DNA of 64,000 bases from assembly GCF_000746025.2 (NCBI RefSeq), contig NZ_CP045798.1:2551001-2615000 (forward strand), given 5' to 3'. Position 1 is the stretch's first letter, and every line of letters begins with the position of its first letter. The notes beneath the pieces were generated by a model, which saw nothing but the letters and a program-made list of their open reading frames with translations, searched no databases and had not been told where the DNA came from. Below are positions 1 to 64,000 of the stretch, piece after piece. Source of the stretch: Thermanaerosceptrum fracticalcis (GTDB taxonomy: Bacteria > Bacillota > Peptococcia > DRI-13). The translations under genes and the position numbers were made by a program.

Positions 1-1010
1 TTGGTTCCTCTCACCACAACACGGCTGATGGGCTGCAACAGAACCTTTTCGGCCAGGGTTTCACGGGAAGTTTCCACGCCATTGGCCTTGGTGATGCGAT
101 ATGTAACCTCACGGGAACCATAGGCCCCTTCCTGTTTTACACTTTGCTGTCCCCGCCACAGGCTGGAGTCACTCTCATACTGGGTGGGATAAGGTATCTT
201 CTCCTCCACAGTGGTTGTCACTATAGACACCACAGTAACAAGGGGCTCTGATTTTACCAGATTGAGCTTCTGCCCTATTTTTAGGAACTCACTTTTCATC
301 TCCGGGTTGGCTTCTTTTAACTGGGCTACTGTCATATTGTTGTCCCGGGCAATAGTCCAGAGGGAATCACCATTCTTTACAGTATATTGAGAAGCTTTGG
401 CCAATCCCTGCATCATGATTTCTGCCGCTTTTTCCGGGGTCTTTAATTCCCATAAAAGAGCCTCCGCGGCCACTATCTTAACTTCTTCGTTAAAAGCCAT
501 TTTCTCAACGGTTACATTACTGCCCTCAGGCAAGTAGTTCTTTTTTAACAGTTCCAAGGCGGCCTGCGCTCCTTCTTCACTGGCCAAATAGAGCGCTGGT
601 TTGTCATTGACAGTAATAGACCAGCTCTTAACTGTCCAGGCCAACTTTTCCTTGAGTAAGGTAACCAACTGCTGGTCATCCAGAGCCTTGTCTTCCCTTT
701 TAGCCTTTTCTGCATCATAGCTCAGCTTGGTAGTAAATCCGCTGATACTAATTCCATATTGTTTTTCCAGTTCACTTTTGGCTTTAGTTAAGGCTTCATT
801 AACCTGACCTTCATTAGCCACTACAGCCAGAGGCTCATCATTAGCCAAAAGTATTACAGGTTTACCGCCGGTTGTTATGTAAAAGATACTGGTTATCAGT
901 AGAAGGAGACCAAATATCCATAATCCTTTGTGACGAATGACTTGAGGCCAGGCAGGTAAAGAATAGGGATGCAAATTTTTTAAACGAGCCAATACCGCAT
1001 TTCCTTTCAT
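1..1010 (-). CDS. LysM/G5-domain cell-wall protein, probable M23 peptidase, partial
   Basis: Reading frame open to the left window edge; only the first 336 codons are present. The product begins with a short basic stretch and one membrane segment (about residues 25-45), then a Lys/Glu-rich region with two repeated alpha/beta modules, a LysM domain (about residues 190-235, YTVKNGDSLWTIA) and the start of a G5 domain (after about residue 240). In Clostridia this order usually ends in an M23 peptidoglycan endopeptidase, but the catalytic part would lie outside the window, so peptidase is inference. ATG at 1010 was chosen because the TTTAGGGA ribosome site and a structured leader sit just upstream. 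Location: cell envelope, anchored and facing the wall. Confidence 0.8.
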   Translation of the reverse strand, partial: MKGNAVLARLKNLHPYSLPAWPQVIRHKGLWIFGLLLLITSIFYITTGGKPVILLANDEPLAVVANEGQVNEALTKAKSELEKQYGISISGFTTKLSYDAEKAKREDKALDDQQLVTLLKEKLAWTVKSWSITVNDKPALYLASEEGAQAALELLKKNYLPEGSNVTVEKMAFNEEVKIVAAEALLWELKTPEKAAEIMMQGLAKASQYTVKNGDSLWTIARDNNMTVAQLKEANPEMKSEFLKIGQKLNLVKSEPLVTVVSIVTTTVEEKIPYPTQYESDSSLWRGQQSVKQEGAYGSREVTYRITKANGVETSRETLAEKVLLQPISRVVVRGT

Positions 1011-1140
1011 TTTTCCCTAAAGGTGCTCCTGGAAGCAGGACTAAGAATGTGGCATATCCGCCTTTAGGGCTCCTCACCTTCCTTCCTTATATGCGTTATT
1101 TTTTATTGTATGCCTGAACCGGTATTTTCGGCATAACCTA
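1011..1140 (-). promoter_or_regulatory. Structured 5' leader of the LysM/G5 gene, candidate riboswitch
   Basis: Seen directly: in the mRNA sense, CCCUAAAGG (1069-1061) is a perfect 9-bp complement of CCUUUAGGG (1023-1015), which lies 4 nt before the ATG and covers the ribosome site. Alternative pairings exist: AGGUG (1079-1075) with CACCU (1025-1021), CUAA (1067-1064) with UUAG (1044-1041), and hairpins TCCTG/CAGGA and GGC/GCC. A further hairpin UAUGCC/GGCAUA lies upstream near 1105-1131. Mutually exclusive helices near a start codon suggest translational control. Cell-wall hydrolase genes with LysM domains are often under c-di-AMP (ydaO) riboswitches, but I could not match that consensus. 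Confidence 0.4.
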
Positions 1141-1191
1141 GTACAAAATAAGGAGAATGTCCCATTTCAGTTCAGGCTAAAAAACTTTTGC

Positions 1192-1226
1192 GGCAAAAGA
1201 AAGCTTGGCCTGAGAGCCAAGCCTTA
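1192..1226 (-). terminator. Rho-independent terminator after scfB
   Basis: On the minus strand a 9-bp stem (AGGCTTGGC / GCCAAGCTT) with a 6-nt loop is followed by TTCTTTT. It lies about 155 bp beyond the scfB stop codon and before the leader of the LysM/G5 gene, so it separates the two transcription units. Confidence 0.6.
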
Positions 1227-1381
1227 GAGACGGCATATGGACTATTGACAGTGACAAGCTAATTATAGCACAAACCGCCAACTTGTTACAACAGTCAGCT
1301 TGGGCTGCCGGCAGATTTTTCTTCGCCTTTCCTAGAAATCTTTTTACATATTTTTGCCAATGGCAAGCCTTTTTTAAACAT

Positions 1382-2770
1382 CTAGGCCGGATGGCGTTCC
1401 TCACTGCATTTTACCTGCAGGAAAATAGCGCATTCCAGCCGCTTCTTTTCCAGCTCACAACCCAGACTGTATGGTTTAAAAATATCCTGGTTAAAATTAT
1501 AGGCATTAGCGTGGCAGCCCCCGCTGCAAAAGAAACGGGCCCAGCACTGGCGGCAGGCTGCTTTATTGAGCACATGGGCAGACTGGAACCTCTTACCCCA
1601 GGAAGTATTGGTAATACCCTCCTCTACACTGCCCAGCTTAAATTCCTCTTTACCCACAAACTGGTGGCAGGGGTATAAATAACCTTCCGGTGAAACGGCC
1701 AGGTATTCATGACCGGCACCGCAGCCTGATAAACGCTTGGGTAAACAGGGTCCCTTATCCAGGCTGATATTAAAGTGGAAAAAATTAAAGGGCTGTCCCT
1801 GCCGGTAAGCCGCCAGCCAGGCTTTCGTCAACAGTTCGTATTGTTCCTTAAGTACGGGCAAATCTTCATCCCTTAAGGCATAATCATGTTCAGGTGAGGC
1901 TACCACAGGCTCTACGGACACCTGGTTAAAGCCTTCCTCTACCAGGTGAAGAACGTCCCGGCAGAAATCCAGGTTGAAACGTGTATACGTGCCCCTGACA
2001 TAGTAATTGTTGCCCTGCCGTTCTTCCACCAAAGCTTTGATGGCAGGTAAAACGTGATTATAGCTGCCCTTGTTATTGCTAAAAGGCCGCATCCGGTCAT
2101 GAACCTGCTGCCGGCCGTCCAGGCTCAAAACCAGACTGATTTCCTCCTGGTTTAAAAAATCCATAACCTCCCTGGTTAAGAGAACAGCATTGGTGGTCAA
2201 GGTTTGCTTCAGGATTTTTCCTAATTCCCGGGCTCTGGCTTTCCCATAATGGATGAGCTCTTTCACCACAGGGAAATTGAGGAGAGGCTCACCGCCAAAA
2301 TAATCGACTTCCACGTGTTTTCTGGGTCCCGAGGCCTCAAATAAAAATTCCAGGGCCTTTTTCCCCGTTTCCAGATCCATAAGGCCCCTTTCCCCGCCGA
2401 AATTTCCGGTCCCGGCAAAACAATAGCGGCAGCGTAAATTACAGTCGTGGGCCACATGAAGGCAAAGGGCTTTAATAATCGTCTTTTCAGGCAGTTCATA
2501 GGTAGCTAAGGCCTCATCCCTGCTGAACAGCATGCCTTCTTCAATGAGACTTTCCAATTCCCGCCACACCTGGGCCAATTCCTCTGTGGCATATTTTTCA
2601 CAAAGCAGATTGAAGGTCTGTTCAACCCGCCCCTGGCATTTTTCCCAGGCCAGGAGGAAATCCCAGGCCGCTTTACTAAAACTGTGGATTATCCCGCTGT
2701 TGATATCCAGCACAATATATTCATCTTCCATCTGAAATTTATGAATGAGCGAAAAATCATATCTTTCCAT
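1382..2770 (-). CDS. scfB: Radical SAM/SPASM maturase of the SCIFF ranthipeptide
   Basis: Installs sulfur-to-carbon thioether cross-links in the neighbouring Cys-rich precursor, using S-adenosylmethionine and iron-sulfur clusters. Visible features: the CxxxCxxC radical SAM motif (CNLRCRYC), the following GGEPLLN motif, and a SPASM region with the CGAGHEY...CHQF and CRQCW...CSGGC...C cysteines near the C-terminus. The N-terminus (HKFQ...YIVLDINSGIIH) is the usual SCIFF-maturase RRE-like start. ATG at 2770 has GGGGAAG upstream; an in-frame ATG at 2812 has no ribosome site and would overlap the pre-peptide spacer. Product 462 aa. The gene directly follows scfA, and the pair is a hallmark of Clostridia. 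A remaining uncertainty is only the start. Confidence 0.92.
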   Translation of the reverse strand: MERYDFSLIHKFQMEDEYIVLDINSGIIHSFSKAAWDFLLAWEKCQGRVEQTFNLLCEKYATEELAQVWRELESLIEEGMLFSRDEALATYELPEKTIIKALCLHVAHDCNLRCRYCFAGTGNFGGERGLMDLETGKKALEFLFEASGPRKHVEVDYFGGEPLLNFPVVKELIHYGKARARELGKILKQTLTTNAVLLTREVMDFLNQEEISLVLSLDGRQQVHDRMRPFSNNKGSYNHVLPAIKALVEERQGNNYYVRGTYTRFNLDFCRDVLHLVEEGFNQVSVEPVVASPEHDYALRDEDLPVLKEQYELLTKAWLAAYRQGQPFNFFHFNISLDKGPCLPKRLSGCGAGHEYLAVSPEGYLYPCHQFVGKEEFKLGSVEEGITNTSWGKRFQSAHVLNKAACRQCWARFFCSGGCHANAYNFNQDIFKPYSLGCELEKKRLECAIFLQVKCSEERHPA

Positions 2771-2824
2771 GACATCACTTCCCCAAAAAAATTGACCCTG
2801 GTCGAGGGTCATTTAAAACTTTTA

Positions 2825-2968
2825 TTATTTCTGGCAAACCTGATTTCCTACTGTACAGGATGTCTTGCAGGCAGACTGGCAGGAAGTCTGGCATTCGCCG
2901 CAGCCACCGGTCTTGATGGTCTTGGTTAGAACTTCTTTATTAATGGTTTTGATATGTACTTTAGTCAT
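2825..2968 (-). CDS. scfA: SCIFF ranthipeptide precursor (six cysteines in forty-five residues)
   Basis: A 47-residue peptide. The N-terminal half (MTKVHIKTINKEVLTKTIK) is the conserved SCIFF leader, and the C-terminal half carries six cysteines at residues 23, 26, 30, 34, 38 and 45 in a C-x2-C-x3-C-x3-C-x3-C-x6-C pattern. A strong GGAGGAG ribosome site precedes ATG 2968. The maturase gene begins 54 bp downstream of its stop codon. SCIFF peptides are near-universal in Clostridia; a quorum or metabolic signalling role has been proposed for the family but is not settled. Too short for most gene callers, hence easily missed. Confidence 0.93.
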   Translation of the reverse strand: MTKVHIKTINKEVLTKTIKTGGCGECQTSCQSACKTSCTVGNQVCQK

Positions 2969-3000
2969 TGTTCTCTCCTCCTCTACTTCTAAACGCAAAT

Positions 3001-3029
3001 ATTATACCACGGGTCCTGCCATTGGTAAA
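3001..3029 (-). promoter_or_regulatory. Putative sigma-A promoter of scfA-scfB
   Basis: Minus-strand TTTACC (3029-3024), a 17-bp spacer and TATAAT (3006-3001), with TG just before the -10 hexamer in an extended -10 arrangement. It lies about 33 bp upstream of the scfA start. Confidence 0.5.
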
Positions 3030-3129
3030 GAAAGGGACGTGCATATTTTAGTTCCTAGTTACTAGTAACTAGGAACTAATAACTAGTAACTAAAAAAGGC
3101 CCTCCATCGGGAGCGCCGTCTCTTACTTA

Positions 3130-3407
<278 letters not shown>

Positions 3408-3589
3408 ATCTATACTAGTTACTAGTTACCAGTTTCTTGCTAGTCACTAGTTAGTGGTTGTAGTCTTTGCTTTTTCGAGTACAGTGCCGTAAAAGGTCCC
3501 CGCCTCAGCTGCCAAAGAAAAAAACTAGTACCCAATAACCAGTAACTAGTAACTAAAATAAGCAATCTCAACATTTAGAGTTAAATAAA
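3408..3589. repeat. ACTAGTA-type heptad repeats between tRNA-Phe and tRNA-Asp
   Basis: Two clusters of 7-bp units: ACTAGTT-ACTAGTT-ACCAGTT near 3414-3435 and ACTAGTA-CCCAATA-ACCAGTA-ACTAGTA-ACT near 3525-3555. No gene is visible. Confidence 0.6.
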
Positions 3590-3666
3590 TGGCGGAGCTG
3601 ACGAGAGTCGAACTCGCGATCTCCTGCGTGACAGGCAGGCATGTTAGGCCACTACACCACAGCTCC
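3590..3666 (-). tRNA. tRNA-Asp (GTC)
   Basis: Acceptor GGAGCTG/CAGCTCC, anticodon stem CCTGC/GCAGG with loop CTGTCAC (anticodon GTC), encoded CCA; 77 nt. Confidence 0.96.
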
Positions 3667-3749
3667 GTCTATCAGTTTTCAGTTGGCAGTATGCAGTTGG
3701 CAGTAAAATCACTGCGAACTGTTCGCTGCGAACTGCGAACTTATAAGGT
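3667..3749. repeat. CAGTTGG- and GCGAACT-type heptad repeats
   Basis: Five units of CAGTTNN followed by GCGAACT-GTTCGCT-GCGAACT-GCGAACT, all 7 bp. Almost the same block recurs at 3905-3975. Confidence 0.6.
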
Positions 3750-3825
<76 letters not shown>

Positions 3826-3826
3826 A

Positions 3827-3902
3827 TGGTGACCCCTACGGGATTCGAACCCGTGTTACAGCCTTGAAAGGGCCGTGTCTTAGACCACTTGACCAAGGGG
3901 CC
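3827..3902 (-). tRNA. tRNA-Glu (TTC)
   Basis: Acceptor GGCCCCT/AGGGGTC with one G-U pair, anticodon loop CTTTCAA (anticodon TTC), T-loop TTCGAAT, encoded CCA; 76 nt. Confidence 0.96.
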
Positions 3903-4020
3903 AAATCAGATTTCAGTTGGCAGTATACAGTTGGCAGTAAACTCACTACGAACTGTTCGCTGCGAACTGCGAACTTAGTTAGATGTGGGAGTTATGTTAA
4001 CTTCTCACTTCTCAATTAAG
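3903..4020. repeat. Second copy of the CAGTTGG/GCGAACT heptad block
   Basis: Near copy of the 3667-3749 spacer, lying between tRNA-Glu and tRNA-Lys. It shows that spacer blocks have been copied within the same tRNA operon. Confidence 0.6.
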
Positions 4021-4096
4021 TGGTGAGCCATGATGGACTCGAACCATCGACACCCTGATTAAAAGTCAGGTGCTCTACCGACTGAGCTAATGGCTC
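4021..4096 (-). tRNA. tRNA-Lys (TTT)
   Basis: Acceptor GAGCCAT/ATGGCTC, anticodon stem CCTGA/TCAGG with loop CTTTTAA (anticodon TTT), encoded CCA; 76 nt. First gene of the operon. Confidence 0.96.
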
Positions 4097-4137
4097 ACTT
4101 CATATCCCGGGGACTTGTTCGCGCCCCACAGGTATAT

Positions 4138-4166
4138 ATATTACATGAGCCAATCCGTTCTGTCAA
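4138..4166 (-). promoter_or_regulatory. Promoter of the six-tRNA operon
   Basis: Minus-strand TTGACA (4166-4161), a 17-bp spacer and TAATAT (4143-4138): a near-consensus sigma-A promoter about 42 bp before tRNA-Lys. A GC-rich stretch (GGGGCGCG) follows the -10 region, as expected for stringently controlled stable-RNA promoters (inference). Confidence 0.75.
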
Positions 4167-4270
4167 CACAAGTTTAACAACAAATTAGTGGTAATTTTTT
4201 AGTTCGGCTCGGCTTTAGTGTGTAACATATTATATCCTATGGGAACGCGAAGCGTCAAGTCGAAGGGATA

Positions 4271-7028
<2,758 letters not shown>

Positions 7029-7046
7029 TCCAGTACCTCCTCCATT

Positions 7047-7518
7047 GGGGACATTCCTGTCCCGTTTTCCGACTTCCGAAGTCCCACAAAAATCACTAGT
7101 AACTAATAACTAGTAACTAGTAACTTCTCAAATAAGCAGGAGTGTCCATACCGATGGGGACATTCCTGTCCCGTCTTCCGATTTCCGTTTTCCGACTTCC
7201 GAAGTCCCACAAAAATCACTAGTAACTAATAACTAGTAACTAGTAACTTCTCAAATAAGCAGGAGTGTCCATACCGATGGGGACATTCCTGTCCCGTTTT
7301 CCGATTTCCGTTTTCCGACTTCCGAAGTCCCACAAAAATCACTAGTAACTAATAACTAGTAACTAGTAACTTCTCAAATAAGCAGGAGTGTCCATACCGA
7401 TGGGGACATTCCTGTCCCGTTTTCCGATTTCCGTTTTCCGACTTCCGAAGTCCCACAAAAATCACTAGTAACTAATAACTAGTAACTAGTAACTTCTCAA
7501 ATAAGCAGGTGTGTCCCC
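7047..7518. repeat. Four-copy tandem array of REP-palindrome plus heptad units
   Basis: REP palindrome GGGGACATTCCTGTCCC starts at 7047, 7156, 7279 and 7402. Each copy continues with TTCCGAC-type heptads, CACAAAAATC, four to five ACTAGTA-type heptads and CTCAAATAAGCAGG. The periods are 109, 123 and 123 bp; the first unit lacks exactly 14 bp, i.e. two heptads. The array ends in GCAGGTGTGTCCCC, whose TGTCCCC is the inverted counterpart of the leading GGGGACA. No coding potential seen. Occupies most of the gap between the flavoprotein gene and dnaB. Confidence 0.9.
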
Positions 7519-7582
7519 TGACCTATATTAGCCCATGATAATTGTGCCCAAGAAGGGACATTTTAAGCACACAATTTTAAGC

Positions 7583-7623
7583 ACACAAAAATAACTCACA
7601 TAGAGTTTCTCTATCTGAGTTAT
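7583..7623 (-). terminator. Terminator of dnaB
   Basis: Minus-strand nested hairpin: AATAACTCA/TGAGTTATT outside, ATAGAG/CTCTAT inside, loop of 3 nt, one C-C mismatch, followed by a TTTTTG tail. It lies about 110 bp after the dnaB stop. Confidence 0.7.
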
Positions 7624-7733
7624 TCCTTCTCTATCTCGTATGCCTTTTTTATTGTAACAAGCAGGACTGGTAAAGTCAAGAATAACACGAATGCTTATAA
7701 TGTATACACAGTTAATATTCGTGTTTTTTGGGC

Positions 7734-9074
7734 TTAATTCGGTACATGGTACCTGTCCAGGTCGACAAACTTCGTAAATTCTTTAATAAACCCTAACTCC
7801 ACGGAACCTGTGGGACCATTACGGTGCTTGGCGATAATAATTTCGGCAATACCGGGCTTTTCCGTTTCCGGATTATAATACTCTTCCCTGTAGATAAACA
7901 TGACCAAATCGGCATCCTGTTCCAGGGCCCCCGATTCCCGCAGGTGACTGAGGGCCGGCCTCTTGTCATGGGTTTGCTCCACAGCCCGTGATAACTGGGA
8001 TAAAGCGATAATAGGGACGTTTAGCTCCCGGGCCAGGGCTTTCAAAGAACGAGAAATCTCGGAAATTTCCTGCTGGCGGCTTTCATTCCTGCGTCCCATC
8101 TGCATCAACTGGAGGTAATCGATGACGATCAGACCTAAACCTCTTTCCGCCTTTAAACGCCTGGCTTTGGCCCGCAGTTCCAGAACGGAAATAGCCGGGG
8201 TATCATCAATATAAAGCTGAGCCGTAGACAGGGGCTGAGCGGCTTTGGTAAGGCGGATCCATTCCTCATCCTGCAGGCGGCCGGTACGCAGTTTATGCTG
8301 GTCAATCATAGCCTCGGAACTCATCAGTCTTTGTACTAACTGCTCTTTCGACATTTCTAAACTAAATATAGCCACGGGTATTTTCCCTTTAATGGCAGCA
8401 TTCTGGGCAATATTCAAACAAAATGAAGTTTTACCCATGGCAGGACGGGCAGCGAGAATAATTAAATCTGAGGGCTGCCACCCCGAGGTCATGCGATCCA
8501 GATCGGTAAAAAAGGCGGGCACCCCGGTAATAGTTCCTTTCTTATTGGCCAGGTATTCGATCTTCTCTAAAGTTTCACTTAAAACTTCTTTAATGGCCAC
8601 GAGCCCGCTGGAATTGCGCTGTCCCGCTATTTCCATAATCATTCTTTCGGCATTGTCCAGGAGTTCGTAGGCATCTTCCTGGTCTTCGTAGCCCCGGTTG
8701 GCTATGGTCGTGGCTGTCCTGATGAGCTTACGCAGGATAGACTTTTCTTTCACGATCTCGGCATAATGCCTGGCATTGGCCGCAGTAGGCACAGCATTGG
8801 CCACAGAGGCAATATACCCGACGCCCCCTACCCTTTCCAGGCTCCCCAGCTGGCGCAGTTCTTCCGTCACGGTAATCATGTCGATGGGTTCCCTTTTTTG
8901 CTCCAGGGAGAGAAGTGCCTTAAAAATGATCTGGTTGGCTTCTTTATAAAAATCCTCGGGCTGTAAGGTTTCCAGGACGCTATAGACCGTTTCCCGGTCA
9001 ATCATCATAGAACCGAGGACAGCCTGTTCAGCCTCGATGTTATGGGGGGGCAGTTTTTCTAAGAGGATACTCAT
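7734..9074 (-). CDS. dnaB: Replicative DNA helicase DnaB
   Basis: Hexameric 5'-3' helicase of the replication fork. The 446-aa product has the typical start MSILLEKLPPHNIEAEQAVLG, an N-terminal DnaB domain (about residues 10-110), and a RecA-like C-terminal domain with Walker A ARPAMGKTS near residue 205, Walker B LIVIDYLQLM and the C-terminal IAKHRNGPTG motif. ATG 9074 was chosen because AAGGTG lies 9 nt upstream; an in-frame GTG at 9086 sits inside that site. It is separated from lonC by a 200-bp gap of degenerate repeats. The terminator follows at 7.6 kb. Confidence 0.97.
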   Translation of the reverse strand: MSILLEKLPPHNIEAEQAVLGSMMIDRETVYSVLETLQPEDFYKEANQIIFKALLSLEQKREPIDMITVTEELRQLGSLERVGGVGYIASVANAVPTAANARHYAEIVKEKSILRKLIRTATTIANRGYEDQEDAYELLDNAERMIMEIAGQRNSSGLVAIKEVLSETLEKIEYLANKKGTITGVPAFFTDLDRMTSGWQPSDLIILAARPAMGKTSFCLNIAQNAAIKGKIPVAIFSLEMSKEQLVQRLMSSEAMIDQHKLRTGRLQDEEWIRLTKAAQPLSTAQLYIDDTPAISVLELRAKARRLKAERGLGLIVIDYLQLMQMGRRNESRQQEISEISRSLKALARELNVPIIALSQLSRAVEQTHDKRPALSHLRESGALEQDADLVMFIYREEYYNPETEKPGIAEIIIAKHRNGPTGSVELGFIKEFTKFVDLDRYHVPN

Positions 9075-9092
9075 GCTTTCACGCACCTTGTT

Positions 9093-9275
9093 TAGTTCGC
9101 AGTTCGCAGTAGGTCAGTTGATAGTTGGTAGTTGGCAGTTCGCAGTTCGCAGCTATCAGTGACCGATGACCCGTGACCTGTGACCAGTGAATTATCCGGA
9201 CACTGGGCTCTGGTCACTAAATAATCGGAAATCGGATGTCGGAAAACGGAATACGTTTACCGTTCACAGTTCACG
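9093..9275. repeat. Mixed heptad repeats between lonC and dnaB
   Basis: At least four heptad families lie side by side: TTCGCAG, AGTTGGT, NGTGACC (ATGACCC/GTGACCT/GTGACCA) and ATCGGAA. No gene or clear terminator is seen in this gap. Confidence 0.6.
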
Positions 9276-9278
9276 TAC

Positions 9279-11201
9279 TTAAGCCATGATATGCTGAAGC
9301 ACTTCCTCGATGGTCCGTACTGTTACCACTTCGATACCGTGGAGATCAACGGGAACATCGGCCCGGTTTTCCCAGGGGATAATGACCTTGCTCAGACCCG
9401 CCTGTTTGGCGCCGTAGATTTTCTCAAAAATACCGCCCACGGCTTTAACCCGTCCTTGAATGGAAAGCTCGCCTGTTACGGCTACATCCTGGCGGAGAGC
9501 TTGACCTGTAACGGCACTGTAGACGGCAAGGCAAATGGCCACACCGGCAGAGGGCCCGTCGATTTTGCCTCCGCCGATGACATTGACGTGCAAGTCATAA
9601 TTTAAAGAATCTTCCCCCGTCAGTTTTCGTAAGACGGAGGTGGCATTAAAGACGGAATCCTTGGCCATGGAACCGGCTGTTTCATTGAAGCGGACTCGCC
9701 CTTCCCCCTGACGGTGGGCAGGGAAGGCTACAGCCTCGATTTCCAGAACAGAACCTAGAAAACCGGCTACACCTAACCCCAGGACCCGGCCCACCTCACC
9801 TTCGGCAGTACTCTTGACTGTCACATAAGGGGAAAGGCGGGAAACCTGGATGACTTCATAAACATCATTCCTGGTGATGAGGGGCTCTTCCCCGGCAAGG
9901 CCCTGTTCTTTCAGGCGGTAAAGGGCGAGACCATAAGCATCGGCCAGGATATTGTTGGCTTTACGTCCCTCGATGGTATATTCGCTGATTAAAGAGGGGA
10001 TGCCCTCTTCTAATTTCACCCCTAATTTTTGTGCGGCATTTTCAATAATTTTTTCAATATCCTGGGGAGTAAGGGGTTCAAAGTAAACTTCCGCACAGCG
10101 GGAACGAATGGCCGGGTTGATTTCGGCCGCATCGCGGGTGGTAGCGCCGATTAGGATAAAATCGGCGGGCGCGCCTTCTTCAAAAATCTTTTTAATATAC
10201 TGGGGCACGTTGCTGTCGTAGGGGTCATAATAGGCAGAATCAAAAAATACCCTCTTATCCTCCAGGACTTTAAGGAGTTTATTCTGTAGGACAGGATCCA
10301 TTTCGCCGATCTCATCGATAAACAGCACCCCGCCGTGGGCATCAGTGACCAGACCCAGTTTGGGTTCGGGAATACCGGTATCGGCAAAATCCCGCTTGGC
10401 TCCCTGATAAATAGGATCGTGCACCGAACCTAAAAGAGGGTTGGTTACATCCCGTGGATCCCAGCGCAGTGTGGCCCCATCCACCTCCACGAAGGGAGCG
10501 TCCTTTTTAAAAGGTGAATGATCCATTTGTTTGACAATTTCCAGGACAAGCCTGGCGGCACTTGTCTTACCCACACCGGGCGGTCCATAGATTAAAATGT
10601 GCTGGGGATAGGGACTGGCCATTTTGGCAAGCAGTGCCTTAATCCCCCGGGCCTGCCCCACCACTTCTTCCAAAGTGCGGGGTCGCAAGACTTCCATGGC
10701 GGAACGGGCTAATCCCGCTTGATTTAACTTCTCCAGGACGGCCAGACGTTTTAGAGTTTGCGCATTTTCGGGATTACTATTTTCCTTGAGAATTTGGGCC
10801 TTTACCTCACGTATGTATTCCTCATGCCGTTCCTGCATCTTTTCGGCCACACGCTGTTCCAACCGGTCTTCCAGCGTACGCCTGGCTATCATCTCAGCAA
10901 TTCTGTCTTCCAGATCTTCGGCCAGCCGGACCAGATCATCCCCCAGACCCGCCGCACTCATGGTCGGATCCTCGTAAACCAAGCGCTTAAGGGCTAAAGC
11001 CCTGTCTCCCAATTTATCGGAGCGAAGAAGTTTAACCGCGCCTAACTTGGTAGCCTTTAAAACCAGTTTGTCCGATCCTAAAAAATGTAATAACAGGTTC
11101 AATAATGCGTCGATCTGCCTTTCCGCCAAGGCTTCCCTGGTAAGCTTCGCTTTCAAACCTTCCTCCTTAGCTTGGAAGTAAGCGTTTAGTGCGTCTTTCA
11201 T
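9279..11201 (-). CDS. lonC: Lon-family ATP-dependent protease, LonC type
   Basis: AAA+ serine protease of 640 aa. About 130 N-terminal residues form a helical, Lys/Glu-rich region without the LonA substrate domain. The AAA+ module follows, with Walker A YGPPGVGKTSA near residue 207 and Walker B GGVLFIDEIGE, and a C-terminal Lon protease domain with Ser in DGPSAG and Lys in GGIFEK, the catalytic dyad. This layout and the longer N-terminus fit the LonC family, which is restricted to a subset of spore formers, better than LonB. The position between rplI and dnaB fits Clostridia. Role in sporulation is family knowledge, not shown here. Confidence 0.85.
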   Translation of the reverse strand: MKDALNAYFQAKEEGLKAKLTREALAERQIDALLNLLLHFLGSDKLVLKATKLGAVKLLRSDKLGDRALALKRLVYEDPTMSAAGLGDDLVRLAEDLEDRIAEMIARRTLEDRLEQRVAEKMQERHEEYIREVKAQILKENSNPENAQTLKRLAVLEKLNQAGLARSAMEVLRPRTLEEVVGQARGIKALLAKMASPYPQHILIYGPPGVGKTSAARLVLEIVKQMDHSPFKKDAPFVEVDGATLRWDPRDVTNPLLGSVHDPIYQGAKRDFADTGIPEPKLGLVTDAHGGVLFIDEIGEMDPVLQNKLLKVLEDKRVFFDSAYYDPYDSNVPQYIKKIFEEGAPADFILIGATTRDAAEINPAIRSRCAEVYFEPLTPQDIEKIIENAAQKLGVKLEEGIPSLISEYTIEGRKANNILADAYGLALYRLKEQGLAGEEPLITRNDVYEVIQVSRLSPYVTVKSTAEGEVGRVLGLGVAGFLGSVLEIEAVAFPAHRQGEGRVRFNETAGSMAKDSVFNATSVLRKLTGEDSLNYDLHVNVIGGGKIDGPSAGVAICLAVYSAVTGQALRQDVAVTGELSIQGRVKAVGGIFEKIYGAKQAGLSKVIIPWENRADVPVDLHGIEVVTVRTIEEVLQHIMA

Positions 11202-11221
11202 TGTCCAGATGTTGCCCCTTT

Positions 11222-11671
11222 CTATTCCCCTGATGTCACTTGCACTTCTATGGCAGCTGTTACTTCCGGATGTAGTTTAATGGTAACAGGATATGTACCC
11301 AGGCTTTTTATGGCTCCTTTTAATTCTATTTTTCTTTTGTCCACTACCAGGCCATACTTCTTCTCCAAAGCATCCCCTATATCTTTGGTATTGATGGAAC
11401 CGAAGAGTCTTCCGCCTGCTCCTGTTTTGACCGCCAGGGTCAGGCTAACCTTAGAGAGCTTTTGCGCCAGCTCCTGGGCATTCTTTAGCTCCTCGGCTTT
11501 TTTCTTGGCTTCCAAAGCCTTCTGTCTTTCCAGTTCCTTAAGACTCTTCTCCGTAGCAAGAACGGCTAAACCTCTGGGAATCAGAAAGTTCCGGGCAAAA
11601 CCTTCAGCCACATTAAGGGTCTCTCCCTTTTTTCCCGTACCTTTAACATCCTGTAATAAAATCACTTTCAT
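11222..11671 (-). CDS. rplI: 50S ribosomal protein bL9
   Basis: 149 aa, with the conserved N-terminal rRNA-binding domain ([17 protein letters not shown], then [11 protein letters not shown]), the long connecting helix rich in Lys, Glu and Ala, and the C-terminal domain ([12 protein letters not shown]). GGAGG precedes the ATG. The start overlaps the stop of the upstream gdpP-like gene as ATGA, which indicates translational coupling. lonC begins 20 bp after its stop codon. Confidence 0.97.
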
Positions 11672-12792
11672 ACTCTTACCTCCTTACAGAACACCTCTTC
11701 TAATATTTCCAACAAGGTTTTCTCTGTATTTTCCAGTGTATCATTTACTTGGGCGGCGGCAATGGTGAGATGGCCACCCCCACCCAGTCGTTCCATGATG
11801 GTCTGGACATTGAGCTCTCCCGTAGAACGGGCGCTTACCGCTGTCCCTCCCTGAAAAGGCCATAGCACAAAGGCAGCATTTACCTCGGCAATGTTAAGGA
11901 GTGCATCGGCTGTTTTGGCTGCTAGAAGCTGGGCATCGGGAGATATTTCCCTGCTTACCCCCAGGGCAGTTTGCCCACAGAGTATACGGGCGTTCCTGAT
12001 GACCTCCGCCTTCTTTCGCACCGTAACCATGTCATCCCGCAGGATTTTTTGGACTATGGTGGGCTCTGCTCCCACTCTGCGCAAATAGGAGGCTGCCTCA
12101 AAAGTCCTCACACCGGTTTGGTATACGAAGTTCTTGGTGTCCACAGTAATACCTGCCAGTAAAGCTGTGGCTTCAAACTTGCCAATTTCTACCTTGTCAC
12201 CCAGGTATTGCAGCAACTCTGTCACCAGTTCGCAGGTAGAAGAGGCATCGGTCTCCACATAGACAAGTTTCGCTTCAGATATAAATTCCTCTCCCCGCCG
12301 GTGATGGTCGATTACCACCACATCCTTTACCATATTGATGAGTTTAGGTTCAGCCAGCAGCGAGGGTTTATGGGTGTCAACGACAATGAGCAGGGTATCG
12401 GGATTTAGCACCCGCTGGACCTCAGACGTCTTAACCAGGGTATCCAGGAGAGGGCTCTTGGGCAGCAGGTCCAGCAATTTACCGATGGCAGGATTATGAT
12501 CATCAATGACCACCCAGGCCCTTTTCCCCAGGTCCTGTACTGCTTTGGCCACCCCTACAGCTGCCCCGAAGCTGTCGAAATCGGCCATATCGTGACCCAC
12601 AATGACCACCTGGGAAGCTTGGGCAATCAGCTCTTTTAAGGAATAGGCCATTGCCTGAGCAGTCTTATTTTCTGTACTTTTCTTGTACAACCCCTTTTTC
12701 TTTACTTTTACAAATTCATCCCTAAAAATCAGTAAAACTAAGGCTAAGATCAGGAGAATAATCACGGACAGGTTTGACAGCCAGGGATCCAC
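11668..12792 (-). CDS. Short GdpP-like DHH/DHHA1 phosphodiesterase
   Basis: Probable cyclic-di-AMP or linear dinucleotide phosphodiesterase. A single N-terminal membrane segment (about residues 8-25) is followed directly by a DHH domain ([26 protein letters not shown]) and a C-terminal DHHA1 domain ([12 protein letters not shown]). At 374 aa it lacks the second membrane helix and the PAS and degenerate GGDEF domains of classical GdpP (about 650 aa), yet keeps GdpP's place between yybS and rplI. No stop or frameshift lies upstream, so the shortening looks genuine. GTG 12792 has AAGGTGG 7 nt upstream; GTG 12798 is too close to that site. Confidence 0.8.
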
Positions 12793-12823
12793 AGCCACAC
12801 CACCTTATCCTCTGAGAATTTTA

Positions 12824-13801
12824 TTAGCTTTCCCCGGCCAGACGACGATAATTCAACACCAGGTCAAATAAGCCGACTATGGGGATAAGCAGTGAAACAT
12901 ATCTAAAGAAGAAAAAGACCAAAAAGATGAAAAGCAGGCGATAGCTAAAGGCCCTCTGTAACTTATGATGATAAAAGTACGCAATTACGGATAAACCCAG
13001 GACAAAAAGTACGGGATAATAGACCATCATGATATTACTACCGATGGTTGTTAAAGTCTTAATTTGCCAGTAGCTGCCGGCAAGGGACAAACCAAATCCG
13101 CCAATGAATCCCCATACTGTCCACCAGGGCAGCTGCCAGTTGCGGAAAGGGGGCAGTTGGGGAACGGGTATCCCTAGTTTAAATAAAATCTTTTGGGCGA
13201 TGATATAGTTCAAAAAGGCAGCCATTATCCCATAGGTTACAATTAAGGCTGGAAAGAGCACTATTAAGAGGTCTATAAAGCCTGCAAGCATCTGGCGCAT
13301 GTTCTCTTCCGTTAAACCACTGGTTCCATATTTATCAAAGAGTCCCAGGCTCCGGTACATCTCAATAGTGGGTTCAATGGTCTCTTTCAACTGGTCAACA
13401 AAGTTGATTTGATTCAGGCCTGAGATGAGAAGGGACACGCCAAAAGTAAGGAGAAAAGAAATGATGGCAACCCCTGTACCAGCCAATAAGGTAATCCCCG
13501 GTTTTATTCCTTTATTAAAAGCATATCCATAAAGTAAGGCCAACCCACCAAACTGCAAAACTAAAAACAAAGCTTCCAGGGGACTGGCTAGGGTAAAGAT
13601 TAGAAACCCAGCCACCACAGTGGACATGATGCCAATGCCTAAACCATGCCGGACAGTAGCAATAACGATGGGTATAGTCCAGACTAAATTGGTGAGAAAA
13701 CGAAGGAAAGGAAGGTAAAAACCGGCCAGGGCCAAAATGGCCGTCAAGGCGGCCATGAGCGCCCCCTCAACGATGGCCCGGGTACGCAAGGAACTATGCA
13801 C
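12824..13801 (-). CDS. YybS-family DUF2232 membrane protein
   Basis: 325 aa with about eight hydrophobic segments. The start TRAIVEGALMAALTAILAL resembles S-component-like membrane proteins, and the region near residues 190-215 is again strongly hydrophobic. The DUF2232/YybS family is typically encoded just before gdpP and rplI in Firmicutes, as here. Function unknown; a transport role is only suggested by its ECF-like fold. GTG start with GAGGTG upstream. It lies 4 bp after the MazG-like gene. Confidence 0.8.
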   Translation of the reverse strand: MHSSLRTRAIVEGALMAALTAILALAGFYLPFLRFLTNLVWTIPIVIATVRHGLGIGIMSTVVAGFLIFTLASPLEALFLVLQFGGLALLYGYAFNKGIKPGITLLAGTGVAIISFLLTFGVSLLISGLNQINFVDQLKETIEPTIEMYRSLGLFDKYGTSGLTEENMRQMLAGFIDLLIVLFPALIVTYGIMAAFLNYIIAQKILFKLGIPVPQLPPFRNWQLPWWTVWGFIGGFGLSLAGSYWQIKTLTTIGSNIMMVYYPVLFVLGLSVIAYFYHHKLQRAFSYRLLFIFLVFFFFRYVSLLIPIVGLFDLVLNYRRLAGES

Positions 13802-13805
13802 TCAC

Positions 13806-14120
13806 TTAGTCACCTCTCTTTATTTCCGTATACTCCCGGAGGGAGGAAAGATCACCATACCACTCTTCCAGGGGGTGTTTTTCTCTGAGGAGCCCCGTCA
13901 TTTTATTATGTATGGCCAGTTCCAGACGCCCGTAACTAATCCCCAAGCGTTTGGCCAAAAGAAAGCTGTTGATAACAATAACGGCCAGGGCTTCCATTAC
14001 CCCCTCTGTGTTACCCTTGAAAAGCGCTTTAAATAAGCCGGCCAGGGAACTGGTCAGCTCTGTTTTGAGCCATTCAATAGCTTTGATGTTTCTGGCTATA
14101 TCCAACTCCGGCCCTTGCAT
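13806..14120 (-). CDS. MazG-like family protein
   Basis: 104 aa, helical, with the IKAIEWLKTELTSSLAGLFKALFKGN start and a second helix pair around LAVIVINSFLLAKRLGISY. It matches the short MazG-like family found beside yybS and rpsR in Clostridia. Whether it hydrolyses nucleotides is unknown; the ExxE12-28ExxD signature of true MazG is not clear. GGAGG precedes ATG 14120. First gene of the yybS-gdpP-rplI-lonC string, preceded by a repeat-filled gap. Confidence 0.7.
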   Translation of the reverse strand: MQGPELDIARNIKAIEWLKTELTSSLAGLFKALFKGNTEGVMEALAVIVINSFLLAKRLGISYGRLELAIHNKMTGLLREKHPLEEWYGDLSSLREYTEIKRGD

Positions 14121-14155
14121 AAGAATTGCCTCCTAGTCTCTAATTCAAAAGGTCA

Positions 14156-14270
14156 GGGGACACACCTGCTTATTTGAGAAGTTACTAGTTACTAGTTATT
14201 AGTTACTAGTGATTTTTGTCGGACTTCAGAAGTCGGAAAACGGAAAGCGGAAAAGGACAGGAATGTCCCC
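14156..14270 (-). repeat. Inverted single copy of the REP-heptad unit
   Basis: Reverse-complement relative of the 7.0-7.5 kb array. It begins GGGGACACACCTGCTTATTTG, carries TTACTAG-type then CGGAAGT-type heptads, and ends GGACAGGAATGTCCCC; 115 bp. Termini GGGGACA and TGTCCCC are inverted. Lies upstream of the MazG-like gene. Confidence 0.8.
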
Positions 14271-14520
14271 AACTTATAGTTTAATTCTCTTTTTAGGGAT
14301 AAACTCCTCCCAACGGCTTTTGGTATTTTTAGTAGCCACTTTAATATTGTGGTAATTACCTTAAGTATCGACTTCCGATTTCCGAATTCTGCTTCCCACC
14401 ACCCGATACCCGCTACCCGAAAGCAAAAAAATATGAAGTTGACGAGTTGGGATTTGGGGAACGGGTAAAGTCAAGATACTGCGAACTAACTGCTAGTAAC
14501 TGGGAACTAGTAACTAATAA
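14271..14520. repeat. Degenerate heptad tracts before the rpsR terminator
   Basis: Seen: ACTTCCG-ATTTCCG-AATTCTG-CTTCCCA-CCACCCG-ATACCCG-CTACCCG (about 14371-14422) and AACTAAC-TGCTAGT-AACTGGG-AACTAGT-AACTAAT (about 14483-14520). No gene. Confidence 0.55.
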
Positions 14521-14521
14521 C

Positions 14522-14548
14522 TGAAAAAGGGAGCACTCCGCTCCCTTT
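14522..14548 (-). terminator. Terminator of rpsF-ssb-rpsR
   Basis: Minus-strand AAAGGGAGC / GCTCCCTTT stem, 5-nt loop, TTTTT tail, about 20 bp after the rpsR stop. Confidence 0.85.
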
Positions 14549-14567
14549 AGTTTTACCAAATTCTTTA

Positions 14568-14798
14568 TTATTCTGCAGTAAACGGCAGCAAGGCAACATT
14601 CCTGGCCCGCTTGATAGCGATGGTAAGCTGGCGCTGGTGTTTTGCACAGTTGCCGGAAATCCGGCGGGGCAGGATCTTGCCGCGCTCGGTGATGTATTTA
14701 CGCAGACGGCCTAACTCTTTATAATCAATGGATTCAACTTTATCTACACAAAAGCTGCACACTCTTTTGCGAGGGCGACGACCACGTTCACGTTTCAA
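14568..14798 (-). CDS. rpsR: 30S ribosomal protein bS18
   Basis: 76 aa; basic N-terminus [12 protein letters not shown] followed by CSFCVDK and the conserved [34 protein letters not shown] core. The two-Cys N-terminal motif is the zinc-ribbon-like form (only part of the usual Cys set is visible). Third gene of the rpsF-ssb-rpsR operon, which ends in a strong terminator. Confidence 0.97.
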
Positions 14799-14822
14799 CT
14801 AATTTCCCTCCTTACCTGCAAT

Positions 14823-15215
14823 TTAAAAGGGAATATCATCATCAGTAAACTCTACTTCACTGCCAAATGTACTTATTCCCTGTGAGCCTCCACCTTCACG
14901 TCTGTCAAGGAACCTTACATTCTCCGCTACAACTTCGGTAACCCAGCGGCGCTGGCCATCTTTACCGTCGTAAGTTCTAACCTGGAGGCGGCCATCAATA
15001 GCTACCAGGCTTCCTTTACCAATAAAATTGGCACAGTTTTCCGCCTGTTTTTGCCATACGACGATGGGGATGAAGTCAGCTTCTCTTTCCCCCTCCTGAT
15101 TGGTTCTGTTCCTGTTCACTGCCAGGGTGAAAGTTGCTACAGCCGTGCCGCTTGGGGTATATCGTAATTCCGGATCTTTCGTAAGGCGACCGATTAGAAT
15201 TACCCTGTTTAACAC
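14823..15215 (-). CDS. ssb: Single-stranded DNA-binding protein
   Basis: 130 aa with the canonical start [22 protein letters not shown], the OB fold and the acidic tip DDDIPF that docks replication and repair partners. The reading frame extends to GTG codons at 15227 and 15224, but AGGTGG at 15229-15224 is positioned 8 nt before GTG 15215, and the family start matches this codon. Binds single strands during replication, repair and recombination. Between rpsF and rpsR, as in most Firmicutes. Confidence 0.96.
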
Positions 15216-15250
15216 ATTTATCACCACCTAATTAGTTTTTTAGGCAGTAA

Positions 15251-15538
15251 CTATTCGTCTTTTTTGATAATCATAAAACGGAGAATTTCGTCGGTAATCT
15301 TCATCACGCGGTCAAGCTCCTGGGCAGTACCAGCCTCACCCTTGAAGTTAACCAAGATGTAGATACCTTCACGATAGTCATTAATCTCGTAAGCCAGACG
15401 TCTCTTGCCCCACTTATCAGTGGAAATAACCTCGCCACCGTTAGCGCTGATCAGTTTGGTAAACTTTTCAATTACAGCGGCTACTTTTTCTTCGTCTAAA
15501 TCAGGCTTAAGGACATACATGATTTCGTAATTCCGCAT
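15251..15538 (-). CDS. rpsF: 30S ribosomal protein bS6
   Basis: 95 aa: [18 protein letters not shown] start and [21 protein letters not shown] core. ATG 15538 has GGAGG 10-11 nt upstream; an in-frame GTG at 15550 overlaps that site and is rejected. First gene of rpsF-ssb-rpsR. The gap upstream (15.55-15.75 kb) holds heptad-type repeats. Confidence 0.97.
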
Positions 15539-15639
15539 CTTTAACTTCACCTCCTCCCTATGGACTAAACGGCCCCATCTCTCGCGATGAAGCAGGGATG
15601 TTACAGCAAATGATTATAGCATACTTCGCCAGGATACAC

Positions 15640-15751
15640 AAGATTAGTTGATAGTTGTTAGTAAATCGTTATTAAACTCTTTGCTTGAAGCGTTACTGTT
15701 CCAATTTTACTACCAACTGCCAACTAACAAATACCAACTGGAAACACCGGA
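15640..15751. repeat. Heptad repeats upstream of rpsF
   Basis: TTGATAG-TTGTTAG near 15648 and ACTACCA-ACTGCCA-ACTAACA-AATACCA-ACTGG near 15708-15742, again 7-bp units. Confidence 0.5.
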
Positions 15752-15964
15752 TTATTCCGGCGTTTCCGTTGGCGCATCCGGGCCCCGCTTAAGGACTTTT
15801 TTAACTCCTTTTTCAAAAGACGGCCTGTCCAACCAGACCTGCCTGCCGCATTTCAGACATTTGATACGAAAATCCATACCCGTCCGCAGCACTTCCCATT
15901 CATCGCCGCCACAGGGATGTTTTTTTCGCATTTTGACAACATCACCTAAATAAAACTGTGCCAT
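15752..15964 (-). CDS. DUF951 family protein
   Basis: 70 aa. Starts MAQFYLGDVVKMRKKHPCGGDEWEVLR, then DFRIKCLKCGRQVWLDRPSFEK: the Cys residues in HPCG and CLKCG suggest a small zinc ribbon. The family lies next to mscS or rpsF in many Firmicutes; function unknown. ATG 15964 has AAGGGTG 8 nt upstream. It begins inside the end of the mscS gene region, close enough for co-translation. Confidence 0.85.
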   Translation of the reverse strand: MAQFYLGDVVKMRKKHPCGGDEWEVLRTGMDFRIKCLKCGRQVWLDRPSFEKGVKKVLKRGPDAPTETPE

Positions 15965-15969
15965 CTCTC

Positions 15970-16878
15970 TCACCCTTCACTGTGCTGTACCTTGCTTTTC
16001 TTACGGCCTTCGTTTTCCGCAGGCTGGATATACACCCGGCGGGGATAGGGTATTTCAATCCCTTCTTTGTCGAAGGTTTCTTTAATCCTGCGGCGCATTT
16101 CCCTTTCCACAGCCCACTGTTCCATGGGTTTGGTTTTAGCAATAATGCGGACCAGGACTTCTGATTCGCCCAGATTGACAACACCCAGAACATCGGGACC
16201 TTCTGTAATCACATGGGCATAGTCCCTGGCCATCCCTCTGGCGATCTCTCCCAGGACTTTCAAAGCATGATTAATATCCTCTTCATAGGCGATTCCCACT
16301 TCCACCAAAGCTCGCATACTGCCACGGTTGTGGTTTGTAACTTTCGTAATTTCCCCGTTAGGGATGATATGGAGCTGTCCCCCCCAGTCTCTAAGTTTGG
16401 TGGCCCTCAAACCCACTTCTTCCACAATACCGCCCACGCCTGCGGTTTCGATATATTCACCTACGGAAAACTGGTCTTCAAACAAAATGAAGAAACCGGT
16501 AATCACGTCACGAACCAGGTTCTGGGCGCCGAAACCAACAGCCAAACCTAAGATACCGGCGGCAGATAAAACGGCGGTCACCGGCACTTTTAATTCATCC
16601 AGGATAGTAATAGCAGCTATAAAATAGATAGCATACCGTAAAACACTTTTTAAGAGGGCTTTTAAGGTATTCTTCTTGCGTTCATCAAAGCTGATTTTTC
16701 CCGGTATGTACTGAACCTGGAAAACTCTTTCTATTAATAAATACCCCAGAGACATGGCGATACGGGCTACCACTAAGATCAATAAAATCATCAAGGCTTT
16801 AGTACCCCATAATTTCAAATCCTCTATCTTAAAAATATCCGTGAAAAAGGTGATACTAGCCCAACTGGTTAACAACAT
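15970..16878 (-). CDS. Small-conductance mechanosensitive channel, MscS family
   Basis: 302 aa. Three membrane segments at about residues 25-45, 75-95 and 105-125; the third carries the pore-lining, Gly/Ala-rich AGILGLAVGFGAQNLVRDVITG stretch typical of MscS TM3. The cytoplasmic beta and alpha/beta domains follow (FEDQFSVGEY, ATKLRDWGGQLHIIPNGEI), and RRVYIQPAEN ends the folded part. It releases solutes on hypo-osmotic shock. ATG 16878 follows GGAGGAG and overlaps the HEAT-repeat gene by 23 bp. Confidence 0.92.
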   Translation of the reverse strand: MLLTSWASITFFTDIFKIEDLKLWGTKALMILLILVVARIAMSLGYLLIERVFQVQYIPGKISFDERKKNTLKALLKSVLRYAIYFIAAITILDELKVPVTAVLSAAGILGLAVGFGAQNLVRDVITGFFILFEDQFSVGEYIETAGVGGIVEEVGLRATKLRDWGGQLHIIPNGEITKVTNHNRGSMRALVEVGIAYEEDINHALKVLGEIARGMARDYAHVITEGPDVLGVVNLGESEVLVRIIAKTKPMEQWAVEREMRRRIKETFDKEGIEIPYPRRVYIQPAENEGRKKSKVQHSEG

Positions 16879-17746
16879 TGCTTTTCTCCTCCGTTACTGT
16901 AGAAACACTTTCTATGGTTTTCAGATAGTTTTGAGCGCATTCCCGCACCCATTCATCTTCATCATGCAAAAAAGCCTCCACGAAATCCCGGGCTTCTTTT
17001 ATTTCTAGTTTTGCCAAAACCTCCAGGGCCTTAGCCCTAAGGGTCCACTGGGGTTCAGCCAAGCACATGACAACCTCAGGCCAAAATTCAGTAAAAGAAA
17101 AGCTGGCTATGGCCTCCAGGGCTTTGTTTTTCAACTTGAAGTCATCATGTTTCAAAGCTTCTGCCACCAAATCCTTACACTTGGGATTTACCGCATGGGT
17201 GAGCAGTTCCAGGATGTGTGCCTGTACAGGAGGGGTTGCCCGTGGAAATGCTTCCAGCAGAGCTTCCTCAGCATAATACCCCATGACCAGGAGTACTTCT
17301 CCTACTCGGGAAGGTAAGGCAGCGCCCTCAAGAAGAGCATCTACAAGATAAGGAACAACCAGGCGGGGGGTGTGGTGCTTGAGAGCCCCCGCAGCTGCCA
17401 GCTGCACACTTTCATCCTTGCTGCTTAAGAGCCTGACCAGGATTTCTACTGTTTCCCGGGAAGGCAAATAGCCTAGACACTCAATGGCCAAAAGCCTTTC
17501 TGTCCGCTCTTCCACAAGACTTTCCAGCAAATGTATTTTATCCCCCAAAAGTAACCTGACCAGGTTTCTGCCTTTCACTTTGTTCAGGGAAGGTAATGTT
17601 AATTTTATTAACTCCCATCCTGTGACAAACTCAATTTTTTCTAAGTTTTTCCGTAAATCTTGCGGGAACGTATCAGGGCTTTCTATAATGGATTTTTTTA
17701 ATTCCTCCAAGCTTATCTTTGTGCTGCCAAAGCCAAACCAAGCCAT
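16856..17746 (-). CDS. HEAT-repeat protein
   Basis: 296 aa, entirely helical, with about five HEAT/PBS-type repeats recognisable from residue 75 on (e.g. LLAIECLGYLPSRETVEILVRLL, SVQLAAAGALKHH, LRAKALEVLAKLEIKEARDFVEAFLHDEDEWVRECA). Likely a protein-interaction scaffold; partner unknown. The N-terminus MAWFGFGSTKISLEELKKSI is not a signal peptide. ATG 17746 has GGTGG upstream; the frame extends to GTG 17758 within the ribosome site. Coupled to mscS by overlap, so a role connected with the channel is possible but unproven. Confidence 0.8.
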   Translation of the reverse strand: MAWFGFGSTKISLEELKKSIIESPDTFPQDLRKNLEKIEFVTGWELIKLTLPSLNKVKGRNLVRLLLGDKIHLLESLVEERTERLLAIECLGYLPSRETVEILVRLLSSKDESVQLAAAGALKHHTPRLVVPYLVDALLEGAALPSRVGEVLLVMGYYAEEALLEAFPRATPPVQAHILELLTHAVNPKCKDLVAEALKHDDFKLKNKALEAIASFSFTEFWPEVVMCLAEPQWTLRAKALEVLAKLEIKEARDFVEAFLHDEDEWVRECAQNYLKTIESVSTVTEEKSNVVNQLG

Positions 17747-17819
17747 TAAATCCACCACCCATTGAGTGATCCTACAATAGCTCCACTGAACACAATTCCT
17801 TCTTACGTGATGTTCTGCA

Positions 17820-18548
17820 CTACTGCCAGAGGGTAATCAATTTGCTGAACAATAAGGTAAAGGCTGAAATAAAATAGGGCACCAGCTGGGACTGGTTCAT
17901 CGTCTTAAGCACAGAAGAAAACAGCGAGGGCTGGGCCGCCGACGTCAAAGAAAGCAGGGGACTGATGATTCCCACAAAAATCGTCAAAGTGAGGGCGCTA
18001 AGGGCCAATCCTATGACGGTGCCGCTGAGCCGGTTGAGATCTCCCAAAAGGGAATTCTGCGTACAGCGAGTAAGCCCCTCGGCTAAAAGTACTGCAGCCT
18101 TGTCCACCACAAGCCAGATAAGAAAGAAGGCCAACCCGTTAATAAGGGCAATGGCGACCAGGTAATGAATCAGTTCTCCTAAATTATTGAAGGAACTAAG
18201 GGTTGTCCACCATTTCTGTAAATAATCCATCAGGTGAAGCTTAATTTCCGGAGGAAGGCTCGAGCTTTCCAGCTGTTTGATTATATCGGGAAGAGGGATT
18301 TTCGTTAGCTGCAGTGTACTAACGGCCGGAGGTAACATGACATGGGCTTTGAAGAACTGGCTTACTTTTAAAGTGAGGGAGAATTGTTGATTAAGCCATC
18401 CGGCAAGCTGCGGGTAATATTTTATAGCGACAAACAATCCCAGCAGGTTTGCCGCAAGGTAACACAAACTCCCTAAAAGACCCCTTCTATAACCATTGAT
18501 GGCACCTACGACCAGAAATACAATAATCACCAGGTCTACAATATTCAA
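17820..18548 (-). CDS. CvpA-family membrane protein
   Basis: 242 aa; starts LNIVDLVIIVFLVVGAINGYRRGLLGSLCYLAANLLGLF, the classical CvpA opening, with four to five membrane segments. CvpA relatives are linked with colicin V production in E. coli and with envelope homeostasis; the role in Firmicutes is unclear. TTG 18548 is preceded by GGAGG at 9 nt; an upstream in-frame ATG at 18614 lacks a site and adds a non-conserved extension. It is followed after 70 bp by the HEAT-repeat gene. Confidence 0.85.
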   Translation of the reverse strand: MNIVDLVIIVFLVVGAINGYRRGLLGSLCYLAANLLGLFVAIKYYPQLAGWLNQQFSLTLKVSQFFKAHVMLPPAVSTLQLTKIPLPDIIKQLESSSLPPEIKLHLMDYLQKWWTTLSSFNNLGELIHYLVAIALINGLAFFLIWLVVDKAAVLLAEGLTRCTQNSLLGDLNRLSGTVIGLALSALTLTIFVGIISPLLSLTSAAQPSLFSSVLKTMNQSQLVPYFISAFTLLFSKLITLWQ

Positions 18549-18652
18549 ACCCCAACACCTCCTATAAGAATGTTCGCCACATACTTCCCTACTCCTGCCA
18601 TTTACCCTTATCACAAAATTCTTTCCCAGTATTAGAGAATAAAAGCTCCTAA

Positions 18653-18682
18653 TAAAAAAATCCCCCTCGCATTTCGAGGGGA
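18653..18682 (-). terminator. Terminator of the BusR-like gene
   Basis: Minus-strand CCCCTCG / CGAGGGG stem with 5-nt loop followed by GATTTTTTT. Confidence 0.8.
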
Positions 18683-18730
18683 CAAAGAAGAAGGATATTT
18701 GGAGAGCAAAGCATACATATAAAATAAATA

Positions 18731-19369
18731 TTAATCTCGCTTAGGTTCTTCGTTGATCATTTCCTTTACGCGTTCCTTGGCCCCGGCAGTTCCCACCAAA
18801 ATCAGGACATCGTTTTCTTCTAAAACTAAATCTGGAGGGGGAGAGAAAATCTCCTCGCCTTGCCGGATCACAGCCACAACGGTAGCTCCCGTATGATAGC
18901 GTATGTTGGTAGCACTAATGGTCCGGCCAACCATCCAGGATGAGGGAGGAATCGTCACTTCTTCAATCTGCTGCAAAATGGAAGACTTCTGGAATGAATA
19001 CTCCAGGAGTTTGGAAAGTTCTTTTTCCAGTTCCATATCCAAATTACGCCGTCTTTCCAGTAAATCATTGATGCGGTTCCTTAAGTTAATGATTTCTTGA
19101 CGTTCACTATATTCAGCCAAATATTCCTTAGCCAATTTGCCGGACTTAATGATTATCCCACTGCCCGTAACTGCCTCTACCACACCTATGTTTTGTAAAA
19201 GGGCAATACTTCTTCTAATGGTTTCCGGTGATACATTATATGTCCCCGCTAGAAGAGAACGCCCCGAAAGTTTTTGGCCTACCCGGAACTCCCCACGTGC
19301 AATCCTCTGAGCAATATCAATAGCGATTTGCTCATAACGAGATTGTCCCGTATCTAAACGCTGCTGCAT
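18731..19369 (-). CDS. GntR/RCK_C (TrkA-C) transcriptional regulator, BusR-like
   Basis: 212 aa. N-terminal winged helix of the GntR family (SRYEQIAIDIAQRIARGEFRVGQKLSG), a central coiled coil (about residues 95-135) and a C-terminal RCK_C/TrkA-C domain (WMVGRTISATNIRYHTGATVVAVIRQGE...NDVLILVG). This architecture is that of BusR, which binds c-di-AMP through RCK_C and represses compatible-solute uptake. ATG 19369 has GGGGAGG 8 nt upstream; the frame extends to 19429 without a ribosome site. No transporter gene is adjacent, so its regulon must be elsewhere or be autoregulation. Confidence 0.85.
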   Translation of the reverse strand: MQQRLDTGQSRYEQIAIDIAQRIARGEFRVGQKLSGRSLLAGTYNVSPETIRRSIALLQNIGVVEAVTGSGIIIKSGKLAKEYLAEYSERQEIINLRNRINDLLERRRNLDMELEKELSKLLEYSFQKSSILQQIEEVTIPPSSWMVGRTISATNIRYHTGATVVAVIRQGEEIFSPPPDLVLEENDVLILVGTAGAKERVKEMINEEPKRD

Positions 19370-19434
19370 TCTTGAGACCTCCCCAACATATTTCGCAACC
19401 ATTTTACCAAACTTTTTCCCAGTCCGCAAAGGGG

Positions 19435-19660
19435 ACTGTTTACGACTTCCGCTTTCCGACGTCCGACGTCTTTTTTTGGCGAATACGGCTTCGCCTCCCG
19501 ATATCCGATATCCGATTTCCGAGTTTAATTGCTTCCTAGTTCATGTTCCAGTACAGCATTATCGGAAGTCGGTGGTCGGAAGTCGGTGAGCGTAAAGCGT
19601 CGGATACTACCAACTATCAACTAACAACCAACAACTAACAACTAACAACCGAGGAGACCT
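19435..19660. repeat. Heptad repeats upstream of the BusR-like gene
   Basis: CTTCCGN, ATATCCG and GTCGGAA families, then ACTATCA-ACTAACA-ACCAACA-ACTAACA-ACTAACA-ACC near 19608-19650. No gene. Confidence 0.6.
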
Positions 19661-19677
19661 TACGGCCTCCTTTAGTT

Positions 19678-19876
19678 TATCCCATAAAACTCATTTTAAA
19701 TAAGGCAGAAGCTAATTTGAGGAAACCCCGCACATTGGCAAACTGGGGTCCGTTTACTAAAACAGCTTGCGGGAACTTAGGCAGGAAATACTCGGAGATT
19801 GCCTTACCCCCGCCGCCTGTTAAAAGAATGACATCAATTTCTCTCTTGTCCCAAATAGAGTTACTCTGGTCCTGAT
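19678..19876 (-). pseudogene. C-terminal remnant of a ParM/StbA-like actin ATPase
   Basis: Minus-strand frame encodes about 63 residues: WDKREIDVILLTGGGGKAI, then YFLPKFPQAVL and GPQFANVRGFLKLASALFK, ending in TAA at 19678. The LLTGGGG and QFANVRGF elements are the last conserved parts of ParM-like plasmid/chromosome segregation ATPases (family recall). The frame is closed upstream by TAG at about 19877-19879, and no start or ribosome site exists, so the N-terminal 250 or so residues are gone. It lies between the Ig-like surface protein gene and a heptad tract, consistent with deletion during rearrangement. Confidence 0.7.
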
Positions 19877-19894
19877 TTGTCTAGAGCGGCAGTT

Positions 19895-21817
19895 CTATTT
19901 TCTGCTTATGCTTGCCTCCACCCCCCCGAAACTCGCCTTGATGACTACCGGTGCAGGTCCTTTAAGAAACATCACCGTGCCGTCCGCAGCCACCACAGCC
20001 ACATTCCTGTTGCTGGTATTCCAAACAGCTTCCCTGGAAACATCTTTACTTGTTCCGTTATTATAGACGGCAGTGGCCTTTAACGGGTTTGCCCATCTTG
20101 ACAGGTCTCCCGTAATTTCAATTTTTTCTACTCTCGGTAAAGTCTCGGCGGGTGTGACTTCCAGCAATATTTCATCCCTTAAGCCATAACCCTCGGCGAT
20201 GATTTTAGTTTTGCCGGTACGCCCTGTGAAAGTTACCACACCACTTTGCGATACCCTGGCCACCAGAGGTTGACTGGAGCGCCACTTGAGCTTCCCGGTA
20301 ACGTCCTTTGCTGACCCGTCACCCGCGAGGGCAAGCCCCGTAAGTTTTACAGGCTTATAGGTAAAAGCAAGCCCACGCTCCTTGATCCGCAACTGATAAA
20401 TTCGGGCTTTATTTCCCGGGAGCAGGTCTACATACCCGCTGGCCTCATCGGACAGCCCCCCGTAAGTAACACCTACTTTCACAGGTCCGGGGTTGGGAGT
20501 AATATAAATCTGTCCTTTGTAGACACTGGCTGTTTCCGGTGTGGAACTAAACCAGTTGGCAAGCGTCGTGACATCCCGGATGCTGCCGTCGGAATAAATA
20601 CAGAAAGCCCGGGGCGTTAAAGGTTCACTGGAGGGAAAAGGATTCAAATCCATGAAGAGACGCTGGGGAACAGGTTTTTCGTAAGCCTTTACTTCTACCG
20701 TCACAGCATCTTCTATGCTTTTGTTGTCAAACCCCTTGCCACTCACCTTTACCGTAACTTTTCCCGGCTCTCCTGTGAAAGTCAGGACGCCGCTTTCTGA
20801 GACTGCAGCCACTTTTATATTGTCCGTGGACCAGGTAAGACCTGTTGATTGAATAAATTCGGAGCCATCATTGTAGCGGGCCGTGACAGTGAGGGGAAGG
20901 GGTACTTTTTCCCAGGACGGTGTGTAATTAAGGCTTTCATTAATGGTGACCTTCTCCAGGAAACGCTCTACCGAGACCAGTTTTTCGTAGCTGTATCCCC
21001 CATAAGATACAGTTATCTTCGTAAAACCGGGTTTACCTGTAAATTTGATGGTTCCTTCACTGTCCACCACAGCAATCTCCGAATTACTGGAGGACCAGTC
21101 GGCACCGCCGGCAGGTATTTCTTCTTCCGTCTCATCGGTCATCACAGCTACAAGGGTTAGTTTTTGGGGCGTAGACGAGTATTTAATATCCTCTTTAATC
21201 TTAATTCCTTTCCGCCACTTGTTATCCTTTTCACTTTCCGACACAGTAGTATTTACCGAATCAGAATATTTTCCTACGGTGGCTTTTATGGACACATATC
21301 CTTCTTCCCCGCTAAAGGTCACAACCCCCTGACTGTTGACCCAGGCCACCCAGGGGTTGGAACTGTGCCACTGCACACCGTCATGGGGGCCAAAATAGCG
21401 GGTCTCCCCATCGCTAAAACGGCCTTTGACCAGCAAACGATAGGGATTTTCACTATAAACTAAAGTTGTCTCAATATCAATACTTTCCGGCCAGGGATTA
21501 ACGGTTACAGTCTTTTTACCGCTCACACCATTTTTAAAAACAGTAATCGTCACGGGTCCTCCCTTACCGGTAAAATGCACACGTCCCGACCAGGAAACTT
21601 CGGCAATGGAAGTGTCCGAACTGCTCCAGCTGAGACCTTCCCTGATTTGCTGCGTTACGCCGTTGGAAAGGATACCGGTTACTGTTAAATAAATGTCATT
21701 AGGACCGGGGACCAGTTCTTCATTGATGGTAAGGCTTACGAGATTGGGTTCTGCAAACAGGGGAACGGCAGGTAAGACCAGGAGCATTAGCAACAAAATT
21801 AAGAATATTTTCTTCAT
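19895..21817 (-). CDS. Secreted surface protein with seven Big_2-type Ig-like modules
   Basis: 640 aa. Signal peptide at residues 1-22 (MKKIFLILLLMLLVLPAVPLFA). The rest consists of seven tandem modules of roughly 85 residues, each with the pattern WSSSD/N-x-IAxV-x-SGxVxFTGKxGxVxI, the bacterial Ig-like group 2 fold. No sortase motif, SLH domain or C-terminal membrane segment follows; the last module ends at ISRK. Such proteins serve as adhesins or cell-surface spacers. It ends 16 bp before the ParM remnant, so a lost C-terminal anchor is conceivable. Expressed alone: the pst terminator lies upstream. Confidence 0.85.
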   Translation of the reverse strand: MKKIFLILLLMLLVLPAVPLFAEPNLVSLTINEELVPGPNDIYLTVTGILSNGVTQQIREGLSWSSSDTSIAEVSWSGRVHFTGKGGPVTITVFKNGVSGKKTVTVNPWPESIDIETTLVYSENPYRLLVKGRFSDGETRYFGPHDGVQWHSSNPWVAWVNSQGVVTFSGEEGYVSIKATVGKYSDSVNTTVSESEKDNKWRKGIKIKEDIKYSSTPQKLTLVAVMTDETEEEIPAGGADWSSSNSEIAVVDSEGTIKFTGKPGFTKITVSYGGYSYEKLVSVERFLEKVTINESLNYTPSWEKVPLPLTVTARYNDGSEFIQSTGLTWSTDNIKVAAVSESGVLTFTGEPGKVTVKVSGKGFDNKSIEDAVTVEVKAYEKPVPQRLFMDLNPFPSSEPLTPRAFCIYSDGSIRDVTTLANWFSSTPETASVYKGQIYITPNPGPVKVGVTYGGLSDEASGYVDLLPGNKARIYQLRIKERGLAFTYKPVKLTGLALAGDGSAKDVTGKLKWRSSQPLVARVSQSGVVTFTGRTGKTKIIAEGYGLRDEILLEVTPAETLPRVEKIEITGDLSRWANPLKATAVYNNGTSKDVSREAVWNTSNRNVAVVAADGTVMFLKGPAPVVIKASFGGVEASISRK

Positions 21818-21943
21818 GCTTCCTCCGCTGTTTGGAAAATATTACTTATTATTATAACAAATAAATGGCGTTAAGTTGAGCTTTTTCGGCGAAATTCTGG
21901 CATTCCAGCCAGATTTAGCTTTGAAGGGTAAAAATAGGCAAAA

Positions 21944-21977
21944 AAAAACGGCCAAAGCCCTTGCTTTAAGCCGTTGT
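21944..21977 (-). terminator. Terminator of the pst operon
   Basis: Minus-strand AACGGC / GCCGTT stem with an inner AAAGC/GCTTT helix, followed by nine T residues. It overlaps the last codons of pstA. Confidence 0.85.
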
Positions 21978-22811
21978 CTTCTTTCTCATCAAGCGCATAA
22001 TCCAGCTGGCGCTCATATTGATTAAAAAAACAGTGATGATCAAAACCGAAGCTGTGCCGAAAGCCATATCCATGGCACCTACCTCCATGGCCACTTTATA
22101 AAGATGCATGGACATGGTACTGGCCGGGTCTGTAAGTTTAGTAGGTATATAGAGACTTCCCCCCAGGGTAAGAAGAAGAGCAGCCGTCTCCCCGACAATA
22201 CGGCCAATCCCCAGGATAACCCCGGTAAGTATCCCGGGCAGGGCCGTAGGAATAACGACACGGCTCACCGTTTGCCATTTGGTGGCACCCAGGGCATAAC
22301 TTCCTTCACGATAGGAGTTAGGCACGGCTTTTATAGCCTCTTCTGTAGTTCTAATCAGGGTGGGAAAAATCATGCAGGCTCCGGTAAGGGCCCCGGAAGC
22401 CAATGACCAGCCCCCGGTTATAGGCTTCAAGATAATAACGAAGAAAGCAAAACCAAATAAGCCAAAAACAATGGAAGGGATACCCCCCAGGGCCTCCGTA
22501 CCGAATCTGATAATCTTAGTAGCCCAGCTTTTTTTCGTGTATTCCGATAAATAGACAGCCGCAGCAATGCCAATGGGAACTGCAATAAGCAGGGTCACAA
22601 AAGTAAAGATGACGGTACTGATGATGGTGGAGTAAATTCCGCCCTTGGCTCCCATGTTTTCCGGTTCGGTGGTTAAGAATTCCCAGGTTATTTTATGCAT
22701 CCCGTTCATAAAGATATAACCTAAAATCACTACCAGGGTTACTACGGTAAGCAGGGCCGCCGTCCAGAGAAGAGCCCCGGCAAGCTTTTGGGCAGTCTGA
22801 GGTCTCACCAT
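21966..22811 (-). CDS. pstA: Phosphate ABC transporter permease PstA
   Basis: 281 aa with six membrane segments and the permease signature near residues 175-205 (GSYALGATKWQTVSRVVIPTALPGILTGVILGIGRIVGETA). N-terminus RPQTAQKLAGALLWTAALLT is typical of PstA. Partners with PstC in the inner membrane to import phosphate bound by PstS. Start overlaps the pstC stop as TAATG. A terminator follows directly and no pstB or phoU gene is present in this operon. Confidence 0.95.
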   Translation of the reverse strand: MVRPQTAQKLAGALLWTAALLTVVTLVVILGYIFMNGMHKITWEFLTTEPENMGAKGGIYSTIISTVIFTFVTLLIAVPIGIAAAVYLSEYTKKSWATKIIRFGTEALGGIPSIVFGLFGFAFFVIILKPITGGWSLASGALTGACMIFPTLIRTTEEAIKAVPNSYREGSYALGATKWQTVSRVVIPTALPGILTGVILGIGRIVGETAALLLTLGGSLYIPTKLTDPASTMSMHLYKVAMEVGAMDMAFGTASVLIITVFLINMSASWIMRLMRKKTTA

Positions 22812-23701
22812 TATCCGACCTCCTTTTTGGCCAGAAACATGGCCAAGGAGTTGATGATCATAATGAAAACAAAGAGGATAATACCCGTAGCAAAAAGGGC
22901 CTGGGTGTGTTCCCCCGAGGAGTAGGCCATTTCGATGGCGATATTTCCTGTGAGACTTCGTACACTGGAGAAGATGGATTCCGGCACAATGGGGGCATTA
23001 CCCGCCACCATGATAATGGCCATGGTTTCCCCCAGGGCACGGCCCATCCCCAGGACTACACCCGCCATGATGCCCGAACTGGCGGCGGGTACAATCACAC
23101 GATAAATGGTTTGCCAGTGGGTTGCTCCCAATGCCAGGGACCCTTCTTTGTATTCCCTGGGCACACTCCTGATGGCGTCCTCCGCCACATTGATGACGGT
23201 GGGCAGGATCATGATGGAAAGAATAATAGACCCGGCAATGATGCCATATCCCGAGGAGAGGGTTGGTTCGTCGGCATAAGCCGGAATACTCCGGGCAATT
23301 TTCCTGATGACGGGTACGATGGTAGTCATCCCGAATAAACCATACACTACGGAAGGTATTCCTGCCAGGAGTTCTATGGCCGGCCTGATCACAAGGGAAA
23401 CTAATTTTTTGGGTGCCAGTTCCGCTAAAAAGATGGCGGTCAAGACCCCCAAGGGCACGCCTACCATAAGGGAACCCAGAGTGATGTAAACTGTACCCAC
23501 TACCATGGGCCATAAACCGTAAAGCTGGCTGCTGGGCTGCCATTTACGGCCCCAGAAGACATTGCTCAGCCCGTATTTCGCGAAAACCGGCATCCCTTCT
23601 TTAAAAATAAACCCGCCTATGAGGACAATTACCACCAGCGCCACCATAGCGCTGGCTAAGAGCATTAATTTATAATATTTTTCTCGCTGCGCCCTTTTCA
23701 T
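22811..23701 (-). CDS. pstC: Phosphate ABC transporter permease PstC
   Basis: 296 aa, six membrane segments, EGMPVFAKYGLSNVFWGRKWQPSSQLYGLWP loop characteristic of PstC, and the permease motif GSLALGATHWQTIYRVIVPAASSGIMAGVVLGMGRALGETMA. AAGGTGG precedes ATG 23701. It follows pstS after 130 bp, in which a possible attenuator hairpin lies. Confidence 0.95.
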   Translation of the reverse strand: MKRAQREKYYKLMLLASAMVALVVIVLIGGFIFKEGMPVFAKYGLSNVFWGRKWQPSSQLYGLWPMVVGTVYITLGSLMVGVPLGVLTAIFLAELAPKKLVSLVIRPAIELLAGIPSVVYGLFGMTTIVPVIRKIARSIPAYADEPTLSSGYGIIAGSIILSIMILPTVINVAEDAIRSVPREYKEGSLALGATHWQTIYRVIVPAASSGIMAGVVLGMGRALGETMAIIMVAGNAPIVPESIFSSVRSLTGNIAIEMAYSSGEHTQALFATGIILFVFIMIINSLAMFLAKKEVG

Positions 23702-23762
23702 GGTACACCACCTTTAACACGGCTCAAACCTATTTTTAACATTAGGGTTCAGTCAGAGTAAT

Positions 23763-23784
23763 AAGGGTGTATTAGTCCACCCTT
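23763..23784 (-). terminator. Possible attenuator between pstS and pstC
   Basis: Minus-strand AAGGGTG / CACCCTT hairpin, 8-nt loop, followed by ATTACTC with few T residues. A partial terminator here would explain higher expression of the binding protein than of the permeases; weak evidence. Confidence 0.35.
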
Positions 23785-23831
23785 GTTCTCTCCATGGCTT
23801 ACGGCCCGGTATTTTGCATATCTATGGTCAA

Positions 23832-24701
23832 TTACTTCACAGGGATAAAGTGTTTCTTGACAACGGCTTGTCCTTCCGCGCTCAGTACCCAATCAAGATA
23901 AGCCTTGGTGGCGCCGGCAGGATCTTTTTGTGTCATGTAGACAAAAGGACGGGAGATTTTGTAGCTTCCTGCTTTCACGTTGGCTTCAGTAGCTTCTGCG
24001 CCGTCAACTTTTACAGCTTTAACGTCTCCATTCAGAGAGCCTATGGAGATGTAACCAATACCGTTTTTGTCACCGGCTACAGCCGTTCTCACAGCACCGG
24101 TAGAGTTCTGTACATTAGCCTTTTCAAATATCTTTAATTCTTTACCGGAAGCATCTTTACCTAAAACGATTTCCTCAAAAGCACCGCGGGTTCCGGAACC
24201 TTCTTCACGGGTGTACACCTGGATCTTGCCTTTTTCTCCGCCTACTTGAGACCAATCGGTGATTTCACCTAAGAAAATTTTCTTGATGTCTTCTTTTTTC
24301 AAATCTGCAATTTTGTTATCCTTGTGGACAACTACGGCGATTCCGTCTAAAGCGATGACAAACTCTTTTACTTTGGCTTTTTCTTCAGCTTTTAGCTCGC
24401 GGGAAGAGGCGCCGATGTCAGCAGTACCTTCAGCAGCAGCCTTGATACCGGCACCGGAACCACCGCCGGCTACGTTGATTTTCACTTTGGGGTTCTTGTT
24501 CATGAATTCTTTGGCTAATTCTTCGGAAAGGGGCTGGACAGAAGTAGAACCGGCAATTTGAACGGTACCGCTTAATTCGTTAGGATTACCCTGGGCGCCA
24601 TCTTTTTGGGGCTCCTCTTTCTTGCCGCAGCCTACTACTGTAAAGGCCATCACCAGTACTAAGACCAGGACAAGGACTTTCACTGAACGGGACTTGAACA
24701 T
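23832..24701 (-). CDS. pstS: Phosphate-binding lipoprotein PstS
   Basis: 289 aa. Lipoprotein signal with lipobox VVGC at residue about 24, then a PBP-like fold: SGTVQIAGSTSVQPLSEELA, GGGSGAGIKAAAEGTADIGASSR and TREEGSGTRGAFEE are the phosphate-contacting loops of the PstS family. ATG 24701 follows GGAGG by 9-10 nt; a longer frame to 24818 has no ribosome site and no signal sequence. Captures phosphate outside the membrane for PstCA. Confidence 0.95.
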   Translation of the reverse strand: MFKSRSVKVLVLVLVLVMAFTVVGCGKKEEPQKDGAQGNPNELSGTVQIAGSTSVQPLSEELAKEFMNKNPKVKINVAGGGSGAGIKAAAEGTADIGASSRELKAEEKAKVKEFVIALDGIAVVVHKDNKIADLKKEDIKKIFLGEITDWSQVGGEKGKIQVYTREEGSGTRGAFEEIVLGKDASGKELKIFEKANVQNSTGAVRTAVAGDKNGIGYISIGSLNGDVKAVKVDGAEATEANVKAGSYKISRPFVYMTQKDPAGATKAYLDWVLSAEGQAVVKKHFIPVK

Positions 24702-24862
24702 TGAACAATTCCTCCTTAGTTTTTGTTTACGTGTTTCATCATACAAGCCTTGGGTTAAGGAACAATTGCCCGTTTGTAAAAAGCAAGTTAATTTTGCTAC
24801 ATATTTTTTTAAAAGCAAATATGACAGCTTCTAAAGGAAAGCTGCCATGTTGAAAATATTGA

Positions 24863-25454
24863 TCAGCAATTGGGGGAATAATGATGGGGATCCACTATTT
24901 CCCGGTATTTCGCCACAACTTTTTTGAAGTCTTCCCAGGTGGGTCTCTTTAACTGGGGATTCCGCAAGAGGGCGGCAGGATGATAAGTGGGCATGACCCA
25001 GAGGCCCTGCCACATGAGCCAGTTGCCCCGGGCCTTGGTTATTTTGGCCTGGGGATCAATCAACCCCTGCAGGGCAGTGGCCCCCAACAGGACAATGATT
25101 TTAGGCATGATGATGTCAATTTGCCGGTGTAAATACGGCCTGCAAGTGAGTCTTTCTTCATCGGTGGGAATACGGTTCCGGGGGGGGACGGCATTTGACA
25201 ATATTGCCAATATACGTATGGGTAAATCGTTCAAAACCGCAGGCCTCCAGGATCTTGTCCAAGAGCTGGCCGGCTTTGCCCACAAAAGGACGTCCCAGTT
25301 TGTCTTCCTCTGCTCCCGGCCCTTCGCCGATCAACATCAATCTGGCCTCCGGATTACCTTCGCCGAAAACCACCTACCGGCACCCCTCCCGCAGTTTGCA
25401 GCGCCGGCAGGTGTCCACCTGTGCCCTTAAGCTCTCTAACTCCCTTTCTTTCAT
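24863..25454 (-). pseudogene. Family-4 uracil-DNA glycosylase, disrupted
   Basis: The parts of a type-4 (Fe-S) uracil-DNA glycosylase are present but not in one frame. From ATG 25454 (GGAGGAG upstream) 23 codons (with CRRCK) run to an in-frame TAG at about 25380. The next segment, [39 protein letters not shown]...[11 protein letters not shown], ends in a frameshift at a run of eight C on the coding strand near 25180. The remaining frame continues [12 protein letters not shown]...IIVLLGATA...GLWVMPTYHPAALLRN to the normal end. Seven C would restore the second junction. Two independent lesions favour real decay over sequencing error. Confidence 0.8.
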
Positions 25455-25529
25455 CAAGGGTCTCCTCCCTGCATCTTTTTCTCTAAGGATATTTCTGCCT
25501 GTTTTCTATATTATATTATATACTTCTTG

Positions 25530-25568
25530 ACAAATAGAGCTACGACATGAAGTCGTAGCTCTATTTGT
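25530..25568 (-). terminator. 17-bp perfect hairpin after the YkvI-like gene
   Basis: ACAAATAGAGCTACGAC and its perfect complement flank a 5-nt loop. The TAG stop of the permease gene lies inside the stem. The T tail is short, so terminator function is likely but not certain. Confidence 0.6.
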
Positions 25569-26670
25569 TCTCTTCTTCCTTGCCTGGTTGTTCTTTTTGC
25601 GCCGGCTTTTTACGAAAAGCCGGCTGGGGCACAAGTCTTTCCCCCCATGTCCTGTAGAGAAGTCCCGCCAGCATGAGGAGCCCGGCATAACCTACGGCCG
25701 GATAAAGAACCCGTACCAGGTTAGTAAAGCCAAATTGGCTGGCCACAAAGGCCCCGATACTGGCGCCGACAGCGATATAGGGGATGCGGGGACTGTCAGG
25801 TTCGGCCAGGCGAACAACAAAGCCGTACAAACTGCCGACTGCCGTGGTATAGACCTCGGCAAAGAGAACGATGCTGTAGATGGTTTGCACCCACGGTGAA
25901 ATTTGACCAGCAACATAAATCATGGGGATGGAAAACTTAGCAGATCCCGGCAGCGTAGCCAGTACTGCCAGAAGGATAGCCAAAGCTCCCACACCTAACC
26001 CCAGGCCGCCCAGCAAAGCACCCTGGCGCAATACACGCTTCTCTGCCGCTTTCCCCATGGGCGCCAGAATGGCCACAGCCATCACCAGGTTATAGGAGAC
26101 ATATACTATGGCTGCCAAAGGCCAGCGGGGGACAGCGGGAGTCCCAGCCGACGTAAGGGTAATATTATCAAATCCCGTTACGGCCAGGGTATAGAGGGAG
26201 ATACCTAGCACAGCCGCCAGGAGAAGGGGTACCACAAAACTAATGGCAGTGATTACCCCGCTGATACCTGCTAAGACAGTGACCAACGTGGCCACTACCA
26301 TGAGAGCGTTACCCCAAAGAGGGGAAAGACGGAACTGCTCGAAGAAGATGGAGCCGGCTCCTGCTACCATGGCCGTCAAGGCACCAAATAAGAAAAACGT
26401 AATCACGTAGTCAATGAGTGTACCCAGCCATTTTCCTCCTGCATAGTGAATGACCGGGACGTGGGAATCGGCTTCCAATTCATGACCAAGGCGCAAAATA
26501 ATCTGGCCAAAATAGAAAAATAGTATTCCCGCCAAGAACAACCCGGCTATACCCCAGGGTCCGAAATAACCAAAAAACTGTAAAACTTCCTGACCCGAAG
26601 CAAAACCGGCCCCTACTACGGTACCGATATAAGTTGCCGCTACCTGAAAAGGTGAAATTTTAGTACTCAT
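25561..26670 (-). CDS. YkvI-family membrane protein (LeuT-fold-like permease)
   Basis: 369 aa with about ten membrane segments. The opening FQVAATYIGTVVGAGFASGQEVLQFFGYFG, with a Gly-rich unwound region in TM1, is characteristic of YkvI and related sodium/amino-acid transporter-like proteins. C-terminal tail is charged (KPAQKEQPGKEEE). Substrate unknown. ATG 26670 is 6 nt after GGGAGG; a longer frame to 26703 lacks a site. Located directly downstream of the initiator tRNA gene on the same strand. Confidence 0.8.
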   Translation of the reverse strand: MSTKISPFQVAATYIGTVVGAGFASGQEVLQFFGYFGPWGIAGLFLAGILFFYFGQIILRLGHELEADSHVPVIHYAGGKWLGTLIDYVITFFLFGALTAMVAGAGSIFFEQFRLSPLWGNALMVVATLVTVLAGISGVITAISFVVPLLLAAVLGISLYTLAVTGFDNITLTSAGTPAVPRWPLAAIVYVSYNLVMAVAILAPMGKAAEKRVLRQGALLGGLGLGVGALAILLAVLATLPGSAKFSIPMIYVAGQISPWVQTIYSIVLFAEVYTTAVGSLYGFVVRLAEPDSPRIPYIAVGASIGAFVASQFGFTNLVRVLYPAVGYAGLLMLAGLLYRTWGERLVPQPAFRKKPAQKEQPGKEEENK

Positions 26671-26767
26671 GTCCCACCTCCCGGATAATATCATACCCGA
26701 CAACGGCGAGGATAATGCGGCAAATAAGATAAAAAACCGGCATGAAAAGCCGGTCTGAAGTATTCTT

Positions 26768-26843
26768 TGGTTGCGGGAGAAGGATTTGAACCTTCGACCT
26801 TCGGGTTATGAGCCCGACGAGCTGCCAGCTGCTCCATCCCGCG
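26768..26843 (-). tRNA. Initiator tRNA-fMet (CAT)
   Basis: Anticodon loop CTCATAA (CAT) with the three consecutive G-C pairs GGG/CCC of initiators in the anticodon stem; unpaired C1 opposite A72 at the acceptor end (CGCGGGA ... TCCCGCA-ACCA); encoded CCA; 76 nt with a D-loop one base shorter than in E. coli. Confidence 0.95.
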
Positions 26844-26906
26844 ATAGATAATTTGTTTAATCGTATTTTAACACACATAATAATTTTCCGCAAGTTTTAT
26901 GCCAAT

Positions 26907-28106
26907 TTATTTTTTCTGTATGCAAGTCAAGTATTTTTTCATCACTTTGCCCAGCCTGCTGATGCCTGTTTCAATCTCCTCGGGGCTCGCATTAGAAAAG
27001 TTAAGACGAATAGTATTCTCCCCACCGCCTGCGGGGAAGAAACAGTCGCCTGGGATAAAGGCTACCTTTTCTTTTACGGCTTCCTGCAAAAGCTCTGTGG
27101 AAGAAACACCCTGGGGAAGTTCCGCCCAGATAAAGAGTCCGCCCTCAGGTTTAGTCCAGGTAACTTCCTCCGGGAAATATTTATCCAGTAACTCCAGCAT
27201 TAAATCTCTTTTGCGGCCATATTTTTCTCTGACGCTTGCAATATGAGGCGTCAATAGGCCCTGCCGGCAAAACTCATAAATTATCATCTGGGACAAATTG
27301 CTGGTGTGTACGTCGGTGGTCTGTTTGCCTATTACCATTTTGCCAAGAATCTCTCTGGGCCCGATGGCAAAGCCAACCCGCAAGCCCGGAGAAATAATCT
27401 TGGAAAAAGACCCCAGATATACCACCCGGTTTTGCTGATCATAGGCTTTGATTGCCGGTAAAGGGTCCCCGCTGTAACGCAGGTCGCCATAAGGGTCATC
27501 TTCTACCAGGACTAATCCCAGTTCTTCCAACATGCCGGCGATTTCCCGGCGCCGCGCCAAGGACAAAGTTGTGCCGGTGGGGTTCTGGAAAGTGGGCACC
27601 AGATAGACCAGTTTATTCGTGCTCTTTTCCGCTGCAGCCCTTAAGGAAGCGGGAATTAACCCCTGTTCATCGGTATTCACTAGGTTGAATTTACCCTGAT
27701 AAACATTAAAAATTTGGATCGCCGCCAGATAGGTAGGATTCTCCAGGAGTATACCATCTCCGGGGTTAATAAAGGTTTTACCTAAAAGATCAATCCCCTG
27801 TTGGGACCCGGAGATGATAAGAACATCGGCAGCCTCGGCCTCAATTCCTTTCTCCTTTACCCAGCCGGCTACAAACTGGCGTAAAGGCAGATATCCTTCA
27901 CTGGTACCGTACTGTAGCACTTCATTTTTGTATTTGCCAATTATTTGAGCAGCAATTTCCTGCAGTTCTTCACCGGGAAAGGCATCAGGAGAAGGTAAGC
28001 CCCCGGCAAAAGAGATAACATCCGGCTGCTGGGTGAGTTTGAGAATTTCCCTGATGACATTTCCCGTAGCATTGGCCACTGCCCGGGAAAACATCTGCTG
28101 ATACAC
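26907..28106 (-). CDS. PLP-dependent aminotransferase, class I/II
   Basis: 399 aa, fold-type I. PLP-binding Lys in YLGSFSKIISPGLRVGF, substrate Arg region NTIRLNFSN near the C-terminus, EDDPYGDLRY loop, and GGLPSPDAFP near the N-terminus. This set fits the 2-aminoadipate/LysN and aromatic aminotransferase subfamily (multiple substrate) rather than AspC. GTG 28106 has GAGGTG 7 nt upstream. Single gene; no pathway neighbour indicates its substrate. Confidence 0.88.
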   Translation of the reverse strand: MYQQMFSRAVANATGNVIREILKLTQQPDVISFAGGLPSPDAFPGEELQEIAAQIIGKYKNEVLQYGTSEGYLPLRQFVAGWVKEKGIEAEAADVLIISGSQQGIDLLGKTFINPGDGILLENPTYLAAIQIFNVYQGKFNLVNTDEQGLIPASLRAAAEKSTNKLVYLVPTFQNPTGTTLSLARRREIAGMLEELGLVLVEDDPYGDLRYSGDPLPAIKAYDQQNRVVYLGSFSKIISPGLRVGFAIGPREILGKMVIGKQTTDVHTSNLSQMIIYEFCRQGLLTPHIASVREKYGRKRDLMLELLDKYFPEEVTWTKPEGGLFIWAELPQGVSSTELLQEAVKEKVAFIPGDCFFPAGGGENTIRLNFSNASPEEIETGISRLGKVMKKYLTCIQKK

Positions 28107-28211
28107 TGACTATCACCTCGATTAAACGTATATTGCTTGCAATTATATCAAGATTATGCTTTGCTGACAACAAAAGTACGTACATACTTCCTTTCCTCTT
28201 TTACCGGGCAG

Positions 28212-28544
28212 TTACAGCTTACGCTTAAAATATTTCACCAGATAATCCAGGCGTCCTTGTTTAATATAGTATAATCCTGAATAACGCATGACCTGACGGA
28301 TTTTTTCTTTAAACCTGGGGTGATAGCACTGGGTATCACAGTCCTTACAGGCCGGTTTGGGGTCCTTCGGGCATTTTTCTCTCCTCAGCACTGCATATTC
28401 GGCTAACTCACAGCACTCAGGACAAATATTTATCTCCTGTTCATCAAGCACAAATAACTTCTTATCCTCACCCTGGTGATGATGCCGGCAATAAGTACTA
28501 ATAAATTCCAGTAAAATCCGCTTATCCTCACTTTTATTTGACAT
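28212..28544 (-). CDS. YgbA-like (nitrous oxide-stimulated promoter) protein
   Basis: 110 aa, Cys-rich. Motifs CPECCELAEYAVLRREKCP, KPACKDCDTQCYHPRFKEKIRQVMRYSG match the YgbA family, known in enterobacteria for recovery from nitrosative stress; the Cys residues may bind a metal or cluster. Divergent from the MFS gene; a 21-bp palindrome lies between the two. Confidence 0.75.
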   Translation of the reverse strand: MSNKSEDKRILLEFISTYCRHHHQGEDKKLFVLDEQEINICPECCELAEYAVLRREKCPKDPKPACKDCDTQCYHPRFKEKIRQVMRYSGLYYIKQGRLDYLVKYFKRKL

Positions 28545-28586
28545 GACAGCACCCTCTATACAAGTTATATTTATGCTATGTTTCCC

Positions 28587-28657
28587 TATAACCTGGTAGT
28601 CATTCCCCTGCCCCTGTAATCCCCGGGATTACAGCTTCATTACAGAGACAGGTTATA
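28587..28657. promoter_or_regulatory. Nested inverted repeats in the divergent ygbA-like/MFS interval
   Basis: Inner palindrome: CTGTAATCCC (28614-28623), one C, GGGATTACAG (28625-28634). Outer pair: TATAACCTG (28587-28595) and CAGGTTATA (28649-28657). A probable MFS promoter, TTGTTT-16-TATACA, lies close by around 28694-28721. The palindrome could be an operator serving both genes. Confidence 0.5.
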
Positions 28658-28753
28658 TTTTTAATAAATAAATTTTTCCGCCATTTCCTGTATTGTTGTT
28701 TTTTTGTTAAAATAGAGTATACAATTTTCTAGGATACGGTAAGGTGGTTTATC

Positions 28754-29926
28754 GTGAACTCTACAACAGGCAATAGAAAACATTTTATTTATACACTGGC
28801 GGCTACAACTCTCTTTATCAGTACTTATTACCTCTTGCTCCCTGTACTGCCCCTTTATATGCAAGGGATGGGAGGCTCTAAGTTTAAGATTGGCCTTATC
28901 ATGGGCCTCTTTTCGGCCAGCTCCCTCTTTTTGCGTCCCCTGGCCGGACAGGCCTCGGACCTTAAGGGCCCTGTGAAGATCATGAAATGGACCATCCTTT
29001 TGTATTTTATCACCCCATTTTTCTATATGACTCATTCTTTTGTACTTGTGAGCATTGCTCAGCTTTTTTACGGGTTTACCATTGGCGCCTTTACCATTTC
29101 CTCTGCCACTGTTATTACAACTTCTGTCCCCCTGGAGAAAGTGGGACAGGCCATAGGGATTCACAGCATCGCCTTAATTTTAGCCAAGGGGCTGGCTCCT
29201 ACCCTGGGGACACTGGTTCACACTGTCTGGGGCTTATACCCCCTCATTGCTATCACCGTATTATTTTCCTTTGCTGCTTTATTAGTTACCTGGCGTTTGC
29301 CTGAAATTAAACCGGCCTCTAAACCTGGCGACATTACCTTTCGCCAGGTCTTAACCTACCGCATGGTGTGGGTCTGTTCACTGGTTTTATTGTCCGTGAC
29401 TTTGACCTTTGGGACTATCATGACGATGCTGCCGCTTTTGGCTTTGGAACGTAACATCTCCCAGTACAGCCTGTTTTTCACCGTTAATACCCTGGCCGTC
29501 GTAGCAACACGCCTCTTTACCGGAAGGCAGGACAGACTAACCCAGGAAGCATTGATTGCCGTTTCTCTCTTATTGATCTTTTTAGCCGTAATGCTGGTTT
29601 CAGGTTCTTATTCCCTAATTACGCTGATTATAGCAGCTATCATCTACGGTCTGGGGTACGGCGCTGTATATCCCGCCCTTAGTACCCTGGTGGTCTTACG
29701 GACCCCCAGCGAAATCAGGGGCTCGGCCTTTGGTTTGTTTACAGCGGCCTTTGATATTGGGGTGACCCTGGGTTCCGTATGGGGTGGTTTCAGTGAATAC
29801 CTGGGCTTTAAAACCATTTATTTTCTGGCCAGTTTTTCACCCGTTATAGGACTCATTTGTTTCGTAGTCTTTTTACATGGGGAAAATGTCTGGAACAAAA
29901 TCCTTATGCGTAATGCCGCCAAATGA
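28754..29926 (+). CDS. MFS transporter
   Basis: 390 aa with twelve predicted membrane segments. The MFS signature loop is present between TM2 and TM3 (FLRPLAGQASDLKGP), and a second similar loop between TM8 and TM9 (TRLFTGRQDRLTQE). Resembles the drug-efflux and sugar-efflux YfcJ/arabinose-efflux group; substrate unknown. GTG 28754 with AAGGTGG upstream. Divergent from the YgbA-like gene. Confidence 0.85.
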   Translation: MNSTTGNRKHFIYTLAATTLFISTYYLLLPVLPLYMQGMGGSKFKIGLIMGLFSASSLFLRPLAGQASDLKGPVKIMKWTILLYFITPFFYMTHSFVLVSIAQLFYGFTIGAFTISSATVITTSVPLEKVGQAIGIHSIALILAKGLAPTLGTLVHTVWGLYPLIAITVLFSFAALLVTWRLPEIKPASKPGDITFRQVLTYRMVWVCSLVLLSVTLTFGTIMTMLPLLALERNISQYSLFFTVNTLAVVATRLFTGRQDRLTQEALIAVSLLLIFLAVMLVSGSYSLITLIIAAIIYGLGYGAVYPALSTLVVLRTPSEIRGSAFGLFTAAFDIGVTLGSVWGGFSEYLGFKTIYFLASFSPVIGLICFVVFLHGENVWNKILMRNAAK

Positions 29927-30013
29927 AAATGCCGCTGCGCGGCCCGACAACCGCTTACCGACTTCCGACATTCGAAAAACCACTAATTACTAGTAACTGG
30001 TAACTGGATTTCT

Positions 30014-30091
30014 GCCAACTAACAACTAACAACTAACAACTAACAACTAACAACTAACAACTAACAACTAACAACTAACAACTAACAACTA
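30014..30091. repeat. Eleven-unit AACAACT microsatellite
   Basis: AACAACT repeated with almost no change over 11 units, ending 5 bp before the AGGAGG ribosome site of the siroheme gene. Upstream (29945-30013) lie ACTAGTA-type and TTCCGAC-type heptads. The purest heptad tract in the window, hence likely recent. Confidence 0.9.
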
Positions 30092-30109
30092 AAATAGGAG
30101 GTTTTTTTC

Positions 30110-30766
30110 ATGAGTGAACAACACCCCAGTGCTATCATTCAGAGGGATAACGAAACGTATGCCATCGTAACCCATACACCTATGGGTCTGGTAACAGCCG
30201 ATTATTTGGAGCAAATAGCCGCTGTCGCCAGGAAATATCAGATACCTATCTTAAAGATTACCTCGGCGCAGCGCCTGGCTTTAGTAGGTATTAAGGAAAA
30301 AGACATAGAGAAAGTCGTTGCTGATTTGAACCTTAAAATAGGTAATGCCCTGGGCCTTTGTTACCACTTCATCCAGGCCTGTCCCGGCAACAGCGTATGC
30401 CGCTTCGGGGTTAACGACTCCCTGGAACTGGCGGCTGAACTTGACCGCCGCTTTGAAGGAAAGCCCTTCCCGGCCAAAGTGAAAATGGGCATCTCAGGCT
30501 GCCCCTTGTGTTGTGGAGAATCTATGGTCAGAGACTTTGGCGCCTTCGCCAAAAGGGATAAAGGCTGGACGGTGGTCTTTGGCGGCAATGCGGGACTCCG
30601 CCCGCGCACAGGGGATATTATCGCCGAAAATTTAAGTAAGGAAGAAGTCCTGCTTTTAGCAGAGAAATGTTTGGATTTTTACCGTAAGCACGCAAAAAAC
30701 AGGGAACGTACTGCCCGCTTTCTTGAACGCATTGGCATTGAAGAATTTAAAAAAAATGTTTTGTAA
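30110..30766 (+). CDS. Small siroheme/[4Fe-4S] protein, assimilatory sulfite reductase-like
   Basis: 218 aa, the size of the low-spin assimilatory-type sulfite reductase of Desulfovibrio. N-terminal ferredoxin-fold domain (THTPMGLVTADYLEQIAAVARKY, TSAQRLALVGI) and the siroheme-cluster motif C91-x5-C97 ... C131-x3-C135 (ACPGNSVCRFG, SGCPLCCGES). Likely reduces sulfite or nitrite, or acts as a siroheme electron carrier; family relatives occur in methanogens and Clostridia. AGGAGG precedes ATG 30110. A monocistronic gene between repeat DNA and the niaX-like gene. Confidence 0.85.
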   Translation: MSEQHPSAIIQRDNETYAIVTHTPMGLVTADYLEQIAAVARKYQIPILKITSAQRLALVGIKEKDIEKVVADLNLKIGNALGLCYHFIQACPGNSVCRFGVNDSLELAAELDRRFEGKPFPAKVKMGISGCPLCCGESMVRDFGAFAKRDKGWTVVFGGNAGLRPRTGDIIAENLSKEEVLLLAEKCLDFYRKHAKNRERTARFLERIGIEEFKKNVL

Positions 30767-30810
30767 CCGGGTAATTAACTAGTTTTTTACATATATTTTT
30801 GCACACTTGA

Positions 30811-30839
30811 TTGACAAAAGGTCACCTCCTCTGTATAAT
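30811..30839 (+). promoter_or_regulatory. Promoter of the NiaX-like gene
   Basis: TTGACA (30811-30816), 17-bp spacer, TATAAT (30834-30839): consensus sigma-A promoter. Transcription would begin near 30846. Confidence 0.85.
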
Positions 30840-30840
30840 T

Positions 30841-30860
30841 ACAGCTGACAAGACACGTGT
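30841..30860 (+). promoter_or_regulatory. Candidate operator at the niaX-like start site (NiaR-like)
   Basis: ACAGCTGACAAGACACGTGT is an imperfect 20-bp inverted repeat that overlaps the predicted transcription start. From memory it resembles the NiaR operator (ACAGGTGTCTTGACACCTGT type) of Firmicutes; this should be checked against a matrix. Confidence 0.4.
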
Positions 30861-30887
30861 AATGGCAGGGGAGGGGAGGTGAGTTTT

Positions 30888-31379
30888 ATGCGCGCAAGAG
30901 AAATCGCCTGGGGCGGTTTATTAACCTCCTTAGCTTTAATCATTCCCCTTTCTTTTGGCGGAATTTTAGGTGTAGTGATCCCGCCTTTCAGCGCTACTAT
31001 AGCCTCTCATGTCCCAGTCATGCTGTCCATGACCATCAGCCCCCAAGTAGCTTTTATGGTCGCTGCCGGTTCAGCTTTGGGGTTCTTGATTAAACTGGGC
31101 CCCGTCATCGGTGCCCGTGCAGCTATGCATATTATTTTTGCCGTACTGGGCGCTATCATGATAAAACGAGGGTTTAGTTTCCGTACTGCCCTGCTGGCCA
31201 CACTACCTATACACGCTTTTTCCGAAGCTCTTATCGTACTCTTATTTGGTTTTACGCTCCATAAAGCAGGTGTTGTGGTTGGAGTGGGTACAGCCTTACA
31301 CCATGGTGCAGACGGTCTTATCGCTTTGGCACTTTATTCTTCCGTAGCAGTACTGGCGCAAAAAATGGCTACCGAGTAG
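30888..31379 (+). CDS. ECF transporter S component, NiaX-like (niacin) candidate
   Basis: 163 aa with five to six membrane segments. Start MRAREIAWGGLLTSLALIIPL; core IPPFSATIASHVPVMLSMTISPQVAFMVAAGSALGFL resembles substrate-binding S components of energy-coupling factor transporters, and I recall this motif from NiaX. No A, A' or T gene is adjacent, as usual for group II ECF transporters that share one module. ATG 30888 follows GGGGAGG. A NiaR-like operator and a consensus promoter precede it. The substrate assignment rests on memory of the motif. Confidence 0.6.
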   Translation: MRAREIAWGGLLTSLALIIPLSFGGILGVVIPPFSATIASHVPVMLSMTISPQVAFMVAAGSALGFLIKLGPVIGARAAMHIIFAVLGAIMIKRGFSFRTALLATLPIHAFSEALIVLLFGFTLHKAGVVVGVGTALHHGADGLIALALYSSVAVLAQKMATE

Positions 31380-31502
31380 AGAAACACCGGTACACCCCTC
31401 GACTTCCGCTTCCCGACTTCCGATTTCTGAATATTATTTGAATATTTTTTTAATATATTCTTTACCAAATCTAAGTTACTAAGATGTTTATGTTTAGTAA
31501 AT

Positions 31503-31534
31503 AAAACACCGGTCTATCCGGTGTTTTATTTTTT
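31503..31534 (+). terminator. Terminator after the NiaX-like gene
   Basis: AAAACACCGG / CCGGTGTTTT stem, 5-nt loop, ATTTTTTT tail. Confidence 0.85.
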
Positions 31535-31608
31535 GGTAAATAATTACCATTTGGAGCAGGAGATTTACATATCGGGGAGAAGAATAAAAGAAAGAAGAGG
31601 TGCATTAT

Positions 31609-31794
31609 GTGAGTAATAAGGCATTATTTTTTTGCATGCTTATTTATTTTCTGTTCTGGCGGAATTTTATCGATATCGTGAAAAAACTTATCCCTTTTAT
31701 CCAAAACTATTCCCTTTTTTTCTTTTTGCTGGCGGTAGTCATCTATCTGCTTTATCGCTTGCGAAAAAACAAAAGTGATAGTCCTGGTACCTGA
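31609..31794 (+). CDS. Small hypothetical membrane protein
   Basis: 61 aa with two hydrophobic segments (about residues 4-17 and 30-48) and a basic tail (YRLRKNKSDSPGT). GTG 31609 lies 8 nt after AAGAGG. I recognise no family. A hairpin with a T tail (near 31790-31823) follows directly, supporting a real short transcript. Confidence 0.5.
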   Translation: MSNKALFFCMLIYFLFWRNFIDIVKKLIPFIQNYSLFFFLLAVVIYLLYRLRKNKSDSPGT

Positions 31795-31823
31795 AAGCTG
31801 GCTTGTCCAGGCTTTTTTTAATA
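31790..31823 (+). terminator. Terminator after the small membrane protein gene
   Basis: AAGCTGG / CCAGGCTT stem with one unpaired base, then TTTTTTT. Confidence 0.55.
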
Positions 31824-31903
31824 TCTGCTAATCCAACTTCGCCCGTTATATCTCTACCGGCCTCTCTTTTTCTTTTATCCAGATAGAACCTTATATCACG
31901 GCA

Positions 31904-33526
31904 TTATGTGGACCTGCCAGCTGTAACCCCCAGTTTTTTGCGCCTTTGAGCCTGAAAAAGCATCAAACCCCCAACCACCAGTGCACTGATGAAAGCGACA
32001 CTGATATAGAAGGTAGTATTACCAGGCGCAAAATCCACGGTGGGAATTACCGGCAATAAGGCAGGTTTCTCAAAATCAAAAGCAACCTGGCCCTCTTTAT
32101 TAATAACCCGGGTGTATTGGGTCTTAACCCAGTGGTCTCCTTTTTTTAAGTCAATAAAAGTATACCCTTGGGCTTTTAACCCGTGGACCAGCTGTCTTAA
32201 ATATTTAAGATCGAGATAGGGATGAAAGAAGGCTCCGGCTACGCCATCTCTCACTCCCGTTATGCTGGCCGCTTTTTGGAGAAGAGGATAAACAGGGTCT
32301 TTGCTCTGCAGATTGATATAAGATAGATTCTCCGGAATTACGCTGCTCATATAGGGGTTTTCTCCAATGAGACAGGGAAAAGTTGTGGTGGAGAAGCCTC
32401 TATCACTGGTTTGAATACCAGCTACCAGTGTGGAGAAATTCTCCCGTAATACTTTATAACCTTCCTGTGACATGCCATAATGGGGTGGTTCAAAGCCCAG
32501 AGGAGTTATTCCGTTGGACAGGCACTCCAGCATGGCCAATTCCAGGCGATTCTTGACATAAAGGCTGTTATTGGTTAAAAGGGGTTTATCTCTCTCCTTA
32601 TCCCAGAACTCGAACCCTATCCCCGTCTCCTCCTGATGGGTTTGATGGGTGTAACCATGGAGAATAACGGTGCCGCCTTTTTGGACCATATATTTAACGG
32701 CCTCCACAAATTCCGGCCGATCCCCCATAGTAACCTTCTGCCCTTTGCTGTTTACATAGACAGGAACCAAGGCCACCATGAAAGGAACCTTCTCCTCAGC
32801 AAGAAAATCGGCAATCTCTTTAAGTTTAATGCTGTCACGGAGGGGATGGACATCTTCAATACGAATAAAGGCCTGGGGTGCCTGGGAGTGATGAACTCCT
32901 AGAAAATCGTGAAGGAGATCGGCAGTAACAATCACATTGTTTTCCCGAAAATCAAGCTTGGCAATGTACCATAAATTTTTTAGCTGCAAAGCAAAAGGTA
33001 TTTGCTGTTTGCCGTTGGACTGGTAGGCCAGTATTTGGGCATGGTTTTTTGGGGTTTTTAAAATGATGGTGTTTATTTTACGTTCATCTTTAAGGGTTTT
33101 GTTTTTATAAATGATCCGGTTATATTCACTGGAATTCCCTAAAGCAGTAAGGCCGCTGCCTGGATAAGTGGCCAAATACTGGTCAAAGTTTTCCCCGATC
33201 CAGAGAAAAGGGGTTGGGGAAGCATGGATATCATTGATGAGGTTCTGGGGTACCCTGGCCGTGAGTTCCATAGGTATATAAATCACCGCATCAAAATCAT
33301 CCGCCATACCGCTTTCATACTGACGGCTTTTGATGATCGTAGTGTTTACCGGAAAATGATGGAGCAGAAGGTCAAAGGCCTTTACAATGTCCTCCTTGGA
33401 ATTCCAATAAAACCTCTTTTCATAGATAAGAAGTACTTTTTTCAGGGGGCCGGAAACTTCCGCAGCTGCCGGTTTAATAGGAAAAAGCAGTGAAAAGAAA
33501 AGGAAAAAGATAATAAACTTTTTCAA
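31904..33526 (-). CDS. DUF2334 polysaccharide-deacetylase-like secreted protein
   Basis: 540 aa. Signal peptide at residues 1-23, an N-terminal domain (to about residue 200), then a DUF2334 carbohydrate-esterase-like domain: IRIEDVHPLRD carries the Asp-Val pair expected at the metal site, and ILHGYTHQTH provides the H-x3-H motif. One C-terminal membrane helix (about residues 505-525) and a basic tail suggest anchoring with the domain outside. Probably acts on surface glycans. TTG start with AGG upstream. Monocistronic. Confidence 0.8.
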   Translation of the reverse strand: MKKFIIFFLFFSLLFPIKPAAAEVSGPLKKVLLIYEKRFYWNSKEDIVKAFDLLLHHFPVNTTIIKSRQYESGMADDFDAVIYIPMELTARVPQNLINDIHASPTPFLWIGENFDQYLATYPGSGLTALGNSSEYNRIIYKNKTLKDERKINTIILKTPKNHAQILAYQSNGKQQIPFALQLKNLWYIAKLDFRENNVIVTADLLHDFLGVHHSQAPQAFIRIEDVHPLRDSIKLKEIADFLAEEKVPFMVALVPVYVNSKGQKVTMGDRPEFVEAVKYMVQKGGTVILHGYTHQTHQEETGIGFEFWDKERDKPLLTNNSLYVKNRLELAMLECLSNGITPLGFEPPHYGMSQEGYKVLRENFSTLVAGIQTSDRGFSTTTFPCLIGENPYMSSVIPENLSYINLQSKDPVYPLLQKAASITGVRDGVAGAFFHPYLDLKYLRQLVHGLKAQGYTFIDLKKGDHWVKTQYTRVINKEGQVAFDFEKPALLPVIPTVDFAPGNTTFYISVAFISALVVGGLMLFQAQRRKKLGVTAGRST

Positions 33527-33555
33527 AATAACCTAGCCCCCCTTTCGACTTAATT

Positions 33556-33573
33556 GGGGACATTCCAGTCCCC
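33556..33573. repeat. Single REP-like palindrome
   Basis: GGGGACATTCCAGTCCCC, one base away from the palindrome of the 7 kb array, upstream of the DUF2334 gene. Confidence 0.6.
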
Positions 33574-33699
33574 TTTCCGTATACATATCACCTATTCGAC
33601 ATCTTATTTATTTTCCCTATCATACAATATTTCTATTTGCAAAATTTCAGATTTCAAGAGAACAAACACAGCTGCGTACCGGAACAGCAAAACCCCAAC

Positions 33700-33728
33700 T
33701 TAAAAGACCTCCCGGATGGGAGGTCTTC
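33700..33728 (-). terminator. Terminator of the GH31 gene
   Basis: Minus-strand AAGACCTCCC / GGGAGGTCTT stem with a 4-nt loop immediately after the GH31 stop; short T-rich tail. Confidence 0.75.
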
Positions 33729-33729
33729 T

Positions 33730-35739
33730 TTATATTTCTTTAATTTCCTCAAACAGCCCACGATAGGGAGAGGACTTGCGATAGAAGACAGGAATAAAGC
33801 CTAAGGCCGCAGGCACTTCCCAGTACCCCTTACCGTATTCCTGACCGGTCCAGAGGTGCACCCATGTGTCTTGGGGCAGGTATACCCGCCAGCTTTCTTT
33901 GTTTTCTTCGATCACCGGGGCTACCAATAAATCACGGCCCAATAAATACTGATACTTAAGGGTAGAGAGTTCCTTATCGTCCTCATAATGGAGATAGGGA
34001 TGACGCATGACCGGGATACCACGTAAAGCATTTTCCTTTACAGCCTCTTTAAGGTAGGGCTTTAGTTTAGTATATATTTTGCTCATGCGGGCAAAATGCA
34101 GCAAGGTTTCTTCGTCAGAGTCAAACTGCCAGCAGTCATCGGGTCTATTTCCCTCATGGGTACGCATAATAGGGGTAAAGGCCGCATGCTCAGCCCAGCG
34201 CATAAAGAGTTCCTTGGTCCGTTTCACACCAAAGAGAGAGGTATATCCTCCAATGTCGGAATGAGAGATACCAAATCCTGAATAGCCTAAGGAGAGGGCG
34301 GCAGGTATGACAGAAGGCAGCCCGTCATCAAGGCTCCAGTCTACCATTTGGTCGCCGGCCCACATCATGGTGGAGTAGCGGCTGGTGCCGGAATAACCGG
34401 AACGTGTGAAGAAGGCTACTTCTCCCAGTTTTCCGGCCTCTTCCACGGCCTCCCGGTTGGCTTTCGCCCACAGGGCAGGCCATCTGTTATGGAGTTCTTC
34501 AGCATCACCGGCAAAGAGCACGGCATCCGTAGGTAAATATTCGGCAAAATCGGCCATCCAGCCTGATAGACCAATGCCGATCATATTCTGTTTAATCACA
34601 TTTTTGATCCACTCTACCGCTTCTGGATTGGTTAAATCTACGGTGCCAAAGGGGAAGGTAGTGGATACCACTAAGTAATCATCCCCTGCTTTATTCTTTA
34701 CAAGATATCCTTTTTCCGAGGCTTCCTTAAAGAGATGCCCTTCCACCGCCAAATAAGGATTGATATAACCTAAGAATCTGACCCCTTTTTCGTTAAGCCG
34801 GCGGATGGTTTCCGGCAGGTCGGGATACATGTTTTGATCATACTGCCAGTTCCACATCAGCTGTTTACCGAAAGAGGTGATACGTTTTCCTTGCCAATCC
34901 TGGCACCAAAGGGCGGTGACTTTGAGGCCATATTCCTGGGCCTTTTTTAATTTAGCCAGCACAATCTCCGTACCACCCTGTAAACCAAGCCATACCCCGT
35001 CATAAGCCCAGTCAGGCAATTCCGGCTGCCTTCCCAGATATCCCGTGAGCTGTTCTAAAAGAGCCAGCATCGTTGGGGCCGTGCCTATCACTAATTTTGG
35101 GGGAATCCCCCAGATAGCCAGTTCATGATAGGAAGGGTTACGGAAGTCGAATTCCATATAGTGGGAGTCTTCTACATGGCAGAAATACCTGGCGGTGGAA
35201 ACAAAAGTGGGCTGAGGAAAATAAGTAGTGTACCAGTCGCCGCCACCTTTGCCTGCCGTATCTGCCTGGAAGGTGGTATAGGTTTTTTTATTTCTTCCGG
35301 TACCTTGTTCCGAAACCCAGAGGGGAACTTTTTTGCCACGCAGGTTTAATTCAGAAAACTGCTCGCCGCAGCCATAGATATATTCATCATGAGCAGCAGT
35401 CATCCGAATCCAGAGGCGGTTTTGTTTAGTACTGCTTTCATCGGTAAACATTACTTCCAGGAAGTTTCCCTTAGCAATAAATTCTACAATTACGGCCCAT
35501 AGCTTCTGGTTAGAAAAACGGATTATTACGCGTTCCTCTTTTTGTTCCAGAATTTCATATTCGGTAAGAGGAATCTTTTCCGACAGGTTTTCCTCGATGG
35601 TGAAATTACCACGGTCCATGCTGTATGTACCCTGGCCTCTCCCGATAGACAGGCAGGGATTGTTAATGCCGTGCTGCAATACCGTTAATTTACCAAAAGT
35701 AAGACATAATCCACTATTGGCTGTTTTTAAAGAGATCAT
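33730..35739 (-). CDS. GH31 glycosidase of the sulfoquinovosidase (YihQ) group with altered sulfonate site
   Basis: 669 aa, cytoplasmic. The whole length resembles E. coli YihQ: WMADFAEYLPTD with nucleophile Asp397, AGDQMVDWSLDDGL with acid/base Asp463, HSDIGGYTSL, MRTHEGNRP. Recalled E. coli substrate residues are Gln262, Gln288, Arg301, Trp304 and Tyr508. Here Gln254, Gln280, Trp296 and the Tyr of GGYT are kept, but the Arg301 position is Gln293 (SFGKQLMWNW, codon CAG at 34863-34861). Arg301 contacts the sulfonate, so the enzyme may prefer another alpha-glycoside. No SQ pathway genes flank it. ATG 35739 has AAGGAGG upstream. Confidence 0.85.
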   Translation of the reverse strand: MISLKTANSGLCLTFGKLTVLQHGINNPCLSIGRGQGTYSMDRGNFTIEENLSEKIPLTEYEILEQKEERVIIRFSNQKLWAVIVEFIAKGNFLEVMFTDESSTKQNRLWIRMTAAHDEYIYGCGEQFSELNLRGKKVPLWVSEQGTGRNKKTYTTFQADTAGKGGGDWYTTYFPQPTFVSTARYFCHVEDSHYMEFDFRNPSYHELAIWGIPPKLVIGTAPTMLALLEQLTGYLGRQPELPDWAYDGVWLGLQGGTEIVLAKLKKAQEYGLKVTALWCQDWQGKRITSFGKQLMWNWQYDQNMYPDLPETIRRLNEKGVRFLGYINPYLAVEGHLFKEASEKGYLVKNKAGDDYLVVSTTFPFGTVDLTNPEAVEWIKNVIKQNMIGIGLSGWMADFAEYLPTDAVLFAGDAEELHNRWPALWAKANREAVEEAGKLGEVAFFTRSGYSGTSRYSTMMWAGDQMVDWSLDDGLPSVIPAALSLGYSGFGISHSDIGGYTSLFGVKRTKELFMRWAEHAAFTPIMRTHEGNRPDDCWQFDSDEETLLHFARMSKIYTKLKPYLKEAVKENALRGIPVMRHPYLHYEDDKELSTLKYQYLLGRDLLVAPVIEENKESWRVYLPQDTWVHLWTGQEYGKGYWEVPAALGFIPVFYRKSSPYRGLFEEIKEI

Positions 35740-35841
35740 ATTCCCCCTCCTTAAGGATGCGCCTCGTCTGAAATATTGTAATATTGTATACTAACACACT
35801 AATCTTACCCTCTTCTGCTTATAATTTCAAGAGAGAAAAGC

Positions 35842-35870
35842 TTGCTATCCAGGAATTTTTATAGTATGCT
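35842..35870 (+). promoter_or_regulatory. Putative promoter of the BASS permease gene
   Basis: TTGCTA (35842-35847), 17-bp spacer, TATGCT (35865-35870). Transcription would begin near 35877, just before the palindrome at 35885. Confidence 0.5.
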
Positions 35871-35884
35871 AATTACAAAAACAC

Positions 35885-35901
35885 ATACCCCTAAGGGGTA
35901 T
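35885..35901 (+). promoter_or_regulatory. CsoR/CstR-type operator palindrome
   Basis: ATACCCC-TAA-GGGGTAT, a perfect 7-bp inverted repeat with a 3-bp centre, between promoter and start codon. It matches the TACCC-GGGTA form of operators bound by CsoR-family repressors (Cu(I), persulfide or formaldehyde sensors). It is followed by seven T, so as RNA it could also be a weak terminator. Confidence 0.55.
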
Positions 35902-35916
35902 TTTTTTGAGGTGATT

Positions 35917-36882
35917 ATGATGTGGAAAAAAATCTTCTTATATCCGGCCCAAAACCTGGTTACGACTATCCCTATAGTCCTTGTTCTGGGATTCATAGTT
36001 GGCAACTTAGCAGATACCGGTTTCTTAAGCGAGTATATATTAGTCATGACCATCTTAATGATTTATCCGACAATGATCGGTATGCAACTGCGGGAAACTT
36101 TCTCCCGTGCACATGGTAAAGTTCTCCTTATTGCCCATATTTTAAATTTTATCATCATCCCCCTGCTGGCCTATAGTATAGGGTTAATCTTTCTGGGAGA
36201 TAACCCCAGGTTTATAGCCGGTCTTGTACTGGCTTCTCTCCTTCCTACCAGCGGGATGACCATTTCCTGGACTGCTTTGTTTCAAGGGAATGTCTCCGCC
36301 GCCATTAAATTAACGGTAACAGGATTGATCTTGGGTTCTTTATTAACACCATGGTATCTCTTTATTTTAGTGGGCCAACTTGTACCCGTAGACCTCTGGG
36401 CAACTTTTAAAACCATAATTACCGTAGTGTTCCTCCCGCTTCTAGCGGGTAGCCTTACTTATCGCGGGTTATTAAAACGACTAAGCAAAGAAGACTTTCA
36501 GAAAAAAATAAAGCCGCTCCTGCCTGCCTTTAGCGTCTGGGCCATGCTGGCAATCATCTTCGTAAGTATCAGTATGAAAGCGAAAATTATGATTGCCCAC
36601 CCCCAGCTCCTTCTAACTTCTCTTTTAGCCCTTCTTATTTTCTATCTTAGTAACTTCCTTATTAGCACCATCATTGCCCGCACTTTCTTTACGCCCAAAG
36701 ATGGTGTTGCCCTTATCTATGGTACCGTAATGCGCAACCTCTCCCTGGCTCTGGGTTTGGCCGTCACCAATTTCGGTGCAGAATCGGCCCTTCTAGTCAC
36801 CTTGGCCTTTATAATACAAGTACAGGGAGCGGCTTGGTTCGGAAGCTTATCTCGCCGCTATCAGTGGCTGGGGGCTTCATAA
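35917..36882 (+). CDS. Bile acid:sodium symporter/ACR3-like (BASS) permease
   Basis: 321 aa with nine to ten membrane segments. Sequence near residues 110-135 (ASLLPTSGMTISWTALFQGNVSAAIKL) is the Pro-Thr-Ser-Gly region of the BASS/arsenite-permease superfamily, and AVTNFGAESALLVTL near the C-terminus is the second conserved part. Could export an anion or take up an organic acid. No arsR, arsC or rhodanese gene lies next to it. Two adjacent ATGs (35917, 35920) are possible starts after GAGG. The operator upstream suggests thiol, persulfide or metal control. Confidence 0.8.
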   Translation: MMWKKIFLYPAQNLVTTIPIVLVLGFIVGNLADTGFLSEYILVMTILMIYPTMIGMQLRETFSRAHGKVLLIAHILNFIIIPLLAYSIGLIFLGDNPRFIAGLVLASLLPTSGMTISWTALFQGNVSAAIKLTVTGLILGSLLTPWYLFILVGQLVPVDLWATFKTIITVVFLPLLAGSLTYRGLLKRLSKEDFQKKIKPLLPAFSVWAMLAIIFVSISMKAKIMIAHPQLLLTSLLALLIFYLSNFLISTIIARTFFTPKDGVALIYGTVMRNLSLALGLAVTNFGAESALLVTLAFIIQVQGAAWFGSLSRRYQWLGAS

Positions 36883-36998
36883 AGAACAAAAGACTCAATT
36901 CTGAATCCCGGTAATTTCATGGAAATAGAGGAGTGATTGTATAATTTGTACATTTTCATCTTAAAATAGGGGTAATAAACCTTAAAGGAGATGAAAGC

Positions 36999-37178
36999 AT
37001 GGACTACGAGAGAGCCAAAGAGATCATGGAATCGCCTCATAATATAAGAGTTTTATACCAAGGGAAACCCGTCTGGTTAGAAAGCCTTAATCCCAATGAT
37101 GAGAGTGTCCGCATCAGTTCGGTCACCTTGACAGATGGAGAAAAAACCGTTTCTGTACATGACCTGGTAGAAGGATAA
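36999..37178 (+). CDS. sspH: H-type small acid-soluble spore protein
   Basis: 59 aa: MDYERAKEIMESPHNIRVLY, then GKPVWLESLNPNDE and the tail EKTVSVHDLVEG. These are the hallmarks of SspH-type SASPs, minor DNA-binding or spore-core proteins made in the forespore. AAGGAG precedes ATG 36999. Too short for many gene callers. Its presence is direct evidence for an endospore-forming host. Confidence 0.9.
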   Translation: MDYERAKEIMESPHNIRVLYQGKPVWLESLNPNDESVRISSVTLTDGEKTVSVHDLVEG

Positions 37179-37265
37179 AAGATGCGGCCGCGCCGCTGCG
37201 ACATCCGACATAGCGAGACTTGTGCCTGTGGTGCTTCCTAATAATTGAGTGATACTTTCCTGAGC

Positions 37266-37303
37266 AATAAGATAACACCCTCGATCGAGGGTGTTATCTT
37301 ATT
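37266..37303 (+). terminator. 38-bp perfect palindrome, bidirectional terminator
   Basis: Two 19-bp arms centred at 37284/37285, with no spacer, read AATAAGATAACACCCTCGA and its complement. Ends in ATCTTATT on the plus strand. Lies between sspH and the AbrB-family gene. Confidence 0.7.
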
Positions 37304-37404
37304 ACTAAACATCCTTTTATATAAATATTGTCTTCTAGAATAAGCAGAAAATGATATAATGTTTTTATCGGTTTTTTTAGCATATAGTGAAAGGATTGCT
37401 CCCC

Positions 37405-38412
37405 GTGGACCTACTGCTTTTCTTAATACTTATTGTTGTTGGTTACTACCTGGGGAAAAAACTGCATTTCCCCATGCCTTCTTTTCTGGGACCCCTGACC
37501 TTTTTGGCCATGCTAAACATGCTGGGACTAAAATTAAGTCTTTGGCCCTATTTGAAATCGGTTTTCTCTATCATTTTAGGGACCTTTCTCGGCCTGCGTT
37601 TTACGATCCAGGACAAGGAAATGGCGAAAATTGCCCTGCTCTTAAGCTTCTGGATGATTTTAACAGCCCTAGGGTTAAGTCAATTGTTAGTCCTTCAGGG
37701 AATTGACCCACCTACAGCCATGTTTGCCTCCTCCCCCGGCGGTTTGGCGGAAATGGGCGTTACGGCCATGTCTTTCGGCGCTAATCCCTTTCAGGTGACC
37801 CTGCTTCAGACAGCCCGGCTCCTCACCATCTTGTTTATGGTTCCCCTCATTGCCCAAAGGTACCAGGCATACAAGTGTGAAAACGACGAAAGCGAGACAG
37901 CACCGAAGAAAACGGACTGGGGAAACCCTGCGGAATGGGTCAAATTAAGCCTGGTCGCTTTTTCCGCTGCTATTATCTGTCACTACGCCGGAGTTCCTAC
38001 CCCCGATCTTGTCGGGCCTTTGTTTGCCGTTTTTTTCTACACCCGCCTTTTCCCGGCGAGAGTTGAACCTGTTGAACACATCCAGCATTTTGGCATGATG
38101 GGTGTCGGCGGCATCATCGGCTTGGGAGTTACCAGGGAGACTCTGCTGCAGATCCCTGCTCTTTTATGGCCGGCCCTGGTTTTATCATCTTTAACCTTAC
38201 TCTCCGGGATCGTGCTTGCTCTCGTGTTAAAGCATTATGCCAAATGGGATTTTGTTACCTGTCTTTTAGCCGCTGCGCCGGCAGGTACCCTACCCATGAC
38301 GCTGTTAGCCTGTGAGATGGGGGCCGATGCACCTAAAGTGGCGGTGATGCAGATTATCAGATTGTTTACCGTTGTTGCTGTTTCCCCTTTTGTCTTTACA
38401 CTATTCTTATGA
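37405..38412 (+). CDS. AbrB-family membrane protein (COG3180)
   Basis: 335 aa with about ten membrane segments in two similar halves. Each half has a motif of the kind SSPGGLAEMGVTAMSFGANP (residues about 108-127) and AAAPAGTLPMTLLACEMGADAP (about 285-306), typical of the AbrB/'ammonia monooxygenase' putative transporter family. GTG 37405 lies 9 nt after AAAGGA; the frame extends to 37387 without a site. Substrate unknown; neighbours give no hint. Confidence 0.8.
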   Translation: MDLLLFLILIVVGYYLGKKLHFPMPSFLGPLTFLAMLNMLGLKLSLWPYLKSVFSIILGTFLGLRFTIQDKEMAKIALLLSFWMILTALGLSQLLVLQGIDPPTAMFASSPGGLAEMGVTAMSFGANPFQVTLLQTARLLTILFMVPLIAQRYQAYKCENDESETAPKKTDWGNPAEWVKLSLVAFSAAIICHYAGVPTPDLVGPLFAVFFYTRLFPARVEPVEHIQHFGMMGVGGIIGLGVTRETLLQIPALLWPALVLSSLTLLSGIVLALVLKHYAKWDFVTCLLAAAPAGTLPMTLLACEMGADAPKVAVMQIIRLFTVVAVSPFVFTLFL

Positions 38413-38421
38413 ACTTCTATT

Positions 38422-38547
38422 GGGGACATTCCTGTCCCCAGAGAAATACCAAGGCTTCAGCAGGTGTGTCCCCTTTCCTTACCGATGGGGACATTCCTGT
38501 CCCCAGAGAAATACCAAGGCTTCAGCAGGTGTGTCCCCTTTCCTTAA
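38422..38547. repeat. Two-copy REP-like tandem repeat
   Basis: Palindrome GGGGACATTCCTGTCCCC starts at 38422 and 38487 (period 65 bp), each followed by AGAGAAATACCAAGGCTTC and AGCAGGTGTGTCCCC. Same ends as the 7 kb array but a different interior without heptads. Lies between two convergent genes. Confidence 0.85.
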
Positions 38548-39764
38548 TACTCCCCTTTGACAGTGAAGGCCAAAATCAGCGAGGCGGCAAAACAGGCTAA
38601 AATCATCACCAGGGCATAGAAATAAGAATGAAACACATCAAAAATAACCCCTGCCGCCAGGGTGCCTAACCCCGCGCCAACTCCCGTAAAGGAATTGGCA
38701 ATACCGAAGATGAAAGAAAGGTCTTTATTGCCAAACATTTCCCCGATGAGGGCAGGAAAAAGGGGCACAAAACTGCCGTAACCAAAACCGATAATCACGC
38801 TGAAAATCATCAACTCTAAAGGAGTATTAACAAAAAACAAGATGACTCCGGCCAACACTTCTGTACTAAGGGCAATTCGCAGAGCCCTGCTGCAGCCAAT
38901 ATAATCCGAACAAAAGCCCATCACGATCCGGCCCAGGAAACTGCTCACAGCAATAAGCCCCAGGGCCATTGTACCCGTAGCATCGCTAAAACCAATATGG
39001 CGGGCTAAAGCAACGATGTGGGTGCTAACCGTATATACACCTGTTACCGCCAGGCCAAAGGACAGACTAATCAACCAGTAGCAGGGCTGCCGAAAAACAT
39101 CCCTGTAGTGTGTTATACCATTTTCTTTTTCATTTTTAGCCTCCCCGTTATAACCATAAGGCTGTAAACCTGCCGCGGCAGGATCGCTTCTCATAACCAG
39201 AAAGGATGTAGGAACAACAGTGATTAAACCCAACAGCCCGGTGATTAAGAAAGCATATCGCCAGCCCGCCTGTTCAATAAGGACTTTTGTAAAGGGAGCC
39301 AAGAAAAATCCCCCTGCCCCGATAGCCGCCACCGTCAAGCCCATGGCCAATCCCACTTTTTTATCAAACCAGCGGCGTACAGTAGTGGCGGAAGGTACAT
39401 AGATCCCGGCCTGGCCTATACCGAAAAAAAGGCCATAGGTGAGAAAAATCTGCCACAGGTATTGGGCGGCAGATGCCAGGGCATACCCGGCAAACCCAAT
39501 CAGGGCGGCAATACTCATGGTAAGGTGGGGGCTGTATTTATCGGTCCACCTGCCAAAAGGAATAGACCCCAGGCCATGAACAATCATCATGACAGTAAAG
39601 ACAGAGGAAATCTGTCCCCTGCTCCAGCCCAATTCTTCGCTAATAGGCAGCACAAAAACCCCAAAAGCATGCCTCGCTCCAAAAATCATGAAATTGGCAA
39701 TGAAAGAGACTAGAACGATCCACCAGCCCCAGTGAATTCCGCTTTTTTTCACAAATGTATGCAT
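38544..39764 (-). CDS. MFS transporter, OFA/monocarboxylate type
   Basis: 406 aa, twelve membrane segments. The start GWWIVLVSFIANFMIFGARHAFGVFVLPISEELGWSRGQISSVF and the loop FGRWTDKYSPH are those of the oxalate:formate antiporter / monocarboxylate transporter group. Likely carries a carboxylate across the membrane. Its terminal codons run into the REP repeat. It precedes no gene on the same strand; the flavin/iron-sulfur module lies upstream on the same strand after a terminator. Confidence 0.85.
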   Translation of the reverse strand: MHTFVKKSGIHWGWWIVLVSFIANFMIFGARHAFGVFVLPISEELGWSRGQISSVFTVMMIVHGLGSIPFGRWTDKYSPHLTMSIAALIGFAGYALASAAQYLWQIFLTYGLFFGIGQAGIYVPSATTVRRWFDKKVGLAMGLTVAAIGAGGFFLAPFTKVLIEQAGWRYAFLITGLLGLITVVPTSFLVMRSDPAAAGLQPYGYNGEAKNEKENGITHYRDVFRQPCYWLISLSFGLAVTGVYTVSTHIVALARHIGFSDATGTMALGLIAVSSFLGRIVMGFCSDYIGCSRALRIALSTEVLAGVILFFVNTPLELMIFSVIIGFGYGSFVPLFPALIGEMFGNKDLSFIFGIANSFTGVGAGLGTLAAGVIFDVFHSYFYALVMILACFAASLILAFTVKGEY

Positions 39765-39889
39765 TTCTTAACCTCAGTTTTTCCTATTATTCTAAAGATT
39801 TGTCTAAATACTACTGCTTCCTGAACATATTGTAACAGGAACAGACTTTTAATAACAGTAGTATTAAATATTTTAAAAATTTAAGTAAA

Positions 39890-39925
39890 AATTAAGAGTA
39901 TCCTTATGTGAGGATACTCTTAATT
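39890..39925 (-). terminator. Terminator of the flavin/iron-sulfur module
   Basis: 15-bp perfect stem (AATTAAGAGTATCCT and complement) with a 6-nt loop, just after the stop at 39938; ends TTTTTA on the minus strand. Confidence 0.8.
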
Positions 39926-39937
39926 TGATATGCTGGC

Positions 39938-41218
39938 TTATACTAATTCTTCCTTATAAATATCGGCCAGACCCAGGCGTTTAATTCTGGTTTGGACAGC
40001 TTCCACATTCGTAGTATAGAGCCCTTTTTCCTGCATGCGGGCAAAGTATTTGCCGCCGGCAAAGGTATAACGGTTCCTGCGGCCTTCCGTTGTTTCCAGC
40101 ATTTCATTGGCATAGGCTATTAAATCGCCCACGGCCGTAGAATGGGGCAGTTCCAGTAAAGGCATTCCTAAATAGAGGCGTACACTGTTGTGTCCGGCCA
40201 GACTGCCTGTAGCAATGGCTTCCGTATGACCTACAAAGAGCCCTGCTTTTTCCCCTGCGCAGAGGAGATTTGCCAGCCCCTTCACCTTGAGGGCGTTGTT
40301 ACGGGGAGCCATGGAAAGATAGCGGATAGAGTTGCCTTTCCCGCCCGAGTAGGGGTCGTCAAAGCGGGCAAATTCCAAACCGGGTATCCTTCTCAGTTTC
40401 ACAATGGGATAGTAAGAGGTCATCAGCTTGGCATAACCGGTATCCAATAAGACAATATTCTCGGCGAATTCTTTGAGGGCGTACTGCTGGCACACCTTCA
40501 TGTTCAATTTATCCATATTGACATCTTCCGGCGGCACGGGTAAGACGACTACACCGGTTTTATCCAGTGTTTCTATAATCTCTTTACTTAGAGATTCTTT
40601 TACCAGTTTGCAGGAACCGCTGTAGGCTCCGTAAGAAGCGTCCCCGCGCTCCCCCAGGCGGTCCTCAACTCCGGCCCGCTGGCTGATGCTGACCCGGGGT
40701 CCGAAAGAAGGACATCTTAAGATACACATGGAACAGCCGTTGCCGTAGCGCAGGCAGTTGCCCATGGGCCCTGTAGAACCTGTGGTTTCAATGAACACAT
40801 CTCCGTCAATCCAGGTCTCGTCAGACAAAAGAACACTTTTTATCCTGTTCCCTTCGCATTTGACGTCAATGGCCCTTGCTTCAAACCTGATGTTAACCCC
40901 CATGTCCTTTAGTAAATTTCGTACCATTGGCTCAATTTTCGTAACATCGTAGAGGGTCGCGTGTTTATGACCGGGGAACTCAATATTCCTGTGTCTCGCC
41001 GCCTGATCAGTCAGGTCAATTAATTCTTCCGCCCCCATGGCCTTGATTTCTTCGGCTGCAGTAAATCTGCCGTTGTTGCGCATGATTCCTCCCACATTGC
41101 CTAGACCCAGGAGTAAATCAGTCCTTTCCAAGAGAGTTACCTCTGCCCCGGCCTTTCGTGCTGTTACAGCCGCTGCACAACCTGCCCAACCCCCACCGAT
41201 GATGATTATTTTTGCCAC
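39938..41218 (-). CDS. FAD-dependent oxidoreductase with a Cys cluster
   Basis: 426 aa, GidA/FixC-like flavoprotein. N-terminal GGGWAGCAAAVTARKAG binds FAD; LCAGEKAGLFVGHTEAIATGSLAG near residues 325-350 is the second FAD motif. Cys155, 162, 165 and 169 (C-x6-C-x2-C-x3-C, in NCLRYGNGCSMCILRCP) look like ligands for a [4Fe-4S] cluster, which is rare in this fold. It follows the PyrK-like gene after 3 bp, so the two form one operon. Proposed role: substrate-oxidising or -reducing subunit that receives electrons from its partner. No specific family name recognised. Confidence 0.75.
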   Translation of the reverse strand: MAKIIIIGGGWAGCAAAVTARKAGAEVTLLERTDLLLGLGNVGGIMRNNGRFTAAEEIKAMGAEELIDLTDQAARHRNIEFPGHKHATLYDVTKIEPMVRNLLKDMGVNIRFEARAIDVKCEGNRIKSVLLSDETWIDGDVFIETTGSTGPMGNCLRYGNGCSMCILRCPSFGPRVSISQRAGVEDRLGERGDASYGAYSGSCKLVKESLSKEIIETLDKTGVVVLPVPPEDVNMDKLNMKVCQQYALKEFAENIVLLDTGYAKLMTSYYPIVKLRRIPGLEFARFDDPYSGGKGNSIRYLSMAPRNNALKVKGLANLLCAGEKAGLFVGHTEAIATGSLAGHNSVRLYLGMPLLELPHSTAVGDLIAYANEMLETTEGRRNRYTFAGGKYFARMQEKGLYTTNVEAVQTRIKRLGLADIYKEELV

Positions 41219-41221
41219 TGG

Positions 41222-42205
41222 CTACTCCCTCCCTCCAAAGATCTCTACTGGACTTATCTGTGTTTTACATGTTTTTATCCTGCTGCCATCATTTAACCTG
41301 GTATGGCAGCTGCCGCACACACCTTCACCACAACAAAATTTGGCATCATTGGAGCAGGTGAAATAAACATCGCTCTTCAGCCCTGCCAGTAACTCACCAA
41401 TACCTTCGTGCAGTTTATCCGACCCCCCGCTATAGATGAGATTAATTCCTTTTTCCACAATATACTGCCTGATTAGCTCCCGGGTTTCTTCGGGAAGAGT
41501 TAAGGTTTTACCGTTGAGGACGGGTTTATAAATAACCTGACAGCCCAGCTCCTTAAAATATTCCTCTGTAAAATTAATACCGGCCCGGCCCTTATCCAGA
41601 ATAACATCTACACTGTTACCTGAAAGGATAAGTTTTCTGGCTACCGGAAGGGCGGGAGCCTGGGCGATTCCCCTGGTAACCAGCAATGCTTTTCCATGGG
41701 AGAGACCTTTTAAATATTTAAGTCCTAATAAACCATTCCAGTAGGGACCTCTAATGAGTATTTCCGTACCTAATTCCTGCAGACTCTTTGTTTTAACCCC
41801 CCTGATCTGGATGGCTATTTCAATAGTCCCTTCTTCTTCATTGGCCCGCATAACAGACATGGGTGTATCAAAGAAGGCAGGGTTTTTTACATCCCTCATG
41901 AAGACATAGGCGCCTGGCTGATTCAATTCCCGGGCTAAAGTCCTGCTTACCTGGATTTTTAAAAGCATGACCGCCTCCATAAGCACCTTTTTTTCAATAA
42001 TGGTGGATAAGGATGTCCTGCGCCCTTCTTTCATCTGGTTACGATTCCAAACATATTCCTGGTAAATGCAGACACCTTTCCAACTGCGGCAGTCGCAAAA
42101 GACCTTTCCCTGCAACTGGGAACACATGATACACTCGCCTGTCTCAGCAAGGTAACAGGGACAATACTCGGATCCTGCATCAATACAGTTTAGAATTTGA
42201 TGCAT
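41222..42205 (-). CDS. PyrK-like FAD/NAD-binding oxidoreductase with extra Cys motifs
   Basis: 327 aa. The central part (residues about 85-290) is the ferredoxin reductase-like fold of PyrK/sulfide dehydrogenase subunits (QPGAYVFMRDV, ALLVTRGIAQAPALPVARKLI, GGSDKLHEGI). The C-terminal FCCGEGVCGSCHTRL ... CK supplies ligands for a [2Fe-2S] cluster as in PyrK. In addition, eight Cys residues lie within the first 46 residues (7, 15, 17, 25, 28, 37, 39, 46), enough for one or two more metal sites. Probably shuttles electrons between NAD(P)H and the flavoprotein encoded 3 bp downstream. AAGGGGG precedes ATG 42205. Confidence 0.75.
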   Translation of the reverse strand: MHQILNCIDAGSEYCPCYLAETGECIMCSQLQGKVFCDCRSWKGVCIYQEYVWNRNQMKEGRRTSLSTIIEKKVLMEAVMLLKIQVSRTLARELNQPGAYVFMRDVKNPAFFDTPMSVMRANEEEGTIEIAIQIRGVKTKSLQELGTEILIRGPYWNGLLGLKYLKGLSHGKALLVTRGIAQAPALPVARKLILSGNSVDVILDKGRAGINFTEEYFKELGCQVIYKPVLNGKTLTLPEETRELIRQYIVEKGINLIYSGGSDKLHEGIGELLAGLKSDVYFTCSNDAKFCCGEGVCGSCHTRLNDGSRIKTCKTQISPVEIFGGRE

Positions 42206-42307
42206 TTTTTTACACCCCCTTTTCCGCTATATTAAATTATTAACAAGCGCCAAAAAGGTTCCAAAGGGACAGCAAATTTTTCCGCGCCCCGTTTTTAATT
42301 TCCAAAA

Positions 42308-42341
42308 TAGAAAAGAGTGCGGTTTTTACCGCACTCTTTTC
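42308..42341 (-). terminator. Terminator of the HAD phosphatase gene
   Basis: AAAAGAGTGCGGT / ACCGCACTCTTTT stem with a 4-nt loop, flanked by T/A runs so it may work in both directions. Confidence 0.8.
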
Positions 42342-42360
42342 TCCATCTTAGCCACAATTT

Positions 42361-43020
42361 TCAGTAGACTATTGTTTCATCTATTCCCCCTATATATTTT
42401 GGCAAATCTAATAATGTGGTCAACCAAAAGTCAGGTTTTTCTTTTTCCAGCTGCCCTCGCTCAAAAATACTATATTCAACAACACCGCAGCGGACACCTG
42501 CACCATGGGCCGAACGGACGTCATAGGGACTGTCTCCGACCATAAGTACTTGGGACGGGTTCAGGGCTAAATATTCAAGGGCCTTTTCGACAGGTGCCGG
42601 ATCAGGCTTATGCTTAGCTGTATCTTCAAAACCCACTAAGACATCGATATGCTCCAGGAGATTTAACAGGGCTAGACCTTTTTGCGCTGTATCCCGCATT
42701 TTCGAAGTAACCACAGCAATTAGTAATCCCCTGGACTTCAATAGTTGTAAAGCTTCCCGAACCCCGGGGAAACTTTTGGTCAAAGTGTCGTGCCGGGCTA
42801 AGTTATACTCCCGGTAGCATTTCACCAGCTGTGGTAACTGTTCTACACTGCAATATCTGCCTAAAGTGATCATCAAGGGTTCACCAAAATACCCAATAAT
42901 CTCCTCCCGGGAAACCTCCAGCCTCAGTTGACTTTTTAATGTATACCGATACGAACTTATGATCAACTCATTGGTATCTATCAAAGTTCCATCCAGATCA
43001 AACAAGATCCCTTTAACCAT
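42361..43020 (-). CDS. HAD-superfamily phosphatase, PpaX/Gph-like
   Basis: 219 aa. Motif I FDLDGTLIDT with nucleophile Asp8, motif II VVTSK, motif III/IV KPDPAPV ... VGDSPYDVRSA. Helical cap after motif I identifies a C1-cap HAD such as pyrophosphatase PpaX or phosphoglycolate phosphatase. Substrate cannot be read from sequence. It ends the rightward cluster on the minus strand, downstream of the aldolase gene but after that gene's own terminator, so it is transcribed separately. Confidence 0.85.
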   Translation of the reverse strand: MVKGILFDLDGTLIDTNELIISSYRYTLKSQLRLEVSREEIIGYFGEPLMITLGRYCSVEQLPQLVKCYREYNLARHDTLTKSFPGVREALQLLKSRGLLIAVVTSKMRDTAQKGLALLNLLEHIDVLVGFEDTAKHKPDPAPVEKALEYLALNPSQVLMVGDSPYDVRSAHGAGVRCGVVEYSIFERGQLEKEKPDFWLTTLLDLPKYIGGIDETIVY

Positions 43021-43056
43021 TTATTCCTCCTCTTCATCGAGAAGATTAATTACAAA

Positions 43057-43093
43057 ACAAGATTAAAGACGCCTGAGGCGTCTTTAATCTTGT
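43057..43093 (-). terminator. Terminator of the aldolase gene
   Basis: 17-bp perfect stem (ACAAGATTAAAGACGCC and complement) with a 3-nt loop, 4 bp from the stop codon. It ends TTTTGTAATT on the minus strand. Confidence 0.8.
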
Positions 43094-43096
43094 CTA

Positions 43097-43987
43097 CTAA
43101 CTGAGTATCATTTTAGCTTCGGCTAAGGCCTTTCTTATTCTTTCCACTTCGGCTTCAGGTAAAGGTAAGAAGGGTTTCTTGGGTACCCCCACATCGATGC
43201 CCACCATAGGCAGGGCCGCATGATAGAAGGGCACAGGGATACCTTCTCCTGTAACTGTCCGCAGCATGTTGGCCTTTTTCTGGAGCGCTACAGCCTTTGC
43301 AAAATTACCGGCTACGCACTCTTGATAAATCTCTTTAATAAAGCGGGGGAAAGCGTTAGACAGTCCGGAAACACAACCGTGGGCTCCACCTACAACGGCG
43401 GGAACCAGGTGGGTCTGGGAACCAATGAGGAACAGGAAGTCGGGCTTGGTTACTTTAGCCATATATTCATAGAACAAGGCAATATCAGCGCTGCTATCCT
43501 TAACACCCTGTAATCCTAAGTCGGCCAATTCAGCCAGTAAGTCACCGGAAATGGAGAAATTACTGTATTTGGGGTTATTGTAAGCTATGACGGGAATTTT
43601 TACGGCATTGATCAGAGCTTTGTAGTGTTCAACAATTACACTCTTAATGTGCTTATAGTAGAAAGGTGTAACGGCAGCTACAGCATCGACTCCGTGGGCT
43701 TCAGCATGCTTAGCCAGCTCAAGAGTGCTGGTGGTGTCAAGACAGCCTACATGTAGAATTACGGGAACTTTCCCTCTGGCTACTTCCATGGTAATTTCGG
43801 CTACTCTTTTTCTTTGCTCCATGGTCATAAGGGGACCGGAACCGTAAGAACCACAGACAAACAGGCCGTCAACCTCTTTAATTAGATACTCAATATAAGC
43901 ACGTAATTTAGCTTCATCAACCTCACCTTCGGGGGTAAAGGGTGTGATCACCGCGGGATAAATACCTGAAAATTTTTTAACATCCAT
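43097..43987 (-). CDS. DapA/NAL-superfamily aldolase
   Basis: 296 aa, one TIM barrel. Schiff-base Lys in GVKDSS (about residue 161), catalytic Tyr in IAYNNP (about 133), GSYGSGPLMT near the N-terminus. True DapA would be next to lysine genes; here the neighbours are an RpiR regulator and a ketodeoxygluconate kinase-like gene, which point to a 2-keto-3-deoxy sugar-acid aldolase that releases pyruvate (inference). Preceded by the palindrome TGAAAT-TTT-ATTTCA. GAGGAGG upstream of ATG 43987. Confidence 0.85.
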   Translation of the reverse strand: MDVKKFSGIYPAVITPFTPEGEVDEAKLRAYIEYLIKEVDGLFVCGSYGSGPLMTMEQRKRVAEITMEVARGKVPVILHVGCLDTTSTLELAKHAEAHGVDAVAAVTPFYYKHIKSVIVEHYKALINAVKIPVIAYNNPKYSNFSISGDLLAELADLGLQGVKDSSADIALFYEYMAKVTKPDFLFLIGSQTHLVPAVVGGAHGCVSGLSNAFPRFIKEIYQECVAGNFAKAVALQKKANMLRTVTGEGIPVPFYHAALPMVGIDVGVPKKPFLPLPEAEVERIRKALAEAKMILS

Positions 43988-44041
43988 GATAAACTCCTCC
44001 TCTTATATTTGTATTTATATTTCATATAATGGCATATACTG

Positions 44042-44056
44042 TGAAATTTTATTTCA
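44042..44056 (-). promoter_or_regulatory. Palindromic operator candidate before the aldolase gene
   Basis: TGAAAT-TTT-ATTTCA, a perfect 15-bp inverted repeat, 55 bp before the aldolase start. A further half-site ATTTCATATAA lies at about 44029-44040. RpiR-family regulators often bind GAAA/TTTC inverted repeats, and the rpiR-like gene is immediately upstream, so autoregulated control of the cluster is plausible. Confidence 0.45.
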
Positions 44057-44077
44057 GGAAGAACAAAAAAGAAGAAA

Positions 44078-44959
44078 TCATTTAACCCTTTTGTCTATTC
44101 CTACCTTCTTGGTTTTCTCCAGACATTTAAGGGAAAGATCATACCTGCGTACAGCAACGGCGGCAAATAAAATGTCCACAACATGCAGTTGGGCGATGCG
44201 GGCCGCTCCCGTCCGAAAGGCCTCATCTTCTGTGGAAGTAAATAGTTTAATATCCGCCAGCTCCGCGATAGGTGTCTTGGCATACTTGGTTATAGCCACA
44301 GTGGTGGCACCTGCATCTTTGGCTAATTTCATCGAATAAAGAATATCTGCAGTTTTGCCCAGAAGACTGATACCTACAGCCACATCACCGTTCTCCAGTA
44401 AAGCCGCAGAGTTGGCCTGCAGGTGCGGATCTACATAGGAAATGGCCGGAATACCGATACGGGCTAAGCGCAGGTGAGCGTCCTGAGCTACCAGACCGGA
44501 AAAACCTACGCCGTAAAATTCTACACGCCTGGCCTTACAAATAGCTGTTACTGCCTTTTCCACTTCCTGCAGGTCTAAGATATCACGGGTATCATTAATA
44601 GCCTGCAGATTGGAGTGAGCAATTTTTGCGGCAATGGTCTGTAAATCATCGGCAGCCTTAATTTGTTCCGGTATAAACTGGGTAGGAACGACTAAATCCT
44701 GGGCCAGAGACATTTTAAATTTCTGATAACCACCATAACCAATAGCCTGGCAAAAGCGAACAATAGTAGCCTCGCTTACTTCTGCTTTTACGGCCAGTTC
44801 CGCCACAGAAAGATGGATAACATCCCGGGGATGCTGCAGGACATGATCCGCTACCCGCTGTTCAGCAGGCCGCAGGCTGGAATAAACTTCGCGAATCCGC
44901 ACCAGGGAACCGCCTAACAGGGTATCATTTTTTTCTTCTCCGCCTTCCAGATAGAACAT
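44078..44959 (-). CDS. RpiR-family transcriptional regulator
   Basis: 293 aa: N-terminal HTH (LSVAELAVKAEVSEATIVRFCQAIGYGGYQKFK) and C-terminal SIS sugar-isomerase domain (about residues 125-260) for a phosphosugar effector. It lies between the kinase-like and aldolase genes, so it probably senses an intermediate of that pathway. AAGGAG precedes ATG 44959. The 15-nt gap from the kinase gene suggests one operon. Confidence 0.9.
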   Translation of the reverse strand: MFYLEGGEEKNDTLLGGSLVRIREVYSSLRPAEQRVADHVLQHPRDVIHLSVAELAVKAEVSEATIVRFCQAIGYGGYQKFKMSLAQDLVVPTQFIPEQIKAADDLQTIAAKIAHSNLQAINDTRDILDLQEVEKAVTAICKARRVEFYGVGFSGLVAQDAHLRLARIGIPAISYVDPHLQANSAALLENGDVAVGISLLGKTADILYSMKLAKDAGATTVAITKYAKTPIAELADIKLFTSTEDEAFRTGAARIAQLHVVDILFAAVAVRRYDLSLKCLEKTKKVGIDKRVK

Positions 44960-44974
44960 CTTTTACTCCTTTTC

Positions 44975-45924
44975 CTAACGATTTACATCTTGTTTGCCCT
45001 GAATAAATCTCTGGGCTTCCTCCAGGGTCGGCATGGCTTCCACATTGCCTTTTACTGTGACAGCTAAAGCGCCCACAGCATTGGCTAAGGTTAAGGATTC
45101 CTTAAAACTCCAGTTCTTAAGCTGCCCCGCCAGAAATCCAGCAGCAAAGGCGTCACCTGCGCCAAAAGGATCAACTACACGCTTAACAGGAAAACCTGGG
45201 GCCACTACTTTTTCCCCTCCCTTAAAGCCTACTGCACCTTCAGGACCCAGCTTAATGACAACCGTATCTGCCCCGAAACTGGAGATTATCTTAAAGATCT
45301 CCTCATCATTAGTAGTATCAAACAAAATCTGGCATTCGTCAATGCCCGGCAAGACGATGTCTGCTAAAACCATCAGCCTCAACAAAGTCTTCTTAGCTTC
45401 ATCTTTAGACCAGAGCTTCAAGCGCAGGTTGGGGTCAAAAGAAACCCTAACACCATTCTTCCTGGCTATTTCCATAGCCTTCTCCACAGTCTCACTACAA
45501 GACGGGCTTAAAGCCGGTGTTATCCCTGTTACATGCAGGTACTTGGCCTGTTTAATATAAGCTTCATCCAGATCTTCTACGGAGAGGAAACTTGCCGCCG
45601 AGCCTTTACGGTAATAAAAGTTTTTACTTTCTCCAACTTCGTTCTGCTGGCGGAAAAAATTCCCGTAGGATTGTAGGGATCCATTTTAACCTGGGAAACA
45701 TCCACTCCTTCGCCCCGGAAAAAATTTAGAATAAACTTACCAAATTCGTCATCACCCAGGCGGCTGATCCACCCAGCCGAATGTCCCAGGCGAACTACAC
45801 CTACAGCCACATTTGTTTCAGCACCGCCGCTGTGACGTTCATAAGTTGAAATATAGCGAAGGGGACCGGTAGTTATACCATCAAAAACTGCCATGGTTTC
45901 GCCCAATGTTACTACTTCTGGCAT
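44975..45924 (-). pseudogene. PfkB-family sugar kinase (2-keto-3-deoxygluconate kinase-like), frameshifted
   Basis: The kinase is split by a single-base deletion. The first frame (45924 to about 45577) has the N-terminal GGAETNVAVGVVRLG motif; the second (from about 45660 to 44975) carries VDPFGAGDAFAAGFLAG, the catalytic Asp and anion hole of PfkB kinases. The shift lies at a run of six T on the coding strand (45654-45659): seven T would restore GIFFRQQNEVGESKNFYYRKGSAASFL. It may be a real mutation, a slippage-controlled gene or a sequencing error. Expected activity: ATP-dependent phosphorylation of ketodeoxygluconate or a similar sugar acid. Confidence 0.8.
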
Positions 45925-45946
45925 CGTATCACCTCCTCATCCTGGT

Positions 45947-46996
45947 CTAGATTTCTTCTTCCACTTTTAATGACTTAGCCAATTTGTTTAGTTCATTTCT
46001 TACTTCCTCATTGAGAGGGATACCTGCTTTCAACCTTTCTACAGAACACTTATACTCAATTTCACCGGGCATAAAGATTTCCACTACTCCCGGAGCCTTA
46101 GGTGAATCTTTTAGTTCGCTGATGAGCTGGTCCATACGCTTTTTGAAAAACTCTACAGGCATAAAATTATCTACTTTGAAAGCACCCAGAAAAATGCCTT
46201 CGTTTAACTTAGAAGTAAAATCTTCAGTCATGGATGGAACATGACCACCAAAAAAGGCACCCGTTAAAACTCCTGCCAATATGTCTACCATAAGAGAAAG
46301 GCCATAACCTTTGGGACCACCTAAGGGCAGGACTGAACCATGTATGGCTTCATTTGGGTCCTCTGTGGGGTTCCCGTTTTTGTCCAGGGCCCATCCTAAA
46401 GGTATCTTTTCTCCTTTTTTCGCTGCCAGAAGGATTTTTCCTCTTGCCACAATACTGGTAGCCATATCAAGAACAACTGGCGGGAAATCACCGGCGGGAA
46501 CCGCTACAGCAATGGGATTCGTGCCTAAAAGTGGCTTTATTCCTCCCCAGGGAGCCATATGGGCGGAAGCATTAGTTAAGCAAATTCCTATCATATCCTC
46601 CCGGACGGCCTGCAAAGCATAATATGCACCAATTCCAATGTGATTGGTGTTATTCACACCAACCAGGGCCTGGCCTTGCGCACGGGCCAGGGCTAAGGCC
46701 TCGTTCATGGCTTTAAAACCGATTACCTGGCCTAATCCGTTGTCTCCATCAATTAAAAGGCTGGTAGGAGTAGCTTTTATAACCCTGGGCCGGGGACAAG
46801 GATTAACTAAACCCAGCTGTATCCTTTTAATATATATGGGAAGCCTGGAAACACCATGAGAAGCAATGCCTCTCAAATCGGCACTAACAAGGTTATCGGC
46901 TACAATTTCAGCATCGGCTTCCGGAACATCTACCTGCCTTAAAAGTGTTATACAAAAACTTTTTAGTTTTTCAGAGCTCAGTTTGCTATCTGCCAC
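45947..46996 (-). CDS. Malate/L-lactate/sulfolactate dehydrogenase family (Ldh_2)
   Basis: 349 aa, NAD(P)-dependent 2-hydroxyacid reductase of the Ldh_2/ComC/YiaK type. Motifs: HGVSRLPIY, GVNNTNHIGIGAYYAL with the active-site His, LGTNPIAVAVP, GGPKGYGLSL. Relatives use malate, lactate, ureidoglycolate, 2,3-diketogulonate or (R)-sulfolactate. GTG 46996 lies 4 bp after the stop of the upstream dehydrogenase gene; the frame extends to TTG 47011 without a ribosome site. Co-transcribed with the other dehydrogenase, suggesting inversion of a hydroxyacid through a ketoacid. Confidence 0.85.
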   Translation of the reverse strand: MADSKLSSEKLKSFCITLLRQVDVPEADAEIVADNLVSADLRGIASHGVSRLPIYIKRIQLGLVNPCPRPRVIKATPTSLLIDGDNGLGQVIGFKAMNEALALARAQGQALVGVNNTNHIGIGAYYALQAVREDMIGICLTNASAHMAPWGGIKPLLGTNPIAVAVPAGDFPPVVLDMATSIVARGKILLAAKKGEKIPLGWALDKNGNPTEDPNEAIHGSVLPLGGPKGYGLSLMVDILAGVLTGAFFGGHVPSMTEDFTSKLNEGIFLGAFKVDNFMPVEFFKKRMDQLISELKDSPKAPGVVEIFMPGEIEYKCSVERLKAGIPLNEEVRNELNKLAKSLKVEEEI

Positions 46997-47000
46997 TGTA

Positions 47001-47906
47001 TCACATCCCAAAATGTTTTTTAATTTCCCCGGCTGCCATAGCGGCCATAGTCACTTGCGTAGCCTGAGTCATGGCGGCAATATGCGGTGTAAGAATTAAA
47101 TTGTCTGGGATTTGCTGTTCCTTCAAATAATGGGGAGGTTCCACAGAAAATGTATCCAGAGCGGCTCCTGCAATTTCCTTATTTCTTATTAAATCCAAAA
47201 CAGCATTTTCGTCTACGATACCACCTCTGGCTGTATTAATCAGGACTGCATTCTTTTTCATTAATGACAGCTTGTTCCTGTCCAATAGTCCTTTTGTTTC
47301 GGCAGTCAGCGGACAATGGACGGAAACCACATCACTTTGTAAAAGCAAATCAGCAAGGCCCACCTGGGAGACAAAGGGATGGGTAAGCTTTTTAAAGGGT
47401 TCGTAAACCACAATCTTCATACCGAATACATGGGCCATTTCCGCCACTTTGGTGCCAATCCTGCCAAATCCTATTAAGCCCAAAGTTTGCCCGCGCAGTT
47501 CATCTCCCATAAGCAATTCCCTCTGCCAGAAGCCGGTAGTTACCAGTTTGTGATGAGCTTCCATGATACGCCGTTTTAATACAAGCATCAGGGCTATGGT
47601 AAACTCGGCTACAGCATTGGAATTGGCATCATGGGTGGTAGTCAATTTAATACCTCTGCTTTCCAGATAAGGCAGGTCAAGATCATCCAGCCCCACACCA
47701 TGCCTGGCAATAATCTGTATCTTAGGTCCTAACTCCAGGAGCTTAGCAGGCAGCTTACCGATTTTATGAAGAATGGCATCCGCTGTTGGTATTACTTGAG
47801 CCAGTTCCTCAAATGAAGGATTTTCCACTACCGTTACCCGGGCAAACTCTTTTAAGATGTCCAATCCCTCGTGGGAGATCTTTCCTGTAACCAGTACATG
47901 AATCAT
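47001..47906 (-). CDS. D-isomer-specific 2-hydroxyacid dehydrogenase (SerA-like)
   Basis: 301 aa with one catalytic and one nucleotide domain. GFGRIGTKVAEMAHVFG is the NAD-binding motif; the catalytic set is Arg in NTARGG, Glu in DTFSVEPP and His in TPHIAAMTQ. No ACT or regulatory domain, so it is catabolic or reductive rather than biosynthetic SerA. SlcC-like sulfolactate dehydrogenases share this size, but substrate is not readable. Start ATG 47906 with AGGGG upstream. It is 4 bp from the Ldh_2 gene. Confidence 0.85.
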   Translation of the reverse strand: MIHVLVTGKISHEGLDILKEFARVTVVENPSFEELAQVIPTADAILHKIGKLPAKLLELGPKIQIIARHGVGLDDLDLPYLESRGIKLTTTHDANSNAVAEFTIALMLVLKRRIMEAHHKLVTTGFWQRELLMGDELRGQTLGLIGFGRIGTKVAEMAHVFGMKIVVYEPFKKLTHPFVSQVGLADLLLQSDVVSVHCPLTAETKGLLDRNKLSLMKKNAVLINTARGGIVDENAVLDLIRNKEIAGAALDTFSVEPPHYLKEQQIPDNLILTPHIAAMTQATQVTMAAMAAGEIKKHFGM

Positions 47907-47956
47907 CTTTACCCCTCATTTAGAAGTTGGGGGGAATCCCCCCCAACCTTTCAATT

Positions 47957-48967
47957 TTATTTCTTGGCCAGGCCAGCTTCCTCGATGAGTTTAGTATAGC
48001 TTTCATATTCTTTGGCTAAATATTCCTTATATTTTGCACTATCCATATAGATAATGTTGGAAACCTGGTCTTTCATGTAATTGATGTACTTCTCGTTTTC
48101 CATGGCTTTTTTCAGGTGGTCATGGAGAACTTTAACTACTTCGGCAGGAGTACCTTTGGGAGCCAGGTATCCCCTTAAGGAAAGGATTACGACGTTATAA
48201 CCCATTTCGTTAAAAGTAGGGACATCGGGGAAGTCTTTAAGTCTTTCAGGTGTCATAGTCCCTAGCATCCTAAATTCTCCGGATTTGATTTGGGCAATAG
48301 CCTCATTAGGAGGGATAACAATGGCGTCAACATGGCCACCCAGGAGACTTACGGAAGCACTTGCACCACCGGTAGTGCTGGGCACAATATTAAACAGGAC
48401 ACCGGCTTCCTTTTCCAGCTTGATAACGCCTACATGCCACAAACCACCGGGAGTTCCTGTACCGACATTAAGTTTCTTAGGATTCTTTTTGGCATAATCC
48501 AATAATTCTTTAGCAGTTTTATAAGGAGAGTCAGCTTTGACCATCAGGGCAGGTGCATCGAAGTTCACGGCAATAATGGGTTCAAAATCTTGATAAGTCA
48601 ACTGAGAGTTACCAGTAGCCTTAATAGTGGAAATATTGGAGGTTGAAAGTACGATGTTATAGCCATCAGGTTTGGCGTTAGCCGTTTCCGTATAACCTAT
48701 CGCCCCGGCACCACCCGTCTTATTGACACATATTATGGGCTGACCAAAATCTTTTTCCATTATACCTGCCAGCATGCGGGCAACCTGGTCAGTTCCTCCT
48801 CCTGCTCCAAAGGGAATTACCATTGTTAACGGTTTTTCCGGATACTTACCTTTTTTACTTTGTTCCGTTTTGTTATTTGCATTACAACCTACTATAACCA
48901 GACTGAGCATCAATAAAGCCGAAATTAATACAACCCACATTTTTTTGACCTTTGGCATATTCTTCAT
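47957..48967 (-). CDS. Tripartite tricarboxylate transporter binding protein (TctC/Bug)
   Basis: 336 aa lipoprotein: signal segment with VIVGC lipobox near residue 28, then the Bug fold (YPEKPLTMVIPFGAGGGTDQVARMLA, VNKTGGAGAIGYTETANAKPDGY). Captures a carboxylate outside the cell for TctA/TctB. The ATG codon at 48967 has GGAGG only 3 nt away; ATG 48958 is an alternative. Encoded 55 bp after tctA. Confidence 0.9.
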   Translation of the reverse strand: MKNMPKVKKMWVVLISALLMLSLVIVGCNANNKTEQSKKGKYPEKPLTMVIPFGAGGGTDQVARMLAGIMEKDFGQPIICVNKTGGAGAIGYTETANAKPDGYNIVLSTSNISTIKATGNSQLTYQDFEPIIAVNFDAPALMVKADSPYKTAKELLDYAKKNPKKLNVGTGTPGGLWHVGVIKLEKEAGVLFNIVPSTTGGASASVSLLGGHVDAIVIPPNEAIAQIKSGEFRMLGTMTPERLKDFPDVPTFNEMGYNVVILSLRGYLAPKGTPAEVVKVLHDHLKKAMENEKYINYMKDQVSNIIYMDSAKYKEYLAKEYESYTKLIEEAGLAKK

Positions 48968-49022
48968 TCATTCTCCTCCTCAAAACTTAATTTTTTGCCA
49001 AAGTTTACTTGGTTTGTAAAAC

Positions 49023-50519
49023 CTATTCCTGTGTCACCACCTCCTGTGATCTCGCCTGCCACCTTTTTTTCAGTTTTGGCCAGAGGAGCATAGCGATGGT
49101 GATTACCCAAAAGAAAGCGGCTATAGGTCTAAGGAAAAGTACTGAAACTTGTCCCTGGGCCATAATTAACGCATTACGCAGATTGGTTTCGGCCATGGGG
49201 CCAAGAACAATACCTAAAACCATGGGTGCCATTGGAACATCTAAATTATCTAAGCTATAGCCAATAATACCGAAGAGTATCATTACACCAATGTCAAAAT
49301 AGTTGTTGGAGACAGCGTAAGATCCCACAATGCAGAGAAGCAGTATTAAGGGGATAAGTATGTTGTTAGGCAGACTAATGGCGCGGGCAAAAAGTCTGGC
49401 CCCGACTAAGCCAACAATCAACATGAAAATGTTAGCTAATGCTGTACCCAGATAAATAGCGTAAATTATTTCCGGGTTATTCCTAAATAACATCGGACCT
49501 GGTTGGAGACTATGGATCATAAAAGCGCCAATTAAGATAGCCGTGATAGCATCCCCCGGGACACCCAGGGTTAAGAGCGGCATTAGGGCTCCACCCACAG
49601 TAGCATTATTGGCTGCTTCCGGTGCTGCTACTCCTTCCGGAATTCCTTCTCCGAATTTTTCGGGGTGCTGGGAAGTTTGCTTGGCATCATTATAAGCCGC
49701 AAAAGAGGCGATGGTCCCTCCTGCGCCCGGTAAAGCACCAATAAAAGTTCCGATGAGTGAGGAACGCACAATAACTTTGGATAATCTTTTTAGAAGACTG
49801 AAGCTGGGTACCACATTTTTTATTTCTTGCCTTACCTCTACGTGATTTTCCACATTCCGCAATTGCTGGAGAATTTCAGAAAGACCGAAAAGTCCTATCA
49901 TTAAAGGAACAAAATTAAGACCTGTCTGTAAATTCATTTCATTAAAGGTAAACCGCTGGATGCCGGTTATGGGGTCCATCCCTATTGCGGAAAGGAGAAT
50001 ACCTAAAGCTGCGGCAATAAGTCCTTTTAACAAGGACTTGCCAGAAACGTTGGCAATAATACTGAGTCCAAATATAGCCAGGGCAAAGTATTCAGGTGCA
50101 CTGAATTTTAAAGCAAAACGGGAAATAATTGGCGCTCCTAAAACCAGGAAAACTACACTAATCATCCCCCCCAGGAAGGAGGCAGTAGTGGAGATGCCAA
50201 TGGCTTGTCCTGCCAAACCTTGTTTGGCCATGGGGTAACCATCCCTGGCCGTCATGATAGCCGAGGGGGTACCCGGAATGTGTAAAAGGATAGCGGATAT
50301 AGAACCACCATATACACCCCCTACATATATGCCTAACAGGACCATAATGGCCTCAATAGCAGACATACCAAAGGTAAATGAAGTTAGTATAGCTACTGCC
50401 ATTGTCGCGGTTAGTCCGGGAATGGCTCCAATGGCTATACCACCTGCCACACCAGCCAGGAGAAGCAGCAGTATTTCAGGATTTATAACCATCTGTATGG
50501 CGCTAAGCACAGGGTCCAT
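49023..50519 (-). CDS. tctA: Tripartite tricarboxylate transporter, large membrane subunit TctA
   Basis: 498 aa with about twelve membrane segments. Conserved GAIPGLTATMAVAILTSFTFGM and GGVYGGSISAILLHIPGTPSAIMTARDGYPMAKQG near the N-terminus, and the repeat GALPGAGGTIASFAAYNDAKQTS in the second half. Sodium- or proton-coupled import of a tricarboxylate-like anion. GGAGG before ATG 50519. Middle gene of tctB-tctA-tctC. Confidence 0.93.
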   Translation of the reverse strand: MDPVLSAIQMVINPEILLLLLAGVAGGIAIGAIPGLTATMAVAILTSFTFGMSAIEAIMVLLGIYVGGVYGGSISAILLHIPGTPSAIMTARDGYPMAKQGLAGQAIGISTTASFLGGMISVVFLVLGAPIISRFALKFSAPEYFALAIFGLSIIANVSGKSLLKGLIAAALGILLSAIGMDPITGIQRFTFNEMNLQTGLNFVPLMIGLFGLSEILQQLRNVENHVEVRQEIKNVVPSFSLLKRLSKVIVRSSLIGTFIGALPGAGGTIASFAAYNDAKQTSQHPEKFGEGIPEGVAAPEAANNATVGGALMPLLTLGVPGDAITAILIGAFMIHSLQPGPMLFRNNPEIIYAIYLGTALANIFMLIVGLVGARLFARAISLPNNILIPLILLLCIVGSYAVSNNYFDIGVMILFGIIGYSLDNLDVPMAPMVLGIVLGPMAETNLRNALIMAQGQVSVLFLRPIAAFFWVITIAMLLWPKLKKRWQARSQEVVTQE

Positions 50520-50531
50520 AAACGATCCTCC

Positions 50532-50981
50532 TTACAAAAATTTTAGTGGCAGCGGTACTTTTAAACTGACAATGAAAATATAGTAGATCGCCAACATAGC
50601 TGCGGCAGATATTCCTACAATTTTGAACCAATTATTAAGCCTGAATATTATCATTAGAACCCCTAAAAAAATAACTGTTCCCAACTCGTACCCTATCAAG
50701 GGCAAGAGATATCCATAAAGAGCCATGATGATAAGAACTAAACCAATGCGGATGATTCCTGAATCTTTTAAGGAAATAACTATTTTTTCCGTGCTGATCC
50801 GGTAAGATCTATAGATTAAAATGCCTGCAGATATCGTTAGAAACAAGGCCAAAAGTTTAGGGACAAATCCTGCATCAACTACTTGCAAGTCATTGGACAG
50901 TTCAGGAAATTTTGCGGTTTCATAAAAGGTAACAGCACTGACAATTAAAAGAATTAATGCCAACAAGCGATCCTTGTTCAT
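50532..50981 (-). CDS. tctB: Tripartite tricarboxylate transporter, small membrane subunit TctB
   Basis: 149 aa with four membrane segments; start MNKDRLLALILLIVSAVTFYETAKFP is typical. ATG 50981 follows AAGGGGG; the frame extends to 51014 without a site. First gene of the transporter operon; its upstream region is a 121-bp tandem duplication. Confidence 0.85.
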   Translation of the reverse strand: MNKDRLLALILLIVSAVTFYETAKFPELSNDLQVVDAGFVPKLLALFLTISAGILIYRSYRISTEKIVISLKDSGIIRIGLVLIIMALYGYLLPLIGYELGTVIFLGVLMIIFRLNNWFKIVGISAAAMLAIYYIFIVSLKVPLPLKFL

Positions 50982-50998
50982 ATTAAACCCCCTTTTTC

Positions 50999-51221
50999 CG
51001 TAACATATTTTCATAAATACGCTGTATTTATGTAGTGTTTTTTCATATGGTGGCTATTTCGCTAATATTTTAAAAATTCCTCCCTTAAGCATAAGGTTTT
51101 TTATATTTACCCCCCTTATCGTAATATATTTTCACAAATCCGTTGTTTTTATGTAGTAATTTTTCATATGGTAGCTATTTCGCTAATATTTTAAAAATTC
51201 CTCCCTTGAACATAAGATTTT
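50999..51221. repeat. 121-bp tandem duplication upstream of tctB
   Basis: Two copies of a sequence that starts CGTAACATATTTTC/CGTAATATATTTTC (50999 and 51120) and runs through CATATGGTGGCTATTTCGC and TTAAAAATTCCTCCCTTNA. About 85-90% identical by eye. Each copy contains TGAAAA-type half-sites (minus strand ATGAAAA) resembling the RpiR-type palindrome. Covers most of the 368-bp gap between the DUF441 gene and tctB, so it probably holds the operon promoter(s). Confidence 0.75.
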
Positions 51222-51287
51222 TTTTTATAAAAAAAATATAATAATTCTTAAATTTGTGCTCATATTATGAAAATATAGGTTTACTCC

Positions 51288-51330
51288 ATAAAAAACGGCT
51301 TCCTTAGCCCGAGGACTAAGAAAGCCGTCT
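51288..51330 (-). terminator. Terminator of the DUF441 gene
   Basis: Minus-strand ACGGCTT / AAGCCGT stem with an additional CTTAG/CTAAG helix, followed by TTTTTTA. Confidence 0.8.
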
Positions 51331-51349
51331 GCATAAATTTAATTCAGTT

Positions 51350-51814
51350 TTAACACCAAAAATCACTAATCCAGCTGAAAATCTTTAGTATAAAAGCTAC
51401 AATCCCCGCACCTATCATAGGGCCAACAGGAAGGCCGTGAAAAAATGCCACACCAATGAGACTTCCTACAACAATACCAGTACTCATTTCTGGATTTACA
51501 GAAAGCAGGGATACACCGGAAGCGGCAAGGACAGCTACAGAAATTCCCGCAAGAATAACGATAAGGCCTACGGGAGTTACCATGAAATGAAAGATTTCTT
51601 TCACCCCAATTTTCCCAACAGCAATGGGAATCAGTACCCAGATAGAGAGAAGAATAATACCCCCGGTAAGGGTATATTTTTCAAGCAGAGGAAAGAACTT
51701 GTCCACCCTTAGAAGGGTGATAAAAATTACAAAGGTTGTGGCGATAGCCACGCTGTAATTTTTACCGAGGATAGATAATAAAAGAATTATTGTAAGTAAG
51801 AATTCAGGGGACAA
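51350..51814 (-). CDS. DUF441 (YeaL) membrane protein
   Basis: 154 aa, four to five membrane segments, MSPEFLLTIILLLSILGKNYSVAIATTFV start and VGSLIGVAFFHGLPVGPMIGAGI region typical of the family. Function unknown. TTG start with GGAGG upstream. Single gene downstream of degV. Confidence 0.85.
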   Translation of the reverse strand: MSPEFLLTIILLLSILGKNYSVAIATTFVIFITLLRVDKFFPLLEKYTLTGGIILLSIWVLIPIAVGKIGVKEIFHFMVTPVGLIVILAGISVAVLAASGVSLLSVNPEMSTGIVVGSLIGVAFFHGLPVGPMIGAGIVAFILKIFSWISDFWC

Positions 51815-51864
51815 TTTAATCCCACCTCCTTAACCTCACCCCTCTTATATTCTTTATATTTTGA

Positions 51865-52716
51865 TCATTCCCTGGTGTAATAGGCAATACCCAGGGTGCC
51901 GGGACCGGCGTGGATGCCGATGACAGGGCCGATGGGATGAGTGGGTACTTTAATGCCCAGGCCAGCCTCCAGCTCGGCAGCGATTTCCCGTACCTGATCC
52001 TCACAATTGATATGGTGCACCGTAACCTCACCGATGCCTCTTTGCTTGACATCTTCCCAGAAAAGCTCCAGGATCCTTTTCCAGGCTTTCTCCATAGTCC
52101 GGACTTTATCTAAGACAGTTACCCTGCCGTCAACTAAGGTTAAGATAGGCTTAATCTGCAAAAGTGTGCCGATGAGGGCAGAAGCCTCGCCGATCCGGCC
52201 CCCCTTGCGCAGGTATTCCAGAGTTTTGGGCACAAAGAGGAGGCGGCTTTTTTTGTTTACTTCCCGGGCCGCGTCAGCTGCCTCCTGCCACCCAGCCCCC
52301 CTCGCCGCCGCCCGGGCGGCAGCCAGCACGGCATATCCCATCTGCATCGTAGTAACTTTTGAATCAATGATTTCGATAACCGCTTCCGGGTATTCGTCCA
52401 GGACCATAGTCTTTGCGGTAAGGGCAGCGTTATATGTTCCGCTGAGAACAGAGGAAATAAAGATACCTACCACATCATGCCCTTCTCCCACTATACGACG
52501 GAAAGCCTCCTTTAGGTTATGGGGCGAAGGCTGGGAAGAAGTGGGCACTTTTTCACTTTTATCCATCATCTCATAAAAATCTTCATTAGATATTTCATTT
52601 TCAGGAAAGGATATATCAGAAAAATTAACCGTTAAAGGAACCACCGTTATATCATACTTTTCCAGCAGCTCCTTTTTTAAGTAGGCTGTACTATCTGTAA
52701 CAATCCTTACACCCAC
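51865..52716 (-). CDS. DegV-family fatty-acid-binding protein
   Basis: 283 aa: VRIVTDSTAYLKKELLEKYDITVVPLTVNF start, TSQPSPHNL with the conserved Ser near residue 88 (SSQPS), and IHAGPGTLGIAYYTRE at the end. DegV/FakB proteins bind a fatty acid for phosphorylation by FakA. GTG 52716 has GGGGAGG upstream; the frame extends to 52746 with no site. No fakA gene nearby. Confidence 0.92.
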   Translation of the reverse strand: MGVRIVTDSTAYLKKELLEKYDITVVPLTVNFSDISFPENEISNEDFYEMMDKSEKVPTSSQPSPHNLKEAFRRIVGEGHDVVGIFISSVLSGTYNAALTAKTMVLDEYPEAVIEIIDSKVTTMQMGYAVLAAARAAARGAGWQEAADAAREVNKKSRLLFVPKTLEYLRKGGRIGEASALIGTLLQIKPILTLVDGRVTVLDKVRTMEKAWKRILELFWEDVKQRGIGEVTVHHINCEDQVREIAAELEAGLGIKVPTHPIGPVIGIHAGPGTLGIAYYTRE

Positions 52717-53030
52717 GGTTTTACCTCCCCGTCTGACTAATCTCAAATTACATCTATCTTACCGCTTAATTGGCTTTTTGTCATCTTACCGCAAATTTTC
52801 TTCATAGAAATTATATGTTTCTTTGTCCAAATCACACCTAACTTTAAGAACATATGTTTGATAAATATTTTTAATGTAATAGCTGTTGATATTTAATATG
52901 TAAATTAGTAAGAATCTACTTAACTTTGTCGAAGTAATTATGTAAAGATAGAGAGTGTACCGGTTTGTTCTTTTTTGAACAAACTCCTTCCCTACACTAT
53001 TTTATTTATTACGAAGAGGAGGTATATACC
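52717..53030. other. Intergenic region between degV and the DsrM-like gene
   Basis: AT-rich divergent interval. A hairpin GTTTGTTC-TTTTTT-GAACAAAC lies at 52963-52984, about 35 bp before the AGGAGG site of the dsrM-like gene; it may act in the leader. No clear consensus promoter, gene or repeat seen. Confidence 0.5.
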
Positions 53031-53939
53031 TTGTTACTGCTGGCCTTTATTTACCTATCACTGTTTTCTTTCATCGGTATCTCCTTGTATAGAGCCCTCC
53101 AGTTCGCAAGTCTCCCCATGCACAGCCGTCTGGAGCTCTATCCTGTCCCTAAAGAAAAAGGAAGAGGGGAGTACGGCGGCTCCTACTACGAAGAAATGAA
53201 CTGGTGGACAAAACGAAGAGAGATATCCCTGGTAGGGGAACTGAAAGAAATGCTGGAAGAAATGCTCTTTATAAAAAGACTTTTTGAAAACCAGCGCCCC
53301 TTCTGGTGGATTTCCTACGCCCTGCACCTGGGCATTTATTTCCTGGGTCTGTGGACAGTACTGCTTTTTGTAGGGGCCATAACCGAAATCGCCGGATTAC
53401 CTGTGGTTACGCCAAAGGGAGTTAATCCCCACTGGTGGACCACGCTCCTGTATTATGGAACGATCCTGGCAGGCGGTGCCGGTGCGGCGCTGGCCACCTT
53501 CGGCTCCGGGGCCTTATTCTTAAGAAGGCTTTTTAATCATACGTTAAAGAAATACACTACTCCCCAGGAATATTTTAATTTACTTTTTATCTTTGCCGTG
53601 CTGGCAACCGGATTGATGGTATGGTCTGCTGATTTAGGCTTCAATTACGGCAGAGCAATTTTTAAAGGGCTGCTAACTTTTACCCCTATTGAGGCTGACG
53701 GCCTCTTAACACTGCACATCTTCCTTTTAGGTCTCCTTTTAATCTACATCCCGCAAAGCAAAATGGGTCATTACGTAGCCAAATATTTTACTTACCACAA
53801 GATCCTCTGGGATAATGATCCTAACTTACCGGGAAGCGAAGTGGAAAAGAAAGTTAAAGAGGCTTTAAGCTACAAACCCAAAAAGACCTGGTCTGCTCCT
53901 CATTACCAGCAGGGTCAGAGCAAATCTCAGGGAATGTAA
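53031..53939 (+). CDS. DsrM/NarI-like membrane cytochrome b subunit
   Basis: 302 aa with about six membrane segments; the NarI-like domain (about residues 90-270) has His residues in helices at ALHLGIYFLG, TLHIFLLG and MGHYVAKYFTYHK, suitable for b-type haem. Partner of the DsrK-like protein encoded 27 bp downstream; such pairs oxidise menaquinol and reduce a thiol/disulfide or sulfur carrier. TTG 53031 has AGGAGG 8 nt upstream; the frame extends to 52965 without one. Lacks DsrJOP genes nearby. Exact electron acceptor unknown. Confidence 0.8.
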   Translation: MLLLAFIYLSLFSFIGISLYRALQFASLPMHSRLELYPVPKEKGRGEYGGSYYEEMNWWTKRREISLVGELKEMLEEMLFIKRLFENQRPFWWISYALHLGIYFLGLWTVLLFVGAITEIAGLPVVTPKGVNPHWWTTLLYYGTILAGGAGAALATFGSGALFLRRLFNHTLKKYTTPQEYFNLLFIFAVLATGLMVWSADLGFNYGRAIFKGLLTFTPIEADGLLTLHIFLLGLLLIYIPQSKMGHYVAKYFTYHKILWDNDPNLPGSEVEKKVKEALSYKPKKTWSAPHYQQGQSKSQGM

Positions 53940-53966
53940 GACTAAGGAAGAGGAGGAGTGAACATT

Positions 53967-55586
53967 ATGATCAAGCACAAGGATTTACGACCTAAGGATT
54001 TCGGGAAACATCCTGACGGGCAGTTAACGAAAATAGAAGAATTAATGGAATTACCTCAACCCTATAATAAACCCGGTATGGAACCGGCTTTCAGTGAACC
54101 CAAAGATGCCTGGAAAGAGAAGTACTGTGCATCCTTAGACGGTTTTATCGGCCTCGATACCCTGACCAGACCCAAGACAGAAGAAGAAGAGGAAGAACTG
54201 GTGCATAAATTTTTAAGCGGCCTGGAGAAGATTTTCTCCGACGAAACCAACCGCAATTTCCTCCAGCCCTTTCTCCTATCCTTTGAATACTGCGCCAAGT
54301 GCAATACCTGCTCCGAAGCCTGCCATGTTTTTCAAGCCAGCGGCTGCAATGAACTTTACAGGCCTATTTTCCGTTCGGAAGTCTTGAGGAAAATTGCCAA
54401 ACGATACTTTACCAACAGCGGCAAGCTTTTTGGCAGCCTGGTAGGCGCCGATCTGGAAGTAGACTGGGAAACTATTGCCCGCTTAGGAGAACTTGCTTAC
54501 CGCTGCAACCTCTGCCGCCGCTGTGCCCAGACCTGTCCTTTAGGCCTGGATAACGGCATGTTAACCAGGGAAATCCGCAAGATTTTCAGCCAGGAGATGG
54601 GGATTGCCCCTATTCCCCTGCATGAAAAAGGTACAATGTTACAGTTAAAAACCGGTTCATCTACAGGCATTACCAAACCGGCTTTCCTGGACATCATTGA
54701 ATTCCTGGAAGAAGATATTGAAGAAAAGACCGGGAAGAAGATCAAAATTCCCATTGATAAAAAAGGCGCCGATATCCTCTTAACCCATAACGCCGGCGAA
54801 TACGTAGCTTGGCCGGAAAACCCGGCGGCCTTCGCCATTATCTTTGAGGAAGCCGGGCTGGACTGGACCCTGAGCAGCGATCTTATAGGCTATGACAATG
54901 TGAATTACGGCATCTGGTATGATGATGCCCAGGCCAGGAAAGTAGCCCTGGCCCAGTTTAAAGCTGCCAAAGATCTAGGCGTCAAGAGAATTGTTATCGG
55001 TGAGTGCGGCCATGCCCATAAGGCTGCTGCCGTCAGTGCCGACAGGATGACCTACGGTGCAGACAAAGTTCCCGTGGAAAGCTGCCTGCCCATTCTCCTC
55101 GATATCGTTAAAAACAAGCGTATTAAACTGGATCCCAGTAAGAATAATTTTCCCGTAACACTCCATGACCCCTGTAACGTGGTGAGACAAATGGGTGTTG
55201 TACAACCGCAAAGAGAAGTCCTCAAATTAATCTGTCCCCAGTTCAGGGAAATGACCCCTCACGGTGTCCACAATTACTGCTGCGGCGGCGGCAGCGGCTT
55301 TGCCATCATGCAGTCCATGAATTTCCCCGAGTTCCGCAATAAAGTCAGCGCCCGCATGAAGTTTAAGCAGATTCTCGACGCCTTCCAGGATACCATTGAA
55401 GACACAAGCATTCCCAAGTATGTCTGTGCACCGTGTTCCAACTGTAAAGGCACCATCCGTGACATGCTGGAGTTTTACAAGGCTACCGCCAAATTCAATG
55501 TCCATTACGGCGGTTTGGTGGAATTGATGGTTAATGCCATGGTGGATTTAGAGAAGCCCTTCCTGGAGTTTCTCTTAGAAGAGTAA
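53967..55586 (+). CDS. DsrK/HdrD-like iron-sulfur protein
   Basis: 539 aa, cytoplasmic. Two [4Fe-4S] sites at C109/112/115/119 (CAKCNTCSEAC) and C180/183/186/190 (CNLCRRCAQTCP), and a C-terminal pair of CCG-type modules (GECGHAHK; HDPCN...NYCCGGGSGF; CAPCSNC) for the noncubane cluster that carries out disulfide chemistry in HdrB/DsrK. ATG 53967 follows AGGAGG. Expected to take electrons from the membrane haem subunit. In sulfate/sulfite reducers this complex feeds DsrC; no dsrAB or dsrC lies in the window, so a role in another disulfide cycle is equally possible. Confidence 0.85.
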   Translation: MIKHKDLRPKDFGKHPDGQLTKIEELMELPQPYNKPGMEPAFSEPKDAWKEKYCASLDGFIGLDTLTRPKTEEEEEELVHKFLSGLEKIFSDETNRNFLQPFLLSFEYCAKCNTCSEACHVFQASGCNELYRPIFRSEVLRKIAKRYFTNSGKLFGSLVGADLEVDWETIARLGELAYRCNLCRRCAQTCPLGLDNGMLTREIRKIFSQEMGIAPIPLHEKGTMLQLKTGSSTGITKPAFLDIIEFLEEDIEEKTGKKIKIPIDKKGADILLTHNAGEYVAWPENPAAFAIIFEEAGLDWTLSSDLIGYDNVNYGIWYDDAQARKVALAQFKAAKDLGVKRIVIGECGHAHKAAAVSADRMTYGADKVPVESCLPILLDIVKNKRIKLDPSKNNFPVTLHDPCNVVRQMGVVQPQREVLKLICPQFREMTPHGVHNYCCGGGSGFAIMQSMNFPEFRNKVSARMKFKQILDAFQDTIEDTSIPKYVCAPCSNCKGTIRDMLEFYKATAKFNVHYGGLVELMVNAMVDLEKPFLEFLLEE

Positions 55587-55587
55587 G

Positions 55588-55636
55588 GAAAAAGAGAAGG
55601 ACCCTTGGCCTTTTGGCAGGGTCCTTCTCTTTTGTT
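55588..55636 (+). terminator. Terminator of the dsrMK-like operon
   Basis: AAAGAGAAGGACCCTTG / AGGGTCCTTCTCTTT stem, 12-nt loop region, TTTGTTT tail. Confidence 0.85.
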
Positions 55637-55692
55637 TAATGCCTCATATGCTATACTATAGTTATAAACAAGGTTGTGGAGGTACAAAAACA

Positions 55693-56286
55693 ATGGGTAA
55701 GATGGCTCTTCAAAAAGACAGCCACTACACGTATGCCGACTACTTAAATGGGCCGGAAGATGAACGGTGGGAAATTATAGACGGCAGAGCTTATGCTATG
55801 GTTCCTCCCTCGCCCACCCATCAGGCAGTGTTGAGACAGCTGACTTTAAAAATAGGTAACTACCTGGAAGATAAAACGTGCGAGTTATATTTTGCTCCCT
55901 TTGCCGTCCGCTTTCCCGAAAAAAATGAACGTGACGAAGACATTACAACGGTTGTGGAACCTGACCTTTTAGTAATATGTGATAATTCAAAAATTGATGA
56001 GAAAGGTTTAAAGGGGGCTCCAGATTTTATTATTGAAATACTTTCACCTTCCACCGCCGGTTATGACATGATACAAAAACGCAGGCTGTATGAACGCCAC
56101 GGCGTTCGTGAATATTGGCTGGTAGACCCTACGAATCGAACTGTCATGGTATATGCTCTGAAAGAGAAGAACAAATATGGTGAACCGGAAATTTATGGGT
56201 CAGAAGATGAGATTAAAGTTCATCTTTTCGACGACTTGGTGCTTAACATGAAAGAGGTTTTCGGACCTGCTAGAAAGGAGCCTTGA
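55693..56286 (+). CDS. Uma2-family (DUF820) putative endonuclease
   Basis: 197 aa. The PD-(D/E)xK-like core is visible: VVEPDLLVICDNSKID, GAPDFIIEILSPSTAGYDMIQKRRLYERHGVREYWLVDP. Family members are mobile-element-linked or stand-alone nucleases of unclear role, often in many paralogues. ATG 55693 lies after GTGGAGG. Its last codons form the first arm of the terminator. Confidence 0.85.
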   Translation: MGKMALQKDSHYTYADYLNGPEDERWEIIDGRAYAMVPPSPTHQAVLRQLTLKIGNYLEDKTCELYFAPFAVRFPEKNERDEDITTVVEPDLLVICDNSKIDEKGLKGAPDFIIEILSPSTAGYDMIQKRRLYERHGVREYWLVDPTNRTVMVYALKEKNKYGEPEIYGSEDEIKVHLFDDLVLNMKEVFGPARKEP

Positions 56287-56302
56287 TGGCTCCTTTCTTT
56301 GT
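56273..56302 (+). terminator. Terminator of the Uma2 gene
   Basis: GAAAGGAGCC / GGCTCCTTTC stem, 5-nt loop, TTTG tail; the left arm overlaps the stop codon region. Confidence 0.8.
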
Positions 56303-56352
56303 ACACATATTGTTTATTGGGACATCGGTAGTCGAAAGCGGCATAGCCGCAT

Positions 56353-57288
56353 TTATCTCTCTTCTCTGAAGTAGGGCAGACCCAGGGACTTGGGCGGCGC
56401 ATTCTCCCGGGATTTTTTCATGGATACTGCCACCAGAACAATGATGGTCACGAGATAAGGAAGCATATCAATGAGATACTGGGAAATATGGAAGCTGGAA
56501 CCCTGGATTCGAAAGCCGATAATATCCAGTCCACCGAAAAGATAAGACCCGAGAATGGCTTTATAAGGATTCCAGGAAGCAAAAATAACCAGGGCTACGG
56601 CAATCCAGCCCCGGCCTGCGGTAACGTAATCCTGCCAGGCAGGAACATAGACCAGGGAAAGATAGGCTCCGCCCAGACCGCAGAGGGCACCGCCCAGGAG
56701 GACATGGACATATTTGTATAAAGTAATGTTAATACTGGCGGCATCGGCAGCGCCGGGATTTTCACCTACGGCCCGCAAGTTAAGGCCTATACGTGTCCTG
56801 TATAAATAGATGCCCATCAGGATTGCGGTAAGATAACCCAGGTATACAAAAGGATCCTGGTGAAAGAAAATTGGCCCGATAACGGGTATATCCCCTAAGC
56901 CCGGCACAGCATAGGGCTTAAAAAAGGCTTTAATAGAATCTGGAGCAATTTCTCCCACCAGTTTCTTGCCCATAAAACCGGAAAAGCCGGTGCCAAAAAT
57001 GGTTAACGACAAACCGGAAACAACCTGGTTAGCTCTCAGAGTAATGGTGAGCAGGGCAAAAATCAAAGCCCCCGCCGCCCCGGCCAGCATCGCCGCCCCC
57101 ATGGCCAGGAGGGAATTGGCGGTAGCAAGGCCTACCTGAAACCCCATGACGGCTCCCATCAGCATCATACCTTCCACACCCAGGTTCAGGTTGCCCGCCT
57201 TTTCCGTAAGAATCTCTCCTAAAGTGGCAAAAAGCAGGGGGGTACCCGCCACTACTGCTGCGGCAAGAAAGGATATCACTGTATCCAT
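56353..57288 (-). CDS. ABC transporter permease, nucleoside type (NupQ/YufQ)
   Basis: 311 aa, about eight membrane segments. The start SFLAAAVVAGTPLLFATLGEILTEKAGNLNLGVEGMMLMGA is typical of BmpA-system second permeases. Imports purine nucleosides or related ligands with the other subunits. Overlaps the preceding permease stop by 1 bp. Last gene of the operon. Confidence 0.9.
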   Translation of the reverse strand: MDTVISFLAAAVVAGTPLLFATLGEILTEKAGNLNLGVEGMMLMGAVMGFQVGLATANSLLAMGAAMLAGAAGALIFALLTITLRANQVVSGLSLTIFGTGFSGFMGKKLVGEIAPDSIKAFFKPYAVPGLGDIPVIGPIFFHQDPFVYLGYLTAILMGIYLYRTRIGLNLRAVGENPGAADAASINITLYKYVHVLLGGALCGLGGAYLSLVYVPAWQDYVTAGRGWIAVALVIFASWNPYKAILGSYLFGGLDIIGFRIQGSSFHISQYLIDMLPYLVTIIVLVAVSMKKSRENAPPKSLGLPYFREER

Positions 57289-58370
57289 CAGGCGCCAACC
57301 TCCTTTCCGGCAGTCCTGGTGAAGGGGTTTTTGAAGACAATTTTATAGCGTACAAAAAACTCGCTGCCCAGGACAAAAAAGAGAATCATGCCCTGGAGAA
57401 GCTGGGCGGCAGCCTGGGGGATGCCGAAGGCTGTCTGGATAAAGGAGCCTCCCTGGAGAAGGACGGCAAACAAGACGGAGACCAGGAGGATAACAGGAGC
57501 CTTTAAAAAAGCAAGCCAGGTGGTAATGATGGCCGTATACCCCACACCCCCTGAAACTTCTACCGATAAGGTATTGCTGACGGCAGAGGCCTGGATCATC
57601 CCGGTGAGGCCGCAGAGCCCCCCGCTGAAGAGGATAGCAATGATAATGGTCTTTTTTATATTGATCCCCGCATAACGGGCGGTATTTTCACTTTCCCCTA
57701 AAACGGCGATCTCATAGCCTTTCTTGGTATGGTTCATAAAAATGTAAACAAGGACAATTAAGATTAAAGCAATGATCCAGCCCATATGAACCCCCAGAAC
57801 TTTAGGCAGGATGCCATTATCCGAGAAATTGGGTATCTTGGGAAAGCCCAGGGCCTTAGGGTCTTTCCAGGGCCCATACTGCAGGTAGGTAATCCATTTG
57901 AGAGCGATATAATTCATCATCAAGGTAATAATGGTCTCGTTGGTACCCCACTGGGCCTTCAAAAAGGCAGGGATAAGGGCCCACAAACCCCCGCCGATGA
58001 TACCGGCCAGGGCCATTAAGGTTAATAAGACCGGCTGGGAAAGATCAGGGTTTTTCAGCGCTACAAAACTGGCAAAGAAAGCACCCATGGCAATCTGCCC
58101 TTCGCCCCCGATATTCCAGAATTGCATTCGAAAGGCAATGGCAATACCCAGGGAGGTTATGATTAAGGGAACGGCCTTAATGACCGTTTCTCTGAAACGG
58201 TAAGCCGTACCAAAGGCGCCCTTGAGCATGGCTTTATATACCAGAAGAGGCTCCAAATTTAGAGCCAGGATAAGCAGGCTTGAGGTCAAAAGGGCCAGGA
58301 TGATAGCCGCGAGCCTGATGGTGAGGCTTTCCAGCTTGGTGACTTCGCTTCTTTTGATCATTCTAAACAA
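57288..58370 (-). CDS. ABC transporter permease, nucleoside type (NupP/YufP)
   Basis: 360 aa, about nine membrane segments, IAFRMQFWNIGGEGQIAMGAFFASFVAL signature. TTG 58370 is 8 nt after GGAGGG and overlaps the end of the ATPase gene; GTG 58379 and ATG 58361 are alternatives. Partner of the following permease. Confidence 0.85.
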   Translation of the reverse strand: MFRMIKRSEVTKLESLTIRLAAIILALLTSSLLILALNLEPLLVYKAMLKGAFGTAYRFRETVIKAVPLIITSLGIAIAFRMQFWNIGGEGQIAMGAFFASFVALKNPDLSQPVLLTLMALAGIIGGGLWALIPAFLKAQWGTNETIITLMMNYIALKWITYLQYGPWKDPKALGFPKIPNFSDNGILPKVLGVHMGWIIALILIVLVYIFMNHTKKGYEIAVLGESENTARYAGINIKKTIIIAILFSGGLCGLTGMIQASAVSNTLSVEVSGGVGYTAIITTWLAFLKAPVILLVSVLFAVLLQGGSFIQTAFGIPQAAAQLLQGMILFFVLGSEFFVRYKIVFKNPFTRTAGKEVGA

Positions 58371-59886
58371 CTTCGGCACCCTCCAGTTTCCCGTTTCTTT
58401 CTCCCAACATCAATAACCCGAGTCTTTCCTTAGTGGTCTTGGCGGCATCCAGTATACCGGTGATTTCTCCCCGGGACAAAACCATAATCCGATCACAGAG
58501 TTCCAAAAGCACGTCCAAATCTTCACCAATGAATAAAACGGCTACTCCTTTTTTCTTTTCCTCGTTGAGCAAATCATATATAGTATGGCTGGCATTAATA
58601 TCCAGACCCCGGACCGGATAGGCGGTAATCAAAAGGGTAGGATTGGAATCCAGTTCCCGGCCTAATAAGACTTTTTGAATATTGCCCCCTGATAATTGTC
58701 TAATGGGATGATCGATACCCGGGGTTTGAATATCCAGTTTTTTGATAATTTCTTTGGCCTTGGCCACGGCAGGCTTCCTATCAATAAAGATCCCTTTTTG
58801 ATTTTGATACTGCTTTAAAATCAGATTATCCACCATATTCATAGAGGCCACCAGTCCCATGCCCAGACGGTCTTCGGGAATAAAGCTCATGCTGATCCCT
58901 TTGGTAATAATCTCCCGGGGTGTCTTACCTACCAGATTATCCCCGTCAAAGAGTATCTCCCCGCTTTTCACAGGGTAAAGCCCGGCTATGGCTTCACAGA
59001 GTTCCCGCTGGCCGCTGCCGGCAATGCCGGCCACACCCAATATTTCCCCGGCGAAAAGGTCAAAATTAAGTCCCCTTAAGACCTCCACGCCTTCTTCGTT
59101 AAGAACTCTCAGGTCTTTAACCTCCAGGACCTTCCTGCCTTTTTCCGTCTCAAGCCTTTTTATCCTTAAGTCCACGGGACGGCCCACCATTAACTCCGTT
59201 AATTCTTGAGCGCTGGTGGCCCCTTTCTCCACGGTTTTTACCGTCTCCCCTTTACGCAGAACCGTTATTCTGTCGGCTACGGCCATTACTTCATTCAATT
59301 TATGGGTAATAAAGATGACGGCACAGCCCTCATCCTTCATTTTTCGCATGATCACAAATAATTTTTCTGTTTCTTGGGGTGTTAAGACAGCTGTAGGTTC
59401 GTCCAGGATAAGAATATTGGCACCCCGGTAGAGAACTTTAAGAATTTCCAGGGTCTGTTTTTCCCCCACAGACATCTCGTAAACTTTTTTCTCGGGATCT
59501 ACCTCCAGTTCATACCTGGCTGCCAGTTCTTTAATCCTGGCCGTAAGACCTTTCTCATTTAAAAAGAGGCCTATCCTCTGGCCTAAAATAATATTTTCCT
59601 TAGCCGTGAAAACTTCCACCAGTTTAAAGTGCTGGTGAATCATGCCGATACCGGCAGCGATAGAGTCCCGGGGAGAAGAAAATCTCACTTCTTTGCCGCG
59701 AATAAAAATAGAACCGCTGTCGGGGGTATAAATCCCCGACAGCATGTTGACAAGAGTGCTTTTACCGGCGCCGTTCTCGCCCAGGAGTGCGTGAATTTCG
59801 CCGAATTTCACCTCTAAGTTCACATTATTATTGGCTACGACTCTACCGAAGGTTTTGGTAATCCCTTCCATAGATATATAGGACAT
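58363..59886 (-). CDS. ABC transporter ATPase, two-domain (NupO/YufO)
   Basis: 507 aa with two ATPase halves: Walker A GENGAGKSTLVNMLSG (residue about 36), signature MSVGEKQ, Walker B ILILDEPTA; second half GIAGSGQREL and RQLSGGNIQKVLLGREL. This RbsA/NupO layout serves BmpA-type nucleoside importers. Stop overlaps the permease start. The gene follows the binding protein after 19 bp. Confidence 0.95.
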   Translation of the reverse strand: MSYISMEGITKTFGRVVANNNVNLEVKFGEIHALLGENGAGKSTLVNMLSGIYTPDSGSIFIRGKEVRFSSPRDSIAAGIGMIHQHFKLVEVFTAKENIILGQRIGLFLNEKGLTARIKELAARYELEVDPEKKVYEMSVGEKQTLEILKVLYRGANILILDEPTAVLTPQETEKLFVIMRKMKDEGCAVIFITHKLNEVMAVADRITVLRKGETVKTVEKGATSAQELTELMVGRPVDLRIKRLETEKGRKVLEVKDLRVLNEEGVEVLRGLNFDLFAGEILGVAGIAGSGQRELCEAIAGLYPVKSGEILFDGDNLVGKTPREIITKGISMSFIPEDRLGMGLVASMNMVDNLILKQYQNQKGIFIDRKPAVAKAKEIIKKLDIQTPGIDHPIRQLSGGNIQKVLLGRELDSNPTLLITAYPVRGLDINASHTIYDLLNEEKKKGVAVLFIGEDLDVLLELCDRIMVLSRGEITGILDAAKTTKERLGLLMLGERNGKLEGAEVV

Positions 59887-59905
59887 CTTTACATTCCTCG
59901 CCTGT

Positions 59906-61024
59906 CTATTTTACTTTACCTTTAACACCTTCTACAAACCAGTCGAAAGAGAGCATTTCCTGGTCAGTCATGGTTTTTCCGGCAGGAACTTTTACAGCCC
60001 CGCTCTGATCCTTAATAGGACCTGCAAATACATGAAGTTTGCCGGAGAGAATATCAGCCTTAGCCTTTTCAACAGCTTCTTTAGCACCTTTGGGCGCATT
60101 ATCTGTAAGGGGTGCCAGGTCAACAATGCCATCTTTCATGCCTTCCCAGTAGCTGGTAGGCTTCCAGGTGCCGTCCATGATGGCTTTGACCTGAGCCACA
60201 TAGTAGGGCCCCCAGTTCCAGACGGGAGCAGTCATATAAGCCTTAGGCGCTTTGTCCTTCATATCTGTGTTGTAACCGATAGACCACTTGCCTGCTTCTT
60301 CAGCCGCCTGCTGGGGACCTGCTGTATCCTGGTGCTGGGCTATAACGTCAGCGCCTTCAGCTAAGAGGGCTTTGGCGGCTTCTTTTTCTTTAGCGGGGTC
60401 ATACCAGGTATTGGTCCATTTTACACTTACTACAGCCTTGGGATTAACGGAGCGGACACCCAGGGTAAAGGCGTTAATGCCCCTCACAACCTCGGGAATA
60501 TTAAAAGCGGCTACATAACCAATGTGATTGGTTTTTGTCTTCATGCCGGCGACGATGCCGGAAAGGTATCTTGCTTCATACATTCTGCCGAAATAGTTGC
60601 CCATGTTTTCTGTCATTTTGTAGCCGGAGCAGTGTAGAAACTTAACGTTGGGATGATTCTTAGAGACTTTTTCCATGTAGTCCATAAAACCAAAGCTGGT
60701 GCCGATAATCACATTGGCGCCCTGGTCGATCATATCATTGATCACTTTCTCTACTTCAGGTCCTTCAGGCACGGATTCTTTGTAAATAGTCTTTACTTTT
60801 AATTTTTCTTCCAGATATTTTCTGCCTTCGTTATGGGCATATGTCCAGCCGCCGTCACCAATAGGTCCTACGTAGATAAAACCCACTTTGATTTCGGGTT
60901 TCTTTTCAGGTGCCGGAGCCGGAGCAGGAGCCGGTGCAGGCGCCGGCTTGCTTTGGCCGCAGCCGGTGAGTACTACCGCCATAATCATGACGATAACCAA
61001 GAGTAAACTAAGTGTCTTTTTCAT
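59906..61024 (-). CDS. BMP-family substrate-binding lipoprotein
   Basis: 372 aa. Signal with LTGC lipobox (about residue 22), then a low-complexity linker of about six Pro-Ala units, then the BMP/Med fold (VGFIYVGPIGDGGWTYAHNEGRKYL, IGTSFGFMDYMEKVSKNHPNVKFLHCSGY). Binds a purine nucleoside or base outside the cell. Upstream xpt under a guanine riboswitch supports a purine ligand. First gene of the transporter operon. Confidence 0.93.
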   Translation of the reverse strand: MKKTLSLLLVIVMIMAVVLTGCGQSKPAPAPAPAPAPAPEKKPEIKVGFIYVGPIGDGGWTYAHNEGRKYLEEKLKVKTIYKESVPEGPEVEKVINDMIDQGANVIIGTSFGFMDYMEKVSKNHPNVKFLHCSGYKMTENMGNYFGRMYEARYLSGIVAGMKTKTNHIGYVAAFNIPEVVRGINAFTLGVRSVNPKAVVSVKWTNTWYDPAKEKEAAKALLAEGADVIAQHQDTAGPQQAAEEAGKWSIGYNTDMKDKAPKAYMTAPVWNWGPYYVAQVKAIMDGTWKPTSYWEGMKDGIVDLAPLTDNAPKGAKEAVEKAKADILSGKLHVFAGPIKDQSGAVKVPAGKTMTDQEMLSFDWFVEGVKGKVK

Positions 61025-61278
61025 GCTTTCTCCTCCTCAATATTTTTTAATATTTCAACCGGTAAGCCTATGTACCTACCGAGAATACCCTACCGATGGA
61101 GAATGCCTATTCTCTTTCCGCTTTCCGACATCCGATGTCCGACTTTTTTAAGTATAGGCTTCTGGGGTTCAAGGATCAATTACCCCAAAAAGCGTTCACA
61201 GATTCGGAAGTCGGTATCAATTGGGGACATTCCCGTCCTCGAAGAACGACTCATACTTCAGCGGGTATGTCCCCTGAC
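61025..61278. repeat. REP-like unit and heptad repeats before the transporter operon
   Basis: TTTCCGC-TTTCCGA-CATCCGA-TGTCCGA heptads near 61116-61142 and a REP-type unit at 61223-61274 starting GGGGACATTCCCGTCC and ending GCGGGTATGTCCCC, its interior different from the other copies. Separates the transporter operon from xpt. Confidence 0.6.
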
Positions 61279-61848
61279 CTATTTAAACACAATTCCCTCA
61301 CTGCTCATAGATTCGATGATGGCCAGGGATTCTACCCGGATACCCTTTTTTTCCACTACCTCGCGGCCCTTTTGAAAACCTTTTTCAATGACAATACCCA
61401 CACCCGCTACCTGGGCTCCCGCTTGCTGTACAATATGGATTAAACCGGCTACAGCCTTACCGTTAGCCAGAAAATCATCGATGATCAGAATTTTGTCGGC
61501 AGGATGGAGAAATTTCCTGGCCACCCGGATCTTATACAGCTTGTCCCTTGTATAGGAATAAACCTCGCTCTGGTAAGTTTCCTGGTCCATGTTGCTGGAT
61601 TCATGTTTTTTGGCAAAGAGAACAGGCACTTTAAAATACTGGGCAGTAATACAGGCAATCCCAATGCCTGATGCTTCCAGCGTGAGGATCTTGCTTACTT
61701 CTACATCTTGAAAGCGCGCCTTAAACTCTTTCCCTATTTCATTAAAGAGGGCTACATCCATCTGATGGTTGAGAAAACTGTCTACTTTAAGGATACGGCC
61801 GTCTATGATTTTGCCGCACTCTAAGATTTTCCTTTTTAACAACTCCAT
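61279..61848 (-). CDS. xpt: Xanthine phosphoribosyltransferase
   Basis: 189 aa. Starts MELLKRKILECGKIIDGRILKVDSFLNHQMD as in xpt of Bacillus. The PRPP-binding motif KILIIDDFLANGKAV is near residue 125, and VLFAKKHESSNM near residue 83. Salvages xanthine (and guanine) to the mononucleotide. Expression is under the riboswitch upstream. Followed by a repeat-filled gap and the nucleoside transporter. Confidence 0.95.
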   Translation of the reverse strand: MELLKRKILECGKIIDGRILKVDSFLNHQMDVALFNEIGKEFKARFQDVEVSKILTLEASGIGIACITAQYFKVPVLFAKKHESSNMDQETYQSEVYSYTRDKLYKIRVARKFLHPADKILIIDDFLANGKAVAGLIHIVQQAGAQVAGVGIVIEKGFQKGREVVEKKGIRVESLAIIESMSSEGIVFK

Positions 61849-61873
61849 TGTTGGCTTTCCTTTCTACGAATAA

Positions 61874-61915
61874 ATGAAAAACTCCCGGGATTGTACTTTA
61901 CCAATCCGGGAGTTT
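61874..61915 (-). terminator. Riboswitch expression-platform terminator of xpt
   Basis: ACTCCCGGATTG / CAATCCCGGGAGT stem with one bulged base, followed by TTTTTC, between the aptamer and the xpt start. A competing antiterminator GGATTTGCC / GGCAAATCT can form upstream. Confidence 0.8.
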
Positions 61916-61986
61916 ATAAGTCAGATTTGCCTTAATACAAAAAAGCAGGGCCTAGCGCAAGGTTATGGCAAATCCTCGTATAAACA

Positions 61987-62055
61987 ACCCGTAGTCAGGC
62001 AATTTACGGTCGCCTGGTAGAAACATTTAGACCATATTACTAAACATATACAGGT
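61987..62055 (-). promoter_or_regulatory. Purine riboswitch aptamer, guanine type, upstream of xpt
   Basis: P1 ACCTGTA/TACGGGT, P2 loop with ATATGG, J2/3 TGTTTCTACC, P3 CAGGC/GCCTG with loop GACCGTAAATT, J3/1 GACTACG. The C at the specificity position (GAC rather than GAT) indicates guanine/hypoxanthine rather than adenine. Binding is expected to stabilise the terminator and repress xpt. Confidence 0.9.
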
Positions 62056-62107
62056 TCTACGAACTATATTAGTTTTTATCAGGTATAATGTTCGTCTATT
62101 TACTATA

Positions 62108-62136
62108 ATCTTATCTCAGCTTTCGGAAAAAATCAA
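62108..62136 (-). promoter_or_regulatory. Promoter of xpt
   Basis: TTGATT (62136-62131), 17-bp spacer, TAAGAT (62113-62108), placed about 50 bp before the aptamer. Confidence 0.6.
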
Positions 62137-62188
62137 GCTTATCTTACTTAATTGGCAATCACTTAGCAGACGTTTTCAGCAAGCTGGT

Positions 62189-63064
62189 TCACATTGATTC
62201 CATCATGCCCAAACCTCGGAATCTGTGGCGCGGCAGTGTCATAGCATAATCAATCTCGCGCAAGATTTTCTCTTTTTCCTGGGGCAGCTCTCCGCTGACG
62301 TCCCAGAAATTCAAGTAATGGTCGCTGGCCAGAAAGCTTTCAACATTTAGATTTTCTACCAGTAATCTGATTTCCTTTAGGGCATCATGGGGTTCCAGCA
62401 GCTTAAACTCCCCGGCACAGTACTTTTCGGCCAGGATAGAACCCTGAGTAGGGACAAATGTTCGCAGCCTGATAAAATCCGGGTTGATGGCATTAAGCAC
62501 CCGGGCGCTCTCCAAGGCGTGCTCCTTAGTCCATTTATACCCACCCAGGCCTACCATGATGTACTCACTTAATTCGATCCCTGCCTGGCGAACTTTTAAC
62601 CCCACCCTGATTTGCTGCTCTACCGATGTCCCTTTTTTTATTTCCACCAGCAAAGGATCATAGCCGGTTTCCATTCCCGTATGAATGCGGGTTAATCCCG
62701 CCTCCCGCAAAGTCCTCATTTCAGCTTCAGTCTTTTTGTCGATATACTGGGATGACCCGTAGGTGGTAACCCGCTCCAGGCGGGGAAAGACCTTATAGGC
62801 ATAGGCAATTATTTCTGCCAGCTGGTCCGTTCTCATGAGGATGGAGTTGCCATCAGCCAAAAAGAGAGATCTTACTCCCTCGCCATAGTATTTTTTTCCT
62901 TCGTCTATATCCTCTTTTAATTCTTGAACGCTTCTGATTCTGAACCTTTTTTCCTTGTATAGATTACAAAAAGCACATTTGTTATGAGGACAGCCGATGG
63001 TGGCCTGCAAAATAAAACTATACGCTTCACTGGGCGGCCGGTAGACCATGCCTTCATATCTCAT
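62189..63064 (-). CDS. Radical SAM protein, Elp3/HemN-like core
   Basis: 291 aa. The radical SAM motif is CPHNKCAFC, i.e. C-x4-C-x2-C rather than the usual x3 spacing; this spacing is known in Elp3-type and a few related families. Adjacent QATIGC and the SLFLADGNSILMRTDQLAEII region indicate a TIM-barrel radical SAM enzyme. No second cluster domain. Substrate unknown. ATG 63064. Upstream of the riboswitch-controlled gene, same strand; separately transcribed. Confidence 0.85.
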   Translation of the reverse strand: MRYEGMVYRPPSEAYSFILQATIGCPHNKCAFCNLYKEKRFRIRSVQELKEDIDEGKKYYGEGVRSLFLADGNSILMRTDQLAEIIAYAYKVFPRLERVTTYGSSQYIDKKTEAEMRTLREAGLTRIHTGMETGYDPLLVEIKKGTSVEQQIRVGLKVRQAGIELSEYIMVGLGGYKWTKEHALESARVLNAINPDFIRLRTFVPTQGSILAEKYCAGEFKLLEPHDALKEIRLLVENLNVESFLASDHYLNFWDVSGELPQEKEKILREIDYAMTLPRHRFRGLGMMESM

Positions 63065-63164
63065 GGCTTATCTCCCCTTTATAAAACTTATATAGCTTTA
63101 TCCTAACTTATCATCTTGGGGAATGGCAATAGTTACGAAGGCAGCCTAAACCGTCCTGCCTTGA

Positions 63165-64000
63165 TTAAAGACTTAAACGCCGCCGCATCTGGCGTAAAAC
63201 GAAGAAAAGAAGAGGAATAGTGGTAAGGAGCGTCACAACCCCATAGAAGAAGTAAACATCACCCTCTTTTAAAAACACTGCCAGCAAAGCCTTGACCACC
63301 CAGTAGTTGAAGAAGGGGTAAAATAAAACTTGCCATTCTTTATCCACAAAGAAACTACCCAATGGCACAGCCATCAGAAAGAAGAACAAGCCCTTGAGGA
63401 GAGCCACTGCTCCTAGCTGGCTGTCAGCGTATGTCCCTATGATAAACCCCGCCAGCAAACCTACCGGTATGGCCATCAGCACAATCCAGAACAAAGGACC
63501 GTAGGTGGCCTGATTTCCCAACAAAATGAAGGCGGAAAGGAAAGATAAAGCAAAAGACAACCCCACAGCAAAAAAACCTTTTCCCAGGAAATATTCCCTG
63601 ATGCTCAACGGGGTCACAGCATACGCCTTTAAGACCCGGCTCTCCTTCTCTTCTATAATCGTAAAGCCTACCACCAATCCCGCAATCAACACCATGCCCA
63701 GGACAAAAAAGGCGGCCAAATAGGCACGGGCGGGAGAAACAGGAACGCCAAGGTTTTCTATTTCAAGCTGGGTCACAGGCTTGCCGTGGACAAGATAATT
63801 CAAAAGGATCCCCGGCAGTTCCTGGACATAACTGGCCTCGTTTCCCTCCAGTATTACTTCATAACCCTTGCCACGCACTGTTATCCCCGGCACATCATCC
63901 AAGGCCATTACCCGTTCAATAACCTTATGCTTATCTTCATAAAGGGCTACCTGACCGTAATCTTTAAATTTATTCACTAATTCTGCCGGTACATCCCGGC
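63165..64000 (-). CDS. ABC-2 family transporter permease, partial
   Basis: Frame runs beyond the right edge; 278 codons in window. Six hydrophobic segments in the last 170 residues (e.g. AYLAAFFVLGMVLIAGLVVGFTI, YFLGKGFFAVGLSFALSFLSAFIL) with the ABC-2 type core EEKESRVLKAYAVTPLSIREYFLGK. N-terminal part in view is an extracytoplasmic domain between TM1 and TM2. Partner ATPase would be encoded outside the window. Confidence 0.85.
   Translation of the reverse strand, partial: RDVPAELVNKFKDYGQVALYEDKHKVIERVMALDDVPGITVRGKGYEVILEGNEASYVQELPGILLNYLVHGKPVTQLEIENLGVPVSPARAYLAAFFVLGMVLIAGLVVGFTIIEEKESRVLKAYAVTPLSIREYFLGKGFFAVGLSFALSFLSAFILLGNQATYGPLFWIVLMAIPVGLLAGFIIGTYADSQLGAVALLKGLFFFLMAVPLGSFFVDKEWQVLFYPFFNYWVVKALLAVFLKEGDVYFFYGVVTLLTTIPLLFFVLRQMRRRLSL

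Follow-up and report, generated by a model that had tools for sequence, protein, structure and literature searches.

A clostridial flavin/iron–sulfur gene pair with a sigma-K-type promoter element as a candidate dipicolinate synthase non-homologous to DpaAB

The analyzed window, a stretch of 64,000 nt from the genome of Thermanaerosceptrum fracticalcis (NZ_CP045798.1, assembly GCF_000746025.2), contains at 39938–42205 two intact open reading frames on the minus strand, separated by a gap of 3 bp. The first gene, P (41222..42205, 327 aa), encodes an electron-transfer subunit of the PyrK/NfnA fold from NCBIfam NF004470, and the second, G (39938..41218, 426 aa, GTG start), encodes an FAD protein of the MnmG/GidA fold with a four-cysteine motif. 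The order of the genes and the gap between them are as described in the original prediction, made from the letters of this sequence, and the cysteine motifs named there are real as well: C155-x6-C162-x2-C165-x3-C169 in G (40712..40756, minus strand), an N-terminal segment of P with eight cysteines, C7 to C46 (42068..42187, minus strand), and a [2Fe-2S]-type motif of P, C292-x4-C297-x2-C300-x12-C313 (41267..41332, minus strand), with nearly all of these residues invariant among homologues.

A match to a sigma-K-type promoter, GGAACC-N15-AATAATTTA, predicted from its sequence, lies at 42233..42262 on the minus strand, 27 nt 5′ of the start codon of P. Two inverted repeats, both read by eye, flank the pair: a terminator-like one after the upstream gene (42311..42340), and one behind G (39891..39924), the latter being the probable end of the P–G transcript. 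Since these repeats close the upstream gene and follow G, the pair probably forms a transcription unit of its own. In many clostridia, P–G is flanked by dacB and rluB, with scpA, scpB, and the spore gene ytfJ/gerW close by (all these names are our own reading of the sequences). In the window, the upstream neighbor is a DapA-family gene that falls below the dapA cut-off and matches N-acetylneuraminate lyase best, also below the cut-off; as it additionally adjoins pieces of a sugar kinase, we did not take it as a hint to the substrate, and a function derived from the window neighbors was rejected.

According to the family models, P is a member of NF004470 (PRK05802), scoring 415.9 bits at a cut-off of 313; this uncharacterized family owes its name to a similarity to PyrK, and no mention of the name PRK05802 was found in the open-licence literature. 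The best of the PyrK models, NF000799, gives P 46.3 bits at a cut-off of 314, placing it outside that family. G matches Pfam GIDA (2.5e-34), and no NCBIfam model is above its cut-off among the best 25 of its 113 matches. The models of DpaAB, TIGR02853 and TIGR02852, are absent both from the 19 families matched by P and from the same best 25 of 113 matches of G (weakest E-value among them, 4.7e-4). The earlier description of a flavin/Fe-S pair with no named function holds, and a match to a characterized family, named at the outset as a finding against it, was not seen in these comparisons.

AlphaFold models, based on 44 sequences of G and 51 of P, have a mean pLDDT of 88.4 and 84.8, respectively; residues 26–45 of P, inside the eight-cysteine segment, are under 50. 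The best fold match of the P model is the PyrK subunit of dihydroorotate dehydrogenase B (5ksw_B, Z 23.8, rmsd 2.6, 245 aligned residues), and Z-scores range from 23.8 to 21.6 over the small subunits of the PyrK and Nfn (NfnI) type, with which P also shares the [2Fe-2S] cysteines. The G model resembles GidA (3cp8_A, Z 32.5, rmsd 3.3, 381 aligned residues) and TrmFO (Z 25.9) over the FAD core. These being the closest solved folds, P–G could modify RNA in the manner of MnmG/TrmFO, with P feeding electrons to G acting on RNA, and rluB, coming next in many genomes, would fit such a role. However, the 426 residues of G align solely to residues 1–454 of the 611-residue GidA chain, so that the C-terminal part of MnmG is missing; G carries the four-cysteine motif; its scores, 29.7 bits with TIGR00136 (MnmG/GidA, cut-off 524.85) and 38.2 bits with TIGR00137 (TrmFO, cut-off 428.65), are far under both thresholds; and the pair is preceded by a sporulation-type promoter element. 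RNA modification by G was thus rejected on the family scores, and we consider an RNA-modifying pair very improbable.

The cysteines of both proteins are strongly conserved. In G, C155, C162, C165, and C169 are invariant in two sets of homologues (57/57 and 44/44), as is C243, and C203 is kept in 56 and 36 of these sequences, respectively; the four-cysteine site probably binds a [4Fe-4S] cluster. The first 46 residues of P hold exactly eight cysteines (7, 15, 17, 25, 28, 37, 39, 46), seven of them invariant in 51 homologues and C7 present in 50; a second set, of 41 sequences, has C7 and C15 in 40 and C37 in 38. This N-terminus likely accommodates either a metal site or up to two Fe-S clusters. 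The [2Fe-2S]-type cysteines 292, 297, 300, and 313 are invariant in both sets (51/51 and 41/41). Nine further residues, R47, R51, H76, H84, R115, R175, R276, R299, and H331, are invariant in 44 of 44 G sequences. P is conserved at 28–66% and G at 48–77% identity, apart from a genome of the same genus (95–98%); together with the constant adjacency of the two genes described below, this goes beyond chance.

P differs from PyrK and Nfn subunits by its extra eight-cysteine N-terminus, by a partner of the MnmG fold, and by changes in two signatures, identified from an alignment with 1ep3, whose motifs we take to function in flavin and NAD binding. At the place of the PyrK flavin motif RRPIS, P has no arginine at positions 112–114, the three positions before P115, in 51/51 homologues, and the second glycine of the NAD motif (position 178) is replaced by Arg or Lys in 49/51. 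P therefore lacks both the arginine before PxS and the GG of the NAD motif, and flavin or NAD binding by P is not to be assumed; the two flavins originally proposed for the pair become uncertain. The Nfn-type complex, the closest bifurcating relative, has a GltD-type large subunit with two [4Fe-4S] clusters, whereas G is most similar in fold to MnmG and TrmFO and contains a single four-cysteine motif. Given this partner and the motifs of P, which do not fit, we rejected a bifurcating reductase, and the original proposal of a bifurcating-type complex or an NAD(P)H-dependent reductase finds no support in our data.

To describe the recurrence of the pair, we used a sample of 398 genomes spread evenly over the phylum, scoring per genome up to five candidates for NF004470 and for DpaA and up to three for SpoIVA; all candidates were scored for DpaB and SpoVV, and for SpoIVA and DpaA in 30 named genomes chosen for a G homologue. 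P was called at a match to NF004470 of at least 195 bits, yielding 38 genomes, 27 of them above the curated cut-off; the next match, of 120 bits, belongs to genome G012, which has DpaA and no G adjoining in the stretch examined, and this gap was noticed before the threshold was set. G adjoins P in all 38 genomes: in the first 30 loci, its homologue lies directly behind P and is 52–77% identical to the window G (the window's own locus aside), and the remaining eight are arranged likewise. Thus the pair extends well beyond this genome, the opposite of which had been named at the outset as a finding against it. Among 80 named loci found by G, P lies at most 400 bp upstream in 59 and farther away in four (L143, L153, L156, L161), and none was seen in the other 17 within the sequence examined, which ends early for some.

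G also occurs without P. The window genome has two further paralogues, 62% and 59% identical, with no P nearby, and G paralogues are found in amino-acid clusters, beside RidA, a PLP enzyme, and a B12 aminomutase. P–G might accordingly act in vegetative cells as a dehydrogenase of amino acids or amines, in the manner of these paralogues, its link to sporulation reflecting lineage only; indeed, the pair is at the end of a PLP/B12-aminomutase/KamB cluster in five loci (L068, L069, L077, L152, L158), and G lies, as judged by eye, some kb before an apparent lysine-fermentation cluster in L133 (with P) and L155 (no P in the sequence examined). This explanation is improbable, as most of the 80 named loci show the pair without a PLP/aminomutase cluster, P is found in none of the 62 genomes without SpoIVA, and the pair has its own conserved sporulation-type promoter element.

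That element, which we take to follow the sigma-K consensus, was spotted by eye in printed upstream regions and then fitted to them, hence its count in the 91 P upstream regions, which come from related species with only identical ones removed, is not independent. The relaxed pattern AC[AC]-N15-16-[AC]ATANNNTR, whose final TR was chosen after the dpaA upstream regions had been seen, matches 66 of the 91 (shuffled sequences: 1.4, at most 7), and the strict pattern AAC[AC]-N12-16-AATANN[CT]TA matches 36 (shuffled: 0.32, at most 3). Three counts are fairer. With the spacing of the strict form left free from 6 to 27, 17 matches fall at 15 and 19 at 16, none at 9–14 or 17–20, and at most two at any other value. 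In the deep-branch P set, AC-N16/17-CATANNNTR is present in seven of eight upstream regions. In the control upstream regions of rluB, scpA, scpB, dacB, and gerW, three of 130 match (shuffled: 2.6), and the canonical form is seen in 0/130. Among all 91 P upstream regions, the canonical AC-N16/17-CATANNNTR is found in just 12 (shuffled: 0.6), and the −10 box of most begins with A rather than with the C of the sigma-K consensus.

As a positive control, 20 of 292 dpaA upstream regions, mostly high-scoring, were taken from genomes of this sample that carry DpaA, and 19 of them contain the element. P–G thus shares with dpaA a promoter element of the predicted sigma-K type. For comparison, excerpts of PMC517825 give sigma-K promoters of Bacillus subtilis a five-base −35 box, a ten-base −10 box, and a gap of 14–16, and dpaAB is described as sigma-K-dependent in Clostridioides difficile in a passage of PMC3789822. 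The −35 sequence GTAACA of P also fits the C. difficile SpoIIID box, given as KRTAACARK in part of PMC5025042, so that such a box could overlap the −35 of P in some genomes. An initial test on 60 upstream regions with general consensus patterns was near or below chance, giving 0 matches for sigma-E (expected 2.6), 4 for sigma-A (expected 8.6), and 2 for strict sigma-K (expected 0.6). Over the entire window genome, the strict pattern yields three sites, compared to four in the reversed control, and hence is useless genome-wide.

Within the sample, the pair is confined to genomes with SpoIVA. SpoIVA is present in 336 of the 398 genomes, including 38/38 with P, and in 30/30 of the named genomes chosen for a G homologue. 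DpaA is found in none of these 30 (0/30); the DpaA-lacking named genomes with G include C. tyrobutyricum, C. carboxidivorans, C. cadaveris, and Thermobrachium celere, with C. tyrobutyricum ATCC 25755 (L098) carrying the whole P–G pair. Among the 336 SpoIVA-bearing genomes of the sample, 34 have P and no DpaA, four have both, 280 have DpaA and no P, and 18 have neither (Fisher p 5e-29, not corrected for kinship). DpaB follows the same trend, being absent in 35 of the 38 genomes with P and present in 10/10 DpaA-bearing controls, and the window genome has no match to DpaA or DpaB. Of the four genomes with both P and DpaA, G368 has a weak DpaA match (6e-38) and no DpaB, and the other three (G247, G317, G362) carry P together with DpaA and DpaB. 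G317 has an in-frame stop in G, and the promoter element is missing upstream of P in G247 (L024) and G317 (L031); against the expectation that all three lack it, G362 (L021) matches the relaxed pattern.

SpoVV/YlbJ is the dipicolinate transporter, exporting dipicolinate from the mother cell, according to excerpts of PMC5629000. It was found in 38/38 genomes with P (34 above the curated cut-off, the window genome being among the four below), in 10/10 DpaA-bearing controls, and in 0/14 controls without SpoIVA. With SpoVV kept and DpaAB mostly absent, the P-bearing organisms seem to move dipicolinate without a known synthase. Out of the 18 SpoIVA-bearing genomes with neither P nor DpaA, four have DpaB and probably are ordinary DpaAB genomes with DpaA missed or missing; leaving out G169, which has a weak SpoIVA match and no SpoVV, P, DpaA, and DpaB are all missing in thirteen genomes, every one of which carries SpoVV. 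Eight of them contain a G homologue, seven in an apparent PLP/aminomutase cluster and one (G138) elsewhere.

Dipicolinate (dipicolinic acid) protects spores and gives heat resistance. EtfA is said to have been put forward by Orsburn in 2010 as the dipicolinate synthase of C. perfringens. The dpaAB genes are missing in C. acetobutylicum, C. botulinum, C. kluyveri, and C. perfringens, as listed in a passage of PMC3533761, and excerpts of two papers report EtfA as the C. perfringens dipicolinate synthase, in vitro and in vivo (PMC5376575, PMC4959285). Drawn from one EtfA study, this explanation of the gap has been extended by inference to other cluster I clostridia, in passages that word it as “very likely” (PMC5104732) or “possible” (PMC6362236).

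In another interpretation, EtfA makes dipicolinate and P–G is a mother-cell redox enzyme of sporulation that uses another substrate, e.g., in recycling cofactors, coat material, or nutrients or in disposing of electrons; its near-exclusion with DpaAB would then merely reflect which clades happened to keep which genes. Apart from the EtfA work, it is consistent with the thirteen genomes having none of the candidates, with the G paralogues in amino-acid clusters, which indicate that the family is not tied to one substrate, and with the small number of independent events. On a SpoIVA tree of 120 rows (G271 coded as DpaA-bearing via DpaB, and G368 on its weak match), the state with P and without DpaA requires at least six changes on well-supported branches, in about five clades, and the independent pairs comprised 3.9 that oppose and 1.2 that agree, a further 3.9 showing no difference (median p 0.375); the independent-pairs tests on trees of 80 and 120 rows were not significant and lacked power. 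Conversely, the exclusion involves both DpaA and DpaB and recurs in about five separate clades, and the promoter element is that of dpaA. We regard another substrate as possible, though rather unlikely.

Taken together, P–G likely has a role in sporulation. Promoter and distribution favor an oxidative sporulation step, dihydrodipicolinate to dipicolinate, over a reductase, and the best single reading, which we hold to be reasonably probable, is that P–G is a candidate dipicolinate synthase non-homologous to DpaAB. The pair resembles DpaAB (SpoVFA/SpoVFB) in comprising two genes, in the kind of promoter element, and in occurring in genomes with SpoIVA and SpoVV; it differs in showing no detectable sequence relation, in its FAD fold and Fe-S features, and in occurring, within the sample, mostly where DpaAB is absent. 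EtfA of C. perfringens is likewise a flavoprotein proposed for the same step without DpaAB (PMC5376575, PMC4959285, in part), yet it is a subunit of an electron-transfer flavoprotein and also functions during growth, according to passages of PMC5104732 and PMC6362236, whereas P–G is distinct from it and stands behind a sporulation-type promoter element of its own. No publication on P–G as a sporulation or dipicolinate enzyme was found in the open-licence literature.

As a candidate synthase, P–G would act late in sporulation, in the mother cell, as an enzyme of two subunits replacing DpaAB where the latter is absent. The DapA product would be diverted, as dihydrodipicolinate, from lysine synthesis, and the FAD of G would carry out its two-electron oxidation to aromatic dipicolinate, the two carboxylates of the substrate possibly being held by the invariant Arg and His residues. 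Leaving FAD, the electrons might reach the cysteine cluster of G and then, within P, its [2Fe-2S] and N-terminal clusters, with ferredoxin, Etf, or NAD(P)+ as the final acceptor; Etf as the acceptor would reconcile P–G with the etfA mutant. If so, a dedicated, sporulation-timed synthase, a spore-specific enzyme unlike DpaAB, would settle the DpaAB gap for many clostridia.

Additional data come from interruptions of G. In clostridia, on viral contigs and in some named genomes, breaks in G fall at several conserved codons, near residues 11, 84, 264, and 334–348, and all eight tested recombinases beside these breaks have a serine-recombinase Resolvase domain and a zinc ribbon. When compared with 59 P-paired and four PLP-cluster G proteins (18 others being left out), 15 of 16 pieces are nearer to the P-paired type, and the sole exception, L169, is an unbroken gene. 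Excerpts of PMC10747680 describe skin, vfbin, and yin elements as interrupting sporulation genes, vfbin lying in the dipicolinate synthase gene spoVFB. The G elements are similar to skin, vfbin, gin, and yin (PMC10747680, PMC5025042, both in part) in placing a serine-recombinase element inside a sporulation gene, and differ from them in using several sites in one gene in different clostridia. This layout implies that G is dispensable in growth, as expected of a mother-cell gene, and suggests that the insertions are candidate skin-type elements.

We lean slightly towards a broader picture in which clostridia without DpaAB rely on P–G, a candidate Fe-S flavoenzyme expressed via sigma-K, G being a preferred insertion target of skin-like elements whose excision would be required for spore maturation, and EtfA acting indirectly, e.g., as an electron partner. 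G would then be one more gene on the short list of those interrupted by developmentally excised elements. In L143, the first ~14 codons of G still lie behind P and the remainder follows 4.2 kb further on, after a recombinase; as judged by eye, the two break points have six bases in common, phased so that the frame would be restored. This locus and one break of L164 are the only ones with both parts of G in one locus, and in them the serine recombinase lies inside the gene with both parts kept, as in skin. G is broken twice per gene in L163–L166, L168, and L170, and in L111 and L136 it has a shortened start or is a remnant, with no recombinase seen adjoining.

Paralogues of G, the MnmG/GidA-fold flavoprotein with a four-Cys motif, are found in an uncharacterised amino-acid cluster in five of the loci fetched around homologues of G and of the PyrK-fold protein P (L069:185-8925, L077:1800-9225, L158:1680-9072, L162:3154-11588, and L064:6588-14038). 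The cluster combines DUF6917 and/or RidA, a SelA-like PLP enzyme, and the G paralogue with two further proteins, one aminomutase-like and B12-binding, the other a reactivase of the KamB type; in most of the loci, a small protein and an FCD regulator are present as well. In L069, the reactivase matches NF052386 above the cut-off, and a Pfam search with the SelA-like PLP enzyme yielded no match. The cluster suggests an uncharacterised B12-dependent aminomutase pathway.

The G paralogue of L069 also adjoins a 162-aa protein (L069:3699-4187) that has the Cys-rich N-terminus of the P family and matches this family only over its first ~140 positions.

A second genomic context for the G family is present in the window genome itself, where a dapA-family gene (scoring above the dapA cut-off), RidA, a G paralogue, and DUF6917 are grouped (L063:6949-15567), adjoined by a radical SAM/PDZ protein and, as read by eye, by FixABCX-like genes.

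An apparent set of genes for sugar-acid catabolism occupies window positions 43097-51014 and comprises a DapA/N-acetylneuraminate-lyase-family aldolase, an RpiR-type regulator, kinase pieces, two dehydrogenases, and, as judged by eye, a tripartite transporter. The sugar kinase, similar to KDG kinase, is divided between two ORFs (44975-45924): of the 305 positions in the model, the ORF at 45577-45924 spans just the first 91, and the remaining part, from visual inspection, seems to lie at 44975-45487. The gene may be a pseudogene, or the split may stem from a frameshift or an error in sequencing.

Serine-recombinase elements land repeatedly in G (L163-L168, L170-L172, L143, and L148), at several conserved codons, and sometimes two of them occupy one G gene. 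The sporulation marker SpoIVA of Anaerovorax sp. IOR16 (genome G453, locus L156), found as two pieces ~120 kb apart, is perhaps also split by an element.
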